DNA from: Candidatus Bathyarchaeota archaeon
Lineage (GTDB): Archaea > Thermoproteota > Bathyarchaeia > Bathyarchaeales > Bathyarchaeaceae
Direction of reading: 5' to 3'
NCBI GenBank assembly: GCA_030615265.1
Contig: JAUWZP010000003.1
Coordinates: 1-49,923, forward strand
Length of the DNA: 49,923 nucleotides
The number at the start of each line of letters is the position of its first letter. Position 1 is the first letter of the stretch. The notes under the pieces are model-generated. The model ran no database searches, was not told where the DNA came from, and saw nothing but the letters and a program-made list of their open reading frames with translations. Below, piece after piece: positions 1 through 49,923 of the stretch. The translations under genes were made by a program, and so were the position numbers.

Positions 1-2
1 CC

Positions 3-998
3 AAGGTTACGGTGAAAAATCTTGAACAGGTTGGAAAGATTTTTGGTCCGGCGCAGGCTGCTGTGGCTAAGGCTGTGGCAGACGCTGTGGAAGAAGGCAT
101 TGTCCCTAAGGATAAGATTGATGATTGGGTGATAATATGCAGTGTTTTCGTGCATCCTCAGGCTAAGGATTATCGGAGAATTTACCATTATAATTATGGA
201 GCCACCAAGCTGGCATTAACGAGGGCTTTAGCCAAGTATCCGCCTTTAGCCAAGATATTCTACGACAAGGACAGAGCTAAACATCCAATAATGGGATTCC
301 GGGTTCCAAGGCTTTGGAGACCCCCCTACGTGCAGATAGCGCTTGACGTTCCAAGTCTTGAAAGAACAAAGGAGATTATTAGCGCTCTACCTGATAGCGA
401 CCGCATTATTCTGGAAGTTGGCACTCCGTTATTGAAGAAATATGGTGTAAACGCTATTCGTGAACTAAGAGAGCTGGTTAAAGACAAGTTCATAATAGCC
501 GACTTGAAGACACTGGATGTCGGGAAGGTTGAGGTTGACTTAGCCTTTGGAGAAACCGCGGACGGCGTTGTAGCCGCTGGACTCGCTGCAAAACAGGTGC
601 TTGACAAGTTCATTTACGAGGCTAAAAGACTTGGAATCTACGCTATAGTTGACATGATGGAAGTTGAAGACTCAATTCGAAAACTTCGTTTGTTGAAGCA
701 TTTTCCCGATGTTATAATTTTACATCGCGCCATCGACGTTGAAAAGGAGGGGACTCATCGGATGGAGTTCATTCAAGAACTTCGTAAAGCTTTCCCACAG
801 AAGAAGTTCTTAGTGGCAGTTGCTGGTGGAATAACTCCTGAGACTGCAAAGCAGGCGTTGGATTATGGAGCAGGCATAATCATCGTTGGCAGATACATAA
901 CGCAGTCAAGAGATGTGAGGCGTTCTGTTAGGGAATTCTTGGAATGTACCCGAGAAATGCGTGAGGACGTGGACCTCTACAGAGTGCATGTTGAGTAA
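3..998 (+). CDS. fae-hps: Bifunctional formaldehyde-activating enzyme / 3-hexulose-6-phosphate synthase, 5' end outside window
   Basis: The reading frame is open to the left edge (codons from base 3), so the gene is cut by the window; the GTG at 12 is internal. The first about 95 residues match the C-terminal half of Fae (GPAQAAVAKAVADAVEEGI, then a YNYGATKLAL stretch). The rest is a hexulose-6-phosphate synthase TIM barrel with the IIADLKTLDVG substrate motif and the VAGGITPETA phosphate-binding loop. Fae condenses formaldehyde with tetrahydromethanopterin. Hps interconverts ribulose-5-phosphate plus formaldehyde and hexulose-6-phosphate, which archaea use to make pentoses. The fusion is a known archaeal arrangement. 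The domain calls are from recognised sequence, not from a search. Confidence 0.93.
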   Translation, partial: KVTVKNLEQVGKIFGPAQAAVAKAVADAVEEGIVPKDKIDDWVIICSVFVHPQAKDYRRIYHYNYGATKLALTRALAKYPPLAKIFYDKDRAKHPIMGFRVPRLWRPPYVQIALDVPSLERTKEIISALPDSDRIILEVGTPLLKKYGVNAIRELRELVKDKFIIADLKTLDVGKVEVDLAFGETADGVVAAGLAAKQVLDKFIYEAKRLGIYAIVDMMEVEDSIRKLRLLKHFPDVIILHRAIDVEKEGTHRMEFIQELRKAFPQKKFLVAVAGGITPETAKQALDYGAGIIIVGRYITQSRDVRRSVREFLECTREMREDVDLYRVHVE

Positions 999-1057
999 AC
1001 TTCGCCCCTCTCTATTTTTCTGCGTAAGGTTAACATGCCAAATCATACACTAATTTA

Positions 1058-1336
1058 GTGATACAAATGATTATCTTGAAGCATGTAGAACACAAAATTG
1101 AAGACTCCGACGAATTTGAAAATCTCCTGAGTCATGTGAGAGAAACTACATCGAAAGTTGACGGTGTAGAGTTCAAAGACATTTACTTTCCAAAAGGCAA
1201 AGATGAATTCATCTTAGCAATGGATTGTACAAATGAAGACAAATATTTAGAATGGAGAGACATTTGTCCACCTCCACTTGGAGCTAAGGATTGGTATGAA
1301 GTTTTGCTATCAAAAGATGAATATTTTTCAAGATAA
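1058..1336 (+). CDS. Small conserved hypothetical protein, possibly dimeric alpha/beta-barrel (ABM-like)
   Basis: A 92-residue protein starting at GTG 1058, or at ATG 1067 three codons later. The pattern MIILKHVEHKIEDSDEFENLL, then a helix, then strands ending in WYEVLLSKDEYF, resembles ferredoxin-like dimeric barrel proteins of the ABM/stress-responsive type. No catalytic signature is visible. It lies alone between fae-hps and a secreted transglutaminase-like protein. The fold suggestion is weak inference. Confidence 0.6.
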   Translation: MIQMIILKHVEHKIEDSDEFENLLSHVRETTSKVDGVEFKDIYFPKGKDEFILAMDCTNEDKYLEWRDICPPPLGAKDWYEVLLSKDEYFSR

Positions 1337-1388
1337 GCAGGCTTCGGGCAACTCTGCGTCGCTTCGCTCCTTGCCTCACCTTCGGCGA

Positions 1389-1402
1389 GGTCATATAAGA
1401 GC
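1389..1402 (+). promoter_or_regulatory. TATA box for the transglutaminase-like gene
   Basis: The sequence GGTCATATAAGAGC has its TATATAA core centred near 1396. A start about 26 nt downstream falls at about 1422, just before the GTG at 1425, which fits a nearly leaderless transcript. Directly upstream (1371-1391) is a short hairpin-like CCTCACCTTCGGCGAGG. Confidence 0.5.
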
Positions 1403-1424
1403 GGATAAAAGGGAAGGATAGAGT

Positions 1425-2621
1425 GTGAAAATGAATAAAAAAGCAAGCGCTTTTTGCATTTCTCTTTTACTGTTATCCACCCTTGCATTTCAGAACATAA
1501 CTATTGTGAGAAGTACAACCGAAGAGGAAGAAACCGAATATTATGTTAAAAGTACGGTTACATATTCAAACAAGGGAAGCAAAGCTTGGAACTTCACAGA
1601 GCGAGAAGACCGCACCGTGGGTTTGTTCATGAACAGCTCATGGCAAACAGGATATCTGGTAAATTCAACAGTCTTCATTGAGGCTATCGAAAATGATACG
1701 GATGGAAACCAGATTGCTGTTTTACAGTTTCCCGAGATGCTGCTTGATCCCGGAGAAAACATTAGTTACGCCGTTACCTACCGTGTTGTTTCAAAACCTC
1801 GCACACTTGATGGCATCAATGAAACTGCCTCAGAAAGTTTGGATGAAATTCCCGAGCCCTTAAAAGAGAGATATTTAGGGGCAGAGGGGCCTTGGCTTGT
1901 CAATGACACAGAACTTCGGAGTTTAGCACTTAACCTAGCTGGAAACGAATCAAATGTGCTAACAATTATCAAGAATTTCGTCTCTTGGATTGCAGAAAAC
2001 ATCAACTATACAGAAACACATGAGGTTCCTCTCTACCCAAATGAAACTCTTATCGAAGGAAAAGGAGACTGCGACGACCAGGCAATCTTACTCGTTACGC
2101 TGTCTCGAATAGTTGGCATTCCAGCGTTCATTCAAATCGGCGCAATCTATAAGTTCGGTTCGTCGCTGACAAAAACAAGCTACTGGGGCAATCATGTGAC
2201 ATCCGTTCAGAAACGAATTGGCTGGCATGGTTGGGCGATGGTGTACATTCCGCCATGGGGATGGCTGCCTGTTGACCTCACATATGTCTTTGGAGGACTC
2301 GAGAGTAACTCGTTAAATGCTATAACCAATGCTGCAGTGACCTGGCAGGGCACAATTCAATACATGAACATCTCGCAGACTGACTATGTAGCTTCTACTC
2401 GTGAGACAAAAGAATTTCTCCTAGCCAACGGGTTTTACGTGTCCCTTGAAGACGAAATGATAGAGGTACCCCGTCAGAAGAACCTGTTTGGCGAAGGCGC
2501 GGAAAGGCTGTTTCCAGTAATTATTATACTCGCCGCTGTTCTTCTACTTGCAAGTTCTTACATTATAACTAGAAGGTTGAGTAGAAAAGAAGAGACGCCA
2601 GAATCGTTGACAAAGAGTTAG
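1425..2621 (+). CDS. Secreted, membrane-anchored transglutaminase-like protein
   Basis: A 398-residue protein with an N-terminal signal sequence (about residues 5-30), an extracellular domain and one C-terminal transmembrane helix (about 362-382) followed by a basic tail. The core matches the transglutaminase-like superfamily: the Cys nucleophile in KGDCDDQAILLVTLSRIVGI, the His in GWHGWAMVYIPPWGW, and the Asp in LPVDLTYVFG. In archaea such proteins are thought to act as extracytoplasmic cysteine proteases or transamidases; the substrate is unknown. GTG 1425 is chosen because a TATA box lies about 28 nt upstream; ATG 1431 is possible. Confidence 0.82.
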   Translation: MKMNKKASAFCISLLLLSTLAFQNITIVRSTTEEEETEYYVKSTVTYSNKGSKAWNFTEREDRTVGLFMNSSWQTGYLVNSTVFIEAIENDTDGNQIAVLQFPEMLLDPGENISYAVTYRVVSKPRTLDGINETASESLDEIPEPLKERYLGAEGPWLVNDTELRSLALNLAGNESNVLTIIKNFVSWIAENINYTETHEVPLYPNETLIEGKGDCDDQAILLVTLSRIVGIPAFIQIGAIYKFGSSLTKTSYWGNHVTSVQKRIGWHGWAMVYIPPWGWLPVDLTYVFGGLESNSLNAITNAAVTWQGTIQYMNISQTDYVASTRETKEFLLANGFYVSLEDEMIEVPRQKNLFGEGAERLFPVIIILAAVLLLASSYIITRRLSRKEETPESLTKS

Positions 2622-2726
2622 AAGACACACTTAAGCTTGCTTTTTTCATTTAGGCGAATCCTTAATAAACGAAGGTATATCTTCAATAATGCTACAGCAT
2701 CTGTTACATCAGGAGAGTAGAGTCAT

Positions 2727-3221
2727 TTGGCGAGATACAAAGTAATAGTTTCAGACCCCGAAACTGGAGAGGCAAAAGCTGTTGAGGTTGAAGGTGCCCA
2801 TGCTGTTCCGTTAATTGGGAAAAGAATCGGTGAAACCATTGACGGATCCGTAGTCGGCTTGTCGGGTCACAAATTGCAGGTTACTGGCGGGTCTGACAAG
2901 GACGGTTTCCCCATGAGACCCAGCATTCACGGTGGAGTTAGAATTAGATCAATTATAAGCGGAGGAGTGGGCTTCCATTCCAAACGAGCAGGGGAAAGAC
3001 GTAGGAAAACTCTTCGTGGAAACGTGATAACCGAAGAGATTGTTCAGATTAACATGAAAATTTTGGAAAAACCGAAAAAAACAAAAAAACCAAAAGAGGT
3101 CAAGAAAGAGAAGAAAGAGGAAAAAGTGAAAAAAGAGGCTGAGAAAAAGGAAACAGTGACAAAAACTGAACCTGCAAAGCCTGGAGGTAAATCTTCTGAG
3201 AAAACTGCCCAACCAGCCTGA
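2727..3221 (+). CDS. rps6e: 30S ribosomal protein S6e
   Basis: A 164-residue protein starting with TTG. The conserved S6e core (residues 1-115) includes MARYKVIVSDPETGEAKAVE, KDGFPMRPSIHGGVRI and a basic RRRKTLRGN motif. The last about 50 residues are a Lys/Glu/Pro-rich tail that makes the protein longer than the usual about 125 residues of archaeal S6e. A GGAG lies upstream at 2711. In archaea this gene is normally followed directly by eIF2-gamma; here eIF2-gamma is about 24 kb away, and an integrase gene begins right after the stop. Confidence 0.95.
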   Translation: MARYKVIVSDPETGEAKAVEVEGAHAVPLIGKRIGETIDGSVVGLSGHKLQVTGGSDKDGFPMRPSIHGGVRIRSIISGGVGFHSKRAGERRRKTLRGNVITEEIVQINMKILEKPKKTKKPKEVKKEKKEEKVKKEAEKKETVTKTEPAKPGGKSSEKTAQPA

Positions 3222-3266
3222 AGTCAACATTGTTATCTTTAGTTTATAGCCGAAGGTCACAATAAG

Positions 3267-3276
3267 TTTTATATAT
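3267..3276 (+). promoter_or_regulatory. TATA box of the integrase gene
   Basis: TTTTATATAT, centred near 3272, predicts transcription from about 3298. The upstream ATG at 3275 lies inside this box, so it is not a plausible translation start. ATG 3299 would be a leaderless start. Confidence 0.6.
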
Positions 3277-3298
3277 GTCCACCGCATATTCTTATTCG

Positions 3299-4567
3299 AT
3301 GGTTAAAATGGCGAAGATGCATGAAGGAAGATTAGATGTCGATAACCGTGACGAGCACGGTTGGTTTAAGAAGGGAGCGCATTCTTACACGCCGCTTCTA
3401 CGCTGTAAAAGTGTTCAGTTGCTGTCGAAAAGCTATCCGGTGAGTAGCAGAGCTGGAAACCTTTACCAGCTTAAATGGTTCCTGGACTATAACAGTTTGA
3501 GCCCGGAAGAATTCTTATCGTTGAGCGCCCAGGAAGTTAAGAAGGTGATTATCGGGGCTTGCTTAACCAAGAATGGTGAAGGCAAAACTAGCACGCGAAG
3601 GATGTTCTATGTGGTTATGCGGCTTCTAGCGTTAAACGGTAGAGCTGTCGATTTTACCAGGCAAGAGCGCAAGACGTTTCTGAAAAGAGGGATGCGAAAG
3701 AAGATAGCGAGACAGTACATTCCAACGCAAGAAGACATCTTCAGGATGGCTGACAGTTTTCCGAATAAGGGTCCATTGCAGATGAAGAGAGGCAAAGCGA
3801 TAGTGCTTTGTTTATGGCAATCTGGAGTACGTGCAAGCTGTCTATGTTCATGGACTTGGGCTATGTTCAAAGATAAGCTGTACCCAACGGTTCAAACGCC
3901 GATACCCATTAGAGTTGTGGCTGAGAGACCGGAAGGCGTCAACGACGTTGCAGTGGACACCAAGATCTCAGCTTACGACGTGAGCTATTATTTTACTTTC
4001 GTACATGAAGAGGCAGCAAAGGTCCTCAAGAGCTATTTGGATGAGCGTATGAAACGGGGTTGGCAACCTAAAGATGAGGACCGTGTTTTCGTCACTGAAG
4101 CAATCAACAGAAGAGGAACACCGTTAAAACCAGTGATGCTTAACGAGATCGTTAAGTCTGGAGCGAAACAAATCGGCATCGATCCAGACTCAATATGGAC
4201 CCATTGCCTACGCAAAGCCTTCAGGAAAACATTGTATTCAAGCGGTGTGGACCCTGACATCGCTGAAGCATTGATGGGACACAAGTTAAACGCTTCTAGA
4301 GGTAGCTACTTCGACTATCACGACTTGGATTTCACGAAAAGAGAGTATCAGAGAGGGTTTTGGGGACGCATAAACCGGGATAGAGTGCGAGAGCTGGAAG
4401 AGAGCGTTGCAAAGGTGAAGACGTATGAGAAACGCATTGAAGAGTTAGAGCAGAAAAACCAAGAACTAAAGCAAAGGTTGAATGGCCACGTGTTGAGTAC
4501 CGATCAAATATCTGAGCTGCTCAAGCGCATAGAGAAACTGGAAAAACAAGCGCAAAAACAGATATAG
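3299..4567 (+). CDS. Tyrosine recombinase / phage-type integrase with C-terminal coiled coil
   Basis: A 422-residue protein from ATG 3299; the frame also opens at 3275, but that codon overlaps the TATA box. An N-terminal SAM-like core-binding region (about residues 50-130) precedes the catalytic domain. Visible catalytic residues are Arg in WQSGVRASCL, His-x-x-Arg in THCLRKAF, His in LMGHKLNASRG, and the Tyr nucleophile in SYFDYHD. The last about 60 residues form a heptad-rich coiled coil. It would catalyse site-specific integration or excision of the adjacent element. It is intact and not split by an attachment site. It converges on the next gene with a single base between the stops. Confidence 0.9.
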   Translation: MVKMAKMHEGRLDVDNRDEHGWFKKGAHSYTPLLRCKSVQLLSKSYPVSSRAGNLYQLKWFLDYNSLSPEEFLSLSAQEVKKVIIGACLTKNGEGKTSTRRMFYVVMRLLALNGRAVDFTRQERKTFLKRGMRKKIARQYIPTQEDIFRMADSFPNKGPLQMKRGKAIVLCLWQSGVRASCLCSWTWAMFKDKLYPTVQTPIPIRVVAERPEGVNDVAVDTKISAYDVSYYFTFVHEEAAKVLKSYLDERMKRGWQPKDEDRVFVTEAINRRGTPLKPVMLNEIVKSGAKQIGIDPDSIWTHCLRKAFRKTLYSSGVDPDIAEALMGHKLNASRGSYFDYHDLDFTKREYQRGFWGRINRDRVRELEESVAKVKTYEKRIEELEQKNQELKQRLNGHVLSTDQISELLKRIEKLEKQAQKQI

Positions 4568-4568
4568 C

Positions 4569-6146
4569 TTAATTCTTGTCAGTTCCTACATCTTCGTCCC
4601 AGTATTCTTCCTTCCAGTATTCCTTAAATTCTACAAGAATTTTCTTCAAAAGTTTCCCATCCTTAAAAGGTTTCTCTAAATTTGGATAATATTTTTTGAG
4701 AAATCTATGCCAAGCTTTTTCCCTTCTACGGTAGAGGTTGCCAACACTAAGTCTCGTGGTTCCTCTTCTCTTTCGTGGATGGATCCCTCTATACTTTCCC
4801 ACTTTAATTTCTCCAACAACCCTTCCAACATCTTGAGAAACCAGGTAATCATTCAAAACCGAGTGAAGATCAACGTTTGGATTGTGATCTGCTATGATGT
4901 ATTCTAGTAGAGCTGCATCTAAAATCTTTGCAATGTCTCTGAACTTCGGTTCTTCGCCTATTTTCTCCTTATGTTCCCTTCTTAAGATTCTCCAGCTCTC
5001 GTAGAAACCTTGATTTCTCCAATCGGAACCACTTATTATCCACATACATAATGCCTTAACGCTTTCTTCATCTTCTTTCCGAACTACATATCTGATCATG
5101 CTATCAAAGTGTGCATATTCTCTGGGAAGTTTAGGTGATGTTATCTCATGGAACAATGGAGGTGAGACATGATCTATAGAATTCACGGAAAGGTCTTCTC
5201 TTCTTCGTTTGAAGCCAAGTTTTACCCAAAAGCAGTGGGGCATGAACCAGTCTGCATCCTTTTCTAATTGACTTTCAATCCATCGCTTAATCTTTTCATG
5301 TTTGACAAAGATAGGAAGAGTTTCTATGGGTTGTGGTAGTAAGGGAACTAATTCTTTCTCTCCACTTCGCGCTATTTTCCTTTCCCCGGACGGAAGTGTT
5401 GTGTATATTTCGAAATGGGTCTTCTTTCCGGCATACTGCAGAACTTTCTCCAGATGTTTTTTCCAGAATTCCGTATATGCCTTCTTATCGTCGTCATATG
5501 TCAAATTCATATCTATATAGAGCGGACCTAGAAGGTTAGGCCTGCGTTCCCTGAGAGTCTGCCAGTAGAAAGACCATAAAACCTTCAACAGGACAACTAC
5601 CTCGCCCTCATTAGCAGGAGAAAGATCAATACTCAGAGACACTTTACCCAAAGAAGAACATAAAGCCGCAGAAAGCTCCAAAATTCTATCTCTTATAAAG
5701 CTGTTTGAAAGAATTGCAGTTCTTGTAATGTTATCTGGATCACCGGTTATATTGGCTACAACTTCCTTTTCCTCTTCAAGTTTCAACTTGATTCTTAACC
5801 TAGGATTCTCTAATGGAGCAAGAAAGTAGTCATCAAGTATTTGCAATGCTTTCCTTCCCTTGTCACTCAAAATGAGACTGTACCCTTTCCAATCTTCTAG
5901 ATACCCACATTTTTTGAGCCAGTAAAAACTTGGAATGAGATGTGTGTTACTCATTCCAAGAGATTTTCTTTTAATATCAGAAACGCGAGTTCCTGTATGC
6001 TTTTGTCCAATGGATTTCAAAATACTGTAGATGCGTTGTTTATCTTTATCTTTAAGATCCTCTATTGTGGAATATCGCTCTAATCGTTCCTTTACTTGAT
6101 CCATCGAGATTGGCATAGGGACACCTTTTTCCGAAATACTATTCAT
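4569..6146 (-). CDS. Unknown 525-aa protein with N-terminal winged-helix-like region
   Basis: I do not recognise the family. Residues about 20-110 read like a winged helix (KRIYSILKSIGQKHTGTRVS and YWLKKCGYLEDWKGYSLILS, ending in LSDKGRKAL). The middle is alpha/beta with a SIDLSPANEGEVVVLLKVLW stretch. The C-terminus is rich in Lys, Arg, Trp and Tyr (HPRKRRGTTRLSVG), suggesting nucleic-acid contact. No nuclease or ATPase motif is evident. It sits tail-to-tail with the integrase and head-to-head with the ribbon-helix-helix gene, so it probably belongs to the mobile element. Alternative starts at M11 and M15 exist. Confidence 0.7.
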   Translation of the reverse strand: MNSISEKGVPMPISMDQVKERLERYSTIEDLKDKDKQRIYSILKSIGQKHTGTRVSDIKRKSLGMSNTHLIPSFYWLKKCGYLEDWKGYSLILSDKGRKALQILDDYFLAPLENPRLRIKLKLEEEKEVVANITGDPDNITRTAILSNSFIRDRILELSAALCSSLGKVSLSIDLSPANEGEVVVLLKVLWSFYWQTLRERRPNLLGPLYIDMNLTYDDDKKAYTEFWKKHLEKVLQYAGKKTHFEIYTTLPSGERKIARSGEKELVPLLPQPIETLPIFVKHEKIKRWIESQLEKDADWFMPHCFWVKLGFKRRREDLSVNSIDHVSPPLFHEITSPKLPREYAHFDSMIRYVVRKEDEESVKALCMWIISGSDWRNQGFYESWRILRREHKEKIGEEPKFRDIAKILDAALLEYIIADHNPNVDLHSVLNDYLVSQDVGRVVGEIKVGKYRGIHPRKRRGTTRLSVGNLYRRREKAWHRFLKKYYPNLEKPFKDGKLLKKILVEFKEYWKEEYWDEDVGTDKN

Positions 6147-6185
6147 GGTGTCCCTGCTACTTAAGGTTACATATGCGTCACGGAG

Positions 6186-6395
6186 ATGATCTTGATGAGT
6201 TACAGAAAAATGGTCCAGTTAAATGTCAGAGTACCTCAAAACCTAAAAAAACTAATGAAAGAATACATCGAGCTAGACGCTCACAAGGACTTGAGCGAGT
6301 TAACAAGAGACGCCTTGCGAGAGAAGATCAAACGAGACGCTCCACACCTCTACGAAAGTTTGTTTAAAGGAGAAGCTAAGATTGAACCGATATGA
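6186..6395 (+). CDS. Ribbon-helix-helix (CopG/Arc-like) DNA-binding protein
   Basis: A protein of up to 69 residues. The core VQLNVRVPQNLKKLMKEYI, then a second helix LSELTRDALREKIKR, is the classic ribbon-helix-helix pattern: an antiparallel strand plus two helices that bind DNA as a dimer. The start could be 6186, 6195 or ATG 6210; the last begins exactly at the strand and matches the usual family length. It probably autoregulates the small operon that follows or controls copy number or excision. The next tiny frame overlaps its 3' end by 14 bases. Confidence 0.8.
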   Translation: MILMSYRKMVQLNVRVPQNLKKLMKEYIELDAHKDLSELTRDALREKIKRDAPHLYESLFKGEAKIEPI

Positions 6396-6495
6396 GTTTT
6401 TTCAGAAGATTCTAGCACAGCTCAACGAAATCCAGACAGCTCTTAACACTTTGTACGCGCAGATAAAAGAAGAGATCAAGAATGAGCAACATTGA
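6382..6495 (+). CDS. Tiny 37-aa helical protein, overlapping the ribbon-helix-helix gene
   Basis: A TTG start at 6382 inside the previous gene opens a 37-codon frame (LNRYEFFQKILAQLNEIQ, then ALNTLYAQIKEEIKNEQH). The product is predicted fully helical with leucine/isoleucine heptads, like a small coiled-coil partner. Its stop overlaps the ATG of the next tiny frame by 14 bases. Such tight chains are typical of archaeal plasmids and viruses. Evidence is composition and overlap only. Confidence 0.4.
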   Translation: MNRYEFFQKILAQLNEIQTALNTLYAQIKEEIKNEQH

Positions 6496-6661
6496 CTTCT
6501 TTGTTAAGCTACGTGATGCAGTCCAGATGACCGCGGATGCCGCCAACGAGCAATTAGAGAAAATGGCTTCTCTTAGCGTCAAATATAACAAAAGAGTTTT
6601 TGACAATTTGATGTGGGAAACGAAGTCTGGAACGAAAGGCGACTGTCAACAGACACAGTAG
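6482..6661 (+). CDS. Small 59-aa helical protein upstream of the AAA+ gene
   Basis: An ATG-started frame (MSNIDFFVKLRDAVQMTAD, then ANEQLEKMASLSVKYNKRVF) ending at TAG 6661. It is helical and mildly amphipathic, with no recognised domain. It overlaps the preceding tiny frame and the first possible start of the AAA+ gene (GTG 6613). It looks like part of a compact replication or maintenance operon. Not recognised as any family. Confidence 0.45.
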   Translation: MSNIDFFVKLRDAVQMTADAANEQLEKMASLSVKYNKRVFDNLMWETKSGTKGDCQQTQ

Positions 6662-6696
6662 CCAACGCTTCCCAAACACGCCACGGAGCGAGCAAC

Positions 6697-8349
6697 ATGA
6701 CTAATAGCAAGGAAGACGATGAAAAACCTACGGAGATCCCAGCTTCCATAACTTCGTTTTTAATGAATGACATCCTTTTCCCTGGTCTAATGGAGCCGTA
6801 CATGCAACAAGTCAACGAGAAGCTTGGGGACCCTAACCTTCTCGAATGGGTAACAGAAGTCTTGTCAAACCGGATTGTCGGTGAAGACCTGAACAAACTC
6901 ACGCTTTTCCTGATAGCGCTTTCATACAAAACGGATGATCCTCAAGGTGTCATTTTCACTGGGCCCCCGGCGATAGGCAAGTCTCACTTAGCTAGGAACG
7001 TTCTGAGACTGTTCCCCAACGTCATTAACCTTACCAGGATAACACGCGCGGTATTAGATAGGCTTGAAGTCAACTTCAACAATTACATACTCTACATCAG
7101 CGAGCTTGGAGGTCAAGAACAAGCTACACCAACAATGCGAGTTATGCTTTCAGAAGGTGAATTACGACTAGCAACAACAACGATGGAAAACGGTAAAATC
7201 CTACCCAAAGTTATAGAGACAACTGGCAAGCCAGTTTACGTTACTACTACCACTCAGATGATTGTTGAGCGTCAACTTGCAAGCCGGACATGGATGCTCA
7301 ACCTTGACGTGACTAAAGAGCAGACACAACACATTCACCGTTACCAAGCTAGGAAAGCGGCCAGCGTGAACAAAGACGAGTATAACCAAGACGAAATGGT
7401 TTTGCGATGCTTACTCTACGAGCTGGAGCCTCACAAAATCTTGATTCCTTACGCTGAAAAGCTTAGCGAGATTTTTCCTTTCGGTGAAATCCAAGCGAGA
7501 CGTGACTTTTTACGTCTTCTAGCATTGATAAAATGTGTAACGTTAATCTTTCAGAAGCAAAGGGCGCTAGTAGAATCTAACAGTGAAAAGGTGCTTCTCG
7601 CCAACTTAACCGATTTGGCTTACGCCTTGAAACTGGTGAAGCCTATTCTCTTCACCACTTTGTATGCGCTGCCTAGGAAAGCGTTTGAAGTGCTAGATGT
7701 GTTCATAGACAGCAACGGCGCCGAGTACACAGCTAAAGACATGGCCCGAGAAGTGAGGTTAAGCCAAAGCCGCATAAGACGCATAATGAATGGGCTTGTA
7801 GACCGAGCGTTCTTGTATAAAGATGATTCGAGGAAGCCTCACAAATACAGCTGGACAGAAAAGAAGTTAGAAGAACCGTGCATTTTACAAACGCACGATC
7901 TTAAAGACTTCTTTACGCGAGAAGAGTTTGAATATTGGTTCGATTCAAACAAGTGTACCTACTCAGAAGCATGCAGCGACATCTACGGGACATATATTCA
8001 TCCATGTACACCATATGCTTTGGGGAAGGTACACACAATTGAAAACAAGCTTAAAACAACCGTTAAAACAGAAAAGAAGCCTGCAAGATTATGCATTAAC
8101 GAAACGCACGATCTTACAGAGACTAAGACACCACCAAAACTCCCTGAAAGAACAGCTGGGCACACACCTATAGACGAGAAAGTCAAGGCAGTGGTAGCTT
8201 TAAAGGGCACTCATGTTGATCGTTGCGCTCGATGCCAAAAAATAGAGGTGTTGCATTGGCAAATCGAGACTTTCAAAGGTGAATGGGGCCATGTATGCAA
8301 CGATTGCGGCGGTCTGTTTCAAGACATCTTAAGAAATAGGGTTCCCTGA
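6697..8349 (+). CDS. AAA+ ATPase with C-terminal winged helix and zinc finger (replication-type helicase candidate)
   Basis: A 550-residue protein from ATG 6697, preceded by GGAG at 6685-6688. GTG 6613 would add 28 residues but overlaps the previous gene. A Walker A, GPPAIGKSH, is encoded near 6960-6985. A degenerate Walker B, YILYISELGG, follows, with an acidic Glu but no DE pair. A sensor-like TGKPVYVTTTT stretch comes next. A winged helix follows (AEYTAKDMAREVRLSQSRIR). The last 50 residues carry CARCQK and CNDCGG, a probable zinc ribbon. Some archaeal plasmid and virus replication ATPases have this general layout; helicase activity is inferred from context. Confidence 0.75.
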   Translation: MTNSKEDDEKPTEIPASITSFLMNDILFPGLMEPYMQQVNEKLGDPNLLEWVTEVLSNRIVGEDLNKLTLFLIALSYKTDDPQGVIFTGPPAIGKSHLARNVLRLFPNVINLTRITRAVLDRLEVNFNNYILYISELGGQEQATPTMRVMLSEGELRLATTTMENGKILPKVIETTGKPVYVTTTTQMIVERQLASRTWMLNLDVTKEQTQHIHRYQARKAASVNKDEYNQDEMVLRCLLYELEPHKILIPYAEKLSEIFPFGEIQARRDFLRLLALIKCVTLIFQKQRALVESNSEKVLLANLTDLAYALKLVKPILFTTLYALPRKAFEVLDVFIDSNGAEYTAKDMAREVRLSQSRIRRIMNGLVDRAFLYKDDSRKPHKYSWTEKKLEEPCILQTHDLKDFFTREEFEYWFDSNKCTYSEACSDIYGTYIHPCTPYALGKVHTIENKLKTTVKTEKKPARLCINETHDLTETKTPPKLPERTAGHTPIDEKVKAVVALKGTHVDRCARCQKIEVLHWQIETFKGEWGHVCNDCGGLFQDILRNRVP

Positions 8350-8354
8350 AAACT

Positions 8355-8383
8355 CCATGCATGCATGTATGCATGCACGCGGG
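8355..8383. repeat. TGCATGCA palindrome cluster
   Basis: ATGCATGCATG and ATGCATGCAC occur in tandem just after the AAA+ gene, followed by GCGGGTTGAAACCGG. This is the first of the TGCATGCA sites, which continue to about 25.93 kb and were not seen elsewhere in the window. Confidence 0.7.
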
Positions 8384-8450
8384 TTGAAACCGGACATGTA
8401 ATAGATAATTCTTCCACAAATCATAATAAAGACGCGGAAGTCATAACGAA

Positions 8451-11333
8451 ATGATAAATATGAGCAAAATGCTCACGTTAGCGTTTATTCTTGGGATCAT
8501 TCTCCTGGGCATGTTAACGTTAGCATCTAACATTCAACAAGTTAAGGCAATCGGAACCGTTTACATAAGGGCTGACGGTTCAATAGACCCTCCAACAGCA
8601 CCCATACAACGTAACGGAGACCTTTACACACTAACTGGAAACATCACAAGCGATTCTGCGGGGATTGTGATTGAAAGAAACAACATTGTTCTTGACGGGG
8701 CAGGTTACACTGTTCAATTTTTTGGAGTTCATAGTTCATCTGATCAAGCTGGAATAATCTTGACTGACAGAAGTCAAGTAACTGTTAAGAATGTGAACAT
8801 CAAGGAATTCGTTACCGGAATGCAAGTCTTCCACTCTATAGACCTCAACATTTCTGGAAACAATTTGATAAGCAACCTCTGGGGCGTCTATCTCTGGGAT
8901 TCACATGACAGCACGATTTCCGAAAACAATCTAACAGAAAACGGGGATCATGGTATCTATCTCGATGGTTCTTCAAATAACAACATAACCAGAAATAACA
9001 TGGCGAACTCGGGTTTGAGAATTCGAATTGATTCTCCAAATAACAGAATTCTTGAAAACACTTTCATTAATGCCGGTCTATATGTATACGGCTCTCTTGA
9101 CAGCATCGTAGAAGGAAACACTGTAAATGGGAGACCTCTCGTCTACCTTGATGGTGCATCAGACCGCACCGTGGACGATGCGGGACAACTCATACTGATT
9201 GACTCTAACAATATCAAAGTAGAAAATCTTAGTATATCTAACACATCGTATGCTCTACAGCTATTGAGAACAAATAACAGCATCATAACAAACAACAACT
9301 TTGTAGGTAATGCAGGCGGCATAAGTCTGCGGGGTTCTTCCAATAACAGTATAGTGAGAAACAAGATAGTAGCAGGCACGGAGGTCGGCATTTATCTATC
9401 TTCTTTTTCCTCAAATAATAGCATAGTCGAAAATAATGTTACAGACAACCATGCAGGCGTGTGGCTCGGCGGTTCCCCAGGCAACAGCATAACAGAAAAC
9501 AACATAACAGCAAGTGGATGGAGTGGTCTCTACCTCGGCGGTTCAAACTATAACAGAGTTTTTCGAAACAACTTAGTAGACAATAACTATGGCATCCGGT
9601 TTGACTCTTCTCAAGGCAACAACGTATATGAAAACAACATAACAGCAAGCGAATATTCGGGTCTCAGCCTCAGTGGGTCTTCAGACAATAACACGGTTTC
9701 TCGAAACAGCTTAGCAGACAACAACTACGGCATCAGTTTTTCTGGCTTTTCTTCAGGCAATAACGTATTTGAGAACAACATCACACAAAACCATGAATAT
9801 GGTATTTACCTTGAACAGTCTTCAGGCAACAAATTTTATCACAACAACTTTGTAGGTAACACAAACCAAGGTTTTGCGTATGACTCAGTGAATGTATGGG
9901 ATGATGGCTATTTTTCTGGTGGAAACTACTGGAGTGATTACTCTGTTACTGATGAGAAAAGCGGTTCAACCCAAGACCAACCAGGAAGCGACGGCATAAG
10001 AGACATACCTCACAGCCTTGCAGCTGGTAATTCAGATCGTTATCCACTTGTGGACATTTACAGTATAGTTCCTAGCTATCCTATTGCAGTCTTCACCTAT
10101 TCGCCAAGCGACCCAATTAGCGGTCAAATCGTAGTTTTCAATGCATCCAACAGCACCTCGGAGAATGGCACAATAACAACCTACTATTGGAGCTTCGGCG
10201 ATGGAGCCTTCAGCGGAGGCTCAGGTACCACTCATGAATATGCGTCGTATGGAGATTACAAGATCACGCTGACAGTAGTTAGCAACAGTCGCTTGTTAAG
10301 TAACCAAACCAGATTGATATATGTGAGAGAAAGGCCAATTGCCAGCTTTCAGGTTTTTCCAGTGTTCAACCTTTCAGCAGGTCAAGCGATAACGTTTAAT
10401 GCTTCATTATCAAACCCACGCGGCGGAAATATCACAGATTACATTTGGAATTTCGGAGACGGAAACACGACGTCAACGGCAGAACCAGTTGTTACTTACA
10501 CCTATTCACAAGCAATAACTTACAATGTCACGTTGACAGTTCAAGATAGCGAAGATTTGAATTCATCATACTTTCAGATGATTAAAGTCTGGATGCCTAC
10601 ATCTATTTCGATTTCAACAAGCCCGTCGTCTACGTTTGTTGGCTTCGCAGCAGTCATCAATGGCACCCTTTACGATGTTTATGGAAACGGTTTGGAAAAC
10701 CAAACAGTAGTTCTCTACTACACTTTTCCAGGAGCAAACACTTGGGTTCCAATAACCTCCGACACAACAGACCAGCTTGGCAAATACTACGTTAACTGGA
10801 TTCCGCCTGCCACCGGCTACTTCACAGTCAAGGCAATATGGACCGGAAACGCCACACATTTTGAAGCAAACAATACCATCTCTTTAAGCATATTACCTTA
10901 TCAAAATGAGTACGTTTTCTCTGTTACATCTAACTCAACAGTCTCTACTTTGTCTTTTGATTCTGAAAGTAGAGAGCTAAACTTCGATGTGACTGGTCCT
11001 TCAGGAACCATTGGATACGTCAACGTATTTATCGCGAAAGGTCTCATTGCGGACATAGAGGACATTGAGGTAAAACTTAACGATGAGGAAGTAGATTTCG
11101 CAGTCACTTCCTTGGATGATTCATGGCTTCTTCACTTCACCTACCTACACAGCACACATGAAGTAACCATATCCCTAGGCCGCGTCTCCGCCCCGTTTAT
11201 AGAAAGCCTTCTCGGAGGGATTATAATTTTTGCAATAGTGTCTATCACAGTAATAGTCATCATTGTCCTCTTTGTCTTGAAAAGGAAACTCAAGTCGAAC
11301 CAAAAAGAGCCTGTGACAGTAGCTAGATCTTAA
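8451..11333 (+). CDS. Large surface protein: parallel beta-helix (NosD-like) + two PKD domains + membrane anchor
   Basis: A 960-residue protein. A signal peptide spans about residues 7-33. Residues about 60-480 are right-handed beta-helix rungs built on repeated (S/G)NNNI-x-x-NN units, as in NosD/periplasmic copper-binding and carbohydrate-binding families. Two PKD domains follow, with hallmark YYWSFGDG (about 575) and YIWNFGDG (about 665). Then come an Ig-like domain (VYGNGLENQTVVLYYTF), a further beta domain, and a transmembrane helix near 925-948 with a basic tail. It is an extracellular adhesion or polysaccharide-interacting protein. The internal DNA repetitiveness reflects the protein rungs. 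Confidence 0.88.
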   Translation: MINMSKMLTLAFILGIILLGMLTLASNIQQVKAIGTVYIRADGSIDPPTAPIQRNGDLYTLTGNITSDSAGIVIERNNIVLDGAGYTVQFFGVHSSSDQAGIILTDRSQVTVKNVNIKEFVTGMQVFHSIDLNISGNNLISNLWGVYLWDSHDSTISENNLTENGDHGIYLDGSSNNNITRNNMANSGLRIRIDSPNNRILENTFINAGLYVYGSLDSIVEGNTVNGRPLVYLDGASDRTVDDAGQLILIDSNNIKVENLSISNTSYALQLLRTNNSIITNNNFVGNAGGISLRGSSNNSIVRNKIVAGTEVGIYLSSFSSNNSIVENNVTDNHAGVWLGGSPGNSITENNITASGWSGLYLGGSNYNRVFRNNLVDNNYGIRFDSSQGNNVYENNITASEYSGLSLSGSSDNNTVSRNSLADNNYGISFSGFSSGNNVFENNITQNHEYGIYLEQSSGNKFYHNNFVGNTNQGFAYDSVNVWDDGYFSGGNYWSDYSVTDEKSGSTQDQPGSDGIRDIPHSLAAGNSDRYPLVDIYSIVPSYPIAVFTYSPSDPISGQIVVFNASNSTSENGTITTYYWSFGDGAFSGGSGTTHEYASYGDYKITLTVVSNSRLLSNQTRLIYVRERPIASFQVFPVFNLSAGQAITFNASLSNPRGGNITDYIWNFGDGNTTSTAEPVVTYTYSQAITYNVTLTVQDSEDLNSSYFQMIKVWMPTSISISTSPSSTFVGFAAVINGTLYDVYGNGLENQTVVLYYTFPGANTWVPITSDTTDQLGKYYVNWIPPATGYFTVKAIWTGNATHFEANNTISLSILPYQNEYVFSVTSNSTVSTLSFDSESRELNFDVTGPSGTIGYVNVFIAKGLIADIEDIEVKLNDEEVDFAVTSLDDSWLLHFTYLHSTHEVTISLGRVSAPFIESLLGGIIIFAIVSITVIVIIVLFVLKRKLKSNQKEPVTVARS

Positions 11334-11445
11334 ACTTGATGACTGTTATCGAAAGTTTTCTGCGGAATAACAATTCTTTCAAAGGTCGCAGTCTCTATGA
11401 CAAGCTTTTTTATGTAGTTTACCCCTGTGAGTGGTGAACACCTAG

Positions 11446-12192
11446 GTGACAAAAAGTATGTCACAACCCGCAAAAACCCTCGAAAACAACATAGACGGTA
11501 ATGATGAAAAATGTCCAGAAATGTCACAATTAATGGAAGATACTGTCCAACCGCAACCACTAGAGGGATTAAACAGTGCTTCTTTTCCAGAATTAACCGA
11601 TTTACAAGGTTTTCAAGGTGAAAATAGTGAAGGTTTCAGCACAGTTTTGACAGAAAAACACGGTTTAAAGCGAAGAAACATGCCTTCCTACCGCATAATC
11701 AACAAGAATTTGAAGAGTAAGAAGCAGTATTGGAAGGAGCGCAACCGCAGAAAAGAAGTGTTGAGGTTAAGCGGTGAATGGCTTACTTATCCTCAAATAG
11801 CAAAGAAGCTAGGTATAAGCACGAAGACTGTGCAACGTGACATGAAGAAGATAGCTCCATACCAAAAAGGGATACTTCTTAGACATTTACGGGAGCTTGA
11901 GGAAAAACGGATTCTAAAGTTTGAGAAGTTAATGGGTCACATGACGTTGAATCAACGGTTCAGAGCCTTAACCAACATGATTATCAAGCAACGTAAACAG
12001 AGGCGTGGGCGTGAGTATAGGAAGCATTTAGTCAAGGTTTTCATTAACATGGATGACGCGATACAAGGTATTCCACGTATCACGCACTGGCCTAACACTA
12101 AACACTTTAAACTCACTATGCCAATGCGAATGCAGTTTTTTGTCGTGATAAAAGGGATGAAACTGTATATGGGCATGTGGGAGCTGTCTTAG
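11446..12192 (+). CDS. Helix-turn-helix protein of unknown function
   Basis: A 248-residue protein starting with GTG 11446 (ATG 11458 possible). The first about 75 residues are polar and probably disordered. A clear helix-turn-helix, WLTYPQIAKKLGISTKTVQR, occupies about 112-132. A basic helical region follows (EEKRILKFEKLMGHMTLNQR), with KQRKQRRGREYRKH. The C-terminal 60 residues form a small alpha/beta part. It is likely a sequence-specific DNA-binding protein of the integrated element. Not assigned to a named family. Confidence 0.65.
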   Translation: MTKSMSQPAKTLENNIDGNDEKCPEMSQLMEDTVQPQPLEGLNSASFPELTDLQGFQGENSEGFSTVLTEKHGLKRRNMPSYRIINKNLKSKKQYWKERNRRKEVLRLSGEWLTYPQIAKKLGISTKTVQRDMKKIAPYQKGILLRHLRELEEKRILKFEKLMGHMTLNQRFRALTNMIIKQRKQRRGREYRKHLVKVFINMDDAIQGIPRITHWPNTKHFKLTMPMRMQFFVVIKGMKLYMGMWELS

Positions 12193-12193
12193 G

Positions 12194-12277
12194 ATGCTTG
12201 AGAAGCTGAAACGTCTAGGTCATTTCATAATAGAAGCAATATGGCAGTTAACGGAGAAGGACCGTAAACGTAAGTAG
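12194..12277 (+). CDS. Possible 27-aa amphipathic peptide
   Basis: ATG 12194, one base after the previous stop, opens MLEKLKRLGHFIIEAIWQL, then a basic tail TEKDRKRK and TAG. It is an amphipathic helix with basic ends. The close spacing suggests translational coupling, but a frame this short can be chance. Confidence 0.25.
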   Translation: MLEKLKRLGHFIIEAIWQLTEKDRKRK

Positions 12278-12286
12278 GTATAGGAC

Positions 12287-12351
12287 TCGTAGCAGAATTT
12301 TTAAAACTGACTATGGAGACATAAGTCTCTCACGCAATTGTTCTGCTACGA
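12287..12351. other. Structured intergenic element: 11-bp inverted repeat enclosing a second hairpin
   Basis: TCGTAGCAGAA (12287-12297) pairs perfectly with TTCTGCTACGA (12341-12351). Inside the loop, GAGAC-ATAA-GTCTC (12316-12329) forms another perfect stem. It could be a terminator-like RNA, a small RNA, or an origin or att-related structure of the element that ends near here. Confidence 0.5.
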
Positions 12352-12454
12352 ATCCCATGCTTTGTTGTCAACGTAATCTGACATAAAACGATTTTGCATT
12401 TTTGATACATATCCAACGTCAGTTTTTTCGTGGACTGAAATTTCACAAAAAGGG

Positions 12455-12465
12455 GCATGCATGCA
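12455..12465. repeat. TGCATGCA palindrome site
   Basis: GCATGCATGCA lies about 80 bp upstream of the NERD gene, in an otherwise featureless spacer. Confidence 0.65.
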
Positions 12466-12536
12466 TTCTCCGTTTAATACCGATTGTATAATATACGTGA
12501 AGCAGTGCAAAATTCATTCTGACTGATAATGTTCAG

Positions 12537-13265
12537 GTGGCTGTAAACATGAAGATTCTGAAGTTGTCAGGAACTTACCTGAAAAGAAAGGCGTACCAGC
12601 ACTTGATTTTGGGAACCTTGTGTCTATTTGTTCTTGTTGTCATATTTCTTACAACTGACCCAATTTTGCCTCTTTATATTGACCTAGGGCGGTACGACAA
12701 CACTCGTGCATTTGCAATGATAGTTCCGCTAATTGGGATGCTCATTTTCTACCGACTGCATCGTAGCTACCAGAAAGGCTTTGAAGGAGAAAAACAAGTT
12801 ACCAAAGTTCTTTCTTCAACATTGAGCGACGACTATTTTCTCATCAACGATGTTCAGCTCGTTGCGGGTAAAAAAGGCAACATCGACCATATTGTTCTGG
12901 GACCCACAGGAATATTTGTATTGGAAACCAAAAATTACCGTGGCAAGATTGTATGCTATGAAGATAGTTGGACACGTATAGGTCAGAACCCTTATAAACA
13001 AGCACGCCGCAACGCCTCGACAGTCTATAAGGTTATTAAGGCTTCTGGAATTCTCGCATCAAAACCTCCATGGATTAAAGCGGTTGCAGTTTTCGCTAAC
13101 AAAAAAGTAGAATTAGATAGGCGCAAAGCCCCTTCCAACCCTGAAGTTCTAAAGATTGATGAATTGACCAATTACATAACCCAAGAAACAAGATGTCTAT
13201 CCGCTCAAGAAATTGAGTTAATGAGCAAAGAAATTCTAAACGTGCACGCGAATGTGGGGGGTTAA
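12537..13265 (+). CDS. Membrane-anchored NERD-domain protein
   Basis: A 242-residue protein (GTG 12537; ATG 12549 is equally possible). Two transmembrane helices lie at about 25-42 and 60-76. The NERD (nuclease-related) domain follows: GFEGEKQVTKVL, then the core NIDHIVLGPTGIFVLETKNY with the D and E-x-K residues of restriction-like folds, and NPYKQARRNASTVYKVI. NERD proteins are suspected of DNA or RNA processing and occur in mobile and defence settings. TGCATGCA sites flank the gene on both sides. Confidence 0.85.
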   Translation: MAVNMKILKLSGTYLKRKAYQHLILGTLCLFVLVVIFLTTDPILPLYIDLGRYDNTRAFAMIVPLIGMLIFYRLHRSYQKGFEGEKQVTKVLSSTLSDDYFLINDVQLVAGKKGNIDHIVLGPTGIFVLETKNYRGKIVCYEDSWTRIGQNPYKQARRNASTVYKVIKASGILASKPPWIKAVAVFANKKVELDRRKAPSNPEVLKIDELTNYITQETRCLSAQEIELMSKEILNVHANVGG

Positions 13266-13275
13266 ATCTTAATGC

Positions 13276-13296
13276 CATGCATGCATGCAGCATGTA
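13276..13296. repeat. TGCATGCA palindrome site
   Basis: CATGCATGCATGCAGCATGTA lies 10 bp after the NERD stop, between that gene and the convergent QueG-like gene. Confidence 0.7.
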
Positions 13297-13327
13297 TTTT
13301 TTGCGTTTTCCCATGCTTTTAGGTATA

Positions 13328-14038
13328 TTAACCCTTTTCGCCAATCGGGCAGACGTTTGAGCACTCCTTACACCATAGTACAGAGTATTGTGATACCTCC
13401 TCTAGGTTGCTCTCGCAATAGCTGAGGCAAGCCTCTCTATCGTATTGCCCAGTATCAAATGCGTCTGCCGGACAGGCATCAACACATTTGTTGCATTCGC
13501 GGCAGAAGTCAAGGCTTTCAATGATTGGGTCGGGTTTCAATGATGCGTTAGTATTAACACCGCGTAAACGTATTCGAGGGCCATACTTCTCTGTTACAAG
13601 AAGATTGTTTTTGCCAATAAAACCTAAACCTGCAAGAACCCCTGCACCTTTAAGATAGATCCGGGGCTTATTAGGTGCGGGTTCGGTCCAATATCCCTCT
13701 CGTTCAAGCAAAAGTGAAAGACGTAGTGAGACACCACGCAGGATTTCATCTTCGAATGCACGGTCTGACTTGCCCTGTTGCTTCCAAGAAGGAGGGTGAA
13801 GCCACAGATCCAAAATGGGATCTTCCATCCAGATCGCTAGAACAATAACCGTTTTGGTTCCTTCGGAAGGACGGTTTTCCTCGGGGTACCGCTTGAATCT
13901 CTCAACGTCTGCAAATCCGACGAGGTCAGCTCCCCACTTGATGGATTTTTTCTGAATAAGATGCTTAAGCTGATCAAGTTTCTTCACTGAACTATTTCCA
14001 TCAGACAACCCAACACTTTCTCCAAGGAATTTGTGCAC
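13328..14038 (-). CDS. QueG-like double 4Fe-4S cluster protein
   Basis: A 236-residue protein. It contains the glycine-rich GAGVLAGLGFIGKNNLLVT segment typical of epoxyqueuosine reductase/reductive dehalogenase-type proteins, then ligands for two clusters: CRECNKCVDACP (with a distal Cys in CLSYC) and CKECSNVCP. It lacks the HEAT-like tail of bacterial QueG and is shorter. Archaea of this type carry many such redox proteins of unknown substrate. GTG 14038 is chosen because the TATA box at 14057-14070 predicts a leaderless start there. Confidence 0.8.
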   Translation of the reverse strand: MHKFLGESVGLSDGNSSVKKLDQLKHLIQKKSIKWGADLVGFADVERFKRYPEENRPSEGTKTVIVLAIWMEDPILDLWLHPPSWKQQGKSDRAFEDEILRGVSLRLSLLLEREGYWTEPAPNKPRIYLKGAGVLAGLGFIGKNNLLVTEKYGPRIRLRGVNTNASLKPDPIIESLDFCRECNKCVDACPADAFDTGQYDREACLSYCESNLEEVSQYSVLWCKECSNVCPIGEKG

Positions 14039-14056
14039 GGTTTAAGCATTGAACCG

Positions 14057-14070
14057 CATATATATAGATA
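14057..14070 (-). promoter_or_regulatory. TATA box of the QueG-like gene
   Basis: CATATATATAGATA, centred near 14062, is about 25 nt upstream of GTG 14038 on the minus strand. The plus-strand neighbour has its own TATA-like CACTATATTC near 14130, about 28 nt before its ATG. Confidence 0.5.
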
Positions 14071-14074
14071 GTCT

Positions 14075-14086
14075 TGCATGCACGCG
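14075..14086. repeat. TGCATGCA palindrome site (variant)
   Basis: TGCATGCACGCG lies in the divergent promoter region between the QueG-like gene and the metzincin-like gene. Confidence 0.6.
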
Positions 14087-14162
14087 TGAGGGTGGCTTCG
14101 GTTTCTGAAATATGTCTGGAATCGTAATCATCACTATATTCTTTCGTTCCTGAATACTATTC

Positions 14163-14723
14163 ATGCGATCTATAGATATTCTGTTGGTTAATGGTGAGCC
14201 TGAGAATGAACGAGATGTAATCAGGATTGTTGAAGATGCGTCGAATTTTTTTCCGATAGAAACGTGGGGCGATGTTAAATATCTTGCAAAACTCATGTTG
14301 GAGCATGACGTTACGATAGCGACTGGTGGAGAATCTTTTGGAGCATTTCTTTTTGAAAAGTTAACTAAAAGGATCGGAAGGATAAAACGCTCCAATAAGT
14401 TGACGAACCTTCTGTTGGGAATAACACCTGATCCAATAATAGCGGTGTACTATTTCCTTGATGGAAGACGCTTCAGAAGGACGCTTCATCTTGTTCATGA
14501 TTACGTTGATGAAAGAATTGGAGTTGTCTCCCTTTTCCGGGTCAACGAAGAGTCTTCAAGCAAGGTTGTAGCCCACGGATTAGGACACAATAGAGGTCTG
14601 CGTCACCATCTGGAACCAATTGACCTTATGTACACCGAACTTCTGAGAACATCCACACTCCAGGTAGAAGGCTTCTGCAAGGTTTGTGTGCGCAAGTTGA
14701 CAGAAGATCGGAAAAACACTTAG
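14163..14723 (+). CDS. Metzincin-like protein (DUF6775/archaemetzincin type) with altered catalytic motif
   Basis: A 186-residue protein. The C-terminal part reads HGLGHNRGLRHH, then PIDLMY (Met-turn-like), then CKVC. This matches the metzincin plan H-E-x-x-H-x-x-G-x-x-H with a Met-turn and a CxxC pair, as in archaemetzincin-type putative peptidases. The general-base Glu is replaced by Gly (codon GGA, one base from GAA). The three zinc-binding His are intact. It is either an inactive pseudopeptidase, a zinc-binding protein, or a mutated or mis-sequenced peptidase. ATG 14163 follows a TATA-like element by about 28 nt. Confidence 0.7.
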   Translation: MRSIDILLVNGEPENERDVIRIVEDASNFFPIETWGDVKYLAKLMLEHDVTIATGGESFGAFLFEKLTKRIGRIKRSNKLTNLLLGITPDPIIAVYYFLDGRRFRRTLHLVHDYVDERIGVVSLFRVNEESSSKVVAHGLGHNRGLRHHLEPIDLMYTELLRTSTLQVEGFCKVCVRKLTEDRKNT

Positions 14724-14766
14724 GCAGGTTTTTGAAAGGCTCAATATTCTGGAGGCATACCACCCG

Positions 14767-14782
14767 GCATGCACGCATGCGG
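14767..14782. repeat. TGCATGC-type site in the thermosome fragment
   Basis: GCATGCACGCATGCGG lies inside the chimeric frame, encoding the PHACMPG stretch of the chaperonin tail. Confidence 0.55.
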
Positions 14783-14912
14783 AGCTTCAGTTTTTCCACC
14801 AGATATTACATCGTCGATCCTCAAGATCATTGAAGCGGATTCCACAGCGGATTTTAAGGCCTGTTCCTTAACGCTCAACGGTTCGATAACCCCTCTCTTG
14901 TACATGTCAACT

Positions 14913-14923
14913 ATGCATGCATG
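14913..14923. repeat. TGCATGCA palindrome at the gene-fusion junction
   Basis: ATGCATGCATG lies exactly between the flavodiiron-like and thermosome-like halves of the chimeric frame. Confidence 0.75.
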
Positions 14924-15137
14924 ATTTGCAACGATATAATCTATCTTTTTGATGTCCAACTGTTTTAGGTTGTCAATCAACGCACGTGTCATAGTTGGAT
15001 CAACAGTGTCTATCAGAGCCGTCTTTTCATTTCCCTTGATTAGATAAGAGTTGTAACTTGTTCCGTCGGGGAGGGGAATAAGTTCATCGAAAAGTCGCCT
15101 GTCCCAATCAACTGCCCCAACCCAGTAGATTCCTGCT

Positions 15138-15320
15138 TTAATCTTTCTTGGTTTCATCTTGTTCCACCATTTCAAATTGATCCTTTGTTGCTCCGCAAAT
15201 TGGACAGACCCAATCGTCTGGCAGTTCTTCAAATGACGTTCCTGGTTTCACTCCAGATTCGGAGTCACCCTCATCCGGATCATATATGTACCCGCAAACA
15301 GTACATCTCCATTTCGTCAA
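15138..15320 (-). CDS. Rubredoxin
   Basis: A 60-residue protein with both iron-binding knuckles: [14 protein letters not shown] and [11 protein letters not shown]. Rubredoxin is a one-electron Fe(Cys)4 carrier that donates to flavodiiron oxygen or NO reductases; the FDP start follows in the same transcript but is broken. The TTG at 15320 is chosen as start: a GGTGA lies 4 nt upstream, and the TATA box at 15373-15382 predicts transcription from about 15352, so the upstream ATG codons at 15362 and 15398 would not be transcribed. The length fits the family. Confidence 0.85.
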
Positions 15321-15372
15321 ATGGTCACCTTCTTCATTCTTTGGAGAGAGGACTTTTTTCATAGTTGCTCGA

Positions 15373-15382
15373 CTTATATAGA
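15373..15382 (-). promoter_or_regulatory. TATA box of the rubredoxin operon
   Basis: On the minus strand this reads TCTATATAAG. It predicts a start near 15352 and a leader of about 30 nt containing GGTGA. A TGCATGCG site (15393-15403) lies just upstream. Confidence 0.5.
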
Positions 15383-15392
15383 TTTCGCGAAA

Positions 15393-15675
15393 ATGCATGC
15401 GTGTGCAATGATTCGCTCTGGCTATGACGCTTCAAGAAAAAGAAGACACGCGCAGTGCGCTTCTCGAAGTGTCAAAAGAGTTGTTGCATGCATAAGCGGG
15501 TCTATACATACATTCCTCAGAGCAGTGTTCTGTGACCCAATGCAGATGGAAGCAAGTAAGCAATAGTTTCACTATGCTCTGATGCATGCATGCGGGGGAT
15601 ATATCCACTCGGATAGGGTTACGCTCGTGTATGCATGCAAGCCTTAAATGCTTCTTTCAATCATAGAAACAATTC
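15393..15675. other. Repeat-rich spacer without a recognisable gene
   Basis: About 280 bp. Palindrome sites lie at 15393-15403, 15485-15494, 15582-15592 and 15629-15641. A hairpin region at about 15424-15475 has GACGCTTC pairing with GAAGTGTC (one G-T pair) around an inner GCGC-AGT-GCGC stem. One copy of the GGRGA hairpin repeat lies at 15591-15607. Open frames exist but none resembles a protein I know; decayed gene pieces are possible. Confidence 0.55.
15582..15641 (+). repeat. Composite repeat: palindrome + GGRGA hairpin + palindrome (copy D)
   Basis: ATGCATGCATGC runs into TGCGGGGGATATATCCA (15591-15607), then CTC, a GGGTTACGCTC tail, and GTATGCATGCAAG. Copy C near 25.9 kb has the same order, and its 20-nt core CTC-inclusive differs at two positions. 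Confidence 0.6.
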
Positions 15676-16599
15676 ATGACGTTAATCGTAGCTGAGAACC
15701 TAGCAAAAAGTTATGGCAGAGTGGTTGCCGTTGATGGTCTAAACTTGACGCTTAACGAGGGTTCTGTCACGGGTCTGATAGGGCCCAACGGCGCTGGGAA
15801 AACCACCACAATCAAAATGACTCTCGGTTTACTGAAGCCAGATAGAGGCTCCGTGAAAGTTTTTGGACAAGACCCTTGGGACAACACAGCCATACGGTCG
15901 CTGATCGGAGTGGTTTATGAAAAAGCATTCTTTCCTCCCCACCAAGAAACTCTAAACTATCTGAAGAGAGTGTGCAGAGTCTTCGGCGTTCCTGAGTCCC
16001 GAGCCATAGAAGTCTTAGAACTCGTGAACCTGCAGGAAGCAAGTGATCGGCAAATTAAAGCTCTTTCAGCGGGCATGCTCCAAAAGTTTGCCATCGCACA
16101 CGCTCTTATTCATGAGCCAAAGCTAATAGTAGCAGACGAAATGACGGCTAACCTTGACCCTCAAGCCAGAAGTGCGCTTTTAGATTTGGTTTTACAACTC
16201 AACAAGGATGAAAAAGTCACTTTTCTTCTCTCTTCTCATATTCTCCCCGAGTTGAGTAGAGTCTGCGACTCGGTGGCAATTATTAACAAAGGCAAAGTTT
16301 GGGCAATTGGAAAACTGACCGAACTCTATGAGAAGTATGCCGTTGGGACCATTAGAATATCCACCGACAACCCTGAAGCGCTAGCCGTTGAAATCAAAAA
16401 GTTAAACTACGTAGAAGGATTAGAAACCGATCTCCGAGGAATCTCAGTTAGAGTAATTGAAGGAAATGAAGAGAAACTTTACGAGGATACTCCCAAACTG
16501 GCAAAGAAAGCCAAAGCCAAAATCTTGGGAATAGAGACGGGAAGCGCTTCCCTAGAAGAACTTTACAGATTGGCGGTGAGCGGGAAGGAAAAGAAGTGA
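15676..16599 (+). CDS. ABC transporter ATP-binding protein
   Basis: A 307-residue protein with a full nucleotide-binding domain: Walker A GPNGAGKTTTIKMTLG, signature LSAGMLQKFAIAHAL (LSAGM replaces LSGGQ, a common variant in ABC-2 exporters), Walker B LIVADEMTANLDP, and H-loop LLSSHILPE. The last about 85 residues form the accessory domain of CcmA/NatA-like subunits. It heads a three-gene unit with a permease 6 nt downstream. Together they would form an ABC-2 type exporter; the substrate is unknown. Confidence 0.93.
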   Translation: MTLIVAENLAKSYGRVVAVDGLNLTLNEGSVTGLIGPNGAGKTTTIKMTLGLLKPDRGSVKVFGQDPWDNTAIRSLIGVVYEKAFFPPHQETLNYLKRVCRVFGVPESRAIEVLELVNLQEASDRQIKALSAGMLQKFAIAHALIHEPKLIVADEMTANLDPQARSALLDLVLQLNKDEKVTFLLSSHILPELSRVCDSVAIINKGKVWAIGKLTELYEKYAVGTIRISTDNPEALAVEIKKLNYVEGLETDLRGISVRVIEGNEEKLYEDTPKLAKKAKAKILGIETGSASLEELYRLAVSGKEKK

Positions 16600-16605
16600 T
16601 GACTT

Positions 16606-17415
16606 ATGGGAAAAGGCAAACCGTTTCTGGAAGTTTTCGCCTCCGCTCTGCACGAGGACTACCGATTCCCAATTCTAGAAATCTTTGCGTTTCTATATGC
16701 CCTAAGCACGTTCGTGTTTGCAAATTTCGGACCCGCCATGTCTCCACAAGGCCTCATGAACCCAGAAGCCATGGCTCATTCCTTAACTACTTCGATTCTC
16801 GGTCTACCCCTCTTCATCTTCATCATCCTCATCTTCAAAAACGTCGCCTACGGTTTAGGAGGCGACCTAGAAAAAGGAATCATTCAAACCTACTTCTCAT
16901 ATCCCCTCAAAAGACGCGGAATCCTAACCGCAAAACTTCTCTCAGCACTTGGCGTTGCATTAATTCTCTATCTCACCATTCAGATTTCAGCACTCTACGT
17001 TTTAGCTCCAGACATTGTGTCGCCATACTTGGGCAACGTGCTTCTCACGTATACGGCAAACCTAAGCCCTTCTCTCTTTATCACGGGCATAATCCTCCTA
17101 GTGACACTAACTCTTAGAAAAGGGGGCTTAGCCCTTATCATGGGCATAGTTCTATATTTCGCTATGAACATCATTGGGGCCATAGCAATGATAGTTGCGT
17201 CCAGCACAGGATCTCCCTTAGCCCTTCAAATCATATCAGTGATTTCCCCCCTCATTATCCTATCACAATATTACTCAGCATCCATGCCTTTCGGAGGCGA
17301 ACTCTGGACACCGACCTTCACAGAAGTACTCCTTTACACAGGAGCCAGCTACGTAATTGTGGCTTTTCTCTTCTTCCTAGGATACTTCTATTTCAGCAGG
17401 AGACTTGGCCTATGA
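16606..17415 (+). CDS. ABC-2 type transporter permease
   Basis: A 269-residue membrane protein with about six predicted transmembrane helices (for example ILGLPLFIFIILIFKNVAYG, LLSALGVALILYLTIQISAL and VLLYTGASYVIVAFLFFLGY). The cytoplasmic GGDLEKGIIQTYFSYPLKRR between helices 2 and 3 is the coupling-type loop typical of NatB/ABC-2 permeases. It starts 6 nt after the ATPase stop and overlaps the next gene by 4 nt (ATGA), indicating one operon. Confidence 0.88.
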   Translation: MGKGKPFLEVFASALHEDYRFPILEIFAFLYALSTFVFANFGPAMSPQGLMNPEAMAHSLTTSILGLPLFIFIILIFKNVAYGLGGDLEKGIIQTYFSYPLKRRGILTAKLLSALGVALILYLTIQISALYVLAPDIVSPYLGNVLLTYTANLSPSLFITGIILLVTLTLRKGGLALIMGIVLYFAMNIIGAIAMIVASSTGSPLALQIISVISPLIILSQYYSASMPFGGELWTPTFTEVLLYTGASYVIVAFLFFLGYFYFSRRLGL

Positions 17416-17990
17416 AACGTTGGATGATCTTTTTAGGCCGTGGAGGCACAGTTCTCTTAAGTATAGGTTTCGCGTTGCTCCTTGTTTCGCTTATTCCCCC
17501 TGCCGGCATAGCCAGTAGGAGTGGACAGGGCAGATTAAGTTCTGAAAGCTTTCTAATACCTTTTGGGCGTGTTCTAACACCACAACAAGGCTTGGAAGTA
17601 ACAATCACAGCCGACGACACGATAACCGTCTACATACTCGAAGTGAGCCAAGAAATCATAGACGCCTGGATTATAGAGCAACCTCCACCAGGACCACCAA
17701 GACTGGAAGATTTTCTGGAGGAAAATCCCGACGTGATTAGTTCACAGAAAGAAGCGCGTGAAGTAAAAATCGATTATATGCCAACCAAAGTCATGGATGT
17801 CACGTTAGCCCTCTCTAATCTCAGTTCAGAACCTGTCAATTTCAGTTTTGATTACCTCATAACAAGCGTGGTAGCCCCTGGAACCAAAGTTCGAAACCTA
17901 GCCCAGTGGACAATCCCGATAGGATTCGTACTTGCCCTGCCCTGGCTTGCCCAATTGTGGAAAGAGAAAAACACACATACAGACCAGTAG
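17412..17990 (+). CDS. Membrane protein of the ABC transporter operon
   Basis: A 192-residue protein with an N-terminal transmembrane helix (about 8-30), a roughly 125-residue extracytoplasmic beta-rich domain (QQGLEVTITADDTITVYILE) and a C-terminal helix (about 168-186). It overlaps the permease stop. No family is recognised; position suggests an accessory or sensor subunit of the exporter. Confidence 0.75.
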   Translation: MKRWMIFLGRGGTVLLSIGFALLLVSLIPPAGIASRSGQGRLSSESFLIPFGRVLTPQQGLEVTITADDTITVYILEVSQEIIDAWIIEQPPPGPPRLEDFLEENPDVISSQKEAREVKIDYMPTKVMDVTLALSNLSSEPVNFSFDYLITSVVAPGTKVRNLAQWTIPIGFVLALPWLAQLWKEKNTHTDQ

Positions 17991-18010
17991 TGCATTCGAA
18001 AAAAAGGGAG

Positions 18011-18060
18011 TTTGCGGGAGACATCACCAGTGCACCGTAGGTTCAAATCCCACCTACCAC
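18011..18060 (+). repeat. GGRGA hairpin repeat with tRNA-like 3' tail (copy A)
   Basis: TGCGGGAGACATCACCA (18013-18029) is followed, 27 nt from the core start, by GGTTCAAATCC, which resembles a tRNA T-loop and stem, then CACCTACCAC. The T-stem has one A-C mismatch, and no 5' tRNA half is seen nearby. Copy B at 19539 has the same spacing. It is a remnant or a mimic, not a functional tRNA. Confidence 0.55.
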
Positions 18061-18109
18061 TATCTTTTTCTAGCTGTGATCAAATGGTACAGTCTTTGAG
18101 GAGTGACCG

Positions 18110-18619
18110 ATGGCAAAGGGGTTAATCAAAATGATATTCGCTCGACGTAGTATACGCAAATACACAGCCAAACCAGTTAGTGAGAATGACATTAAGACGA
18201 TGCTGGAAGCTGCCATGGCGGCTCCTTCATCTTCAAACCACAAGCCTTGGCACTTCGTCGTAGTGACTGACCGGCAGATACTGGACAATCTGGCTAAGGT
18301 TCATCCCCACGGAAAGTTGCTGTTTGAAGCGCCTCTCTGCATAGCGGTATGTGGCGACAAAACGATCTCGCCAAGCGCTTGGGTACAAGATTGCTCCGCA
18401 TCTACCGAGAACCTTCTCTTGGCAGCTGCTGCATTGGGTCTTGGCGCAGTCTGGCTTGGTGTTCACCCCAGAGAAGACCGCGTTGGTCCCATAAGGAAGG
18501 TGCTGAATATCCCAGAGACCATTGTTCCTCTTAACCTGATTTCTATAGGTCATCCGGCGGAAGAGAAAGAACCGCGCACCCAGTACGACGAGCTACGAGT
18601 GCATCATGAACACTGGTAA
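18110..18619 (+). CDS. Nitroreductase-family flavoprotein
   Basis: A 169-residue protein with the FMN-binding nitroreductase fold: FARRSIRKYTAKPVSENDI, AAPSSSNHKPWHFVVV (phosphate and flavin contact), and GLGAVWLGVHPREDRVG, ending in ISIGHPAEEK. These enzymes reduce nitro groups, quinones or flavins with NAD(P)H; the natural substrate is unknown. The start is ATG 18110, with ATG 18131 possible. It and the next gene form a unit bracketed by repeat copies A and B. Confidence 0.9.
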   Translation: MAKGLIKMIFARRSIRKYTAKPVSENDIKTMLEAAMAAPSSSNHKPWHFVVVTDRQILDNLAKVHPHGKLLFEAPLCIAVCGDKTISPSAWVQDCSASTENLLLAAAALGLGAVWLGVHPREDRVGPIRKVLNIPETIVPLNLISIGHPAEEKEPRTQYDELRVHHEHW

Positions 18620-18643
18620 GATAGCCAGACATAGAGGATTTAG

Positions 18644-19501
18644 ATGTTGGATTCTGTTGCTCTGGTGAATTATGAGGGCGATGTTCGGAAGGCTCTTGAA
18701 GAGGGTGTTGAACTGATAGGTGGTTTAGGAGTCTTAAGATCACCTCTCATAGTCAAGCCTAATATCTGTACACATGTGGACAAGACAGGATTCGCCGTAA
18801 CCCATGTAGAGGTAGTTGAGGCTTTAGTAAAACTGGTTCTCAAAGAGAATGAGAACCTATCGATCAAGATAGTAGAGTCAGACAGTGAATCCAAGTTTGT
18901 TGATGAAGCTTTTGAGAAATTCGAGTACAGAGGGTTAGAGGAAAAAATGCGGAGTTTAGGCTTCGACGTATCTCTGGTCAATCTCAGTCGTTCCCCGACT
19001 GTCTCGGCTAATCTGAAAGGGCTTTACTTCAAAAATCCTAAACTTCCCGATATAATTGTTAGACCTAGATACTTCGTCTCGGTGGCTGTGGCAAAAACCC
19101 ACCCTTTAACCTTCGTAACTGGAACATTGAAGAACCTCTTCGGGCTCCTTCCAAGAAAAGACCAATCATTCTACCATGCCCATATTAATGATGTAATCGT
19201 TGACTTGAACAGGCTTGTAAGACCAGATCTCTGCATCGTCGACGCAAGAGTGGGTCTCGAAGGTTGGGAAGGTCCAGAAACAAGGCGTATTGGCGTGTTT
19301 ATCGTTGGAAGGAAATCCGCGTCCGTGGATGCTACCATGGCTAGAGTTATGGGGTTCGAACCAGAGAAGATTTGTCATCTTGCGAAAGCAGAGAAATATG
19401 AGCTCGGCACGCTGGATCCTAAGGTTTTAGGGATGAGCCTCAAGTCTGCAAAAGTGAAGTTTAGTTCACCACAAGATTTGTCCCCGAACGCCCTTCGATG
19501 A
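18644..19501 (+). CDS. DUF362 domain protein
   Basis: A 285-residue protein with DUF362 landmarks: LIVKPNICTHVDKTGFAVTH, an acidic VESDSESKFVDEAFE, VAVAKTHPLTFVTGTLKNLF with GLLPRKDQSFYH, and LCIVDARVGLEGWEGPETR. DUF362 proteins often carry ferredoxin domains; this one has no Cys cluster. The function is not established; a redox or metal role is usually assumed. It follows the nitroreductase by 24 nt. Confidence 0.88.
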   Translation: MLDSVALVNYEGDVRKALEEGVELIGGLGVLRSPLIVKPNICTHVDKTGFAVTHVEVVEALVKLVLKENENLSIKIVESDSESKFVDEAFEKFEYRGLEEKMRSLGFDVSLVNLSRSPTVSANLKGLYFKNPKLPDIIVRPRYFVSVAVAKTHPLTFVTGTLKNLFGLLPRKDQSFYHAHINDVIVDLNRLVRPDLCIVDARVGLEGWEGPETRRIGVFIVGRKSASVDATMARVMGFEPEKICHLAKAEKYELGTLDPKVLGMSLKSAKVKFSSPQDLSPNALR

Positions 19502-19538
19502 TTGCGCACTCGTTTCCCGCTTAGAAAAAATGCGGAAA

Positions 19539-19613
19539 TGCGGGAGACATCTCCAAGCATTGGTGGGTTCAAGTCCAGTCCAGGATACAATACATTGTAT
19601 GCATGCATGCATT
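19539..19613 (+). repeat. GGRGA hairpin repeat with tRNA-like tail (copy B) plus palindrome
   Basis: TGCGGGAGACATCTCCA (19539-19555) contains a perfect GGAGA-CA-TCTCC stem. GGTTCAAGTCC follows at 19566-19576, the same 27-nt offset as copy A. ATGCATGCATGCA lies at 19600-19612. It ends the nitroreductase-DUF362 unit. Confidence 0.6.
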
Positions 19614-19645
19614 TACCTCATGTTTAATTTCACAATCGAGGTCTA

Positions 19646-20857
19646 TCAAGGTTTTTGCGGGACTGGTTGATCTATTGTTAGAAAGTAGAAGAGTATCGCT
19701 GCGACGATACCCATCACTCCAAGGATACTGCCCATAACTTCGTAATTGAACAAAACAAGTGCCAATCCTCCTAGTGCTGAACCGAGGGCGTTTCCCAGAC
19801 TTAGAGCAGCCGAGTTTATAGACATCATCGTGCCACGGAATCTTGGTACCTGTTCAAGAGTTAAACTATTAGCTGCTGAAGATGCCATGCCCGAAAACCA
19901 AGTACCGAAGAAATTCAAAGCCAAAGAAAGCCATAAATTCGGCAGATAAACGAAGGAGATTATGAATATACCGGCTAAAAGAGCAGTCAAGACCGTTAAG
20001 CTCTTCCGTCCAAACTTGTTTACAAGCCGACCCGCAAACAAGCTACCCAAAGTGTAGCATAAAGCTGCTCCTATTATTATTAGGGATGCAGAATCTGTTG
20101 ATACCAGAAACTGCTGTCTGAAAAATGATACCCCATAAAGGACAATTGCAACAAACGAGGCAGTGCGAAAAACATTACCAGCCAAGCAAGCAGCCGCAGA
20201 TTTGTTTAGCATGACTCCTCTAAAGCTTCCCAGATAAGTTGTCTTGTTAACTGTCAGCTGCTCACGTGATGTGGATGGAAGGCCAATAAGAGCTAGAAGG
20301 AGACTTGCAAGTGACACAGGAATCACAAATCCTAAGAGGGTCATTCGCCAGCCCCCAATGTCTGCAATTAAAACGATTATTGGAGCTCCAACGAGATATG
20401 ATAGAGACCCCGCAGCTATAATCCATCCAACGGCATTCCCTCTCTTCTCTAAATGTAAGCGTTCCCCGACTAGGGTAATAACCATTGGGAAAACCATGGC
20501 TGTACCTACTCCACTTAGAGAATAGGATATGAGCATTAAGTTGAAGTTGGAAGCCAGAAGACAACCTAAAGCTGAAACTCCGACACATAACAGACCAATA
20601 AGCAGCAATGATTTATGTCTGAATTTAACACTCAAAATGCCCATGAACAACGCGAAGACTACTGAGATAACGGAAGAAAAAGTGTTAATCTGTCCTGCGA
20701 CGCCCACTGAAACTTCGAATGTTAGTGCTATGTCAATTAGAAGTAATGTTATCAGAACTCCCAAGGGTCCTGTCGCAAAATTAGAGATGGCCAATGCGGG
20801 AAGAAACAAGCTTCCAGGAGAGGCTCTCTCTTTGGCGATACTTGAATTGTCATTCAT
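19646..20857 (-). CDS. Major facilitator superfamily transporter
   Basis: A 403-residue, 12-helix membrane protein. After helix 1 comes VGVAGQINTFSSVISVVFAL; the A-motif-like loop is LSVKFRHKSLLL, and the second half carries AGRLVNKFGRKSLTVLTALL, the conserved G-x-x-x-D/N-R-x-G-R-K motif. It resembles the drug:proton antiporter/sugar-efflux branch, with unknown substrate. The frame opens at 20992, but its first 45 codons contain a TGCATGCA site and are not protein-like; ATG 20857 is preceded by a TATA-like CGTATATCC about 33 nt upstream. Confidence 0.88.
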   Translation of the reverse strand: MNDNSSIAKERASPGSLFLPALAISNFATGPLGVLITLLLIDIALTFEVSVGVAGQINTFSSVISVVFALFMGILSVKFRHKSLLLIGLLCVGVSALGCLLASNFNLMLISYSLSGVGTAMVFPMVITLVGERLHLEKRGNAVGWIIAAGSLSYLVGAPIIVLIADIGGWRMTLLGFVIPVSLASLLLALIGLPSTSREQLTVNKTTYLGSFRGVMLNKSAAACLAGNVFRTASFVAIVLYGVSFFRQQFLVSTDSASLIIIGAALCYTLGSLFAGRLVNKFGRKSLTVLTALLAGIFIISFVYLPNLWLSLALNFFGTWFSGMASSAANSLTLEQVPRFRGTMMSINSAALSLGNALGSALGGLALVLFNYEVMGSILGVMGIVAAILFYFLTIDQPVPQKP

Positions 20858-20948
20858 GTTCTGCAAACTCTGTTGGGTCGGAATGGATATACGAGCGCCG
20901 ATCTTTGTGAATAGGGTTTTGATGCTTTTGTGATTTTCGTGTAGTTTG

Positions 20949-20962
20949 GCATGCATGCATGG
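20949..20962. repeat. TGCATGCA palindrome site
   Basis: GCATGCATGCATGG lies between the divergent MFS gene and the small membrane protein gene. Confidence 0.7.
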
Positions 20963-21029
20963 ACAAGAAATAAGTAGAAACAGGAGACCCAATTATTCAC
21001 ATACCAAAGAGAAGAAAAAAGGTGGTCCC

Positions 21030-21227
21030 ATGAAACAAAGAAACCTAAGATACATAGGTATTGCCTTAATAATTGGAGGGATAATGTTGTTTTTTGATGG
21101 ATTAGGTAGTCTAATCCTCCCAGCAAACTATCATGATTTTTGGTTTGACTTAGAGAGAGTCTTTAGAACAATAGGGAGTCTTCTGTTAATTATCCTAGGA
21201 GCATATTTTGTGAAGGAGACGACATGA
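21030..21227 (+). CDS. Small two-helix membrane protein
   Basis: A 65-residue protein from ATG 21030, preceded by GGTGG at 21021-21025. Helix 1 is YIGIALIIGGIMLFFDGLG; helix 2 is IGSLLLIILGAYFV. The upstream part of the frame, back to 20946, runs through a TGCATGCA palindrome and is not protein-like. Unknown function. Confidence 0.65.
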   Translation: MKQRNLRYIGIALIIGGIMLFFDGLGSLILPANYHDFWFDLERVFRTIGSLLLIILGAYFVKETT

Positions 21228-21551
21228 ACATACATGTGCAAGAAAAGGGAAAGTCAGACCTAGAAGTTTTCTCCTTAAATTATTAACCCCACACACACCC
21301 TCAAACTGCGAAGAGGATTTAGAAACACAAAATAAACGTAAAAACTGTCGTGCCCCAAGTGCACAACCCAAAAAACCTCTATCAGCAAGGAGTGGCCCTG
21401 CAACCCACGTCAAACCAAGGAATTTCTAAACACCCTAGCGGGCATCACGATTCAAGCGCGGAACTTGGATTCCGAATCCGAACTGTCAATTCATAATCCT
21501 TTTACCCTTACCGTTGAAGAAACTAGAAAATCAACAGAGGGAATAATCTAA
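21228..21551. other. Spacer with a dispersed repeat and a possible Zn-ribbon gene remnant
   Basis: A TTAATAATTTAAGGAGAAAA-type element lies on the minus strand at about 21265-21288. A frame without any start codon runs from 21342 to TAA 21549-21551 and begins with LSCPKCTTQKTSISKEWPC, which looks like a zinc-knuckle protein missing its 5' end. No intact gene is seen. Confidence 0.4.
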
Positions 21552-22214
21552 ATGTGGAAAAAACGAATCTCAATCGCTTTGATGCTAGTGTGCTCTCTAC
21601 TGCTGGTTTCTTCGATCGCACAGGCTGCAACAATAATTGCATGCGCTTTCGACAAGGACGGGTATTATCCGGGTCAAACAGGCTACATCGCAGTCACAGT
21701 ATACAACGATGAGGAAAGCACGATCAGGGTCGATAAGCTTTCTGCAACCATAGACTACTACTACACTGATGAAGATGTCTACCTGCAAACATTCTTCAAC
21801 TATCCTGATCCCCCGAAGGAAATCTTACAAGGAGAATCCTATACTTTCAACATTGATTTCAGCCTGCCAACGAACGTAGCCCCTGGTTACACAACTCTTC
21901 ATGTAAAAGCCGAAACCGAAATTTGGAACGACGGCTCTGAGTGGCGGGGATCAGACCATCCAACCTACAGTCCGACACTCTACATAGAATCGCCCTACAA
22001 GAACCAGTTAGAGGCACAAGAGGCAGCCAACCAAGAACTAGAGACAACCAACCAGCAGGTAACGGGACAATTACATGAACAACAGATACTCAACCAACAG
22101 ATCACAAATATGATGTACGTTCTGGGAGCTACCGCAGTGGGTTTCGCCGCTGTGATAGGACTACTACTCTTACTCCTCAAAAAAGCAAGAATCCTTGCAC
22201 AGCCTGCAGCCTAG
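21552..22214 (+). CDS. Secreted membrane-anchored protein with beta-sandwich and coiled coil
   Basis: A 220-residue protein. The signal peptide is about 1-25 (ending in SSIAQA). A beta-sandwich of about 115 residues (YYPGQTGYIAVTVYNDEEST; EILQGESYTFNIDFSLP) resembles NEW3/CARDB-like adhesion domains. A Gln/Glu-rich coiled coil follows (QEAANQELETTNQQVTGQLH), then a transmembrane helix (MMYVLGATAVGFAAVIGLLL) and a short basic tail. This is a common archaeal surface-protein layout; no partner is visible. Confidence 0.7.
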   Translation: MWKKRISIALMLVCSLLLVSSIAQAATIIACAFDKDGYYPGQTGYIAVTVYNDEESTIRVDKLSATIDYYYTDEDVYLQTFFNYPDPPKEILQGESYTFNIDFSLPTNVAPGYTTLHVKAETEIWNDGSEWRGSDHPTYSPTLYIESPYKNQLEAQEAANQELETTNQQVTGQLHEQQILNQQITNMMYVLGATAVGFAAVIGLLLLLLKKARILAQPAA

Positions 22215-22332
22215 TCAAAGCGCACCCAAAGTCTACTACTCTTCAACATGATAGCGTGAGCAATGCGCCCAAAGGTTCATTGAATATTATATCAAACAAG
22301 ATGAAGTAAACACTAGACCAAAAAGGGGAGAG

Positions 22333-22482
22333 TTAGTGCTTGCACAATGATGTACGAACTATTCTCCTAATAGCTGGTCTAGAAGGACACTCCACGTATA
22401 TCACAGGGCAAGATTCATTTTCACAATTCCATTTGCTGGACGCTTTCACCAAAGGTTCTCCACAATCTGGGCAATCTACCAA
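22333..22482 (-). CDS. Small Zn-ribbon protein (49 aa), TTG start
   Basis: A TTG at 22482 with GGTGAG 3 nt upstream opens VDCPDCGEPLVKASSKWNC, then ENESCPVIYVEC and a basic tail ending CKH. Three Cys pairs fit a zinc ribbon. No ATG is available in frame because a TAA lies just upstream. A dispersed AATTTAAGGAGAAAA element lies about 110 bp upstream on the same strand and may be its promoter. Confidence 0.55.
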   Translation of the reverse strand: MVDCPDCGEPLVKASSKWNCENESCPVIYVECPSRPAIRRIVRTSLCKH

Positions 22483-22564
22483 GTTCTCACCATGAACACA
22501 TTAGAAAGTGGAATGTAAAAGAATTATGAACCTAGGATTCTAAAGCAAAATCCATGAACCCTCA

Positions 22565-22612
22565 AAAAAGGGAAAGTCAAGCATGGAACTTTTCTCCTTA
22601 AATTATTAATGC
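22565..22612 (-). repeat. Dispersed TTAATAATTTAAGGAGAAAA element (copy 2)
   Basis: On the minus strand it reads TTAATAATTTAAGGAGAAAA, then GTTCCATGCTTGACTTTCCC. Copy 1 (minus strand, about 21245-21288) shares both the A/T-rich core and the GACTTTCCC end. Related plus-strand cores occur at about 41318 and 41686. It is either a shared promoter (TATA within TTAATAATTTAA) or a small mobile repeat. Confidence 0.5.
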
Positions 22613-22641
22613 ACCTTGAAATGATGTAACGTATATATGCA

Positions 22642-23115
22642 ATGAGTGGAAGGTTGGTGATTCTTGATTTGAGCTTCTTTGTCAATGCTCCTCAAGAAGA
22701 GGCGTTTCAGTTAATGACAGACTTTTTTAATGGAAGAGGTATGAGAATACTAACCTCAAACTTACCTTCATATGTAAAGGCAGAATTTGGTTCTTGGACT
22801 TCCATATCCCTTGACAATGCAAAAGGAGAGGTCAAAGTTGATCTAGCAAAAGCAAATCGTGGAAGTTATGCAAATCTCCACTTTAGCTTTTCTTCGGAAT
22901 ACCTTATGGGTTTTGCAGTTACACTGTTTTTTGCAGCTACCACGTACATCATCTACGCAATGCTTGAAATCCCTATCAGGTTTGCACTGATCGTAATATT
23001 AGTTGAAGTCATCTTTGTTGTATGTATCATTGGATACTCGGTCTCACTGACAAGGAGAAGATTCATAGAAGAGTTCAACATGTTTCTACAGTCCTTGGCT
23101 TCGAAGAGAGAGTGA
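22642..23115 (+). CDS. Two-helix membrane protein of unknown function
   Basis: A 157-residue protein. An N-terminal cytosolic alpha/beta part of about 80 residues (NAPQEEAFQLMTDFFNGRGM) precedes two transmembrane helices (FAVTLFFAATTYIIYAML and FALIVILVEVIFVVCIIGYS) and a short helical tail. CGTATATATGC at 22630-22640 is a TATA box too close to ATG 22642; GTG 22657, six codons in, fits a leaderless start better. No family is recognised. Confidence 0.65.
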   Translation: MSGRLVILDLSFFVNAPQEEAFQLMTDFFNGRGMRILTSNLPSYVKAEFGSWTSISLDNAKGEVKVDLAKANRGSYANLHFSFSSEYLMGFAVTLFFAATTYIIYAMLEIPIRFALIVILVEVIFVVCIIGYSVSLTRRRFIEEFNMFLQSLASKRE

Positions 23116-23127
23116 TGCATGCATGCC
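23115..23127. repeat. TGCATGCA palindrome site
   Basis: ATGCATGCATGCC lies between the stop of the membrane protein and the nuclease-like gene, and supplies the first ATG of the latter's frame. Confidence 0.7.
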
Positions 23128-24166
23128 TGTTGTTGGGATGGCTATTATGAATGAGAAAACTTTGGTAAAAATCCTGACAAAATCACTGAAGAAGGCTTTC
23201 TGGTTGGTTTTGCCTGAATTCGGAGTGCAGTCATACGAGGGCTTCAAGAAGGTTGATGTAACAGCTTTCAAATGGAAGAATGAAGTGGATGTTGAAGTAG
23301 TTCCGTTCGAATGCAAGTGCCAAAAGACTGCTAGGGACAGCTTTCTTGCTGCCTTAGGACAAGCTGTTGAGTATCAACGGTTCTTTCCGGAGGTCTTCAT
23401 AGTCACTCAAAACGATAAGCTATTTCCAGATCAAAAGTTGATCCTTGAAAAACTTGGTCTGGGTCTGATGATGATCAACGAGCTGGAAGAACTTGAACGC
23501 GGTGTTGAGCCGTCGATGAACGGAAATGTTCTTTATGATGAGAGTCTGTTTTCTAATCAGGTCAGAAATAGAGCTGTCTTGCTACTTGTTTTCAACGAAT
23601 TGTTTCCTGAAGCATGTAAGAATAGCTACTTTGGCGGTCAGAGTAGAGGAGAACTGTGGATCTACAACAAGCCGATCGGTGAAGTCCAGATTCGTGCTTG
23701 GACAGGTATAGAAAGTGCCTCTTACCTTGGCATCAACATCGAAGCAGTCAAGCTAATTAGGAATATCACCAGAAACTTGGATTTGGATGAGCTCTTAGCA
23801 GTCTTCAGCAAATTACCTCCTGAATATACAGTGGACTTTGGCGAGAGAGCAACAATAAAGGACAAAAGTGGACATCCGATTCGTTTAGACAGACAAAAAG
23901 GAACTATCCCCATTGAGGGATCTATCTTTGAAAGCCAAAGATTTAGCGAAAGTGGTTTCTCAGCGTGTAATCTAGCAAAGGAACAAATACAGAAGGAGAT
24001 TATCGAGAGAAGCAAGAAACTGAACTTCTATACACATCTGCTAATTGACAAGAAAGTTTGGGATGTTAAAAGCACATTGACAAGAGACCAATACTTCAGA
24101 GAGATTCACAAAGCCAAGGAAACTTTGGATGAAATCTATAGAAGATTGACGCAATGGGCAGAATGA
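23123..24166 (+). CDS. Unknown protein with a PD-(D/E)XK-like N-terminal region
   Basis: A protein of up to 347 residues; ATG 23123 comes from the palindrome, and ATG 23138 or 23147 may be the true start. Residues about 35-110 read KKVDVTAFKWKNEVDVEVVP, then FECKCQKTARDSFLAALGQA, with D, and E-x-K, in the spacing of restriction-endonuclease-like folds, followed by VEYQRFFPEVFIVTQ, a typical third strand. The C-terminal 230 residues are not recognised. It could be a DNA-processing or defence-related nuclease. It has no methylase or helicase partner. Confidence 0.6.
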   Translation: MPVVGMAIMNEKTLVKILTKSLKKAFWLVLPEFGVQSYEGFKKVDVTAFKWKNEVDVEVVPFECKCQKTARDSFLAALGQAVEYQRFFPEVFIVTQNDKLFPDQKLILEKLGLGLMMINELEELERGVEPSMNGNVLYDESLFSNQVRNRAVLLLVFNELFPEACKNSYFGGQSRGELWIYNKPIGEVQIRAWTGIESASYLGINIEAVKLIRNITRNLDLDELLAVFSKLPPEYTVDFGERATIKDKSGHPIRLDRQKGTIPIEGSIFESQRFSESGFSACNLAKEQIQKEIIERSKKLNFYTHLLIDKKVWDVKSTLTRDQYFREIHKAKETLDEIYRRLTQWAE

Positions 24167-24450
24167 AAACATGCGAGCGCTCCATATGTATGCATTTCAG
24201 TTAGCCTCTTCGTTTATGCATGCATATTATACCTTTCATTTGATTTCAAATTCTAACATGGTATGTATGCATTCTCTGCTGTCGAGTCGTGGTCTAAGCT
24301 CCTTCTCTTCGCTCATGAGAATCACATTAGAAAAATGGGGCGTCTAGGAAGATAGTCCTGAAGTGTACACTTTAGCCCTTGAAGTACGCCATTTTTTTCT
24401 TCATACAGCCAAATACATGCATGTTGTGTTGGGAAATATGAAGAACGAAC
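24167..24450. other. Spacer with several TGCATGCA-type sites
   Basis: Sites include GTATGCATTT (24188), TATGCATGCATA (24215-24226), GTATGTATGCATTC (24265) and ACATGCATGT (24416). No coding frame resembling a protein is seen. It separates convergent genes. Confidence 0.5.
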
Positions 24451-25113
24451 CTACGGTCTCCGTAAAGTATCCCCCGATTCCCGGAGCTCAATCGTTCCGA
24501 CGCACGGATCATATAACTCGTTAAATTCGTCTGGATTACTAATTGTCCGCATAGCTGCGAAGGCACGGATGCGAGTTTGCGGAAAAACATCTGCCAACCG
24601 ATTCGCAGCACCTAGGAGAGTTGCGCCACGCGTGACTATGTCATCGACCAACACAATTTCATCTGGTTTGATGAGATGCCCCCTGATTCCCATTGACTCG
24701 TAGTGTTCAGTGGGAATTGGTCTCTCCTGTGGTACGCTTGATGCCGCCTTAGGCACAGGTTTAACCCGAACAAGGCACGGAAAAACCATGTTTCCGAACC
24801 CCATTCTGGCTAGAGCCGTAGCAATTCGCTCGGGAACCCACAGCGTGTCTGGTTGCATCAAAGAACTCTTTGGAGTGGGAACTAGGATTGTGTTAGGTTG
24901 AAAAAATGAAGTAAATGGGAGTGTTGCTCTATTTTGTTGTATTGTCTGCGCTACCCATTTTGACATTAGGACTCCTTGCGCGTACGCTGGGTCTTCAACA
25001 AATCTTTCATTCTTAAGTGCAATCATAAAATCCCTAGCATGCCGTATTTTAGGCGAATTCCCTCGAGGTGTATACGATAAGAGCGCACTAAACTCAAGTT
25101 GAGCTAGGCGCAT
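24451..25113 (-). CDS. Phosphoribosyltransferase-family protein (ComF-like)
   Basis: A 220-residue protein. The PRPP-binding loop IVLVDDIVTRGATLLGAANR (hydrophobic residues, two acids, T-R-G-A-T) is diagnostic of type I phosphoribosyltransferases. An upstream ILVPTPKSSLMQPDTLWVPE resembles the ComF-like substrate region. No N-terminal zinc finger of bacterial ComF is present. It starts 3 nt after the stop of a DprA-like gene, so the two are co-transcribed and probably act together. Substrate unknown. Confidence 0.82.
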   Translation of the reverse strand: MRLAQLEFSALLSYTPRGNSPKIRHARDFMIALKNERFVEDPAYAQGVLMSKWVAQTIQQNRATLPFTSFFQPNTILVPTPKSSLMQPDTLWVPERIATALARMGFGNMVFPCLVRVKPVPKAASSVPQERPIPTEHYESMGIRGHLIKPDEIVLVDDIVTRGATLLGAANRLADVFPQTRIRAFAAMRTISNPDEFNELYDPCVGTIELRESGDTLRRP

Positions 25114-25116
25114 GGC

Positions 25117-25833
25117 TCATGGAGCAACCTTGAGGATTCTTCCGCTGAACGGTAAAACATCCAGCACTTCTTTTGGATCAGTGAGTACCATGGCTCCATA
25201 CTCGAGCATCTTCTTTGGCCAACTCAATGAAGAGTCATTCATGATGGAACTCCAAATGAAGAGCGGTCGTCCAAGCCTGAGAGCCTCCCATCCTTGATGC
25301 AGAGAGCCGCTGGTATCCCCCGCCTCGACAATGATTGAGGCGTCAGAAATGAGTGCCATCAGTCGATTTCGAATAACGAAATTTTTCCGCTGAGTTGGAT
25401 ACCCCATTGGAAATTGGGAAATCGCCATGTGGTGGCGCATAATGACCTCTTGAAGTCGGGAGTTTTTTTGTGGGTAAACGCGGTCTAAGGATGTTCCGAG
25501 AACCGCGATCGTGTGTCCCCCCTCTTCAATGGCGGCTTTGTGTGCCGAAGTGTCAATTCCCTCAGCAAGCCCGCTAACAACTATGGCCTTTCCTTTGACA
25601 AGAGTTCTTGCAATGTCACTTGCTGCTTGGAGACCTTCCGGAGACGCTTTCCTTGAGCCTATTACTGCTGACCTCGGACTTGGCAGCGGAATCGGCAGAT
25701 CACCTGCCACGTAGAGTTCCTTTGGAGCATACTTGTCTTCCACATCGTTTAGCGGACCCACAAGATCCTCGAAGGTGTGAGTTGAGGTTTTTATTCCTTT
25801 TTGCATCTCCATCAATCTTTCCTGAGAAATCAC
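25117..25833 (-). CDS. DprA/Smf-like Rossmann-fold (SLOG) protein
   Basis: A 238-residue protein. DprA landmarks: VIGSRKASPEGLQAASDIAR, VVSGLAEGIDTSAHKAAIEE, HTIAVLGTSLDRVYPQKN, AISQFPMGYPTQRKNFVIRN and SIIVEAGDTSGSLHQGWEAL. Bacterial DprA loads RecA on incoming ssDNA; relatives of the SLOG fold bind nucleotides in conflict systems. GTG 25833 is chosen because TTATAAAT centred near 25863 predicts a leaderless start there; ATG 25812 is possible. The frame opens at 25950, but that part contains TGCATGCA repeats. Confidence 0.85.
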   Translation of the reverse strand: MISQERLMEMQKGIKTSTHTFEDLVGPLNDVEDKYAPKELYVAGDLPIPLPSPRSAVIGSRKASPEGLQAASDIARTLVKGKAIVVSGLAEGIDTSAHKAAIEEGGHTIAVLGTSLDRVYPQKNSRLQEVIMRHHMAISQFPMGYPTQRKNFVIRNRLMALISDASIIVEAGDTSGSLHQGWEALRLGRPLFIWSSIMNDSSLSWPKKMLEYGAMVLTDPKEVLDVLPFSGRILKVAP

Positions 25834-25856
25834 GACTATTAATAGTCTTTCATGGA

Positions 25857-25868
25857 AATTTATAACAC
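25857..25868 (-). promoter_or_regulatory. TATA box of the DprA-phosphoribosyltransferase operon
   Basis: GTGTTATAAATT on the minus strand, about 28 nt upstream of GTG 25833. Confidence 0.5.
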
Positions 25869-25875
25869 TATCGCT

Positions 25876-25930
25876 ATGCATGCATGGGGAGTTTTGCGGG
25901 GGATCTCTCCACTCTTGCATGCATACATTC
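25876..25930 (+). repeat. Composite repeat: palindrome + GGRGA hairpin + palindrome (copy C)
   Basis: ATGCATGCATG, then TGCGGGGGATCTCTCCA (25895-25911) with a GGGGA-TC-TCTCC stem, then CTCT and TGCATGCATAC. Same order as copy D near 15.6 kb. It separates the DprA operon from a 5'-truncated gene. Confidence 0.6.
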
Positions 25931-25981
25931 CGTATCAGTCTAGCCTGCACTGCAAAAGCGAAAAGAAAAAAGGGAGTTTAG

Positions 25982-26773
25982 AACGTACTTTTCAAGAAGG
26001 AAAACAGTCTGTCAGGCGAAAAGAAACAGATCAAAAGATGGATAGTTCCTGCGGGAAAAAAGGAAAAACTTCTGATTGCTACAACGTCTCATCCAGAAGG
26101 AAACTCAAAGCTTATCATCAAGATATTAGGCAAACTTAATGAGCACTTGACATTATCTGTCAAAGATGACGGGACTTTTGATTTTCATCATACAAAGGAA
26201 GGGAAAGAAAAGAACTACATCCCGCTTGCAAAAGGTCGCATAAAGCTAGACGAACTACGTGAAGCTGCGGAAGAATGGTATCGAAACACGTCCAAAGCCT
26301 TTGAGAATCCTATGAAGATAACTGACCAATCTCTCCAAGAACTCATCTTTTTGATTCCAAAAAGCCAAGATTTGCTGAAAGAATTCTATGCAAGATACTA
26401 TCCCATCAAGAGGCGAAAGCAGATCTATCCTGACTCAAAAACTCAAAGACTCATGGCAAGGAATCTGCAGCGCTACTTTCTCGTTGGCTATGCGGACGAA
26501 GTTGCTGGAGAAGAATTTGTGTTTGCTATTTTGTTCAATCCAGAAGACGAGTCAGTGAATTTTCTGTTCAACAACCACGGGAAGTGTTGGGTTATGGATC
26601 TCACAGCTTTAGCAAGCATATTACCCCAATCATTTGAAATTGAGTCAAGATATTGTTATCGTTGCGGCACTGAGGTTCCTCTAACCAGCGGCTGGTGCCC
26701 TATCTGCAAGAAAAGGATCAGGAAAATGCACACAAACGAGAAAAAAAGGGAAATCGCATGTATGGAGGAATAG
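25982..26773 (+). pseudogene. 5'-truncated gene for an unknown protein with C-terminal Zn ribbon
   Basis: The frame is open from 25982 (after TAG 25979) but has no ATG, GTG or TTG until TTG 26147, although the codons from 26006 on look like protein (KKQIKRWIVPAGKKEKLLIA, TSHPEGNSKLIIKILGKL). The beginning therefore seems lost, about 50 bp downstream of repeat copy C. If TTG 26147 is used, a 208-residue protein results. It ends in a zinc ribbon (CYRCGTEVPLTSGWCPICKK) after an alpha/beta domain. The family is not recognised. Confidence 0.5.
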
Positions 26774-26834
26774 CCTTTGGTTTACCGTGAACATCTAACT
26801 GATCCTTGGCATTGCAGCTGGTGCAGCTTCAAAC

Positions 26835-27092
26835 ATGAAAACTTTGAAAAGGTCGTGGAACACGAAAATAGGGAGCATGGAGGGGGAAAAAGAAGTGAGT
26901 GAGACTAGATGTTCCAAATGCGGTGGAGAAATGGTAGAGGGAACAACGCCAGTCTTCGGTGATTCTTTCGCATGCACAAGGCGAAATCAGAAAAAGCTGG
27001 AAGAACAGGGCATGGACAGAATTCGAGCTTACTACTGTAGAAACTGCGGTTACCTCGAGTTCTATAAGGAGATCAAGAAAAACAAGGAGTAG
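26835..27092 (+). CDS. Small Zn-ribbon protein
   Basis: A protein of up to 85 residues; ATG 26877 is an alternative start that begins closer to the domain. Two knuckles, CSKCGGEMVEG and YYCRNCGYLEF, separated by about 37 residues resemble nucleic-acid-binding Zn-ribbon proteins of the kind found in many archaea. It is the last gene before eIF2-gamma. Confidence 0.65.
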   Translation: MKTLKRSWNTKIGSMEGEKEVSETRCSKCGGEMVEGTTPVFGDSFACTRRNQKKLEEQGMDRIRAYYCRNCGYLEFYKEIKKNKE

Positions 27093-27188
27093 GTTTTTAG
27101 AGTTCTTGTAGCGACGTACTTGATGTGCTCCGCAAAACCTTTTTACCACGACCACACCTTATGGTCTCCGTAATAGAGTGCATTAAAC

Positions 27189-28457
27189 ATGACTGAGAAA
27201 CCGAAGAAGGGACCCAAGAAAAGTGTAACTTTACCCCGTCAACCAGAAATAAACATTGGAACAATCGGGCACGTAGACCATGGAAAAACCACTCTAGTTC
27301 AAGCTTTAACAGGTATTTGGGCAGCACGGCACAGCGAGGAGTTAAGACGAGGCATTACCATTAAGCTTGGCTACGCAGACACCGCCATTTTTAAGTGTCC
27401 CAAATGCGAAGCTCCGAAATGCTACACGACTGAACCAAAGTGTTCTCATTGCGGTTCTCCAACGGAATTCGTTCGAGCCATAAGTTTCGTTGATGCCCCT
27501 GGCCATGAAGCGCTTATGGCAACCATGCTTTCCGGTGCAGCGGTCATGGACGGAGCCCTGCTTGTCATAGCCGCGGATGAGCGTTGTCCTCAACCACAAA
27601 CCAGAGAGCATCTGGCTGCCATCGAGGTTGTTGGAGTAGGCAACCTTGTGATTGTCCAGAACAAAATTGACCTCGTAGACGAGAAACGAGCGCTGGAAAA
27701 CTATGAGGAAATCGTGCAGTTTGTAAGCGGTTCTATCGCGGAAAACGCGCCGATAATTCCAGTTTCGGCTCAGCACAGCGTTAACATTGACGCTTTAATT
27801 CAAGCCTTGGAAGAGACTATTCCAACGCCAAAACGCGATTCAACCAAGCCTCCTAGAATGCATGTTGTACGTTCTTTTGACGTGAATAAGCCTGGAACAA
27901 AAGCTAAGAAGATAGTTGGAGGAGTCCTAGGTGGCACAATTCTTCAAGGAAAATTCGGTGTCAAAGATAAAATAGAAATTCGCCCTGGAATCCGCACAAT
28001 AAAACAGGGACGAACATTTTATGAGCCTCTCTTAACCGAAATCACTACTCTGCAAGCTGGAAGAAGAGAGGCCAAAGAAGCTCAATGCGGAGGCCTAGTG
28101 GGCATCGGAACCCTGCTTGACCCATCTTTAACAAAGGCTGATGGACTCATAGGAAATCTGGTGGGTATGCCCGGCAAGCTTCCCCCAACACTTTCTGAAT
28201 TAACATTGGAGACTCATCTTTTTGACCGCGCAGTTGGAACCAAAGAGCTGACTGAAGTGGAAAAAGCGCGCATGGGCGAGCATCTTCTTTTAGACATCGG
28301 AACCAGCATTACGGCTGGAAATGTTGTTTCAGTGAAAAAGGAGGATGTAACGCTTAAACTTGGGCGTCCAGTGTGCGCTGAAAAGGGAACAAGAGCAGCC
28401 ATAAGCAGAAAGATCGCTGGAAGATGGCGCCTCATCGGCTACGGAATACTAAAATGA
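27189..28457 (+). CDS. eif2g: Translation initiation factor 2 subunit gamma
   Basis: A 422-residue GTPase, full length. G1 GHVDHGKTTLVQAL, switch I region RGITIKLGYAD, a zinc knuckle (CPKCEAPKCYTTEPKCSHCG), G3 DAPGHE, G4 QNKIDLV and the SAQH motif are all present, followed by two beta-barrel domains. It binds initiator tRNA with alpha and beta subunits. It resumes the ribosomal/transcription cluster that began with rps6e and reads into a PIN-domain gene 13 nt later. Confidence 0.97.
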   Translation: MTEKPKKGPKKSVTLPRQPEINIGTIGHVDHGKTTLVQALTGIWAARHSEELRRGITIKLGYADTAIFKCPKCEAPKCYTTEPKCSHCGSPTEFVRAISFVDAPGHEALMATMLSGAAVMDGALLVIAADERCPQPQTREHLAAIEVVGVGNLVIVQNKIDLVDEKRALENYEEIVQFVSGSIAENAPIIPVSAQHSVNIDALIQALEETIPTPKRDSTKPPRMHVVRSFDVNKPGTKAKKIVGGVLGGTILQGKFGVKDKIEIRPGIRTIKQGRTFYEPLLTEITTLQAGRREAKEAQCGGLVGIGTLLDPSLTKADGLIGNLVGMPGKLPPTLSELTLETHLFDRAVGTKELTEVEKARMGEHLLLDIGTSITAGNVVSVKKEDVTLKLGRPVCAEKGTRAAISRKIAGRWRLIGYGILK

Positions 28458-28470
28458 AAGCGATAGTCTG

Positions 28471-28878
28471 TTGGGAGAATTGACCCTAAAAGTCATTTTA
28501 GACTCCAATTTTCTCTTCATTCCGTCCCAATTTCAAGTAGACATATTTGAGGAGCTTTTGAATCTTTTAAACCATCGGTTTGACCCAGTTCTACTTTCTG
28601 TAACGAAGCAAGAGCTTCTAACAATGGCAAAGAAAGGTTCTCCAAAAATGCGAAAGCAAGCTTCGTTGGCGCTACAACTAGCCCAAAAGTGTCGCATCGT
28701 CCAAGTTAAGCGAGGCGCAGACGAGACACATGATGATGTTATCGTGCGAATAGCACAAAAACTGAAATGCTCAGTGGCAACAAACGACCGAGCACTAAGA
28801 AAGGAACTGCGAATTAGGGGAATCCCTGTGATTTTTTTGAGAGGGAAAACTCGTTTAACTTTAGAGGGCGCTTTGTGA
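28471..28878 (+). CDS. PIN-domain protein (Fcf1/Utp23-like)
   Basis: A 135-residue protein from TTG 28471. The acidic PIN residues are visible: D in VILDSNFLFIPSQF, E in TKQELLTMAK, the DETHDD cluster, and D in VATNDRALRKEL. PIN domains cleave RNA. In archaea this single-domain protein sits between eIF2-gamma and Rpo7 and is presumed to act in rRNA processing. Confidence 0.88.
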   Translation: MGELTLKVILDSNFLFIPSQFQVDIFEELLNLLNHRFDPVLLSVTKQELLTMAKKGSPKMRKQASLALQLAQKCRIVQVKRGADETHDDVIVRIAQKLKCSVATNDRALRKELRIRGIPVIFLRGKTRLTLEGAL

Positions 28879-28966
28879 TGTTTGTGTTTTCCGAAAGCCT
28901 AATATTTAGGCGCAGTTTATGTGAGAAAGACTTCCTCGGAGAAAAAGTCATGTTTGAGGAACGTTT

Positions 28967-29596
28967 ATGTTTAAGCTCATCGAGTTAGAGGACACAATTC
29001 GCACACCTCCTGACAAGTTTGGTGAACCCATCGAAGAGGTTGGTTATGACCAATTAAGACTGAAATATGAAGGCATGGTAGACGAGGAACTCGGCTACGT
29101 CATAGCCGTAACCGACATTCAGGTTAATCCTGTGGGAAAGATTATTCCAGGCGACGGCGCAACCTATCATAAAGTTTTGTTTTCGCTTCTCACGTTTCTT
29201 CCGAAGATTCAAGAAGTTGTTGAGGGCGAAGTGGTTGAGATAGCCGATTTCGGAGCGTTTATTCGTGTGGGCCCAATCGACGCCTTGTTGCATGTGTCTC
29301 AGCTTATGGACGATTACATATCTTACGATGAAAAACAAGGCGTACTCATGGGTAGAGAAACCCGAAGGAAACTTTCAACAGGCGACCAAGTTAGAGTACG
29401 CGTAACCGCCGTTTCGCTCGGAAGAGGCGGAAGCTCAGGCAAAGTCGGCGTGACCGCCCGACAACCCTTCCTTGGAAAACTAGAATGGATAAGAAAGGAA
29501 ATAGAAAAACTGAGAAGCGCAGAGGCAGAGAAAGCCAAAAAGCCGGAAAAGCCAGCCAAGCAAGCTGCGCCCACAGTCAAACAGGCGAAAACTTAG
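28967..29596 (+). CDS. rpoE1: DNA-directed RNA polymerase subunit Rpo7 (E')
   Basis: A 209-residue protein. N-terminal RNP-like domain (MFKLIELEDTIRTPPDKFGE, VNPVGKIIPGDGATYHKVLF) and an S1 OB-fold (VVEGEVVEIADFGAFIRVGP, DALLHVSQL). With Rpo4 it forms the polymerase stalk. The last about 25 residues are a Lys/Ala/Pro-rich extension. Confidence 0.95.
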   Translation: MFKLIELEDTIRTPPDKFGEPIEEVGYDQLRLKYEGMVDEELGYVIAVTDIQVNPVGKIIPGDGATYHKVLFSLLTFLPKIQEVVEGEVVEIADFGAFIRVGPIDALLHVSQLMDDYISYDEKQGVLMGRETRRKLSTGDQVRVRVTAVSLGRGGSSGKVGVTARQPFLGKLEWIRKEIEKLRSAEAEKAKKPEKPAKQAAPTVKQAKT

Positions 29597-29608
29597 GAGA
29601 AATGAAAC

Positions 29609-29794
29609 TTGACTGAAAAAGCTTGCCGCGAATGTCATGTATTAACCGCAGGGTCAGTCTGCCCGCGCTGCAAGACCCCAAGCTTAAGCGATGATTTTTC
29701 AGGGCGTGTAATTATTTTTGACCCTGAGGGGTCTGCTATAGCGAAGTCTATGAAAATCGACAAGAAAGGACGATACGCTCTTCGCGTAAGATAA
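29609..29794 (+). CDS. spt4: Transcription elongation factor Spt4 (RpoE2)
   Basis: A 61-residue protein from TTG 29609, 12 nt after Rpo7. Zinc ligands in CRECHVLTAGSVCPRC, then SDDFSGRVIIFDPEGSAIAK, fit Spt4. It pairs with Spt5 to increase polymerase processivity. Confidence 0.93.
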   Translation: MTEKACRECHVLTAGSVCPRCKTPSLSDDFSGRVIIFDPEGSAIAKSMKIDKKGRYALRVR

Positions 29795-29842
29795 TCAAGA
29801 ATGCAGTCTTTTCCCTCATAGTATTTTAGGGAGGACAGAAAA

Positions 29843-30382
29843 ACGCCACTTGCTGTACAGACACTTATTCTTCCGTCCAAACTGCGTCGAGAACTGAAAG
29901 CTCCGCTTGGAAAGTTAATCTTGGGCTCTCCTCGAGAAGCCATGGAACAGCTAGAAGAACTGGTAGGTAAAGAGAAGCCAGCAATGATTATTTCAGTGGG
30001 CGACATAGTCTCAGAAAACATGGCTAAACATGGCATCTTAACTCATCTTGCAATCGTGGATAATCGGGTTATGCGACAGCCGCGAGAACCCGTTGTGCTA
30101 AAGGTAAACCAGACAATACACGTTAAGAATCCTGCTGGAACCATAACCGACGAAGCTTGGCTTGCAGTAAAGGAGGCGTTAAAGCAAGAACATTCTGTCA
30201 AGATTGTTGTTGACGGCGAAGAAGACCTCCTCGCTTTGGTTGCGTTGCTTCATGCACCCTTAAACGCGCTTGTTGTCTATGGTCAACCCTACGCGGGAAT
30301 CGTAGCTGTCAAGGTTACACAGCGGAAAAGACAAAAGGCTCGCGGTATAATAGAGGCTATGAAGCCAATTACGAAAAGCTAA
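29843..30382 (+). CDS. GTP-dependent dephospho-CoA kinase (DUF359), start codon unclear
   Basis: The family signature is clear: ILPSKLRRELKAPLGKLILG, then IISVGDIVSENMAKHG, NHxxR-like VDNRVMRQPRE, and a C-terminal VVDGEEDLLALVALLHAPLN. It makes CoA from dephospho-CoA using GTP. The conserved N-terminus lies upstream of the first usual start (TTG 29921), yet the frame between TAG 29819 and 29921 has no ATG, GTG or TTG. GGGAGG at 29829-29834 would position ribosomes at about 29843 (ACG). A rare start or a sequence error is likely. Confidence 0.82.
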   Translation, partial: TPLAVQTLILPSKLRRELKAPLGKLILGSPREAMEQLEELVGKEKPAMIISVGDIVSENMAKHGILTHLAIVDNRVMRQPREPVVLKVNQTIHVKNPAGTITDEAWLAVKEALKQEHSVKIVVDGEEDLLALVALLHAPLNALVVYGQPYAGIVAVKVTQRKRQKARGIIEAMKPITKS

Positions 30383-30428
30383 AGTAAAGGATTCTATATC
30401 AAATCAACAACCCTTCGGAAGTATACCT

Positions 30429-30848
30429 ATGGGCATCAAAATCATAGCGCAAAAGTACAACCCGCTACTTAAGCGGAAAGAAGTTGTCTTCGAAGTGAAC
30501 CATGAAAAGGTAAAGGGAACGCCTTCACGTTTAGAAATCAGAGCAAAACTCGCGAAATTGCTGAAGATGAAGCTTGAGCAAGTATATGTGAGAAAAATGG
30601 AGACAAAGACAGGAACGATGATTGCCTTAGGTGAAGCCAACGGCTACGACACGGCTGAACAGGCCATGCTCATTGAACCAAAATATGTTATTGAAAGAAA
30701 CACTCCAAAAGAGAAAGCAAAAGAAGCAGAGAAACCTAAAAAGGCGGAGAAAATAGAAGAACCAAAGAAGCCGGAAAAACAGGTAGAAAAAGCGGAAGAG
30801 TCCAAAGTGGCTGAAAAGGCTACACAACCAAAGGAAAAGGAGGAATAA
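30429..30848 (+). CDS. rps24e: 30S ribosomal protein S24e
   Basis: A 139-residue protein. The S24e core spans residues 1-95: QKYNPLLKRKEVVFEVNH, RLEIRAKLAKLLKMK, VYVRKMETKTGTMIALGEAN. A Lys/Glu-rich tail of about 40 residues follows, similar in style to the tails of S6e and S27ae here. Confidence 0.95.
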   Translation: MGIKIIAQKYNPLLKRKEVVFEVNHEKVKGTPSRLEIRAKLAKLLKMKLEQVYVRKMETKTGTMIALGEANGYDTAEQAMLIEPKYVIERNTPKEKAKEAEKPKKAEKIEEPKKPEKQVEKAEESKVAEKATQPKEKEE

Positions 30849-30852
30849 CTAG

Positions 30853-31137
30853 ATGAGTAAACCCACTGAAACAGCGGAAACGACAGAAAAACCCACAGAA
30901 GAAGAACCTAAGGAAGAAACATCTCCCAAAGAAACGAAACCCGCAGAAGCCAAACCCAAAAAGAAGAAAAGCAAAGGCATCTATGTACATTATAAAGTTG
31001 AAGAGGGCACGCTCAAAAGGAAGCTTCCCTTCTGTGAACGCTGTGGCCCAGGATACTTTATGGCGAATCACGGCGACCGCTACACCTGCGGACACTGCGG
31101 CTTCACCAGGTACAAACCAGATGAAACAAGCAAGTGA
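30853..31137 (+). CDS. rps27ae: 30S ribosomal protein S27ae
   Basis: A 94-residue protein, 4 nt after S24e. The first about 40 residues are a Glu/Lys/Pro/Thr-rich extension; the conserved part carries the C4 zinc finger CERCGPGYFMANH and CGHCGFTRY. Typical archaeal S27ae proteins are about 50-60 residues, so the extension is lineage-specific. Confidence 0.95.
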   Translation: MSKPTETAETTEKPTEEEPKEETSPKETKPAEAKPKKKKSKGIYVHYKVEEGTLKRKLPFCERCGPGYFMANHGDRYTCGHCGFTRYKPDETSK

Positions 31138-31195
31138 GCGGTGCACACTTAAATCCGATAATGGGATACTATTATCCATTAAAGAGGACTATGTA

Positions 31196-31615
31196 ATGAT
31201 TCGAGTGAACGTTTTTGTGTATCAACTTTCTGCTGAGCGTTTCTGGGATATTGGAAAACCCATTCCACCAGTTAAGGTGGCGACAAATCTGAATGTTGTT
31301 GGGATTGAAAGCAAAGGTGAAGAACTGCTTGAGGCTCCTTTTGTCTTCACCATCAATTATACGCCGGCCGTGGCTCAAATCGCCGTTAAAGGAAAGGCCC
31401 ATGTGAGAGGTTCAAAAGAGGAACTTGAAAAGATTCAAAAAGCTTATGCGGACAAGCAGCCCCCACCGCCGATAATTGTTCAATCCATATCTAACGTAGC
31501 CTTTCTGGAATCCATACTTATCTCTAGGACTCTAAATATTCCGCCACCTATTCCCTTACCTCAAATCCCGCCTATGAAAAAGAAAAAGCGTTCGGAGCCC
31601 TCTTATCGCGCATAG
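31196..31615 (+). CDS. Conserved hypothetical protein after rps27ae
   Basis: A 139-residue protein from ATG 31196, with GAGGAC at 31184-31189 as ribosome site; the longer frame to 30983 only overlaps rps27ae in another phase. An alternating beta pattern (RVNVFVYQLSAERFWD, LNVVGIESKGEELLEAPFVF, AVAQIAVKGKAHVRG) and a helix (SKEELEKIQKAY) are reminiscent of a SecB-like fold, but this is a guess. The Pro/Lys-rich tail is probably disordered. Confidence 0.7.
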   Translation: MIRVNVFVYQLSAERFWDIGKPIPPVKVATNLNVVGIESKGEELLEAPFVFTINYTPAVAQIAVKGKAHVRGSKEELEKIQKAYADKQPPPPIIVQSISNVAFLESILISRTLNIPPPIPLPQIPPMKKKKRSEPSYRA

Positions 31616-31620
31616 GACTC

Positions 31621-32025
31621 TTATTTTAAAGGCACGTACATCGACGACCGGGACGCACCGATGCCAGGTGTTCCATGTCTAACTGGCTTATTGGTAATAG
31701 CGAACTCGCCTAGGTAATGGCCTATCATTGCAGGTTTTATTTCCACAGGTGTGAATGCCTTTCCGTTGTGAACCAGAACTGTGACGCCCACCATCTCTGG
31801 CAGGATAATCATGTCTCGAACGTGAGTTTTAACCACGGTTTTTTCTCCTTGCGCTATGGCCTCTTTGACTTTTCGAACATTTTCAAGGAGGATTCTCTGT
31901 TCTTGGGTTAGACCTCTCAGTAAGCTTCGTCGTTGACGTGAAGGAAGCAAGTGGATAAACTCGTCCATGGACATGGTCTGTAATCCTTCAAGAGTGAAGC
32001 CCCTGTACTTGAATTCCTTTGGCAT
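31621..32025 (-). CDS. rps19: 30S ribosomal protein S19
   Basis: A 134-residue protein with the S19 signature: [60 protein letters not shown]. It normally lies in the S10/L2/L22 operon; here it stands alone on the minus strand, convergent with the gene after rps27ae. Confidence 0.96.
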
Positions 32026-32133
32026 GTCGTGTTCCTCCGTGTTCTCTCATTGTGTTATTTTCGAGGTTAATTAACTTTGTTGAAGCGGAAACCTATATGT
32101 GTACCCGTAAAAAGTTGTGTGGTAGGGATTCTA

Positions 32134-32511
32134 ATGTATGTTACTAGCGCTGACAAAGTAAGGGAATACAGCCTCAAAAGAGAAGGCGCAAAAGGAGTCA
32201 AAGTCAAGTATTTACTTCATAAAGGCGTGGGCGCTAACCATATACAACTTCGACTGTTCACTATAGAAGTTGAGGGCTACACACCTCTAGAGAAACATGC
32301 ACACGAACATGAAGTTTACATGTTAAAGGGAAAAGCGCTTGTCAAAGGAGGCGACAAAGAAGTGTTAGTAACTCAAGGAAACGTCATATTCATTTCCTCA
32401 CATGAAGAACACCAGTTTAGAAATGTCGGCGATGAAGAAGTAGAGTTCTTATGCACAAAAGAAACTTCTCAACACGATTCTGTTAAGTCTTTTTCTTTTC
32501 TGCGCCTTTAA
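32134..32511 (+). CDS. Cupin-domain protein
   Basis: A 125-residue protein from ATG 32134 (the frame opens at TTG 32077, but the earlier codons are not protein-like). Cupin motif 1 is HAHEHEVYMLKGKALV, motif 2 is HEEHQFRNVGDE; the His/Glu residues would bind a metal. Small cupins of this kind may be isomerases, dioxygenases or sensors; the exact role is unknown. Confidence 0.82.
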   Translation: MYVTSADKVREYSLKREGAKGVKVKYLLHKGVGANHIQLRLFTIEVEGYTPLEKHAHEHEVYMLKGKALVKGGDKEVLVTQGNVIFISSHEEHQFRNVGDEEVEFLCTKETSQHDSVKSFSFLRL

Positions 32512-32955
32512 CTAATCAAGGCTTTTCTTAAAGAATCTTTCCAGAATTGCCGATTTGCCTATCCAATACCCAATAATAACTCCTATGCTGTTGACTAAAA
32601 TGAAAAATGAGTTGACGAGTAGGAAGAGGTCAGACCTCAGAGGAAACACAAACCTTCCAGTCTCTACTGTTAAGAAATAGAGTTGATAGTAACCATGCAA
32701 TGGTGGTAAATGGGGAGGGGTGATAAAAACCATTGTAGTGTCAATCAAAGTGTAGAGCGGGAAAGAAAGTGGAACTGGAAAAGTCGGTGTGAAATAGTAA
32801 GTAGAGTTGTATGTGTCCACTCTTCCCATACCAAATGCGGAGAAAAATGATACTAAAACTATAACTACAATCATCAACAGTGAAAATTTTCTATTTCTAA
32901 GCTTTCTGGCTGAGACGAATGACAGGAACAATGAAAGAAACATTGCAGCCCACAA
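32512..32955 (-). CDS. Small membrane protein of unknown function
   Basis: A 147-residue protein (TTG 32955; ATG 32943 possible). Helices: MFLSLFLSFVSARKL, FSLLMIVVIVLVSFFSAF, and LFLLVNSFFILVNSIGVIIG, with an aromatic extracytoplasmic loop (YNSTYYFTPTFPVPLSFPLY). It ends one base from the convergent cupin gene. Not recognised. Confidence 0.6.
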   Translation of the reverse strand: MWAAMFLSLFLSFVSARKLRNRKFSLLMIVVIVLVSFFSAFGMGRVDTYNSTYYFTPTFPVPLSFPLYTLIDTTMVFITPPHLPPLHGYYQLYFLTVETGRFVFPLRSDLFLLVNSFFILVNSIGVIIGYWIGKSAILERFFKKSLD

Positions 32956-33081
32956 TCAATTATCAATAACCAGTATTTAATACCACATTTTAGAACAACG
33001 TTATATTTAGGAAAGTCCTTATGGTTAACACTCACCCTCTTTTATCGCAGAAGTCCCTTTAAGTTAACAGAACTCTCAACA

Positions 33082-34254
33082 CTAAGGAATATTAACTAGT
33101 TCTGGACTTTTCTCTAAAATCTGTTTCACTTTTTGAAGGAACTGTGCTGCGGGAGCGCCGTCTACTATGCGGTGGTCGTAGGCAAGGCTCAGATACATCA
33201 TCGGTTTAACCTGTATCTCCTTCTTTATGATAACTGGTTTCTCAGTGATTTTTCCGACACCAAGTATCGCGGCTTCAGGCGGGTTAATAATTGGTATGAA
33301 CACTTCAACTCCGTACATGCCGAGGTTTGTAATAGTGAAGGTTCCCCCGGTCACGTCTTCTTTTACGAGTTTACCTTCCCTCGCTTTCTCAACCAGTTCT
33401 TTAACAGTTGACGCAACTTGAAGCAGCGTTTTCTTGTTAGCGTTACGTATTACTGGAACAACCAGTCCCTTTTCAGTGGCAACTGCAACTCCTATGTTGA
33501 TATCCTCGTAAATCTTGATCTGTTCGCCATCCAAGGTTGAGTTTACAATTCGATGTTCCCCTAAGGCTTTGGCAACGGCTTTCACCAAGATGTCAGTGTA
33601 AGACACCCGTGTTTTTTCCCGAAGTTTAACCGCATTGGACATGTCCACTTCCATTGTTACGGTGCTGTGAGGAGCGGTTCGTGCGCTATATGAAAGTCGT
33701 TCGGCGGTTGTCTTTCTTATGCCAGTGAGCGGAATTACCTCTCGCACATGTGATGCAGGAGCCATCTCTTCAATGTACCGCCTAACGTCAACCTCAACAA
33801 TGCGTCCTTCCGGACCACTGCCCCCTACCTCTGCAAGGTCAATGTTATACTCTCTTGCGAGACGCTTAGCCGCTGGAGAAGCAGGGACACGTTCTCTAAC
33901 CTTTTTCACCATCTCCTTTTCTGGAAGAGGTGCAACTTTTTCAATTCTTTCTGGAGGAGCCGTAGTCACAGCGGCTTCTTCGATTTCTGTAATCGGCTCA
34001 TCCTTTTCTGCAATGATGCCCAGTGTTTCAGCTACTGGCACTTCGTCTCCTTCAAGCGCCAAGATTCTTCGGAGAATTCCGGATGCTGGAGCTTCCACGT
34101 CGTAGGTTACTTTTTCTGAGAGCACCTCTACAAGAGGATCCCCTTTTTTGACGGGGTCACCTTCTTTCTTGAACCAATTGACAACTGTTCCTTCTTTCAT
34201 TGTTAGGCTTAGTCTGGGCATAACAACTTTTGTTGCCAAACTGTTTTCCCTCAC
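33082..34254 (-). CDS. pdhC: 2-oxoacid dehydrogenase E2 (dihydrolipoamide acyltransferase)
   Basis: A 390-residue protein. The lipoyl domain has its Lys in EVLSEKVTYDVEAP; the peripheral-subunit-binding domain is SPAAKRLAREYNIDLAEVGG; the catalytic domain ends with AYDHRIVDGAPAAQFL (the HxxxDG active site). It transfers acyl groups from E1 to CoA. It is last in an E1alpha-E1beta-E2 operon. No E3 gene is adjacent in the window. Confidence 0.95.
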   Translation of the reverse strand: MRENSLATKVVMPRLSLTMKEGTVVNWFKKEGDPVKKGDPLVEVLSEKVTYDVEAPASGILRRILALEGDEVPVAETLGIIAEKDEPITEIEEAAVTTAPPERIEKVAPLPEKEMVKKVRERVPASPAAKRLAREYNIDLAEVGGSGPEGRIVEVDVRRYIEEMAPASHVREVIPLTGIRKTTAERLSYSARTAPHSTVTMEVDMSNAVKLREKTRVSYTDILVKAVAKALGEHRIVNSTLDGEQIKIYEDINIGVAVATEKGLVVPVIRNANKKTLLQVASTVKELVEKAREGKLVKEDVTGGTFTITNLGMYGVEVFIPIINPPEAAILGVGKITEKPVIIKKEIQVKPMMYLSLAYDHRIVDGAPAAQFLQKVKQILEKSPELVNIP

Positions 34255-34264
34255 CTATAAGCGG

Positions 34265-35239
34265 TTACAGGACCTCTTTCACTGCTTTAATTATTGTTTT
34301 TTCGTTGGGTATGACAAACTGTTCGAGGGGTGGACTGAAAGGTATAGGCGTGTCAGGTTCAGCTACCCGTTTGATGGGCGCATCCAAATAGTCAAGTGCT
34401 TCTTCAGCTACAATAGCCGCGACCTCAGCGCTTACACCAGCGGTTTTGCAGTCTTCGGTTACAATCACGATTCTTCCAGTCTTCTTCACAGATTTTATAA
34501 TAGCCTGTTTATCCAGCGGCACAAGCGTTTTAGGGTCGATGACTTCCACGCTTATCCCCTGCTTGCGCAGTTCATTGGCTGCTGCAAGTGCTTTATGAAC
34601 CATGTACAACGTGGCGAATATTGTGGCGTCTTCACCTTCAATCTTCACGTCGGCCACGCCGAACGGAATCGTATAGTCGTCTTCCGGAACCTCGCCCTTA
34701 ATGGGATAGAGCAGTTTATGTTCAAAAAACATCACAGGGTTGTTGCCTCTTATGGCTGTTTTCAGCAATCCTTTGGCGTCGAAGGGCGTCGAAGGCGCAG
34801 CAACTAGTAAGCCTGGGGTGTGCATAAACCATGCTTCGAGGCTTTGCGAATGGTGGGAGGCTATGTTAACGCCTGCACCGAATGGAGTTCGAACTACAAG
34901 GGGCACTGTGGTCTGTCCGCCGAACATGTAACATATTTTCGCTGCTTGGTTACAGATCTGGTCCATAGCAAGAGTCGTTAAGTCGCCAAACATAATTTCC
35001 GCTACTGGTCGCATGCCCGTTATTGCGGCTCCCACAGCAACTCCGATTATGGCAGATTCTGAAATCGGTGTATCTCTTACACGTTCGTCTCCAAACTCTT
35101 CCGCTAAGCCTTTCGTAACCTTGAATGCACCACTCCAATAACGCCCAATGTCTTCGCCTAACAAGAAAACCGTTTTGTCTCGAACCATCTCCTCGCGCAA
35201 AGCTTCACGCAAGGCATCTCGATAAGTTAGCTCTCTCAT
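34265..35239 (-). CDS. pdhB: 2-oxoacid dehydrogenase E1 component, beta subunit
   Basis: A 324-residue transketolase-type subunit with YRDALREALREEMVRD, FLLGEDIGRYWSGAFKVTKG, ISESAIIGVAVGAAITGMRP and a C-terminal transketolase_C domain (VSAEVAAIVAEEALDYLDAP). It pairs with the alpha subunit, which starts 13 nt upstream, in thiamine diphosphate-dependent decarboxylation. Confidence 0.95.
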   Translation of the reverse strand: MRELTYRDALREALREEMVRDKTVFLLGEDIGRYWSGAFKVTKGLAEEFGDERVRDTPISESAIIGVAVGAAITGMRPVAEIMFGDLTTLAMDQICNQAAKICYMFGGQTTVPLVVRTPFGAGVNIASHHSQSLEAWFMHTPGLLVAAPSTPFDAKGLLKTAIRGNNPVMFFEHKLLYPIKGEVPEDDYTIPFGVADVKIEGEDATIFATLYMVHKALAAANELRKQGISVEVIDPKTLVPLDKQAIIKSVKKTGRIVIVTEDCKTAGVSAEVAAIVAEEALDYLDAPIKRVAEPDTPIPFSPPLEQFVIPNEKTIIKAVKEVL

Positions 35240-35251
35240 AACAATCAGCCT

Positions 35252-36208
35252 CTACGCATATACATTCTCCAATGCTTCCTCTGGCGCTGGAAAAGGACTT
35301 TCAGTACCGAATTTGACTGCCTCCTCCACAGCCAAAATGACTTCTTGCTCCAGCTTTTCAGCTTCCTGCTTGGTTAGCATCTGCATCTCCTGCAGTTTTG
35401 CTTTAAACCTTGGAATCGGGTCCTTTTTCAGCCACTCTTCCACCTCTGCTTTGGGACGATAAGTGGCAGGGTCAAACCGTGAATGCCCTTTATGCCTATA
35501 AGTTTTGCACTCAATCAGCGTCGGTCCTTCGCCATGTCTCGCGCGGTCCACAGCATCCTCCGTCGCTTCATAGACCGCGAGCACATCGTTGCCGTCCACA
35601 GTTACGCCGGGAATTCCATAGGCTACGGCTCTGTCGGCAATGTTCTCTATCTTCATGACCACCGATTGCCTAGTTCCCATAGCGTACAAGTTGTTTTCAC
35701 AAACAAAAATCACCGGAAGCGACCAGATAGCCGCCATATTAATGCTCTCATGAAAAGTCCCCTGATTTGAAGCCCCATCACCAAAGAAGCCTGCCACAAC
35801 CTGATCAGTCCCCCTCAGCCTAATGGACAACCCAGCACCAACAGCTATCGGAATTCCAGCGCCAACAACCGCTGTGGCCCCAAGCATCCCTATACTGAAG
35901 TCGGCAATATGCATGGAACCTCCTTTGCCTTTACAGTAGCCCGTTTTTCTGCCAAGAATTTCAGCCATGACCTTTCGCAAATCTGCGCCCTTGGCGATGC
36001 AGTGGCCATGCCCCCTATGAGTGCTTGTAATGTAGTCGTCCTTTCGTAGGTTGGCGCAAACACCTGCGGCGACCGCTTCTTGTCCTACGTAAAGGTGAAT
36101 TGTGCCAGGCACGAGATTTTGACCGTACAACTCGTAAACTTTCTCTTCAAAATGGCGAATTCTCAGTATTTGCCGGTACATTTCAATTAGCTTTTCTTTC
36201 GTTGGCAT
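35252..36208 (-). CDS. pdhA: 2-oxoacid dehydrogenase E1 component, alpha subunit
   Basis: A 318-residue protein from ATG 36208. The thiamine diphosphate motif GDGASNQGTFHESINMAA to CENN is complete, with the phosphorylation-loop-like YRHKGHSRFDPATYRPK. The frame opens at 36283, but the TATA box at 36255-36265 predicts transcription from about 36234, so 36208 is the start. Whether the complex acts on pyruvate or on branched-chain 2-oxoacids cannot be told from sequence alone. Confidence 0.94.
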   Translation of the reverse strand: MPTKEKLIEMYRQILRIRHFEEKVYELYGQNLVPGTIHLYVGQEAVAAGVCANLRKDDYITSTHRGHGHCIAKGADLRKVMAEILGRKTGYCKGKGGSMHIADFSIGMLGATAVVGAGIPIAVGAGLSIRLRGTDQVVAGFFGDGASNQGTFHESINMAAIWSLPVIFVCENNLYAMGTRQSVVMKIENIADRAVAYGIPGVTVDGNDVLAVYEATEDAVDRARHGEGPTLIECKTYRHKGHSRFDPATYRPKAEVEEWLKKDPIPRFKAKLQEMQMLTKQEAEKLEQEVILAVEEAVKFGTESPFPAPEEALENVYA

Positions 36209-36254
36209 CTGCGGATTTTCCCTCTTGAAAATGTCTTTAGGAGATTTAGTTTGC

Positions 36255-36265
36255 TTATATAAAAT
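36255..36265 (-). promoter_or_regulatory. TATA box of the pdhABC operon
   Basis: TTTTATATAAG on the minus strand, predicting a leader of about 26 nt before ATG 36208. Confidence 0.55.
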
Positions 36266-36302
36266 TGTTATGAGTGAAAACATTCACACGTCATTGGAAT
36301 CT

Positions 36303-36972
36303 TCAAACGTCACTAAGTGCATTGACGATTCTTTCTGCGATTAACTGCGACGCAATTCTCTGGGCTTCTTGTGTTTGGGATCCTACATGCGGTGTGCAAA
36401 CAACGTTAGGCAGTCTTATAAGTGTCGTCTTCTGGCGGCTCCTCCAAGCTTTCCAGATTTCAATGCTTTGAGGAGAGCTTTTTCGTCAACTATAGCGCCC
36501 CTCGACGTGTTGACTAGGAAAGCACCATCCTTCATGAGTTGAACCTCTTCATCGCTAATCATATGATGAGTTTGCCGAGTATGGGGAACATGAATAGTGA
36601 CAATGTCGCTTCTCGGAGCAGTTCTTGCAGGAGAATAAACTCGGCTTCTAACTCCTTTAGCAAGGCAGGGGCTGGAGGAGCATGTTTGGTGATCAGAATC
36701 TTCATGCCAAAGGTCTTGGCAATTATCGCCACTTTTTCCCCAATGTTGCCTAAGCCTACTCCAACTCGTCCAATCACCTTCAACCTTTTCCCTGTTTCAA
36801 TTATTTCTTTTTTTAACTTTTGTTCTGCTTCGCACAATTAGCACGTCAAGTTTGAAACAACGTTTCTGAGTTATTCACCAGATATGCTCGGCTTGACATG
36901 AACTTCGAAACCAGCCTGCTCCAGTTTTTCTATCCCAACTCTATGAATAGGGTCACAAACAAGAACCTTCAT
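36303..36972 (-). pseudogene. serA: Decayed 3-phosphoglycerate dehydrogenase gene
   Basis: From ATG 36972 the frame reads KVLVCDPIHRVGIEKLEQAG, then breaks by stop and shift. [20 protein letters not shown] to GRVGVGL joins directly to [20 protein letters not shown]; the about 100 residues that normally separate GVGLDNID from GLGNIG are missing. A shift follows [24 protein letters not shown] to [20 protein letters not shown] is next, then a loss after GKLGGAA, and TPHVGSQTQEAQRIASQL to ALSDV. At least four lesions make it non-functional. It is the first enzyme of serine synthesis, so a working copy or other route should exist elsewhere. Confidence 0.88.
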
Positions 36973-37122
36973 TTTAGGGTTCAACAATTCCTCCTCCACA
37001 CAACAATAGTGTTCCCTCCAAATAGTTTGTTGTCTTTTCCATAAACAAGCCAATGACTGCTTTGGCACCAACAGGATGCCCCCACGAATTGTATACTGTG
37101 TCTCTGCGAGCAGAAGGTTCAT
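36973..37122 (-). other. Unidentified gene remnant upstream of the serA pseudogene
   Basis: About 150 bp in which different phases give protein-like pieces (NSWGHPVGAKAVIGLFMEK in one, LFGGNTIVVW in another). This suggests a second decayed gene, unidentified, next to the serA remnant. Confidence 0.3.
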
Positions 37123-37153
37123 TTAATTAATGCGTTAACATTTGTAGTGGACG

Positions 37154-38368
37154 TTGAGAGTCTTGATGGTTGGCGTTGTTGGTAAGCCGAACACAGGTAA
37201 ATCCACTTTTTTCTCGGCTGCGACGCTGGTGCCAGTGGAAATAGGCAGCTATCCGTTTACGACAATTAAGCCTAATCGTGGAATCGCGTATGTTAGGTCT
37301 CCATGCATTTGTAAAGAGTTTGATGTGCAAGATAGTCCGGTGAATTCCCTCTGTCTCGACGGCATCCGTTTAGTTCCAGTTGAGCTAATTGACTGCGCTG
37401 GACTTGTACCCGGCGCTTGGCAAGGAAGAGGCTTAGGCAACCAATTTCTAGACGAAATACGCAAGGCAGACGCTCTCATTCACATCGTAGACGCTTCAGG
37501 CGCAACAGATTCTGAAGGAAAACTTTGCAAGCTTGGCGCTCACGATCCGCTTGAAGACGTTCGCTTCTTGGAAACCGAGATAACAATGTGGCTTGCCCAA
37601 ATACTGAAAAAGGACTGGCCAAAACTGGCTCGAACAGCTGAGTCTGGCAAAGAAGACTTGCTCTCTCTACTTGAAGAACGCCTAAGTGGACTAGCCTTCA
37701 GAAGAGCCCACATCTTTGAGGCTTTAAGAAAAACAGAGTTAAACGCAGAGAAGCCAACCTCTTGGAGCAAAGAAGACCTCATCAGATTTCTCGACACGCT
37801 GAGAAGCATTGCGAAACCCATGCTCATCGCCGCAAACAAGATTGACGTTGACCCGGCAGAACAAAACTTGGAACGATTAAAAAACCTAGATTACCTCGTT
37901 ATTCCTTGCTGCGCAGAAGCTGAGTTGGCGCTAAGGAGAGCTGCCGAGAAGAAACTGATTGATTATCGACCCGGAGACTGTAACTTCAACATGTCAAAGC
38001 CTGACGAGCTGACTGAAACTCAAAGCAAAGCGTTACGGGTTGTAAAAGAAAAAATTTTGCGGAAGTTTGGATCTACAGGCGTACAAGACGCCATAAACGT
38101 GGCTTTCCTTCGGCTCCTAAACATGATAGTTGTTTATCCAGTTGAAGACATTGAGCGCCTCTCTGATCATCAAGGTCGAGTGCTTCCAGACGCCTATTTA
38201 GTCCCTTACGGCACAACCGCACGCCAGCTCGCCTACATCATTCACACCGAACTCGGAGAAAGCTTCATCTATGCAGTAGAAGCCCGTGAGAAAAAGAGAA
38301 TCGGAGAAAACTACATGCTTAAAGACAGAGACGTCATCTCTATCGTTAGCGCCAAGAAAAGAGGTTAG
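37154..38368 (+). CDS. Obg/YchF-type GTP-binding protein with TGS domain
   Basis: A 404-residue protein. G1 GKPNTGKSTFFSAATL, G3 LIDCAGLVPGA with the QGRGLGNQFLDEIRKAD motif of the YchF branch, and G4 ANKIDVD. The C-terminal about 80 residues form a TGS domain (RVLPDAYLVPYGTTARQLAY, DRDVISIVSA). Members associate with ribosomes; the archaeal role is not defined. TTG 37154 or ATG 37166 could start it. Confidence 0.9.
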   Translation: MRVLMVGVVGKPNTGKSTFFSAATLVPVEIGSYPFTTIKPNRGIAYVRSPCICKEFDVQDSPVNSLCLDGIRLVPVELIDCAGLVPGAWQGRGLGNQFLDEIRKADALIHIVDASGATDSEGKLCKLGAHDPLEDVRFLETEITMWLAQILKKDWPKLARTAESGKEDLLSLLEERLSGLAFRRAHIFEALRKTELNAEKPTSWSKEDLIRFLDTLRSIAKPMLIAANKIDVDPAEQNLERLKNLDYLVIPCCAEAELALRRAAEKKLIDYRPGDCNFNMSKPDELTETQSKALRVVKEKILRKFGSTGVQDAINVAFLRLLNMIVVYPVEDIERLSDHQGRVLPDAYLVPYGTTARQLAYIIHTELGESFIYAVEAREKKRIGENYMLKDRDVISIVSAKKRG

Positions 38369-38374
38369 CTAACC

Positions 38375-39160
38375 TTAAGCTCCGAATCTTCTTTTCCGCT
38401 TCTGATAAGTTCGAACAGCCCTAAGCAAGTCGATGCGTCTAAAGTCTGGCCAATACACATCTAAGAAGCAGAGTTCACTGTAGGCGCTTTGCCATGTGAG
38501 AAAGCCGCTGAGGCGTTCTTCTCCCGATGTTCTTATGATGAGGTCTGGGTCTTGTTTAGGCAAATGCGCCGTGTATAGATGATCTTCAAAAACCTTCTCG
38601 TTTATTACGTCTGGACTCAACTCGCCATTCTGTATTTTTTGAGCAATTTTCTTGGCGGCGTCCACTATTTCGGCTCTTCCGCCATAAGCTAACGCTACGT
38701 TTAGAAAATGCTCATTGTAATCTTTTGTGGCATCTTCAGCTTCCCGTATCAACTGTTGAAGACTCGAAGGCAAAAGATTGCGTCTGCCGATGACTTTGAC
38801 TCTAACCTTGTTCTTGTGGATGCGCTCATCAGTTAGAACCTCCCGCAGTTTTTCCCCTGCTATCTTCATAATTTCCTCAACCTCATGCTTTGGACGCTGA
38901 AAGTTTTCTGTAGAAAACGCGTAAAGCGTTATTGACTTCACCTCTAATTCCAAACACCAATCAAGCAGGTTCCTAATCTTTTCAGCTCCAAAATAGTGAC
39001 CAACCCAAGGGTTTATTGCCTTCTCAGAAGCCCAACGGCGATTTCCATCAAGTATAATGGCGATATGCTCAGGCACCACGCCTCCTGTTTTCACTTGATA
39101 CCGAAGCCACTTTTCATACATTTTGTAAACGCCAGTGACTGATAGCAGAATCTTTAACAT
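38375..39160 (-). CDS. uppS: cis-Prenyltransferase (undecaprenyl/polyprenyl diphosphate synthase type)
   Basis: A 261-residue protein from ATG 39160. The signature HIAIILDGNRRWA, the SITLYAFSTENFQRP region, and the C-terminal LIIRTSGEERLSGFLTWQSA, with YSELCFLDVYWPDF, are all present. It extends allylic diphosphates with isopentenyl diphosphate in cis to make the lipid carrier for N-glycosylation. The codons back to 39202 are probably untranslated. Confidence 0.94.
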   Translation of the reverse strand: MLKILLSVTGVYKMYEKWLRYQVKTGGVVPEHIAIILDGNRRWASEKAINPWVGHYFGAEKIRNLLDWCLELEVKSITLYAFSTENFQRPKHEVEEIMKIAGEKLREVLTDERIHKNKVRVKVIGRRNLLPSSLQQLIREAEDATKDYNEHFLNVALAYGGRAEIVDAAKKIAQKIQNGELSPDVINEKVFEDHLYTAHLPKQDPDLIIRTSGEERLSGFLTWQSAYSELCFLDVYWPDFRRIDLLRAVRTYQKRKRRFGA

Positions 39161-39293
39161 CTTTAGCCCCGTAATCTTGCGTCCTTGAGTGCATAGGCAC
39201 ACGGACAGCGACGTTTTGCTGGTAAATGCTTAATAGTCTCTCTTAAAACTTGCTGAATGATAGGCGTTTTTTTCTTGAGCTATTGCTGCTGCT

Positions 39294-40493
39294 TCAGCTT
39301 TCCTCAGCTTTCTCTTCTTTCTCCCCTGTCTCCTCTTCCTCCTCAAAGAGGTCAGCATATTTCCTGTGAAGCAAAGAAGTAACTAAAACAGCCAAAACAG
39401 ACCAAATTATGCTAACAACAATTGTGAAGACCAATATGCCATACCCGAGCACTGGAACGATTAAGATTCGAGAAGCTTCGTAGAAGACCCTCGACGACCA
39501 AGCAACCACAACCACAACAACTATTGTGCGCCACAACCGATTGTCCCGCTCAAAAAACCAGCGGATAGCTCTACCCGAAAGCAAAATACAAATGCCGATC
39601 ACTATAAGTGTTATTGAATTAGAGAGAAACCATCCTGCCAGCCTTGGAAGCAAGCCTACCCATTCACTTATGATTAATGGTGGGCTGGGTAAACGCGATA
39701 CTTCTGCGGATGTTTGGCTTAATCCTTGATAGAAGCCAATTCCGACTAGAAGAGCTCCAGCAACCGCGGAGAAACTCGATATTTGAACTGGAAATGGGGG
39801 CGGTGTATACTCTTTAACCCATATATAGAAGCTTCGGACGGCTTTGTCAATTCCGAAACCCTTTATGGCAAGAAAAGTGCCTAAAACGATAAGGAAAGCT
39901 ATCCACGTATAAACCAACAGGTTAAAAACACTCAGAATCCCGATGACGATGAGGAGTAGTCCAGGCAAACCTAGCGCAATTCTTGCGTAACGCGGATTTT
40001 CAATGAGCATTTTTAAATATCGGGAAAAAAGCCAAACAGTTTCCTCAATGGATTGGCTGTGCCTAACCGTGATTCTCCGAACAGAGGTCACGGGAACCCG
40101 CGACTGAATAAGCGGCAGAATAGTCTCATCTGCAAATCCGTCTACGACCAAAACAATGTCGGTGGCTGGAAAAGTCTTGAGCACTTCGTTAAATTCGGAT
40201 ACCAGCTTTCTGTCTGCTCCCACTCCTCCAAGTTCAGAACCAGCTAAAGTTGCAATTTGGCATTGCCCCCCTTCCTTTTCAACGGTTTCAGTTAGTCGAT
40301 CAAAAATTCTCACAGCTTCAAAAATGGCATTGGCATCTGGCTCCTCTGGGTCGCGCAATGCGAGCTGTACGGCGGCATTTATGTTTTCTCCTCTGCCCAA
40401 AATTGGCGTTTCTATTCCAGCCTTGACACCTAGATCATCGTCTCTGTCGACACAGAGAACTAAAGTGCGCTCAGCCTTTGCTGTGGCTTCCAT
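39294..40493 (-). CDS. DUF373 family membrane protein
   Basis: A 399-residue protein. The soluble N-terminal part (TLVLCVDRDDDLGVKAGIET, NAIFEAVRIFDRL, ATDIVLVVDGFADETILPLI) is characteristic of archaeal DUF373. About six transmembrane helices follow from residue 165 on, and an acidic tail of Glu/Lys ends the protein. Function is unknown; it is widespread in archaea. Confidence 0.9.
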   Translation of the reverse strand: MEATAKAERTLVLCVDRDDDLGVKAGIETPILGRGENINAAVQLALRDPEEPDANAIFEAVRIFDRLTETVEKEGGQCQIATLAGSELGGVGADRKLVSEFNEVLKTFPATDIVLVVDGFADETILPLIQSRVPVTSVRRITVRHSQSIEETVWLFSRYLKMLIENPRYARIALGLPGLLLIVIGILSVFNLLVYTWIAFLIVLGTFLAIKGFGIDKAVRSFYIWVKEYTPPPFPVQISSFSAVAGALLVGIGFYQGLSQTSAEVSRLPSPPLIISEWVGLLPRLAGWFLSNSITLIVIGICILLSGRAIRWFFERDNRLWRTIVVVVVVAWSSRVFYEASRILIVPVLGYGILVFTIVVSIIWSVLAVLVTSLLHRKYADLFEEEEETGEKEEKAEES

Positions 40494-40971
40494 AATCTTC
40501 TCCTTATGTTGTTGATTTTCACGTCTTACCCAAGGAAATACTTAAAGTTGAATGTTAAGCTATCCCCCATTTACCGAAATAAGCCATCTCTTAGGCTTAT
40601 CCAAATTGAACTATCTGTAACACCTTGTTATAAATATTTTATGAATTGACATAACTGATATTTCTCTGTTAATTTCCTCAAAAGATAGAATAGCCAGAGA
40701 AAACTAGGAAGTTTCCTCTTTTTCCATTATCGAACTGGATAGTTGATGTGCGTTGACATTCTATGAAATAGAAGAAGTTTTCACAAATGATAAGATCAAC
40801 TGGATAGTTTGAAGAAAGATAGGAGAAAAGAGTAAAGTGATTAGTGCTTGCCTTCTCATGCTCGATATTCCTAACTAATTAAACAGTGATCCTTTGGCTA
40901 ATATTGAAGTGTTAGCCTAACCACTCTCTTTTCCTTTCAATTATATGGTATAGTGGAATTATGGTTCAACT
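40494..40971. other. AT-rich intergenic region without a recognisable gene
   Basis: About 480 bp between divergent ends. I see no protein-like frame or tRNA. The 11-mer ACTGGATAGTT occurs twice (about 40734 and 40800). TTATAAATATTTTAT near 40629 could be a promoter. Confidence 0.4.
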
Positions 40972-41151
40972 CTAAATCTTTCGTTTAGCTAAGACCTTTC
41001 TGAAGCTTTTTCCACAATGGTCGAAGAGACCTATCGTAAGCTCAGTTCTCTTGCCACTTTTGTCGGGACGCCCAGCCATCTTCCAAGATTTTCTGGGGGT
41101 AGAGACTTCCATTCCACACTTGGGACATTTAGCCATAACTTTCTTCTCCAT
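40972..41151 (-). CDS. Small 59-aa Zn-knuckle protein, possibly Cren7-like
   Basis: ATG 41151 (or 41136). KCPKCGMEVSTPRKSWKMAG is followed by GRPDKSGKRTELTIGLFDHC and GKSFRKVLAKRKI. A CxxC knuckle plus a basic small beta-barrel-like part ending IGLF...FRKVL is reminiscent of Cren7-like chromatin proteins. The second knuckle seems to have only one Cys (DHCGKSF where CPKCG would be expected), so metal binding may be incomplete. The similarity is from memory and unproven. Confidence 0.55.
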   Translation of the reverse strand: MEKKVMAKCPKCGMEVSTPRKSWKMAGRPDKSGKRTELTIGLFDHCGKSFRKVLAKRKI

Positions 41152-41317
41152 TACAACGCATCATTCTCTTATGATGATAGATAAAAGATTATCGCCTATT
41201 TCCGAACCTCAGTTAAACCAATTACCACAAAAAGAGGGATTTACTACAGGTGATTCAGGCGTAGTTGAATTTCATATTTTGTGTGTAGATCTACGCTACA
41301 TACTGGCAATATAGATT

Positions 41318-41335
41318 TAAGGAGAAAAGTTCTGT
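41318..41335 (+). repeat. Dispersed ATTTAAGGAGAAAA element (copy 3, partial)
   Basis: ATTTAAGGAGAAAAGTTCT matches the core of the copies at 21.3, 22.6 and 41.7 kb, but the TTAATA part is not conserved. No clear gene follows it. Confidence 0.4.
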
Positions 41336-41374
41336 AGAACGGAAGACCGAGTGGTGAGCCCCAATGCCGAGAAG

Positions 41375-41575
41375 TTAATCATTGTTTGGATGTTCATGTG
41401 CGTCCAACGTTTCTAAATAAGAAATCAGAAAAGTACACAACACAAAGAAACCTACCCCACTTAAAACGTAAAGAATCTTAGTAGGCAAATCCAACTGTGG
41501 ACTCTGCACTCTATTGATTATGACGTAAGCAAAGATGACCACACACACGTAGATGAAAGAATGTTTAACCTTCAT
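41375..41575 (-). CDS. Small two-helix membrane protein
   Basis: A 66-residue protein from ATG 41575: helix 1 SFIYVCVVIFAYVIINRV, helix 2 ILYVLSGVGFFVLCTFLISY, and a polar His/Asn/Asp tail. Unknown function. Confidence 0.6.
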   Translation of the reverse strand: MKVKHSFIYVCVVIFAYVIINRVQSPQLDLPTKILYVLSGVGFFVLCTFLISYLETLDAHEHPNND

Positions 41576-41685
41576 TTTCCTTCACCTAGCTATTCAGCAT
41601 GCCACATATTAAACCGACTACACAAGCAGACTAGAAGAAGAGAGAACAATACCTTGTAGTGTTTTCCCATTTCAAGTTGCATTAA

Positions 41686-41710
41686 TAATTTAAGGAGAAA
41701 TGTTCTAGAT
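41686..41710 (+). promoter_or_regulatory. TTAATAATTTAAGGAGAAA element upstream of a small basic protein gene (copy 4)
   Basis: The same core is found at 22.6 and 21.3 kb on the other strand. Here it lies about 40 nt before ATG 41725, the right distance for a TATA/BRE promoter. Confidence 0.4.
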
Positions 41711-41724
41711 ATGTTTGAGAGCTT

Positions 41725-41871
41725 ATGTCAAAAGGAAGAAAGAAAGAGAAAAAGAAGGCTAAAAAGAGGATGCCACCAAGCTCATACAATACTATGCCAC
41801 ATTATTTCCCAACAGAACAAATTGACATAGTTAGCAAGTTGAAATCCAAAAGACGGAGAAAGAAGAAGTAG
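41725..41871 (+). CDS. Small highly basic protein (48 aa)
   Basis: MSKGRKKEKKKAKKRMPPSS, then a short neutral part (MPHYFPTEQIDIVSKL) and KSKRRRKKK. The two basic ends suggest nucleic-acid or ribosome binding. ATG start, preceded by the shared A/T-rich promoter-like element. Not recognised. Confidence 0.5.
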   Translation: MSKGRKKEKKKAKKRMPPSSYNTMPHYFPTEQIDIVSKLKSKRRRKKK

Positions 41872-41904
41872 CTCTCGTATCTCCTTTTGTTCTATATTTC
41901 TCAG

Positions 41905-42048
41905 CTAAAATCTGACTTTTTCTTTCTTGGGAGTTTTCTCTCTAGGTTTTCCTGACCACTCATATTTGCAGACTTTACATTTTTTCACATCTTCAGTTAT
42001 CGTAATCTTCTTACTCCCACAGTGAGGACATCGTTCTTTTCTTCCCAT
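41905..42048 (-). CDS. Small Zn-ribbon protein (47 aa)
   Basis: MGRKERCPHCGSKKITITED, then CKVCKYEWSGKPREKTPKKE. Two CxxC pairs 18 residues apart form a probable zinc ribbon with a basic tail. ATG 42048. Small ribbons of this kind are common in Thermoproteota; the function is unknown. Confidence 0.6.
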   Translation of the reverse strand: MGRKERCPHCGSKKITITEDVKKCKVCKYEWSGKPREKTPKKEKVRF

Positions 42049-42167
42049 TCTCTTACATCTCTTGTATATCTCACATTTACTTTTACCTGTCAGTCTGAAC
42101 TATTTGGAAGTTTGTTTTACCGAGAGCCTTAAATCTCTTCTGATTGGATTTCAATCAATTTTATGAT

Positions 42168-43070
42168 TTACTCTTCTTTACACTTCTGCTTTGCGGAGCT
42201 CCTTTTGTTGTTGCTATCTTGTTCGGTTAGAAGTTTAAACTCTTCCCACGTTAATTTTTCTCCACGTTTCATTTTTTCGGAGGCTTTTTTGCGGGCTTCT
42301 TTGAGGAGCTGTTTTTGGCGCTTCGCTTGTTTTGCCTCTTCCATCTTTTGCTGTTTCTGCCTTAGCTCGTTAATTTTCTGCAACAGTTCTGTATATTTTT
42401 GGTGAAGTTCATTGGCTTTCTGGTGGGGTTCCACGTATTTTTGATGAGTATTGTCAGCTTCAACTTTGAGACTTTGAATTTGGCTTAAAACCTCTAGTCT
42501 TTGTTCATGGAGCTTCTGACTTTGCTCGGCAAGTTCCGCAAGTTCTTCATGGTGCGATTTAGCCTTGGTTGCAAGCGCTTTTTCATCAGTCTGCAGTTCA
42601 ATCAGCGTATTCTTCAAATCCTGCAGTTGTTTGAGAACATTTCGTTGAATTTCCAGGCGCCTTATCATGCTTATTATCTCTTCTTCCTGCTTAACTGAGA
42701 GTAAAGTAGTCTGAATTTTCCATTCGAGGCTGTCAATCTCTTCTTGTACGACACGTAGATTCTGAGAAGGCTTCTTCCCGAGAAGAGTCCTCATGTTTTC
42801 TCTTAGCTCTAAAATCTGAACATGTTTTTCTTTGCGTTTAGCTTTTGCTTGTTCCCGCAAGTTTTTCAGTTCTTTAACTTTCCGGTTTAATGCGTCTCGT
42901 TTTTCTCTGATACTGGCGGCTTCTTTTCTGAGCTTTCTGATCTGTTCATGAACAGAATTTCTCTCTTTAGCCCAACTTGCTGCCTCACTGTTTAACTTGT
43001 CACGTTGTTCTTTTACGAATGCTAGTTCAAGGCTTAGTTCCTCAATCTTCTTCTCGGCGGATTCAGGCAA
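42168..43070 (-). CDS. Archaeal coiled-coil protein (COG1340-like)
   Basis: A 300-residue protein, almost entirely coiled coil (KKIEELSLELAFVKEQRDKL; NRKVKELKNLREQAKAKRKE; AKSHHEELAELAEQSQKLHE). It ends in a helical RKKASEKMKRGEKLTWEEFK segment, which is also present in family members as I recall them. It is sometimes mis-annotated as a phosphatase; no catalytic motif is present. TTG 43070 start. Confidence 0.78.
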   Translation of the reverse strand: MPESAEKKIEELSLELAFVKEQRDKLNSEAASWAKERNSVHEQIRKLRKEAASIREKRDALNRKVKELKNLREQAKAKRKEKHVQILELRENMRTLLGKKPSQNLRVVQEEIDSLEWKIQTTLLSVKQEEEIISMIRRLEIQRNVLKQLQDLKNTLIELQTDEKALATKAKSHHEELAELAEQSQKLHEQRLEVLSQIQSLKVEADNTHQKYVEPHQKANELHQKYTELLQKINELRQKQQKMEEAKQAKRQKQLLKEARKKASEKMKRGEKLTWEEFKLLTEQDSNNKRSSAKQKCKEE

Positions 43071-43099
43071 TATCTGTTCCCTTATTTTCAGGTTTAACC

Positions 43100-43276
43100 C
43101 TATAACACAATTTGTGGAATTTGGACTCGTCCTTCATCTGTTGAAAAGACTGGGAGCTTCCAATTTTCCTTGATGCACCAGCGAGTGACTGTTTGAGTTT
43201 TTACGCGTTCTTGGAGGGTTCTTTGCGGTTCTTGGCCTAGATTGTGGTTATCATTCCAGTATGATTCTTGCGTCAA
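43100..43276 (-). CDS. Possible 58-aa protein overlapping the acdB 3' end
   Basis: From TTG 43276 the frame reads TQESYWNDNHNLGQEPQRTL, then ERVKTQTVTRWCIKENWKLP, ending GRVQIPQIVL. It overlaps the acetyl-CoA synthetase gene by 26 nt in another phase. The Trp/Gln-rich, stop-free sequence looks more protein-like than chance, but no homolog is known to me. Confidence 0.3.
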   Translation of the reverse strand: MTQESYWNDNHNLGQEPQRTLQERVKTQTVTRWCIKENWKLPVFSTDEGRVQIPQIVL

Positions 43277-43967
43277 CCGTTTTGGCTCCCTTCTCGTAGA
43301 CCATTATCGGGTTGAGGTCAAGTTCCTTGATTTTTGGATGCTCCATCATCAACCTCGACGTGTTCAGCAAGATCTTTACTATGGCTTCTACGTCTGAGGG
43401 CGGTTGACCCCTGTAGCCTTTCAGAATTGGGTAAGCCTTCACCTCGGTTATCATCTCTCTGGCGTCAGACTCTGAAATAGGAGCAATTCTAAAAGTAACG
43501 TCTTTCAGCACTTCAACGAAGATTCCGCCCAGCCCGAACATTAAGGCTGGTCCAAACTGAGGGTCTTTTGTTGCACCCACGATGACTTCGGTTGACTGGG
43601 GAGCCATCTCCTGCACAAGTATGCCTCTGATTCTTGCATTTACCTTGTGCTTCTTCACGTTTTCCAAGATTCTATTATAAGCGGTTCTTACCTCTGTTTC
43701 GCTATTAATGTTAAGAATGACCCCTCCGACGTCAAATTTATGGATAACGTCTGGAGAAACAATTTTGAGAACCACGGGAAACCCAATCTCCGCAGCAAAC
43801 TGGACGGTTTCCATCTCGTTACTGGCTACTCTAAAGTTCGTAACTGGAATTCCATATTTCACACAAATTGCCTTAGCTTCTGGCTCCAACAGGTATTTTC
43901 TGCCTTCTTTCAGGGCTTCGCTAAATATCGCCTCACCTTTTTCCATCAGCTCAGCAACCTTCAGCAA
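43251..43967 (-). CDS. acdB: Acetate-CoA ligase (ADP-forming), beta subunit
   Basis: A 238-residue ATP-grasp domain: YLLEPEAKAICVKYGIPVTN, FPVVLKIVSPDVIHKFDVGG, GILVQEMAPQSTEVIVGATK, DPQFGPALMFGLGGIFVEVL and ELDLNPIMVY. It conserves energy by making ATP from acyl-CoA during peptide or sugar fermentation. The alpha subunit is not in the window, so the subunits are encoded apart, as in several archaea. Confidence 0.94.
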   Translation of the reverse strand: MLKVAELMEKGEAIFSEALKEGRKYLLEPEAKAICVKYGIPVTNFRVASNEMETVQFAAEIGFPVVLKIVSPDVIHKFDVGGVILNINSETEVRTAYNRILENVKKHKVNARIRGILVQEMAPQSTEVIVGATKDPQFGPALMFGLGGIFVEVLKDVTFRIAPISESDAREMITEVKAYPILKGYRGQPPSDVEAIVKILLNTSRLMMEHPKIKELDLNPIMVYEKGAKTVDARIILE

Positions 43968-44118
43968 AAGAATAGAAGTTTTGTCTTCTAACTCTTTTGC
44001 TTTCAGACTTCAAATCCTGTGCTTAACAGAGCAAGAAAACGTGAGTTCCTAGGTCAGGTTTCCTCTTTTCTTGGAAACAAACGAGTATTGTGAACTCCTA
44101 ATAAAGATTTAGAATGAA

Positions 44119-44336
44119 TGGTCGGGCGAGCAGGACTTTCATGAAGTGAAACCTTCATTTTGAATTCGCCGAGCTGAGGTTAAGTCCTCGCAGCTCTCCT
44201 GCGACGCTCCGGTTTCTGTTGTGCGCTTGGCGGCTGATGCGGCATCCACCAAGACGGCAGACGTCTACAGCGTCTCCACCAGTCTAAGTTTTGGTCAGAC
44301 TGGTTCGGAAGCACTACCAAGCTGAGCTACCGCCCG
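44119..44336 (-). tRNA. tRNA-Tyr (GTA) with four predicted introns and encoded CCA
   Basis: On the minus strand the 5' acceptor CGGGCGG (44336-44330) pairs with TCGCCCG (44129-44123), followed by discriminator A and CCA (44121-44119). TA, D-arm GCTC-AGCTTGGTA-GTGC and T26 follow. Removing 44305-44272 (34 nt), 44264-44214 (51), 44197-44165 (33) and 44158-44136 (23) leaves exactly 74 nt. These give anticodon stem TCCGG/CCGGA with loop CTGTAGA (anticodon GTA), variable GCGTC, T-stem GCAGG/CCTGC and loop TTCAAAT. C1-G72 and A73 fit archaeal tRNA-Tyr. Each removed piece can fold as a hairpin. Exact splice points are not proven; an alternative anticodon stem AGACG/CGTCT shifts introns 1 and 2. Confidence 0.82.
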
Positions 44337-44497
44337 ACCTGAGATTTTACAAAGAAAACTTAATGATTTATGCGTTTCGATAGTTTTCCGTCAAGAGAGC
44401 AATGAATTTAATTTCGAAGTTTTCTTAGACATAGCCCAATAAGGCTCCAAATAGAATCCTAACAGAATTAAGCTTTGAGATAGGTTGGCTTTTCAAA

Positions 44498-44511
44498 AGA
44501 TTTAATATAAG
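44498..44511 (+). promoter_or_regulatory. TATA box of the tRNA-Ala gene
   Basis: GATTTAATATAAGG lies about 35 nt upstream of the mature 5' end at 44541, the usual archaeal spacing for a short 5' leader. Confidence 0.5.
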
Positions 44512-44540
44512 GAGATTTGTGTTTCAAACGTTGAAGAAGC

Positions 44541-44613
44541 GGGCCGGTAGTTCAGTGGAATGAATGCCGCCCTCGCACGGCGGAGGTCGCGGGTTCAAAT
44601 CCCGCCCGGTCCA
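44541..44613 (+). tRNA. tRNA-Ala (CGC)
   Basis: A 73-nt intronless cloverleaf. Acceptor GGGCCGG pairs with CCGGTCC including the G3-U70 wobble that marks tRNA-Ala. D-arm follows TA. Anticodon stem CCGCC/GGCGG encloses CTCGCAC (anticodon CGC). T-arm GCGGG-TTCAAAT-CCCGC. Discriminator A; CCA not encoded. Confidence 0.96.
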
Positions 44614-44662
44614 CATTACTTCTAGAAAACGGAAGCGTGTGTGCACATCAACTTTTACGCGG

Positions 44663-45082
44663 CTAACGGTAGCTTTTTTGGTCTCGAGCTCTGGCACCAG
44701 GTCCGCCAAACTTCTTTGATTCCCGTCGCCTTGGGTCTCCAGCGATTAGTGTGCGATCATATACAGAGAAAACTCTACGTAGGTGGGCGCTTTTTGTCCA
44801 TTTCAGCAATGCTCTTGCTATGGCTGTTCTTGTGGCTTCTGCTTGTCCCATGTAGCCTCCGCCTGAAACTTTAATGTCGATGTCTAGCTGGTTCCAAACT
44901 TCGTCGCCGGCATGCCTTAAAGGTTCCAGTATCATTTCACGGGAAATCTTCGGCTCCAAAATTTCGATTGGAACATTGTTTATGCGTACTCTTCCTTTGC
45001 CAGCCCTAACCGTAGCTCGAGCTATCGCTGTTTTTCGTTTACCGCTAGTTAACAAAACCTTTGTTTTACTTGCTCTACTCAT
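44663..45082 (-). CDS. rps9: 30S ribosomal protein S9
   Basis: A 139-residue protein: [40 protein letters not shown], and the invariant basic C-terminus [15 protein letters not shown] that reaches the P-site tRNA. Last gene of the S13-to-S9 operon; its start overlaps the L13 stop by 4 nt. Confidence 0.96.
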
Positions 45083-45522
45083 TTACTCATTCCCTTCCAA
45101 CCGATTTCTTTAGCGAACTCTCCTAAAGTAAAATATGGGCCCTTCAACTTGGCTGAGCTAGCCTGCGCAAGAGTCTCCATCTCCGCGTTTTTAAACTCAT
45201 CTGACACTCCCAAGTAAACTCGCAGTCTCCTAAGTGCCCGTTGCCCTTTCGCAATTCTTCGTGGAAGCATGCCTCGAACTGTGCGCTGAACGATACGGTC
45301 GGGTCTTCTCCTGTGAAAGGGTCCCTTGCCTGGATGACCAATTGCAAGATATTCTCTTGCTTCCTTTATCTTGCTTAATCTTTTGCCGGAAAGCACTGAT
45401 TTCTCTGCGTTTACAATGACTATTTTTTCGCCTTGCAGCAAACGTTTAGCCACCAGGCTTGCCATGCGCCCTAGAATTAAGCCGGAAGCGTCGATAACTG
45501 AGGGAGGCTGTTCCGTTGTCAT
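45079..45522 (-). CDS. rpl13: 50S ribosomal protein L13
   Basis: A 147-residue protein: [38 protein letters not shown], and [40 protein letters not shown]. Archaeal L13 pattern. Sits between L18e and S9. Confidence 0.96.
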
Positions 45523-45525
45523 TAG

Positions 45526-45891
45526 TCATCCCATGATTTTCACGTTGGTGCCTTTCGGATTCTTCTTCACCAACTCTTGAATTGATAAACATTTTCCCTT
45601 CACCTTCAAGATTTTGGCTTTTGCTTGCGTTGAAAAAGTGAACGCAGCCACATCTATTGGGTGGTCAAGGCGTCCTGCTCCTAGAACCTTGCCTGGTACT
45701 ACGACCGTCTCCTTCGCCTCTGTATAACGATTAAGCCGGCTGAGATTAACTGCGACTCGTCGTCTTTTTGAGGTTGAAAGCTTTTTCGCCACGTCTCGCC
45801 ATATGCCAGCGTTGCTTTCAGTAGATTTTTTCTTTAACAAACGGACAACGCTGAGCAGTTCTGTGTTAGTCGCCTTAGGCCTTTTCATCAC
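45526..45891 (-). CDS. rpl18e: 50S ribosomal protein L18e
   Basis: A 121-residue protein: WRDVAKKLSTSKRRRVAVNL, ETVVVPGKVLGAGRLDHPID and a KGTNVKIMG end. Archaeal/eukaryotic protein of the L15 superfamily. Overlaps the Rpo3 stop by 4 nt. Confidence 0.95.
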   Translation of the reverse strand: MMKRPKATNTELLSVVRLLKKKSTESNAGIWRDVAKKLSTSKRRRVAVNLSRLNRYTEAKETVVVPGKVLGAGRLDHPIDVAAFTFSTQAKAKILKVKGKCLSIQELVKKNPKGTNVKIMG

Positions 45892-46700
45892 TTTTTCTCC
45901 GTTAGAAGGTTGAGGAAATTCTCTGCTTTTCCATCGAGAATTTTGAGAGATTCAAAAAGTAATCGGTCTACTGAAAGCCCGCCATTCGATTCTATTCCAA
46001 GAATGAACGCGTTTTTATCCCAGGTTACTTCGATGGCGGTTGGATCTTTAGGGCAAGCGTCTTCGCAGTCTTGGCAGAGTGTGCACTCGGTGATGTTGCG
46101 GATTCCTATGTTTTTTTCAACGTTTGTGAGAATTCTTTTCGGGCATACGTCTACACATTTGCCGCAAGCGTCACAGAGTTTCTCGTTTATTTTGACCTTT
46201 GGAAAATACTTGTAGGCGCACACTGAAACAGGCTGCCATTTTACGTGTTCTTTTCCTTTGCCGAGTCGAGCATAGGCTTCTAATCGGATTCTTTGGTCTG
46301 GTGCCAGTTTTGTAATTGGAATTTTGTTGCTTACTGGCGCAATGTCTGGGTTGTTGGGAACGAGGTCACTGGAGTATACTGTTTTAACGCTGTCGGTGGC
46401 TTCTACATCAATTGTTAGGGTCGCGCGGCAAAGGTTGCATCCAAACTCGCTTTTACATGGGCATTCTTTGGGCAAATTGTAAGTGTCCAAGTCCGTTTTT
46501 AACGGGACAAACCCGAGCCTATGGGCTAAAATTTCGTCGTTTAATATGGAGGAATTTTCGAGGACAACTATTTCATCGATTGCCATAGAGGGAACTTCGG
46601 TGAGTATGATGCGGCGTAAGGCGTTCATAAAGGGCACATCAACGCCCTCGATAATTAAACGGGCAGTAACGTCAGTTTTGTCAACAAATCGTACTTTCAT
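45888..46700 (-). CDS. rpoD: DNA-directed RNA polymerase subunit Rpo3 (D) with ferredoxin-like insert
   Basis: A 270-residue protein from ATG 46700. The alpha-like dimerisation domain is VRFVDKTDVTARLIIEGVDV, VPFMNALRRIILTEVPSMAI. An insert carries eight cluster-type cysteines, CDACGKCVDVCPKRI and CTLCQDCEDACPKDP, enough for two Fe-S clusters. A further CxCxxxxxC group (CPCKSEFGCNLCR) lies earlier. Rpo3 with Fe-S clusters occurs in part of the archaea and may tie assembly of the enzyme to oxygen or iron status. Confidence 0.95.
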   Translation of the reverse strand: MKVRFVDKTDVTARLIIEGVDVPFMNALRRIILTEVPSMAIDEIVVLENSSILNDEILAHRLGFVPLKTDLDTYNLPKECPCKSEFGCNLCRATLTIDVEATDSVKTVYSSDLVPNNPDIAPVSNKIPITKLAPDQRIRLEAYARLGKGKEHVKWQPVSVCAYKYFPKVKINEKLCDACGKCVDVCPKRILTNVEKNIGIRNITECTLCQDCEDACPKDPTAIEVTWDKNAFILGIESNGGLSVDRLLFESLKILDGKAENFLNLLTEKK

Positions 46701-46796
46701 ACAGCTAAACACCTTACGATAGCTGTTAACCTATGCGCTTTTCATAAGGGAGAGAACGCATTATTTCAATGTTTCCCTCTCTAAAAGACTATGGTA

Positions 46797-47192
46797 CTAG
46801 ACTCTGCGACCTCGCCGTCCGCCTTTTCTTCTGGTTCCATCGTGAGGAATAGGAGTTACCTCTTCGATTCTTCCAATGCGAAAACCTGCTCTGGCCAGCG
46901 CTCGGATGGCTGCTTGGGCGCCTGGGCCTGGGGTTCTGGCTCCTGAGCCTCCTGGGGCTCTTACTTTGATGTGGATGGCGGTTATTCCTTTGTCTTTGGC
47001 GCTTCTTGCGGCTGCTGATGCCGCTCTCATGGCAGCGTAGGGGGAGGATTCTAGTCTGTCGGCTTTTACAAACATGCCTCCTGATGTTCTGGCTATGGTC
47101 TCAGCGCCTGATAGGTCGGTTATGTGAACGATTGTGTTGTTGTAGGAGCTGTATATGCGGACTACTGCCCATCGTTCTGTTTTTTTGCTCAT
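46797..47192 (-). CDS. rps11: 30S ribosomal protein S11
   Basis: A 131-residue protein: [59 protein letters not shown], ending [20 protein letters not shown]. Overlaps the S4 stop by 4 nt. Confidence 0.97.
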
Positions 47193-47770
47193 GTTTTTTC
47201 CTTCGCTTTTTTCTCTGCGCCTTTAGATGGGTGAGCAGTTTCTGGTTTTGCGGTCGGGATGGATGTGCGTAAAGGATGTTTAGAGTTGGACATTGGGCTT
47301 GTTGGAGCGTAGGCGATTGAGGCTTCTTCGTCTCTTAAAACTAGGTAGCTTGGGGAATTGACCTTTCGTTTTTCAATCGCAATGTGCTTGTGTGTAATGA
47401 GCTGGCGGGCTTGATGAATTGATCGGGCTAGTCCTTTCTGGAACACTATAGTTTGGAACCGCCGTTCGAGAATATCTTCAATTGACAAGTCAAGGGCATC
47501 GTCTAGTGCTGCTTTGTCGGGGAGAATGCCTAAGCGGTGAAGCCTGTTTAAAAGCTGCGTTTCCAGTTTTTTCCGTTGTTCCGGTGACATGCCTAAGAGT
47601 GAGCGGGCTATGCCTCGATATTTTGAGAGCATTGTTCTGTGGCGCCACAGTTCCCGTTTGTTTCGCAGTCCGTATTGTCCAACCAGTCTCAGTTCTGCTT
47701 CTAATGCGTCGATTCTCCATGGGAAACGGGGTGTTTCATATTTTTTCCGCTGTCTCCTGATGTCTCCCAT
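47189..47770 (-). CDS. rps4: 30S ribosomal protein S4
   Basis: A 193-residue archaeal S4: [40 protein letters not shown], and the S4 RNA-binding domain [20 protein letters not shown]. Ends in a Lys/Glu-rich tail. It shares one base with the S13 stop. Confidence 0.97.
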
Positions 47771-48237
47771 TACTTGGCTCCCCTTCGCATGAGTGCTTTT
47801 TTTCTGACGCCCATGGCTTTTCCTGATCTGCCTGTGGTTCTTGTTTTTTGTCCTCTAACTTTCAGACCGTAGGCGTGACGGTAGCCTCTCCATGACCTAG
47901 TTTTTTTCAGTTCTTCAATGTCGGATTTGACGCGAAGTTCTAGGTCTGGTCCTATAAGGTGGATGTCTTTTCCTGTTTCGATGTCTTTTGGGCGGTTGAG
48001 AAGCCAGCCTGGAAAGCCGTGTTTTGTAGGGTTTGTTATGATGTCTTCAAGTTTTTTCGCTTCAGCTTCGGAGAGAAAGCCTATGCGAGCTTGGGGGTTG
48101 ATGTTGGTTTTCTGTAAGATTGCGTGGGCAAGCTGGATTCCTATGCCTTTGATTTTAGTTAGAGCGTAGCTTACTTTTAGCGTGCCGTCTATGTCTGTGT
48201 CGGCGATTCTCAGGATGTGCAGGAATTCCTTTGACAT
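47770..48237 (-). CDS. rps13: 30S ribosomal protein S13
   Basis: A 155-residue protein: LHILRIADTDIDGTLKVSYA, LTKIKGIGIQLAHAI (helix-hairpin-helix), SWRGYRHAYGLKVRGQKTRT, and basic C-terminus GKAMGVRKKALMRRGAK. First gene of the operon. Confidence 0.97.
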   Translation of the reverse strand: MSKEFLHILRIADTDIDGTLKVSYALTKIKGIGIQLAHAILQKTNINPQARIGFLSEAEAKKLEDIITNPTKHGFPGWLLNRPKDIETGKDIHLIGPDLELRVKSDIEELKKTRSWRGYRHAYGLKVRGQKTRTTGRSGKAMGVRKKALMRRGAK

Positions 48238-48443
48238 CTTAAACAGTCCATTGTTTTTGGGCTATCTACGAAAGGAGTCATACTTTATTTAAACTTTGCT
48301 TCAAAACACAAAAACGTTTGCATGCGCAAATTATCTTACCATGACTTTCCAAACACTGAGAATGTTGTATTCAATTCCAAAATGCTTAAACGAATCTTGA
48401 ATTCTATTGAAAATGAGGATTCCTCATAGAAAGAATTGTTATC

Positions 48444-49070
48444 TTGGAAAAACTTGGGAATAAAGAAGTCAAAGTTGAAGACATTGCTGAAAATGTGATA
48501 AGAAACCCAGATTTGCTCCCAGAGGTCTTCATTGGAATATCTTCGACAAACCCACGGATAAGATACGGTTGTGCCAAAATTCTCAGGATCATTAGCGAAG
48601 GAAACTCGGAGAGGCTTTACCCGAGAATAGATTTCTTCTTTGAACTGCTAGATAGTGACAAAAGAATACTGAAGTGGAATGCACTATATATAATTGCTAA
48701 TCTAACAAAAGTTGACATGGAAAACAGATTCGAAGATATTTTTGACAAATATTTCGGTCTTCTTAATGCTGAATATATGGTTACAGTTGCCAATGTAATT
48801 GGTAATTCGGGAAAGATCGCTAAAGCAAAACCACATCTTACTCAGAAAATCACCAATGAACTCCTAAAGATAGAAAATCTTACTACCAAATCACATCTCA
48901 CTCAAGAATGTAAGAACATTCTACTTGGTCATGCAATTTCAGCTTTTGACATGTATTTTGACCAAATTGAGAACAAAGAAGAAGTGATTTCATTTGCAAC
49001 AAGACAGCTAAACAATACCCGAAACGCGACAAAGGTAAAAGCAGAAAAATTCCTGAAAACAATACAATAA
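48444..49070 (+). CDS. Helical-repeat (HEAT/ARM-like) protein
   Basis: A 208-residue protein from TTG 48444. Successive helix pairs, for example VFIGISSTNPRIRYGCAKIL and LDSDKRILKWNALYIIANLT, have the spacing and Pro/Arg turns of HEAT repeats. No enzyme motif is present; probably a protein-interaction scaffold. It stands alone after the ribosomal operon, on the opposite strand. Confidence 0.7.
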   Translation: MEKLGNKEVKVEDIAENVIRNPDLLPEVFIGISSTNPRIRYGCAKILRIISEGNSERLYPRIDFFFELLDSDKRILKWNALYIIANLTKVDMENRFEDIFDKYFGLLNAEYMVTVANVIGNSGKIAKAKPHLTQKITNELLKIENLTTKSHLTQECKNILLGHAISAFDMYFDQIENKEEVISFATRQLNNTRNATKVKAEKFLKTIQ

Positions 49071-49140
49071 AAAAAGTTACAGATCACCGTGCGCAAGAGA
49101 CTCTTCTCATCTAGATGAATTTATCTATTGGTTCATACAA

Positions 49141-49923
49141 GTGGACTGTTTTGGGAGTGTTGCTCTGAAAGACCGAAAGAACGCGTTGTTCTTAACGATT
49201 TTAGCTGGTGTACTGTGGGGCACTTCTTTTCCCGCCATAAAAATCGGCTTAGCATTTGTTGACCCCTACATGTTCATCTTTTTAAGAATGTCTATAGCTT
49301 CAGCCTTGGCTCTATTGATCAGCTCCTTAACGAAAAACCTTGATGTCTCTCTGGCAAAAGAACGAATAGTCTGGTATCTAGGATTACTGAACGGCGTTGC
49401 CTATCTAATACAGTATCTGGGCATGAGTTTTACAACAGCATCTAAATCCTCTTTGCTTGTCAATTTGAGCGCTGTCTGGGTTGCAGTTCTAAGTTGGCTG
49501 GTTTTAAAAGAACGTTTTTCGAAAAAGAAAACGTTGGGAATAGCCTCAGGGCTCATCGGAGTCTTCTTTGTCAGCACCAACTTAAACCTACTCGAACTAA
49601 CTCAAGGCATGATCACAGGAGACGGACTAGTATTCTTGTCAGGCATCCTCTGGTCCTTCTTCATAATGTACAACAAGAAAATAGTTGACGCTCACAACGC
49701 CATTCAAATCATGCCATGGATCTTCCTGGCGACAACTCTGCCTTTATCCCCGTTCATACTTCTTTCCAACACTTCTTCTTTGCTGAACCTCTCAGCTGAA
49801 GCATGGATAGCTATCTTATACACTGCAGTATTTTGCTGGTTAATCCCCTACTATTTATGGTTAAAAGGGTTGAAACACATTTCTCCTGCCGCTTCAACAG
49901 TTATTCTGTTAACAGAAGTAATC
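49141..49923 (+). CDS. DMT/EamA-family transporter, 3' end outside window
   Basis: 261 codons from GTG 49141 run open to the window edge. Helices typical of EamA: FLTILAGVLWGTSFPAIKIG, YLGLLNGVAYLIQYLGMSFT, SAVWVAVLSWLVLKERFSKK, IASGLIGVFFVSTNLNL, DGLVFLSGILWSFFIMYNKK, and the second repeat AILYTAVFCWLIPYYLWLKG. It would export metabolites or drugs; substrate unknown. A TATA-like AATTTATCTA near 49118 predicts a nearly leaderless GTG start. Confidence 0.88.
   Translation, partial: MDCFGSVALKDRKNALFLTILAGVLWGTSFPAIKIGLAFVDPYMFIFLRMSIASALALLISSLTKNLDVSLAKERIVWYLGLLNGVAYLIQYLGMSFTTASKSSLLVNLSAVWVAVLSWLVLKERFSKKKTLGIASGLIGVFFVSTNLNLLELTQGMITGDGLVFLSGILWSFFIMYNKKIVDAHNAIQIMPWIFLATTLPLSPFILLSNTSSLLNLSAEAWIAILYTAVFCWLIPYYLWLKGLKHISPAASTVILLTEVI

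Follow-up and report, generated by a model that had tools for sequence, protein, structure and literature searches.

Can one archaeal tRNA gene carry four introns? The question was raised by the window, the whole 49,923-nt stretch of DNA that we analysed, which is contig C44 of MAG G000 (1.86 Mb in 119 contigs, 96% complete, 3.5% contamination). The original prediction placed a four-intron tRNA-Tyr(GTA) gene at 44119–44336 and held that default tRNA finders would miss it. Searches of the window with ARAGORN and with Rfam RF00005 returned the neighbouring tRNA-Ala only; both missed the tRNA-Tyr gene. Since two standard finders overlook it, the numbers of tRNA genes counted in Bathyarchaeia are probably affected.

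The predicted span was correct, but the gene lies on the minus strand, with its 5' end at 44336 and its CCA end at 44119. It has five exons (31, 7, 16, 6 and 17 nt, the last including the CCA) separated by four introns, whose lengths (34, 51, 33 and 23 nt) and hairpins had been given exactly. The insertion sites (30/31, 37/38, 53/54 and 59/60) also held, except that only one intron falls within the T-loop instead of two: intron 3 sits at the border of the T-stem and T-loop. Each intron has a bulge-helix-bulge (BHB) site, that of intron 3 being relaxed. The features are as follows (^ marks a cut):

44367–44372, minus strand: CATAAA, a TATA-like promoter element lying 36 nt before the 5' end of the tRNA
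44306–44336, minus strand: exon 1, positions 1–30 (acceptor 5' strand, D-arm, anticodon stem 27–30), matching the consensus of the orthologues apart from A23 to T
44272–44305, minus strand: intron 1, at 30/31, 34 nt; central helix CTTC/GGAG (C25–C28 pairs with GGAG), bulges CG^A and AC^G, inner helix ACCAGTCT/AGACTGGT
44265–44271, minus strand: exon 2, positions 31–37, 7 nt, carrying the anticodon GTA
44214–44264, minus strand: intron 2, at the canonical site 37/38, 51 nt; central helix CTGT/ACAG (C32–U35 pairs with ACAG), bulges AG^A and AA^A
44198–44213, minus strand: exon 3, positions 38–53 (anticodon stem 3' strand, variable loop, T-stem 5' strand)
44165–44197, minus strand: intron 3, at 53/54, 33 nt; relaxed BHB CGCA/GGCG (C48–A51 opposite GGCG, with an A-G mismatch), bulges GG^A and AA^T (AA^U in RNA), inner helix GAGCTG/CAGCTC
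44159–44164, minus strand: exon 4, positions 54–59, TTCAAA, 6 nt
44136–44158, minus strand: intron 4, at 59/60, 23 nt; central helix TTCA/TGAA (U54–A57 pairs with UGAA), bulges AA^A and AG^T (AG^U in RNA), inner helix TGAAG/CTTCA, outer helix formed by the T-stem (49–53/61–65)
44119–44135, minus strand: exon 5, positions 60–73 plus the encoded CCA

Excision of all four introns left 77 nt, that is, 74 nt plus the encoded CCA. ARAGORN called this spliced sequence Tyr(gta) and found no gene in the unspliced sequence. Across the 16 possible combinations of intron removal, Tyr(gta) was called only if introns 1, 3 and 4 were out, the removal of intron 2 being optional. The 74-nt product was thus exactly as expected, but the accompanying claim that every stem is paired failed at U12-U23, a mismatch in the D-stem; the acceptor stem has a G7-U66 wobble. 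A TATA-like hexamer started between −50 and −28 in 66 of 91 orthologous genes, versus 2.4% of random segments of the window.

We searched for the tRNA-Tyr gene first in 61 relatives and afterwards across 257 class genomes, 222 of which gave matches; 94 orthologues were parsed from regions around most of the better matches. Introns 1 and 2 alone were present in 51 of these genes, all four introns in 18, intron 2 alone in 12, introns 1, 2 and 4 in nine, introns 2, 3 and 4 in two, and introns 1, 2 and 3 in two. All six combinations gave near-identical mature tRNAs, and ARAGORN reported Tyr(gta) in 91 of the 94 parsed genes. Intron 2 was present throughout. Intron 1 was missing in 14 genes, where the junction reads CTTCCG^GCTGTAG, and intron 3 was missing in most; the junction reads GCAGG^TTCAAA without intron 3 and TTCAAA^TCC without intron 4 (^ here marking the joined ends). 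The boundaries of introns 1, 3 and 4 in the window are the exact junctions in relatives that lack these introns. Because there are orthologues precisely without each non-canonical intron, chance is excluded, and the presence of four introns in one tRNA-Tyr(GTA) gene is borne out by these genes together with the spliced ARAGORN call.

The 63-nt T-loop could be counted as a single insertion, which would leave three true introns. Just 6 nt separate the two T-arm pieces, and genes with intron 3 usually have intron 4 too. This count is contradicted by two genes (G049 and G052) that have intron 3 without intron 4, and by nine orthologues that have intron 4 without intron 3. At the expected junction, these single-intron alleles keep the 6-nt TTCAAA exon or one much like it, and each T-arm piece has a BHB site of its own. 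We give the three-intron count almost no credence and retain four.

Four-intron genes were found in at least 20 genomes of six families (f1, f3, f7, f9, f10 and f18), a count made up of the 18 parsed genes plus G016 and G187, which were both read by eye; the strict double-T-arm-intron pattern alone was present in 11 of the 257 class genomes. Their occurrence in so many genomes and families indicates a conserved gene state. The gene does go beyond the three introns given in the accessible papers, as had been proposed, but it is not a one-off. Genus g25 includes genes with no T-arm intron, with either one alone, and with both. The combinations of presence and absence at three sites make a natural system for the study of tRNA intron gain and loss, even within this genus.

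We compared the BHB sites across these genes. In the window, introns 1, 2 and 4 have the full 4-bp central helix and 3-nt bulges, with cuts two nt into each bulge. The central helix of intron 1 had 4 of 4 pairs in 79 of 80 genes, the exception being a mis-split parse of G134, and that of intron 2 had 4 of 4 in 92 of 94 orthologues. For intron 4, at least 3 of 4 pairs were kept in 28 of 29 genes (the exception, G187, was mis-split). The relaxed helix of intron 3 kept at least 3 of 4 pairs in all 22 genes and reached the full 4 bp in eight, as CGCA/TGCG, CGTC/GGCG or CGCT/GGCG; full pairing comes from UGCG on the opposite strand in six of these orthologues and from C51 or U51 in the other two. 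Inner helices were preserved with differing sequences between lineages; for intron 4 the variants were ATGAAG..CTTCAT, ATAGGAG..CTCCTAT, ATGGAGG..CCTCCAT and ACGGG..CCCG. Folding of the junctions, which had been put forward as a check, agreed in part: complementarity was present at all four, but minimum-energy folds of the isolated junctions recovered the BHB only partly, and the central helix of intron 4 was absent from the minimum-energy structure. The BHB argument thus rests on comparison among genes.

The copy in the window differs from the consensus of the 94 orthologues by three changes in the mature tRNA: A23 to T, T45 to C and C66 to T. The first breaks the U12-A23 pair of the D-stem and produces the U12·U23 mismatch; A23 is found in 93 of 94 orthologues and T23 only here. 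The third produces the G7-U66 wobble. The change at position 23 could be a base error in the MAG or a sign of early decay. One may then suppose that the locus is a decaying or misassembled tRNA-Tyr pseudogene with intron-like insertions, the real tRNA-Tyr lying in the missing part of the MAG, and the mismatch, the two further changes, and the unclosed state of a genome that is 96% complete are all in keeping with this. Against it, the same four-site structure with intact exons is shared by 19 or more further genomes from six families, the four-intron genes of G028, G134, G135 and G166 have exact consensus exons, and BHB pairing is kept with different sequences. A second intact tRNA-Tyr(GTA) gene, which the original prediction counted among the points against it, was looked for in the genome and none was found: the window DNA matches a single place, and there is one copy of the Tyr T-arm/acceptor 3' end. 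A pseudogene is highly improbable on these grounds. In our reading this tRNA-Tyr copy works, perhaps with one base in error, and the claim of four introns is independent of this particular copy.

The genome encodes two EndA proteins, L055 (185 aa) and L056 (191 aa), and RtcB. L055 has both EndA domains, and among solved structures it comes closest to catalytic EndA chains from crenarchaea (2cv8 and A. pernix 3p1z). Its segment YGKPIGIPKPK contains a lysine aligned with K44 of A. pernix, followed by a proline and a basic residue (P-K). The broad specificity of EndA has been tied to K44/R46 features of the A. pernix enzyme (PMC6379350, PMC12397907), and a splicing endonuclease of the type able to cut a relaxed BHB is thus predicted from the gene content. 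L056 has a threonine at the position of the catalytic histidine and is probably a structural EndA subunit. Reasoning from these genes and from the known archaeal pathway, a heterotetrameric (alpha-beta)2 EndA would remove each of the four introns at its BHB site, and RtcB would ligate the exons. We consider it very probable that the locus is a single working tRNA-Tyr(GTA) gene whose four BHB introns are cut and whose exons are joined in this way.

Some exon bases would be needed at more than one splice site. The possible outer pairs of intron 1 use positions 32–33, bases that would also form the central helix of intron 2; the outer helix of intron 2 would need 27–31 to be contiguous, hence the prior removal of intron 1; and introns 3 and 4 would both need U54. 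Because these bases are shared, removal of the tRNA-Tyr introns is probably ordered, with at least some steps sequential.

Intron 2 contains an element complementary to the D-arm:

44314–44322, minus strand: D-arm segment GCTTGGTAG (G15–G22), with which the intron 2 element can pair
44225–44233, minus strand: CCGCCAAGC within intron 2, the anti-D element (9 nt, complementary to the D-arm)

Between the two, seven or more of the nine pairs form in 88 of the 94 orthologues, and all nine in 76. Variants of the D-arm were matched by the element: position 17 and its partner were C-G in 34 genes, T-A in 52 and T-G in two. Reassignment of D-arms among genes lowered the summed score from 2717 to 2339 ± 32, and none of 2000 shuffles reached 2717, in a test that left kinship among genes uncontrolled. 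Twenty Tyr genes sampled from other families of Thermoproteota had an 8 or 9 of 9 match downstream of the anticodon, and the element was also found in Tyr introns of other classes of that phylum, indicating that it is old. A device required for intron 1 was considered and rejected, as the element is present where intron 1 is missing and in other classes. Our guess is that it holds the D-arm open in the precursor; a covarying D-arm complement in the canonical Tyr intron hints at a role of the intron in precursor folding. In the window, the element can alternatively pair within intron 2, as the hairpin CTTGGTGG/CCGCCAAG.

Intron 4 was identical at 23 of 23 nt in eight genomes of three families (G000, G016 and G017 in f1; G134, G135, G150 and G166 in f7; G189 in f9):

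44136–44158 of the window, and L002, L003, L046–L049 and L102: loci with the identical intron 4

Introns 1 and 2 of the seven parsed genes in this set had pairwise identities of about 0.36–0.84, the lowest values for intron 1 coming from pairs with G134, for which that comparison split introns 1 and 2 wrongly. An 18-mer from intron 4 occurred only at Tyr genes, in 8 of the 257 class genomes. Congeners often lacked T-arm introns or had different ones (G010 versus G017; G040 and G190 versus G189; G008 versus G016). In G017 and G189 both flanks of the gene matched those of congeners, and introns 1 and 2 of G189 were nearest to those of G040 and G190. An identical intron 4 amid diverged introns 1 and 2 suggests lateral spread of the T-arm introns, and the simplest reading of these sequences would be replacement of the T-arm in place.

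The four-intron alleles themselves might be chimeras, made when assemblers joined strains where the tRNA sequence is conserved. Most of the genomes are MAGs, intron 4 is the same across families, and the 3' flank of a four-intron Tyr gene in G135 (contig C66, L092) is like that of G006, a member of another family, so that this contig may be mis-binned. Chimeras would have to account, however, for four-intron alleles in f3, f9, f10 and f18 that are distinct and carry intron 3 and 4 sequences of their own, for the congener-like flanks on both sides of the gene in G017 and G189, and for joining at a conserved stretch that is only 16–17 nt long downstream of intron 4. We regard a chimeric origin of the four-intron alleles as extremely improbable and keep to a true four-intron gene. 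G135 also has a second Tyr gene (C21:3494), which runs off the contig end.

A fuller scheme can be offered tentatively, though we think it less likely than not: both T-arm introns may move laterally between Bathyarchaeia families as one cassette that replaces the resident T-arm, while the duplex of D-arm and canonical intron would keep the tRNA body open so that the T-arm and anticodon-stem splice sites form. If this is true, an open tRNA body could explain the build-up of introns in tRNA-Tyr.

Three further ideas were rejected. For a viral source of the T-arm introns, neither the intron 4 region nor the intron 3 pattern occurred in any IMG/VR contig. For integration into the window's tRNA-Tyr, no displaced intron-less 3' end was present in the window or the genome. 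For a homing endonuclease as general driver of intron spread, the one candidate was a LAGLIDADG-like ORF in G166 (contig C9, L090); it has no relative near Tyr at the other examined loci, and we do not offer it as a general cause. That contig (4672–4885 and 11192–13385) holds a complete four-intron Tyr gene and later a ParB-like gene and a second Tyr copy that lacks the first ten bases, the ORF lying between this damaged copy and an isolated intron-less Tyr 3' end. The arrangement looks like the remains of an insertion at tRNA-Tyr.

Archaeal tRNA genes have been described with up to three introns each (PMC8450103, PMC4033280, PMC4390854, PMC3293823). A literature search mostly outside subscription papers found no relevant earlier report of four in an archaeal tRNA; judged from accessible papers, the gene exceeds the published archaeal maximum by one. 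The known number per gene is thereby raised from three to four, in a state common to several families of a large class. Multi-intron tRNA genes are known from Thermoproteales (Pyrobaculum, Thermofilum) through Sugahara et al. 2008, as cited in PMC8450103 and PMC3218864. As far as those citations convey, the present gene resembles them in its several small introns at canonical and non-canonical sites, its BHB or relaxed BHB junctions and, as read from the genes alone, an (alpha-beta)2 EndA with the crenarchaea-specific loop; it differs in having four introns where their maximum is three, in belonging to a different class, and in being kept across several families. The original prediction had named Thermoproteales as the known case; the host here is one of the Bathyarchaeia, an uncultured archaeal group: 11 of the 12 named relatives of an L13-like ribosomal protein encoded near the tRNA-Tyr gene are from Bathyarchaeota/Bathyarchaeia, and the twelfth and weakest is from Desulfurococcales.

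The tRNA-Ile(UAU) of the red alga Cyanidioschyzon merolae likewise has introns in several arms, including the T-arm, but is eukaryotic and has three (PMC9602550). At the tRNA-Thr locus of Caldiarchaeum, intron gain and splitting occurred in one population (PMC3293823). Recent gain or loss among near relatives is common to that locus, where mobile elements were proposed, and to ours; unlike it, tRNA-Tyr shows no splitting, and the same T-arm introns recur in different families with flanks unchanged. Sharing wider than vertical descent predicts also recalls the tRNA intron transposition of Thermoproteales, so far as Fujishima et al. 2010 is represented in PMC8450103. In contrast to the transposition outlined there, the exact intron 4 stem-loop occurred only at tRNA-Tyr among the 257 class genomes, a spread between species at one site and not between isoacceptors.

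Some further observations concern the tRNA genes of G000. ARAGORN typed none of the genome's Rfam matches as a Trp, Phe or Asn tRNA and left two untyped; more interrupted tRNA genes probably remain undetected there. Contigs C104 and C119 both hold a tRNA-Ile(GAT) and tRNA-Arg(TCG) pair, which points to mixed strains or to a duplication in the MAG. Lastly, the 5' leader GGT of the tRNA-Tyr gene (44337–44339) could base-pair with the discriminator and the first bases of the CCA (44119–44122), adding three pairs to the acceptor helix, and this leader recurs in many tRNA-Tyr orthologues.
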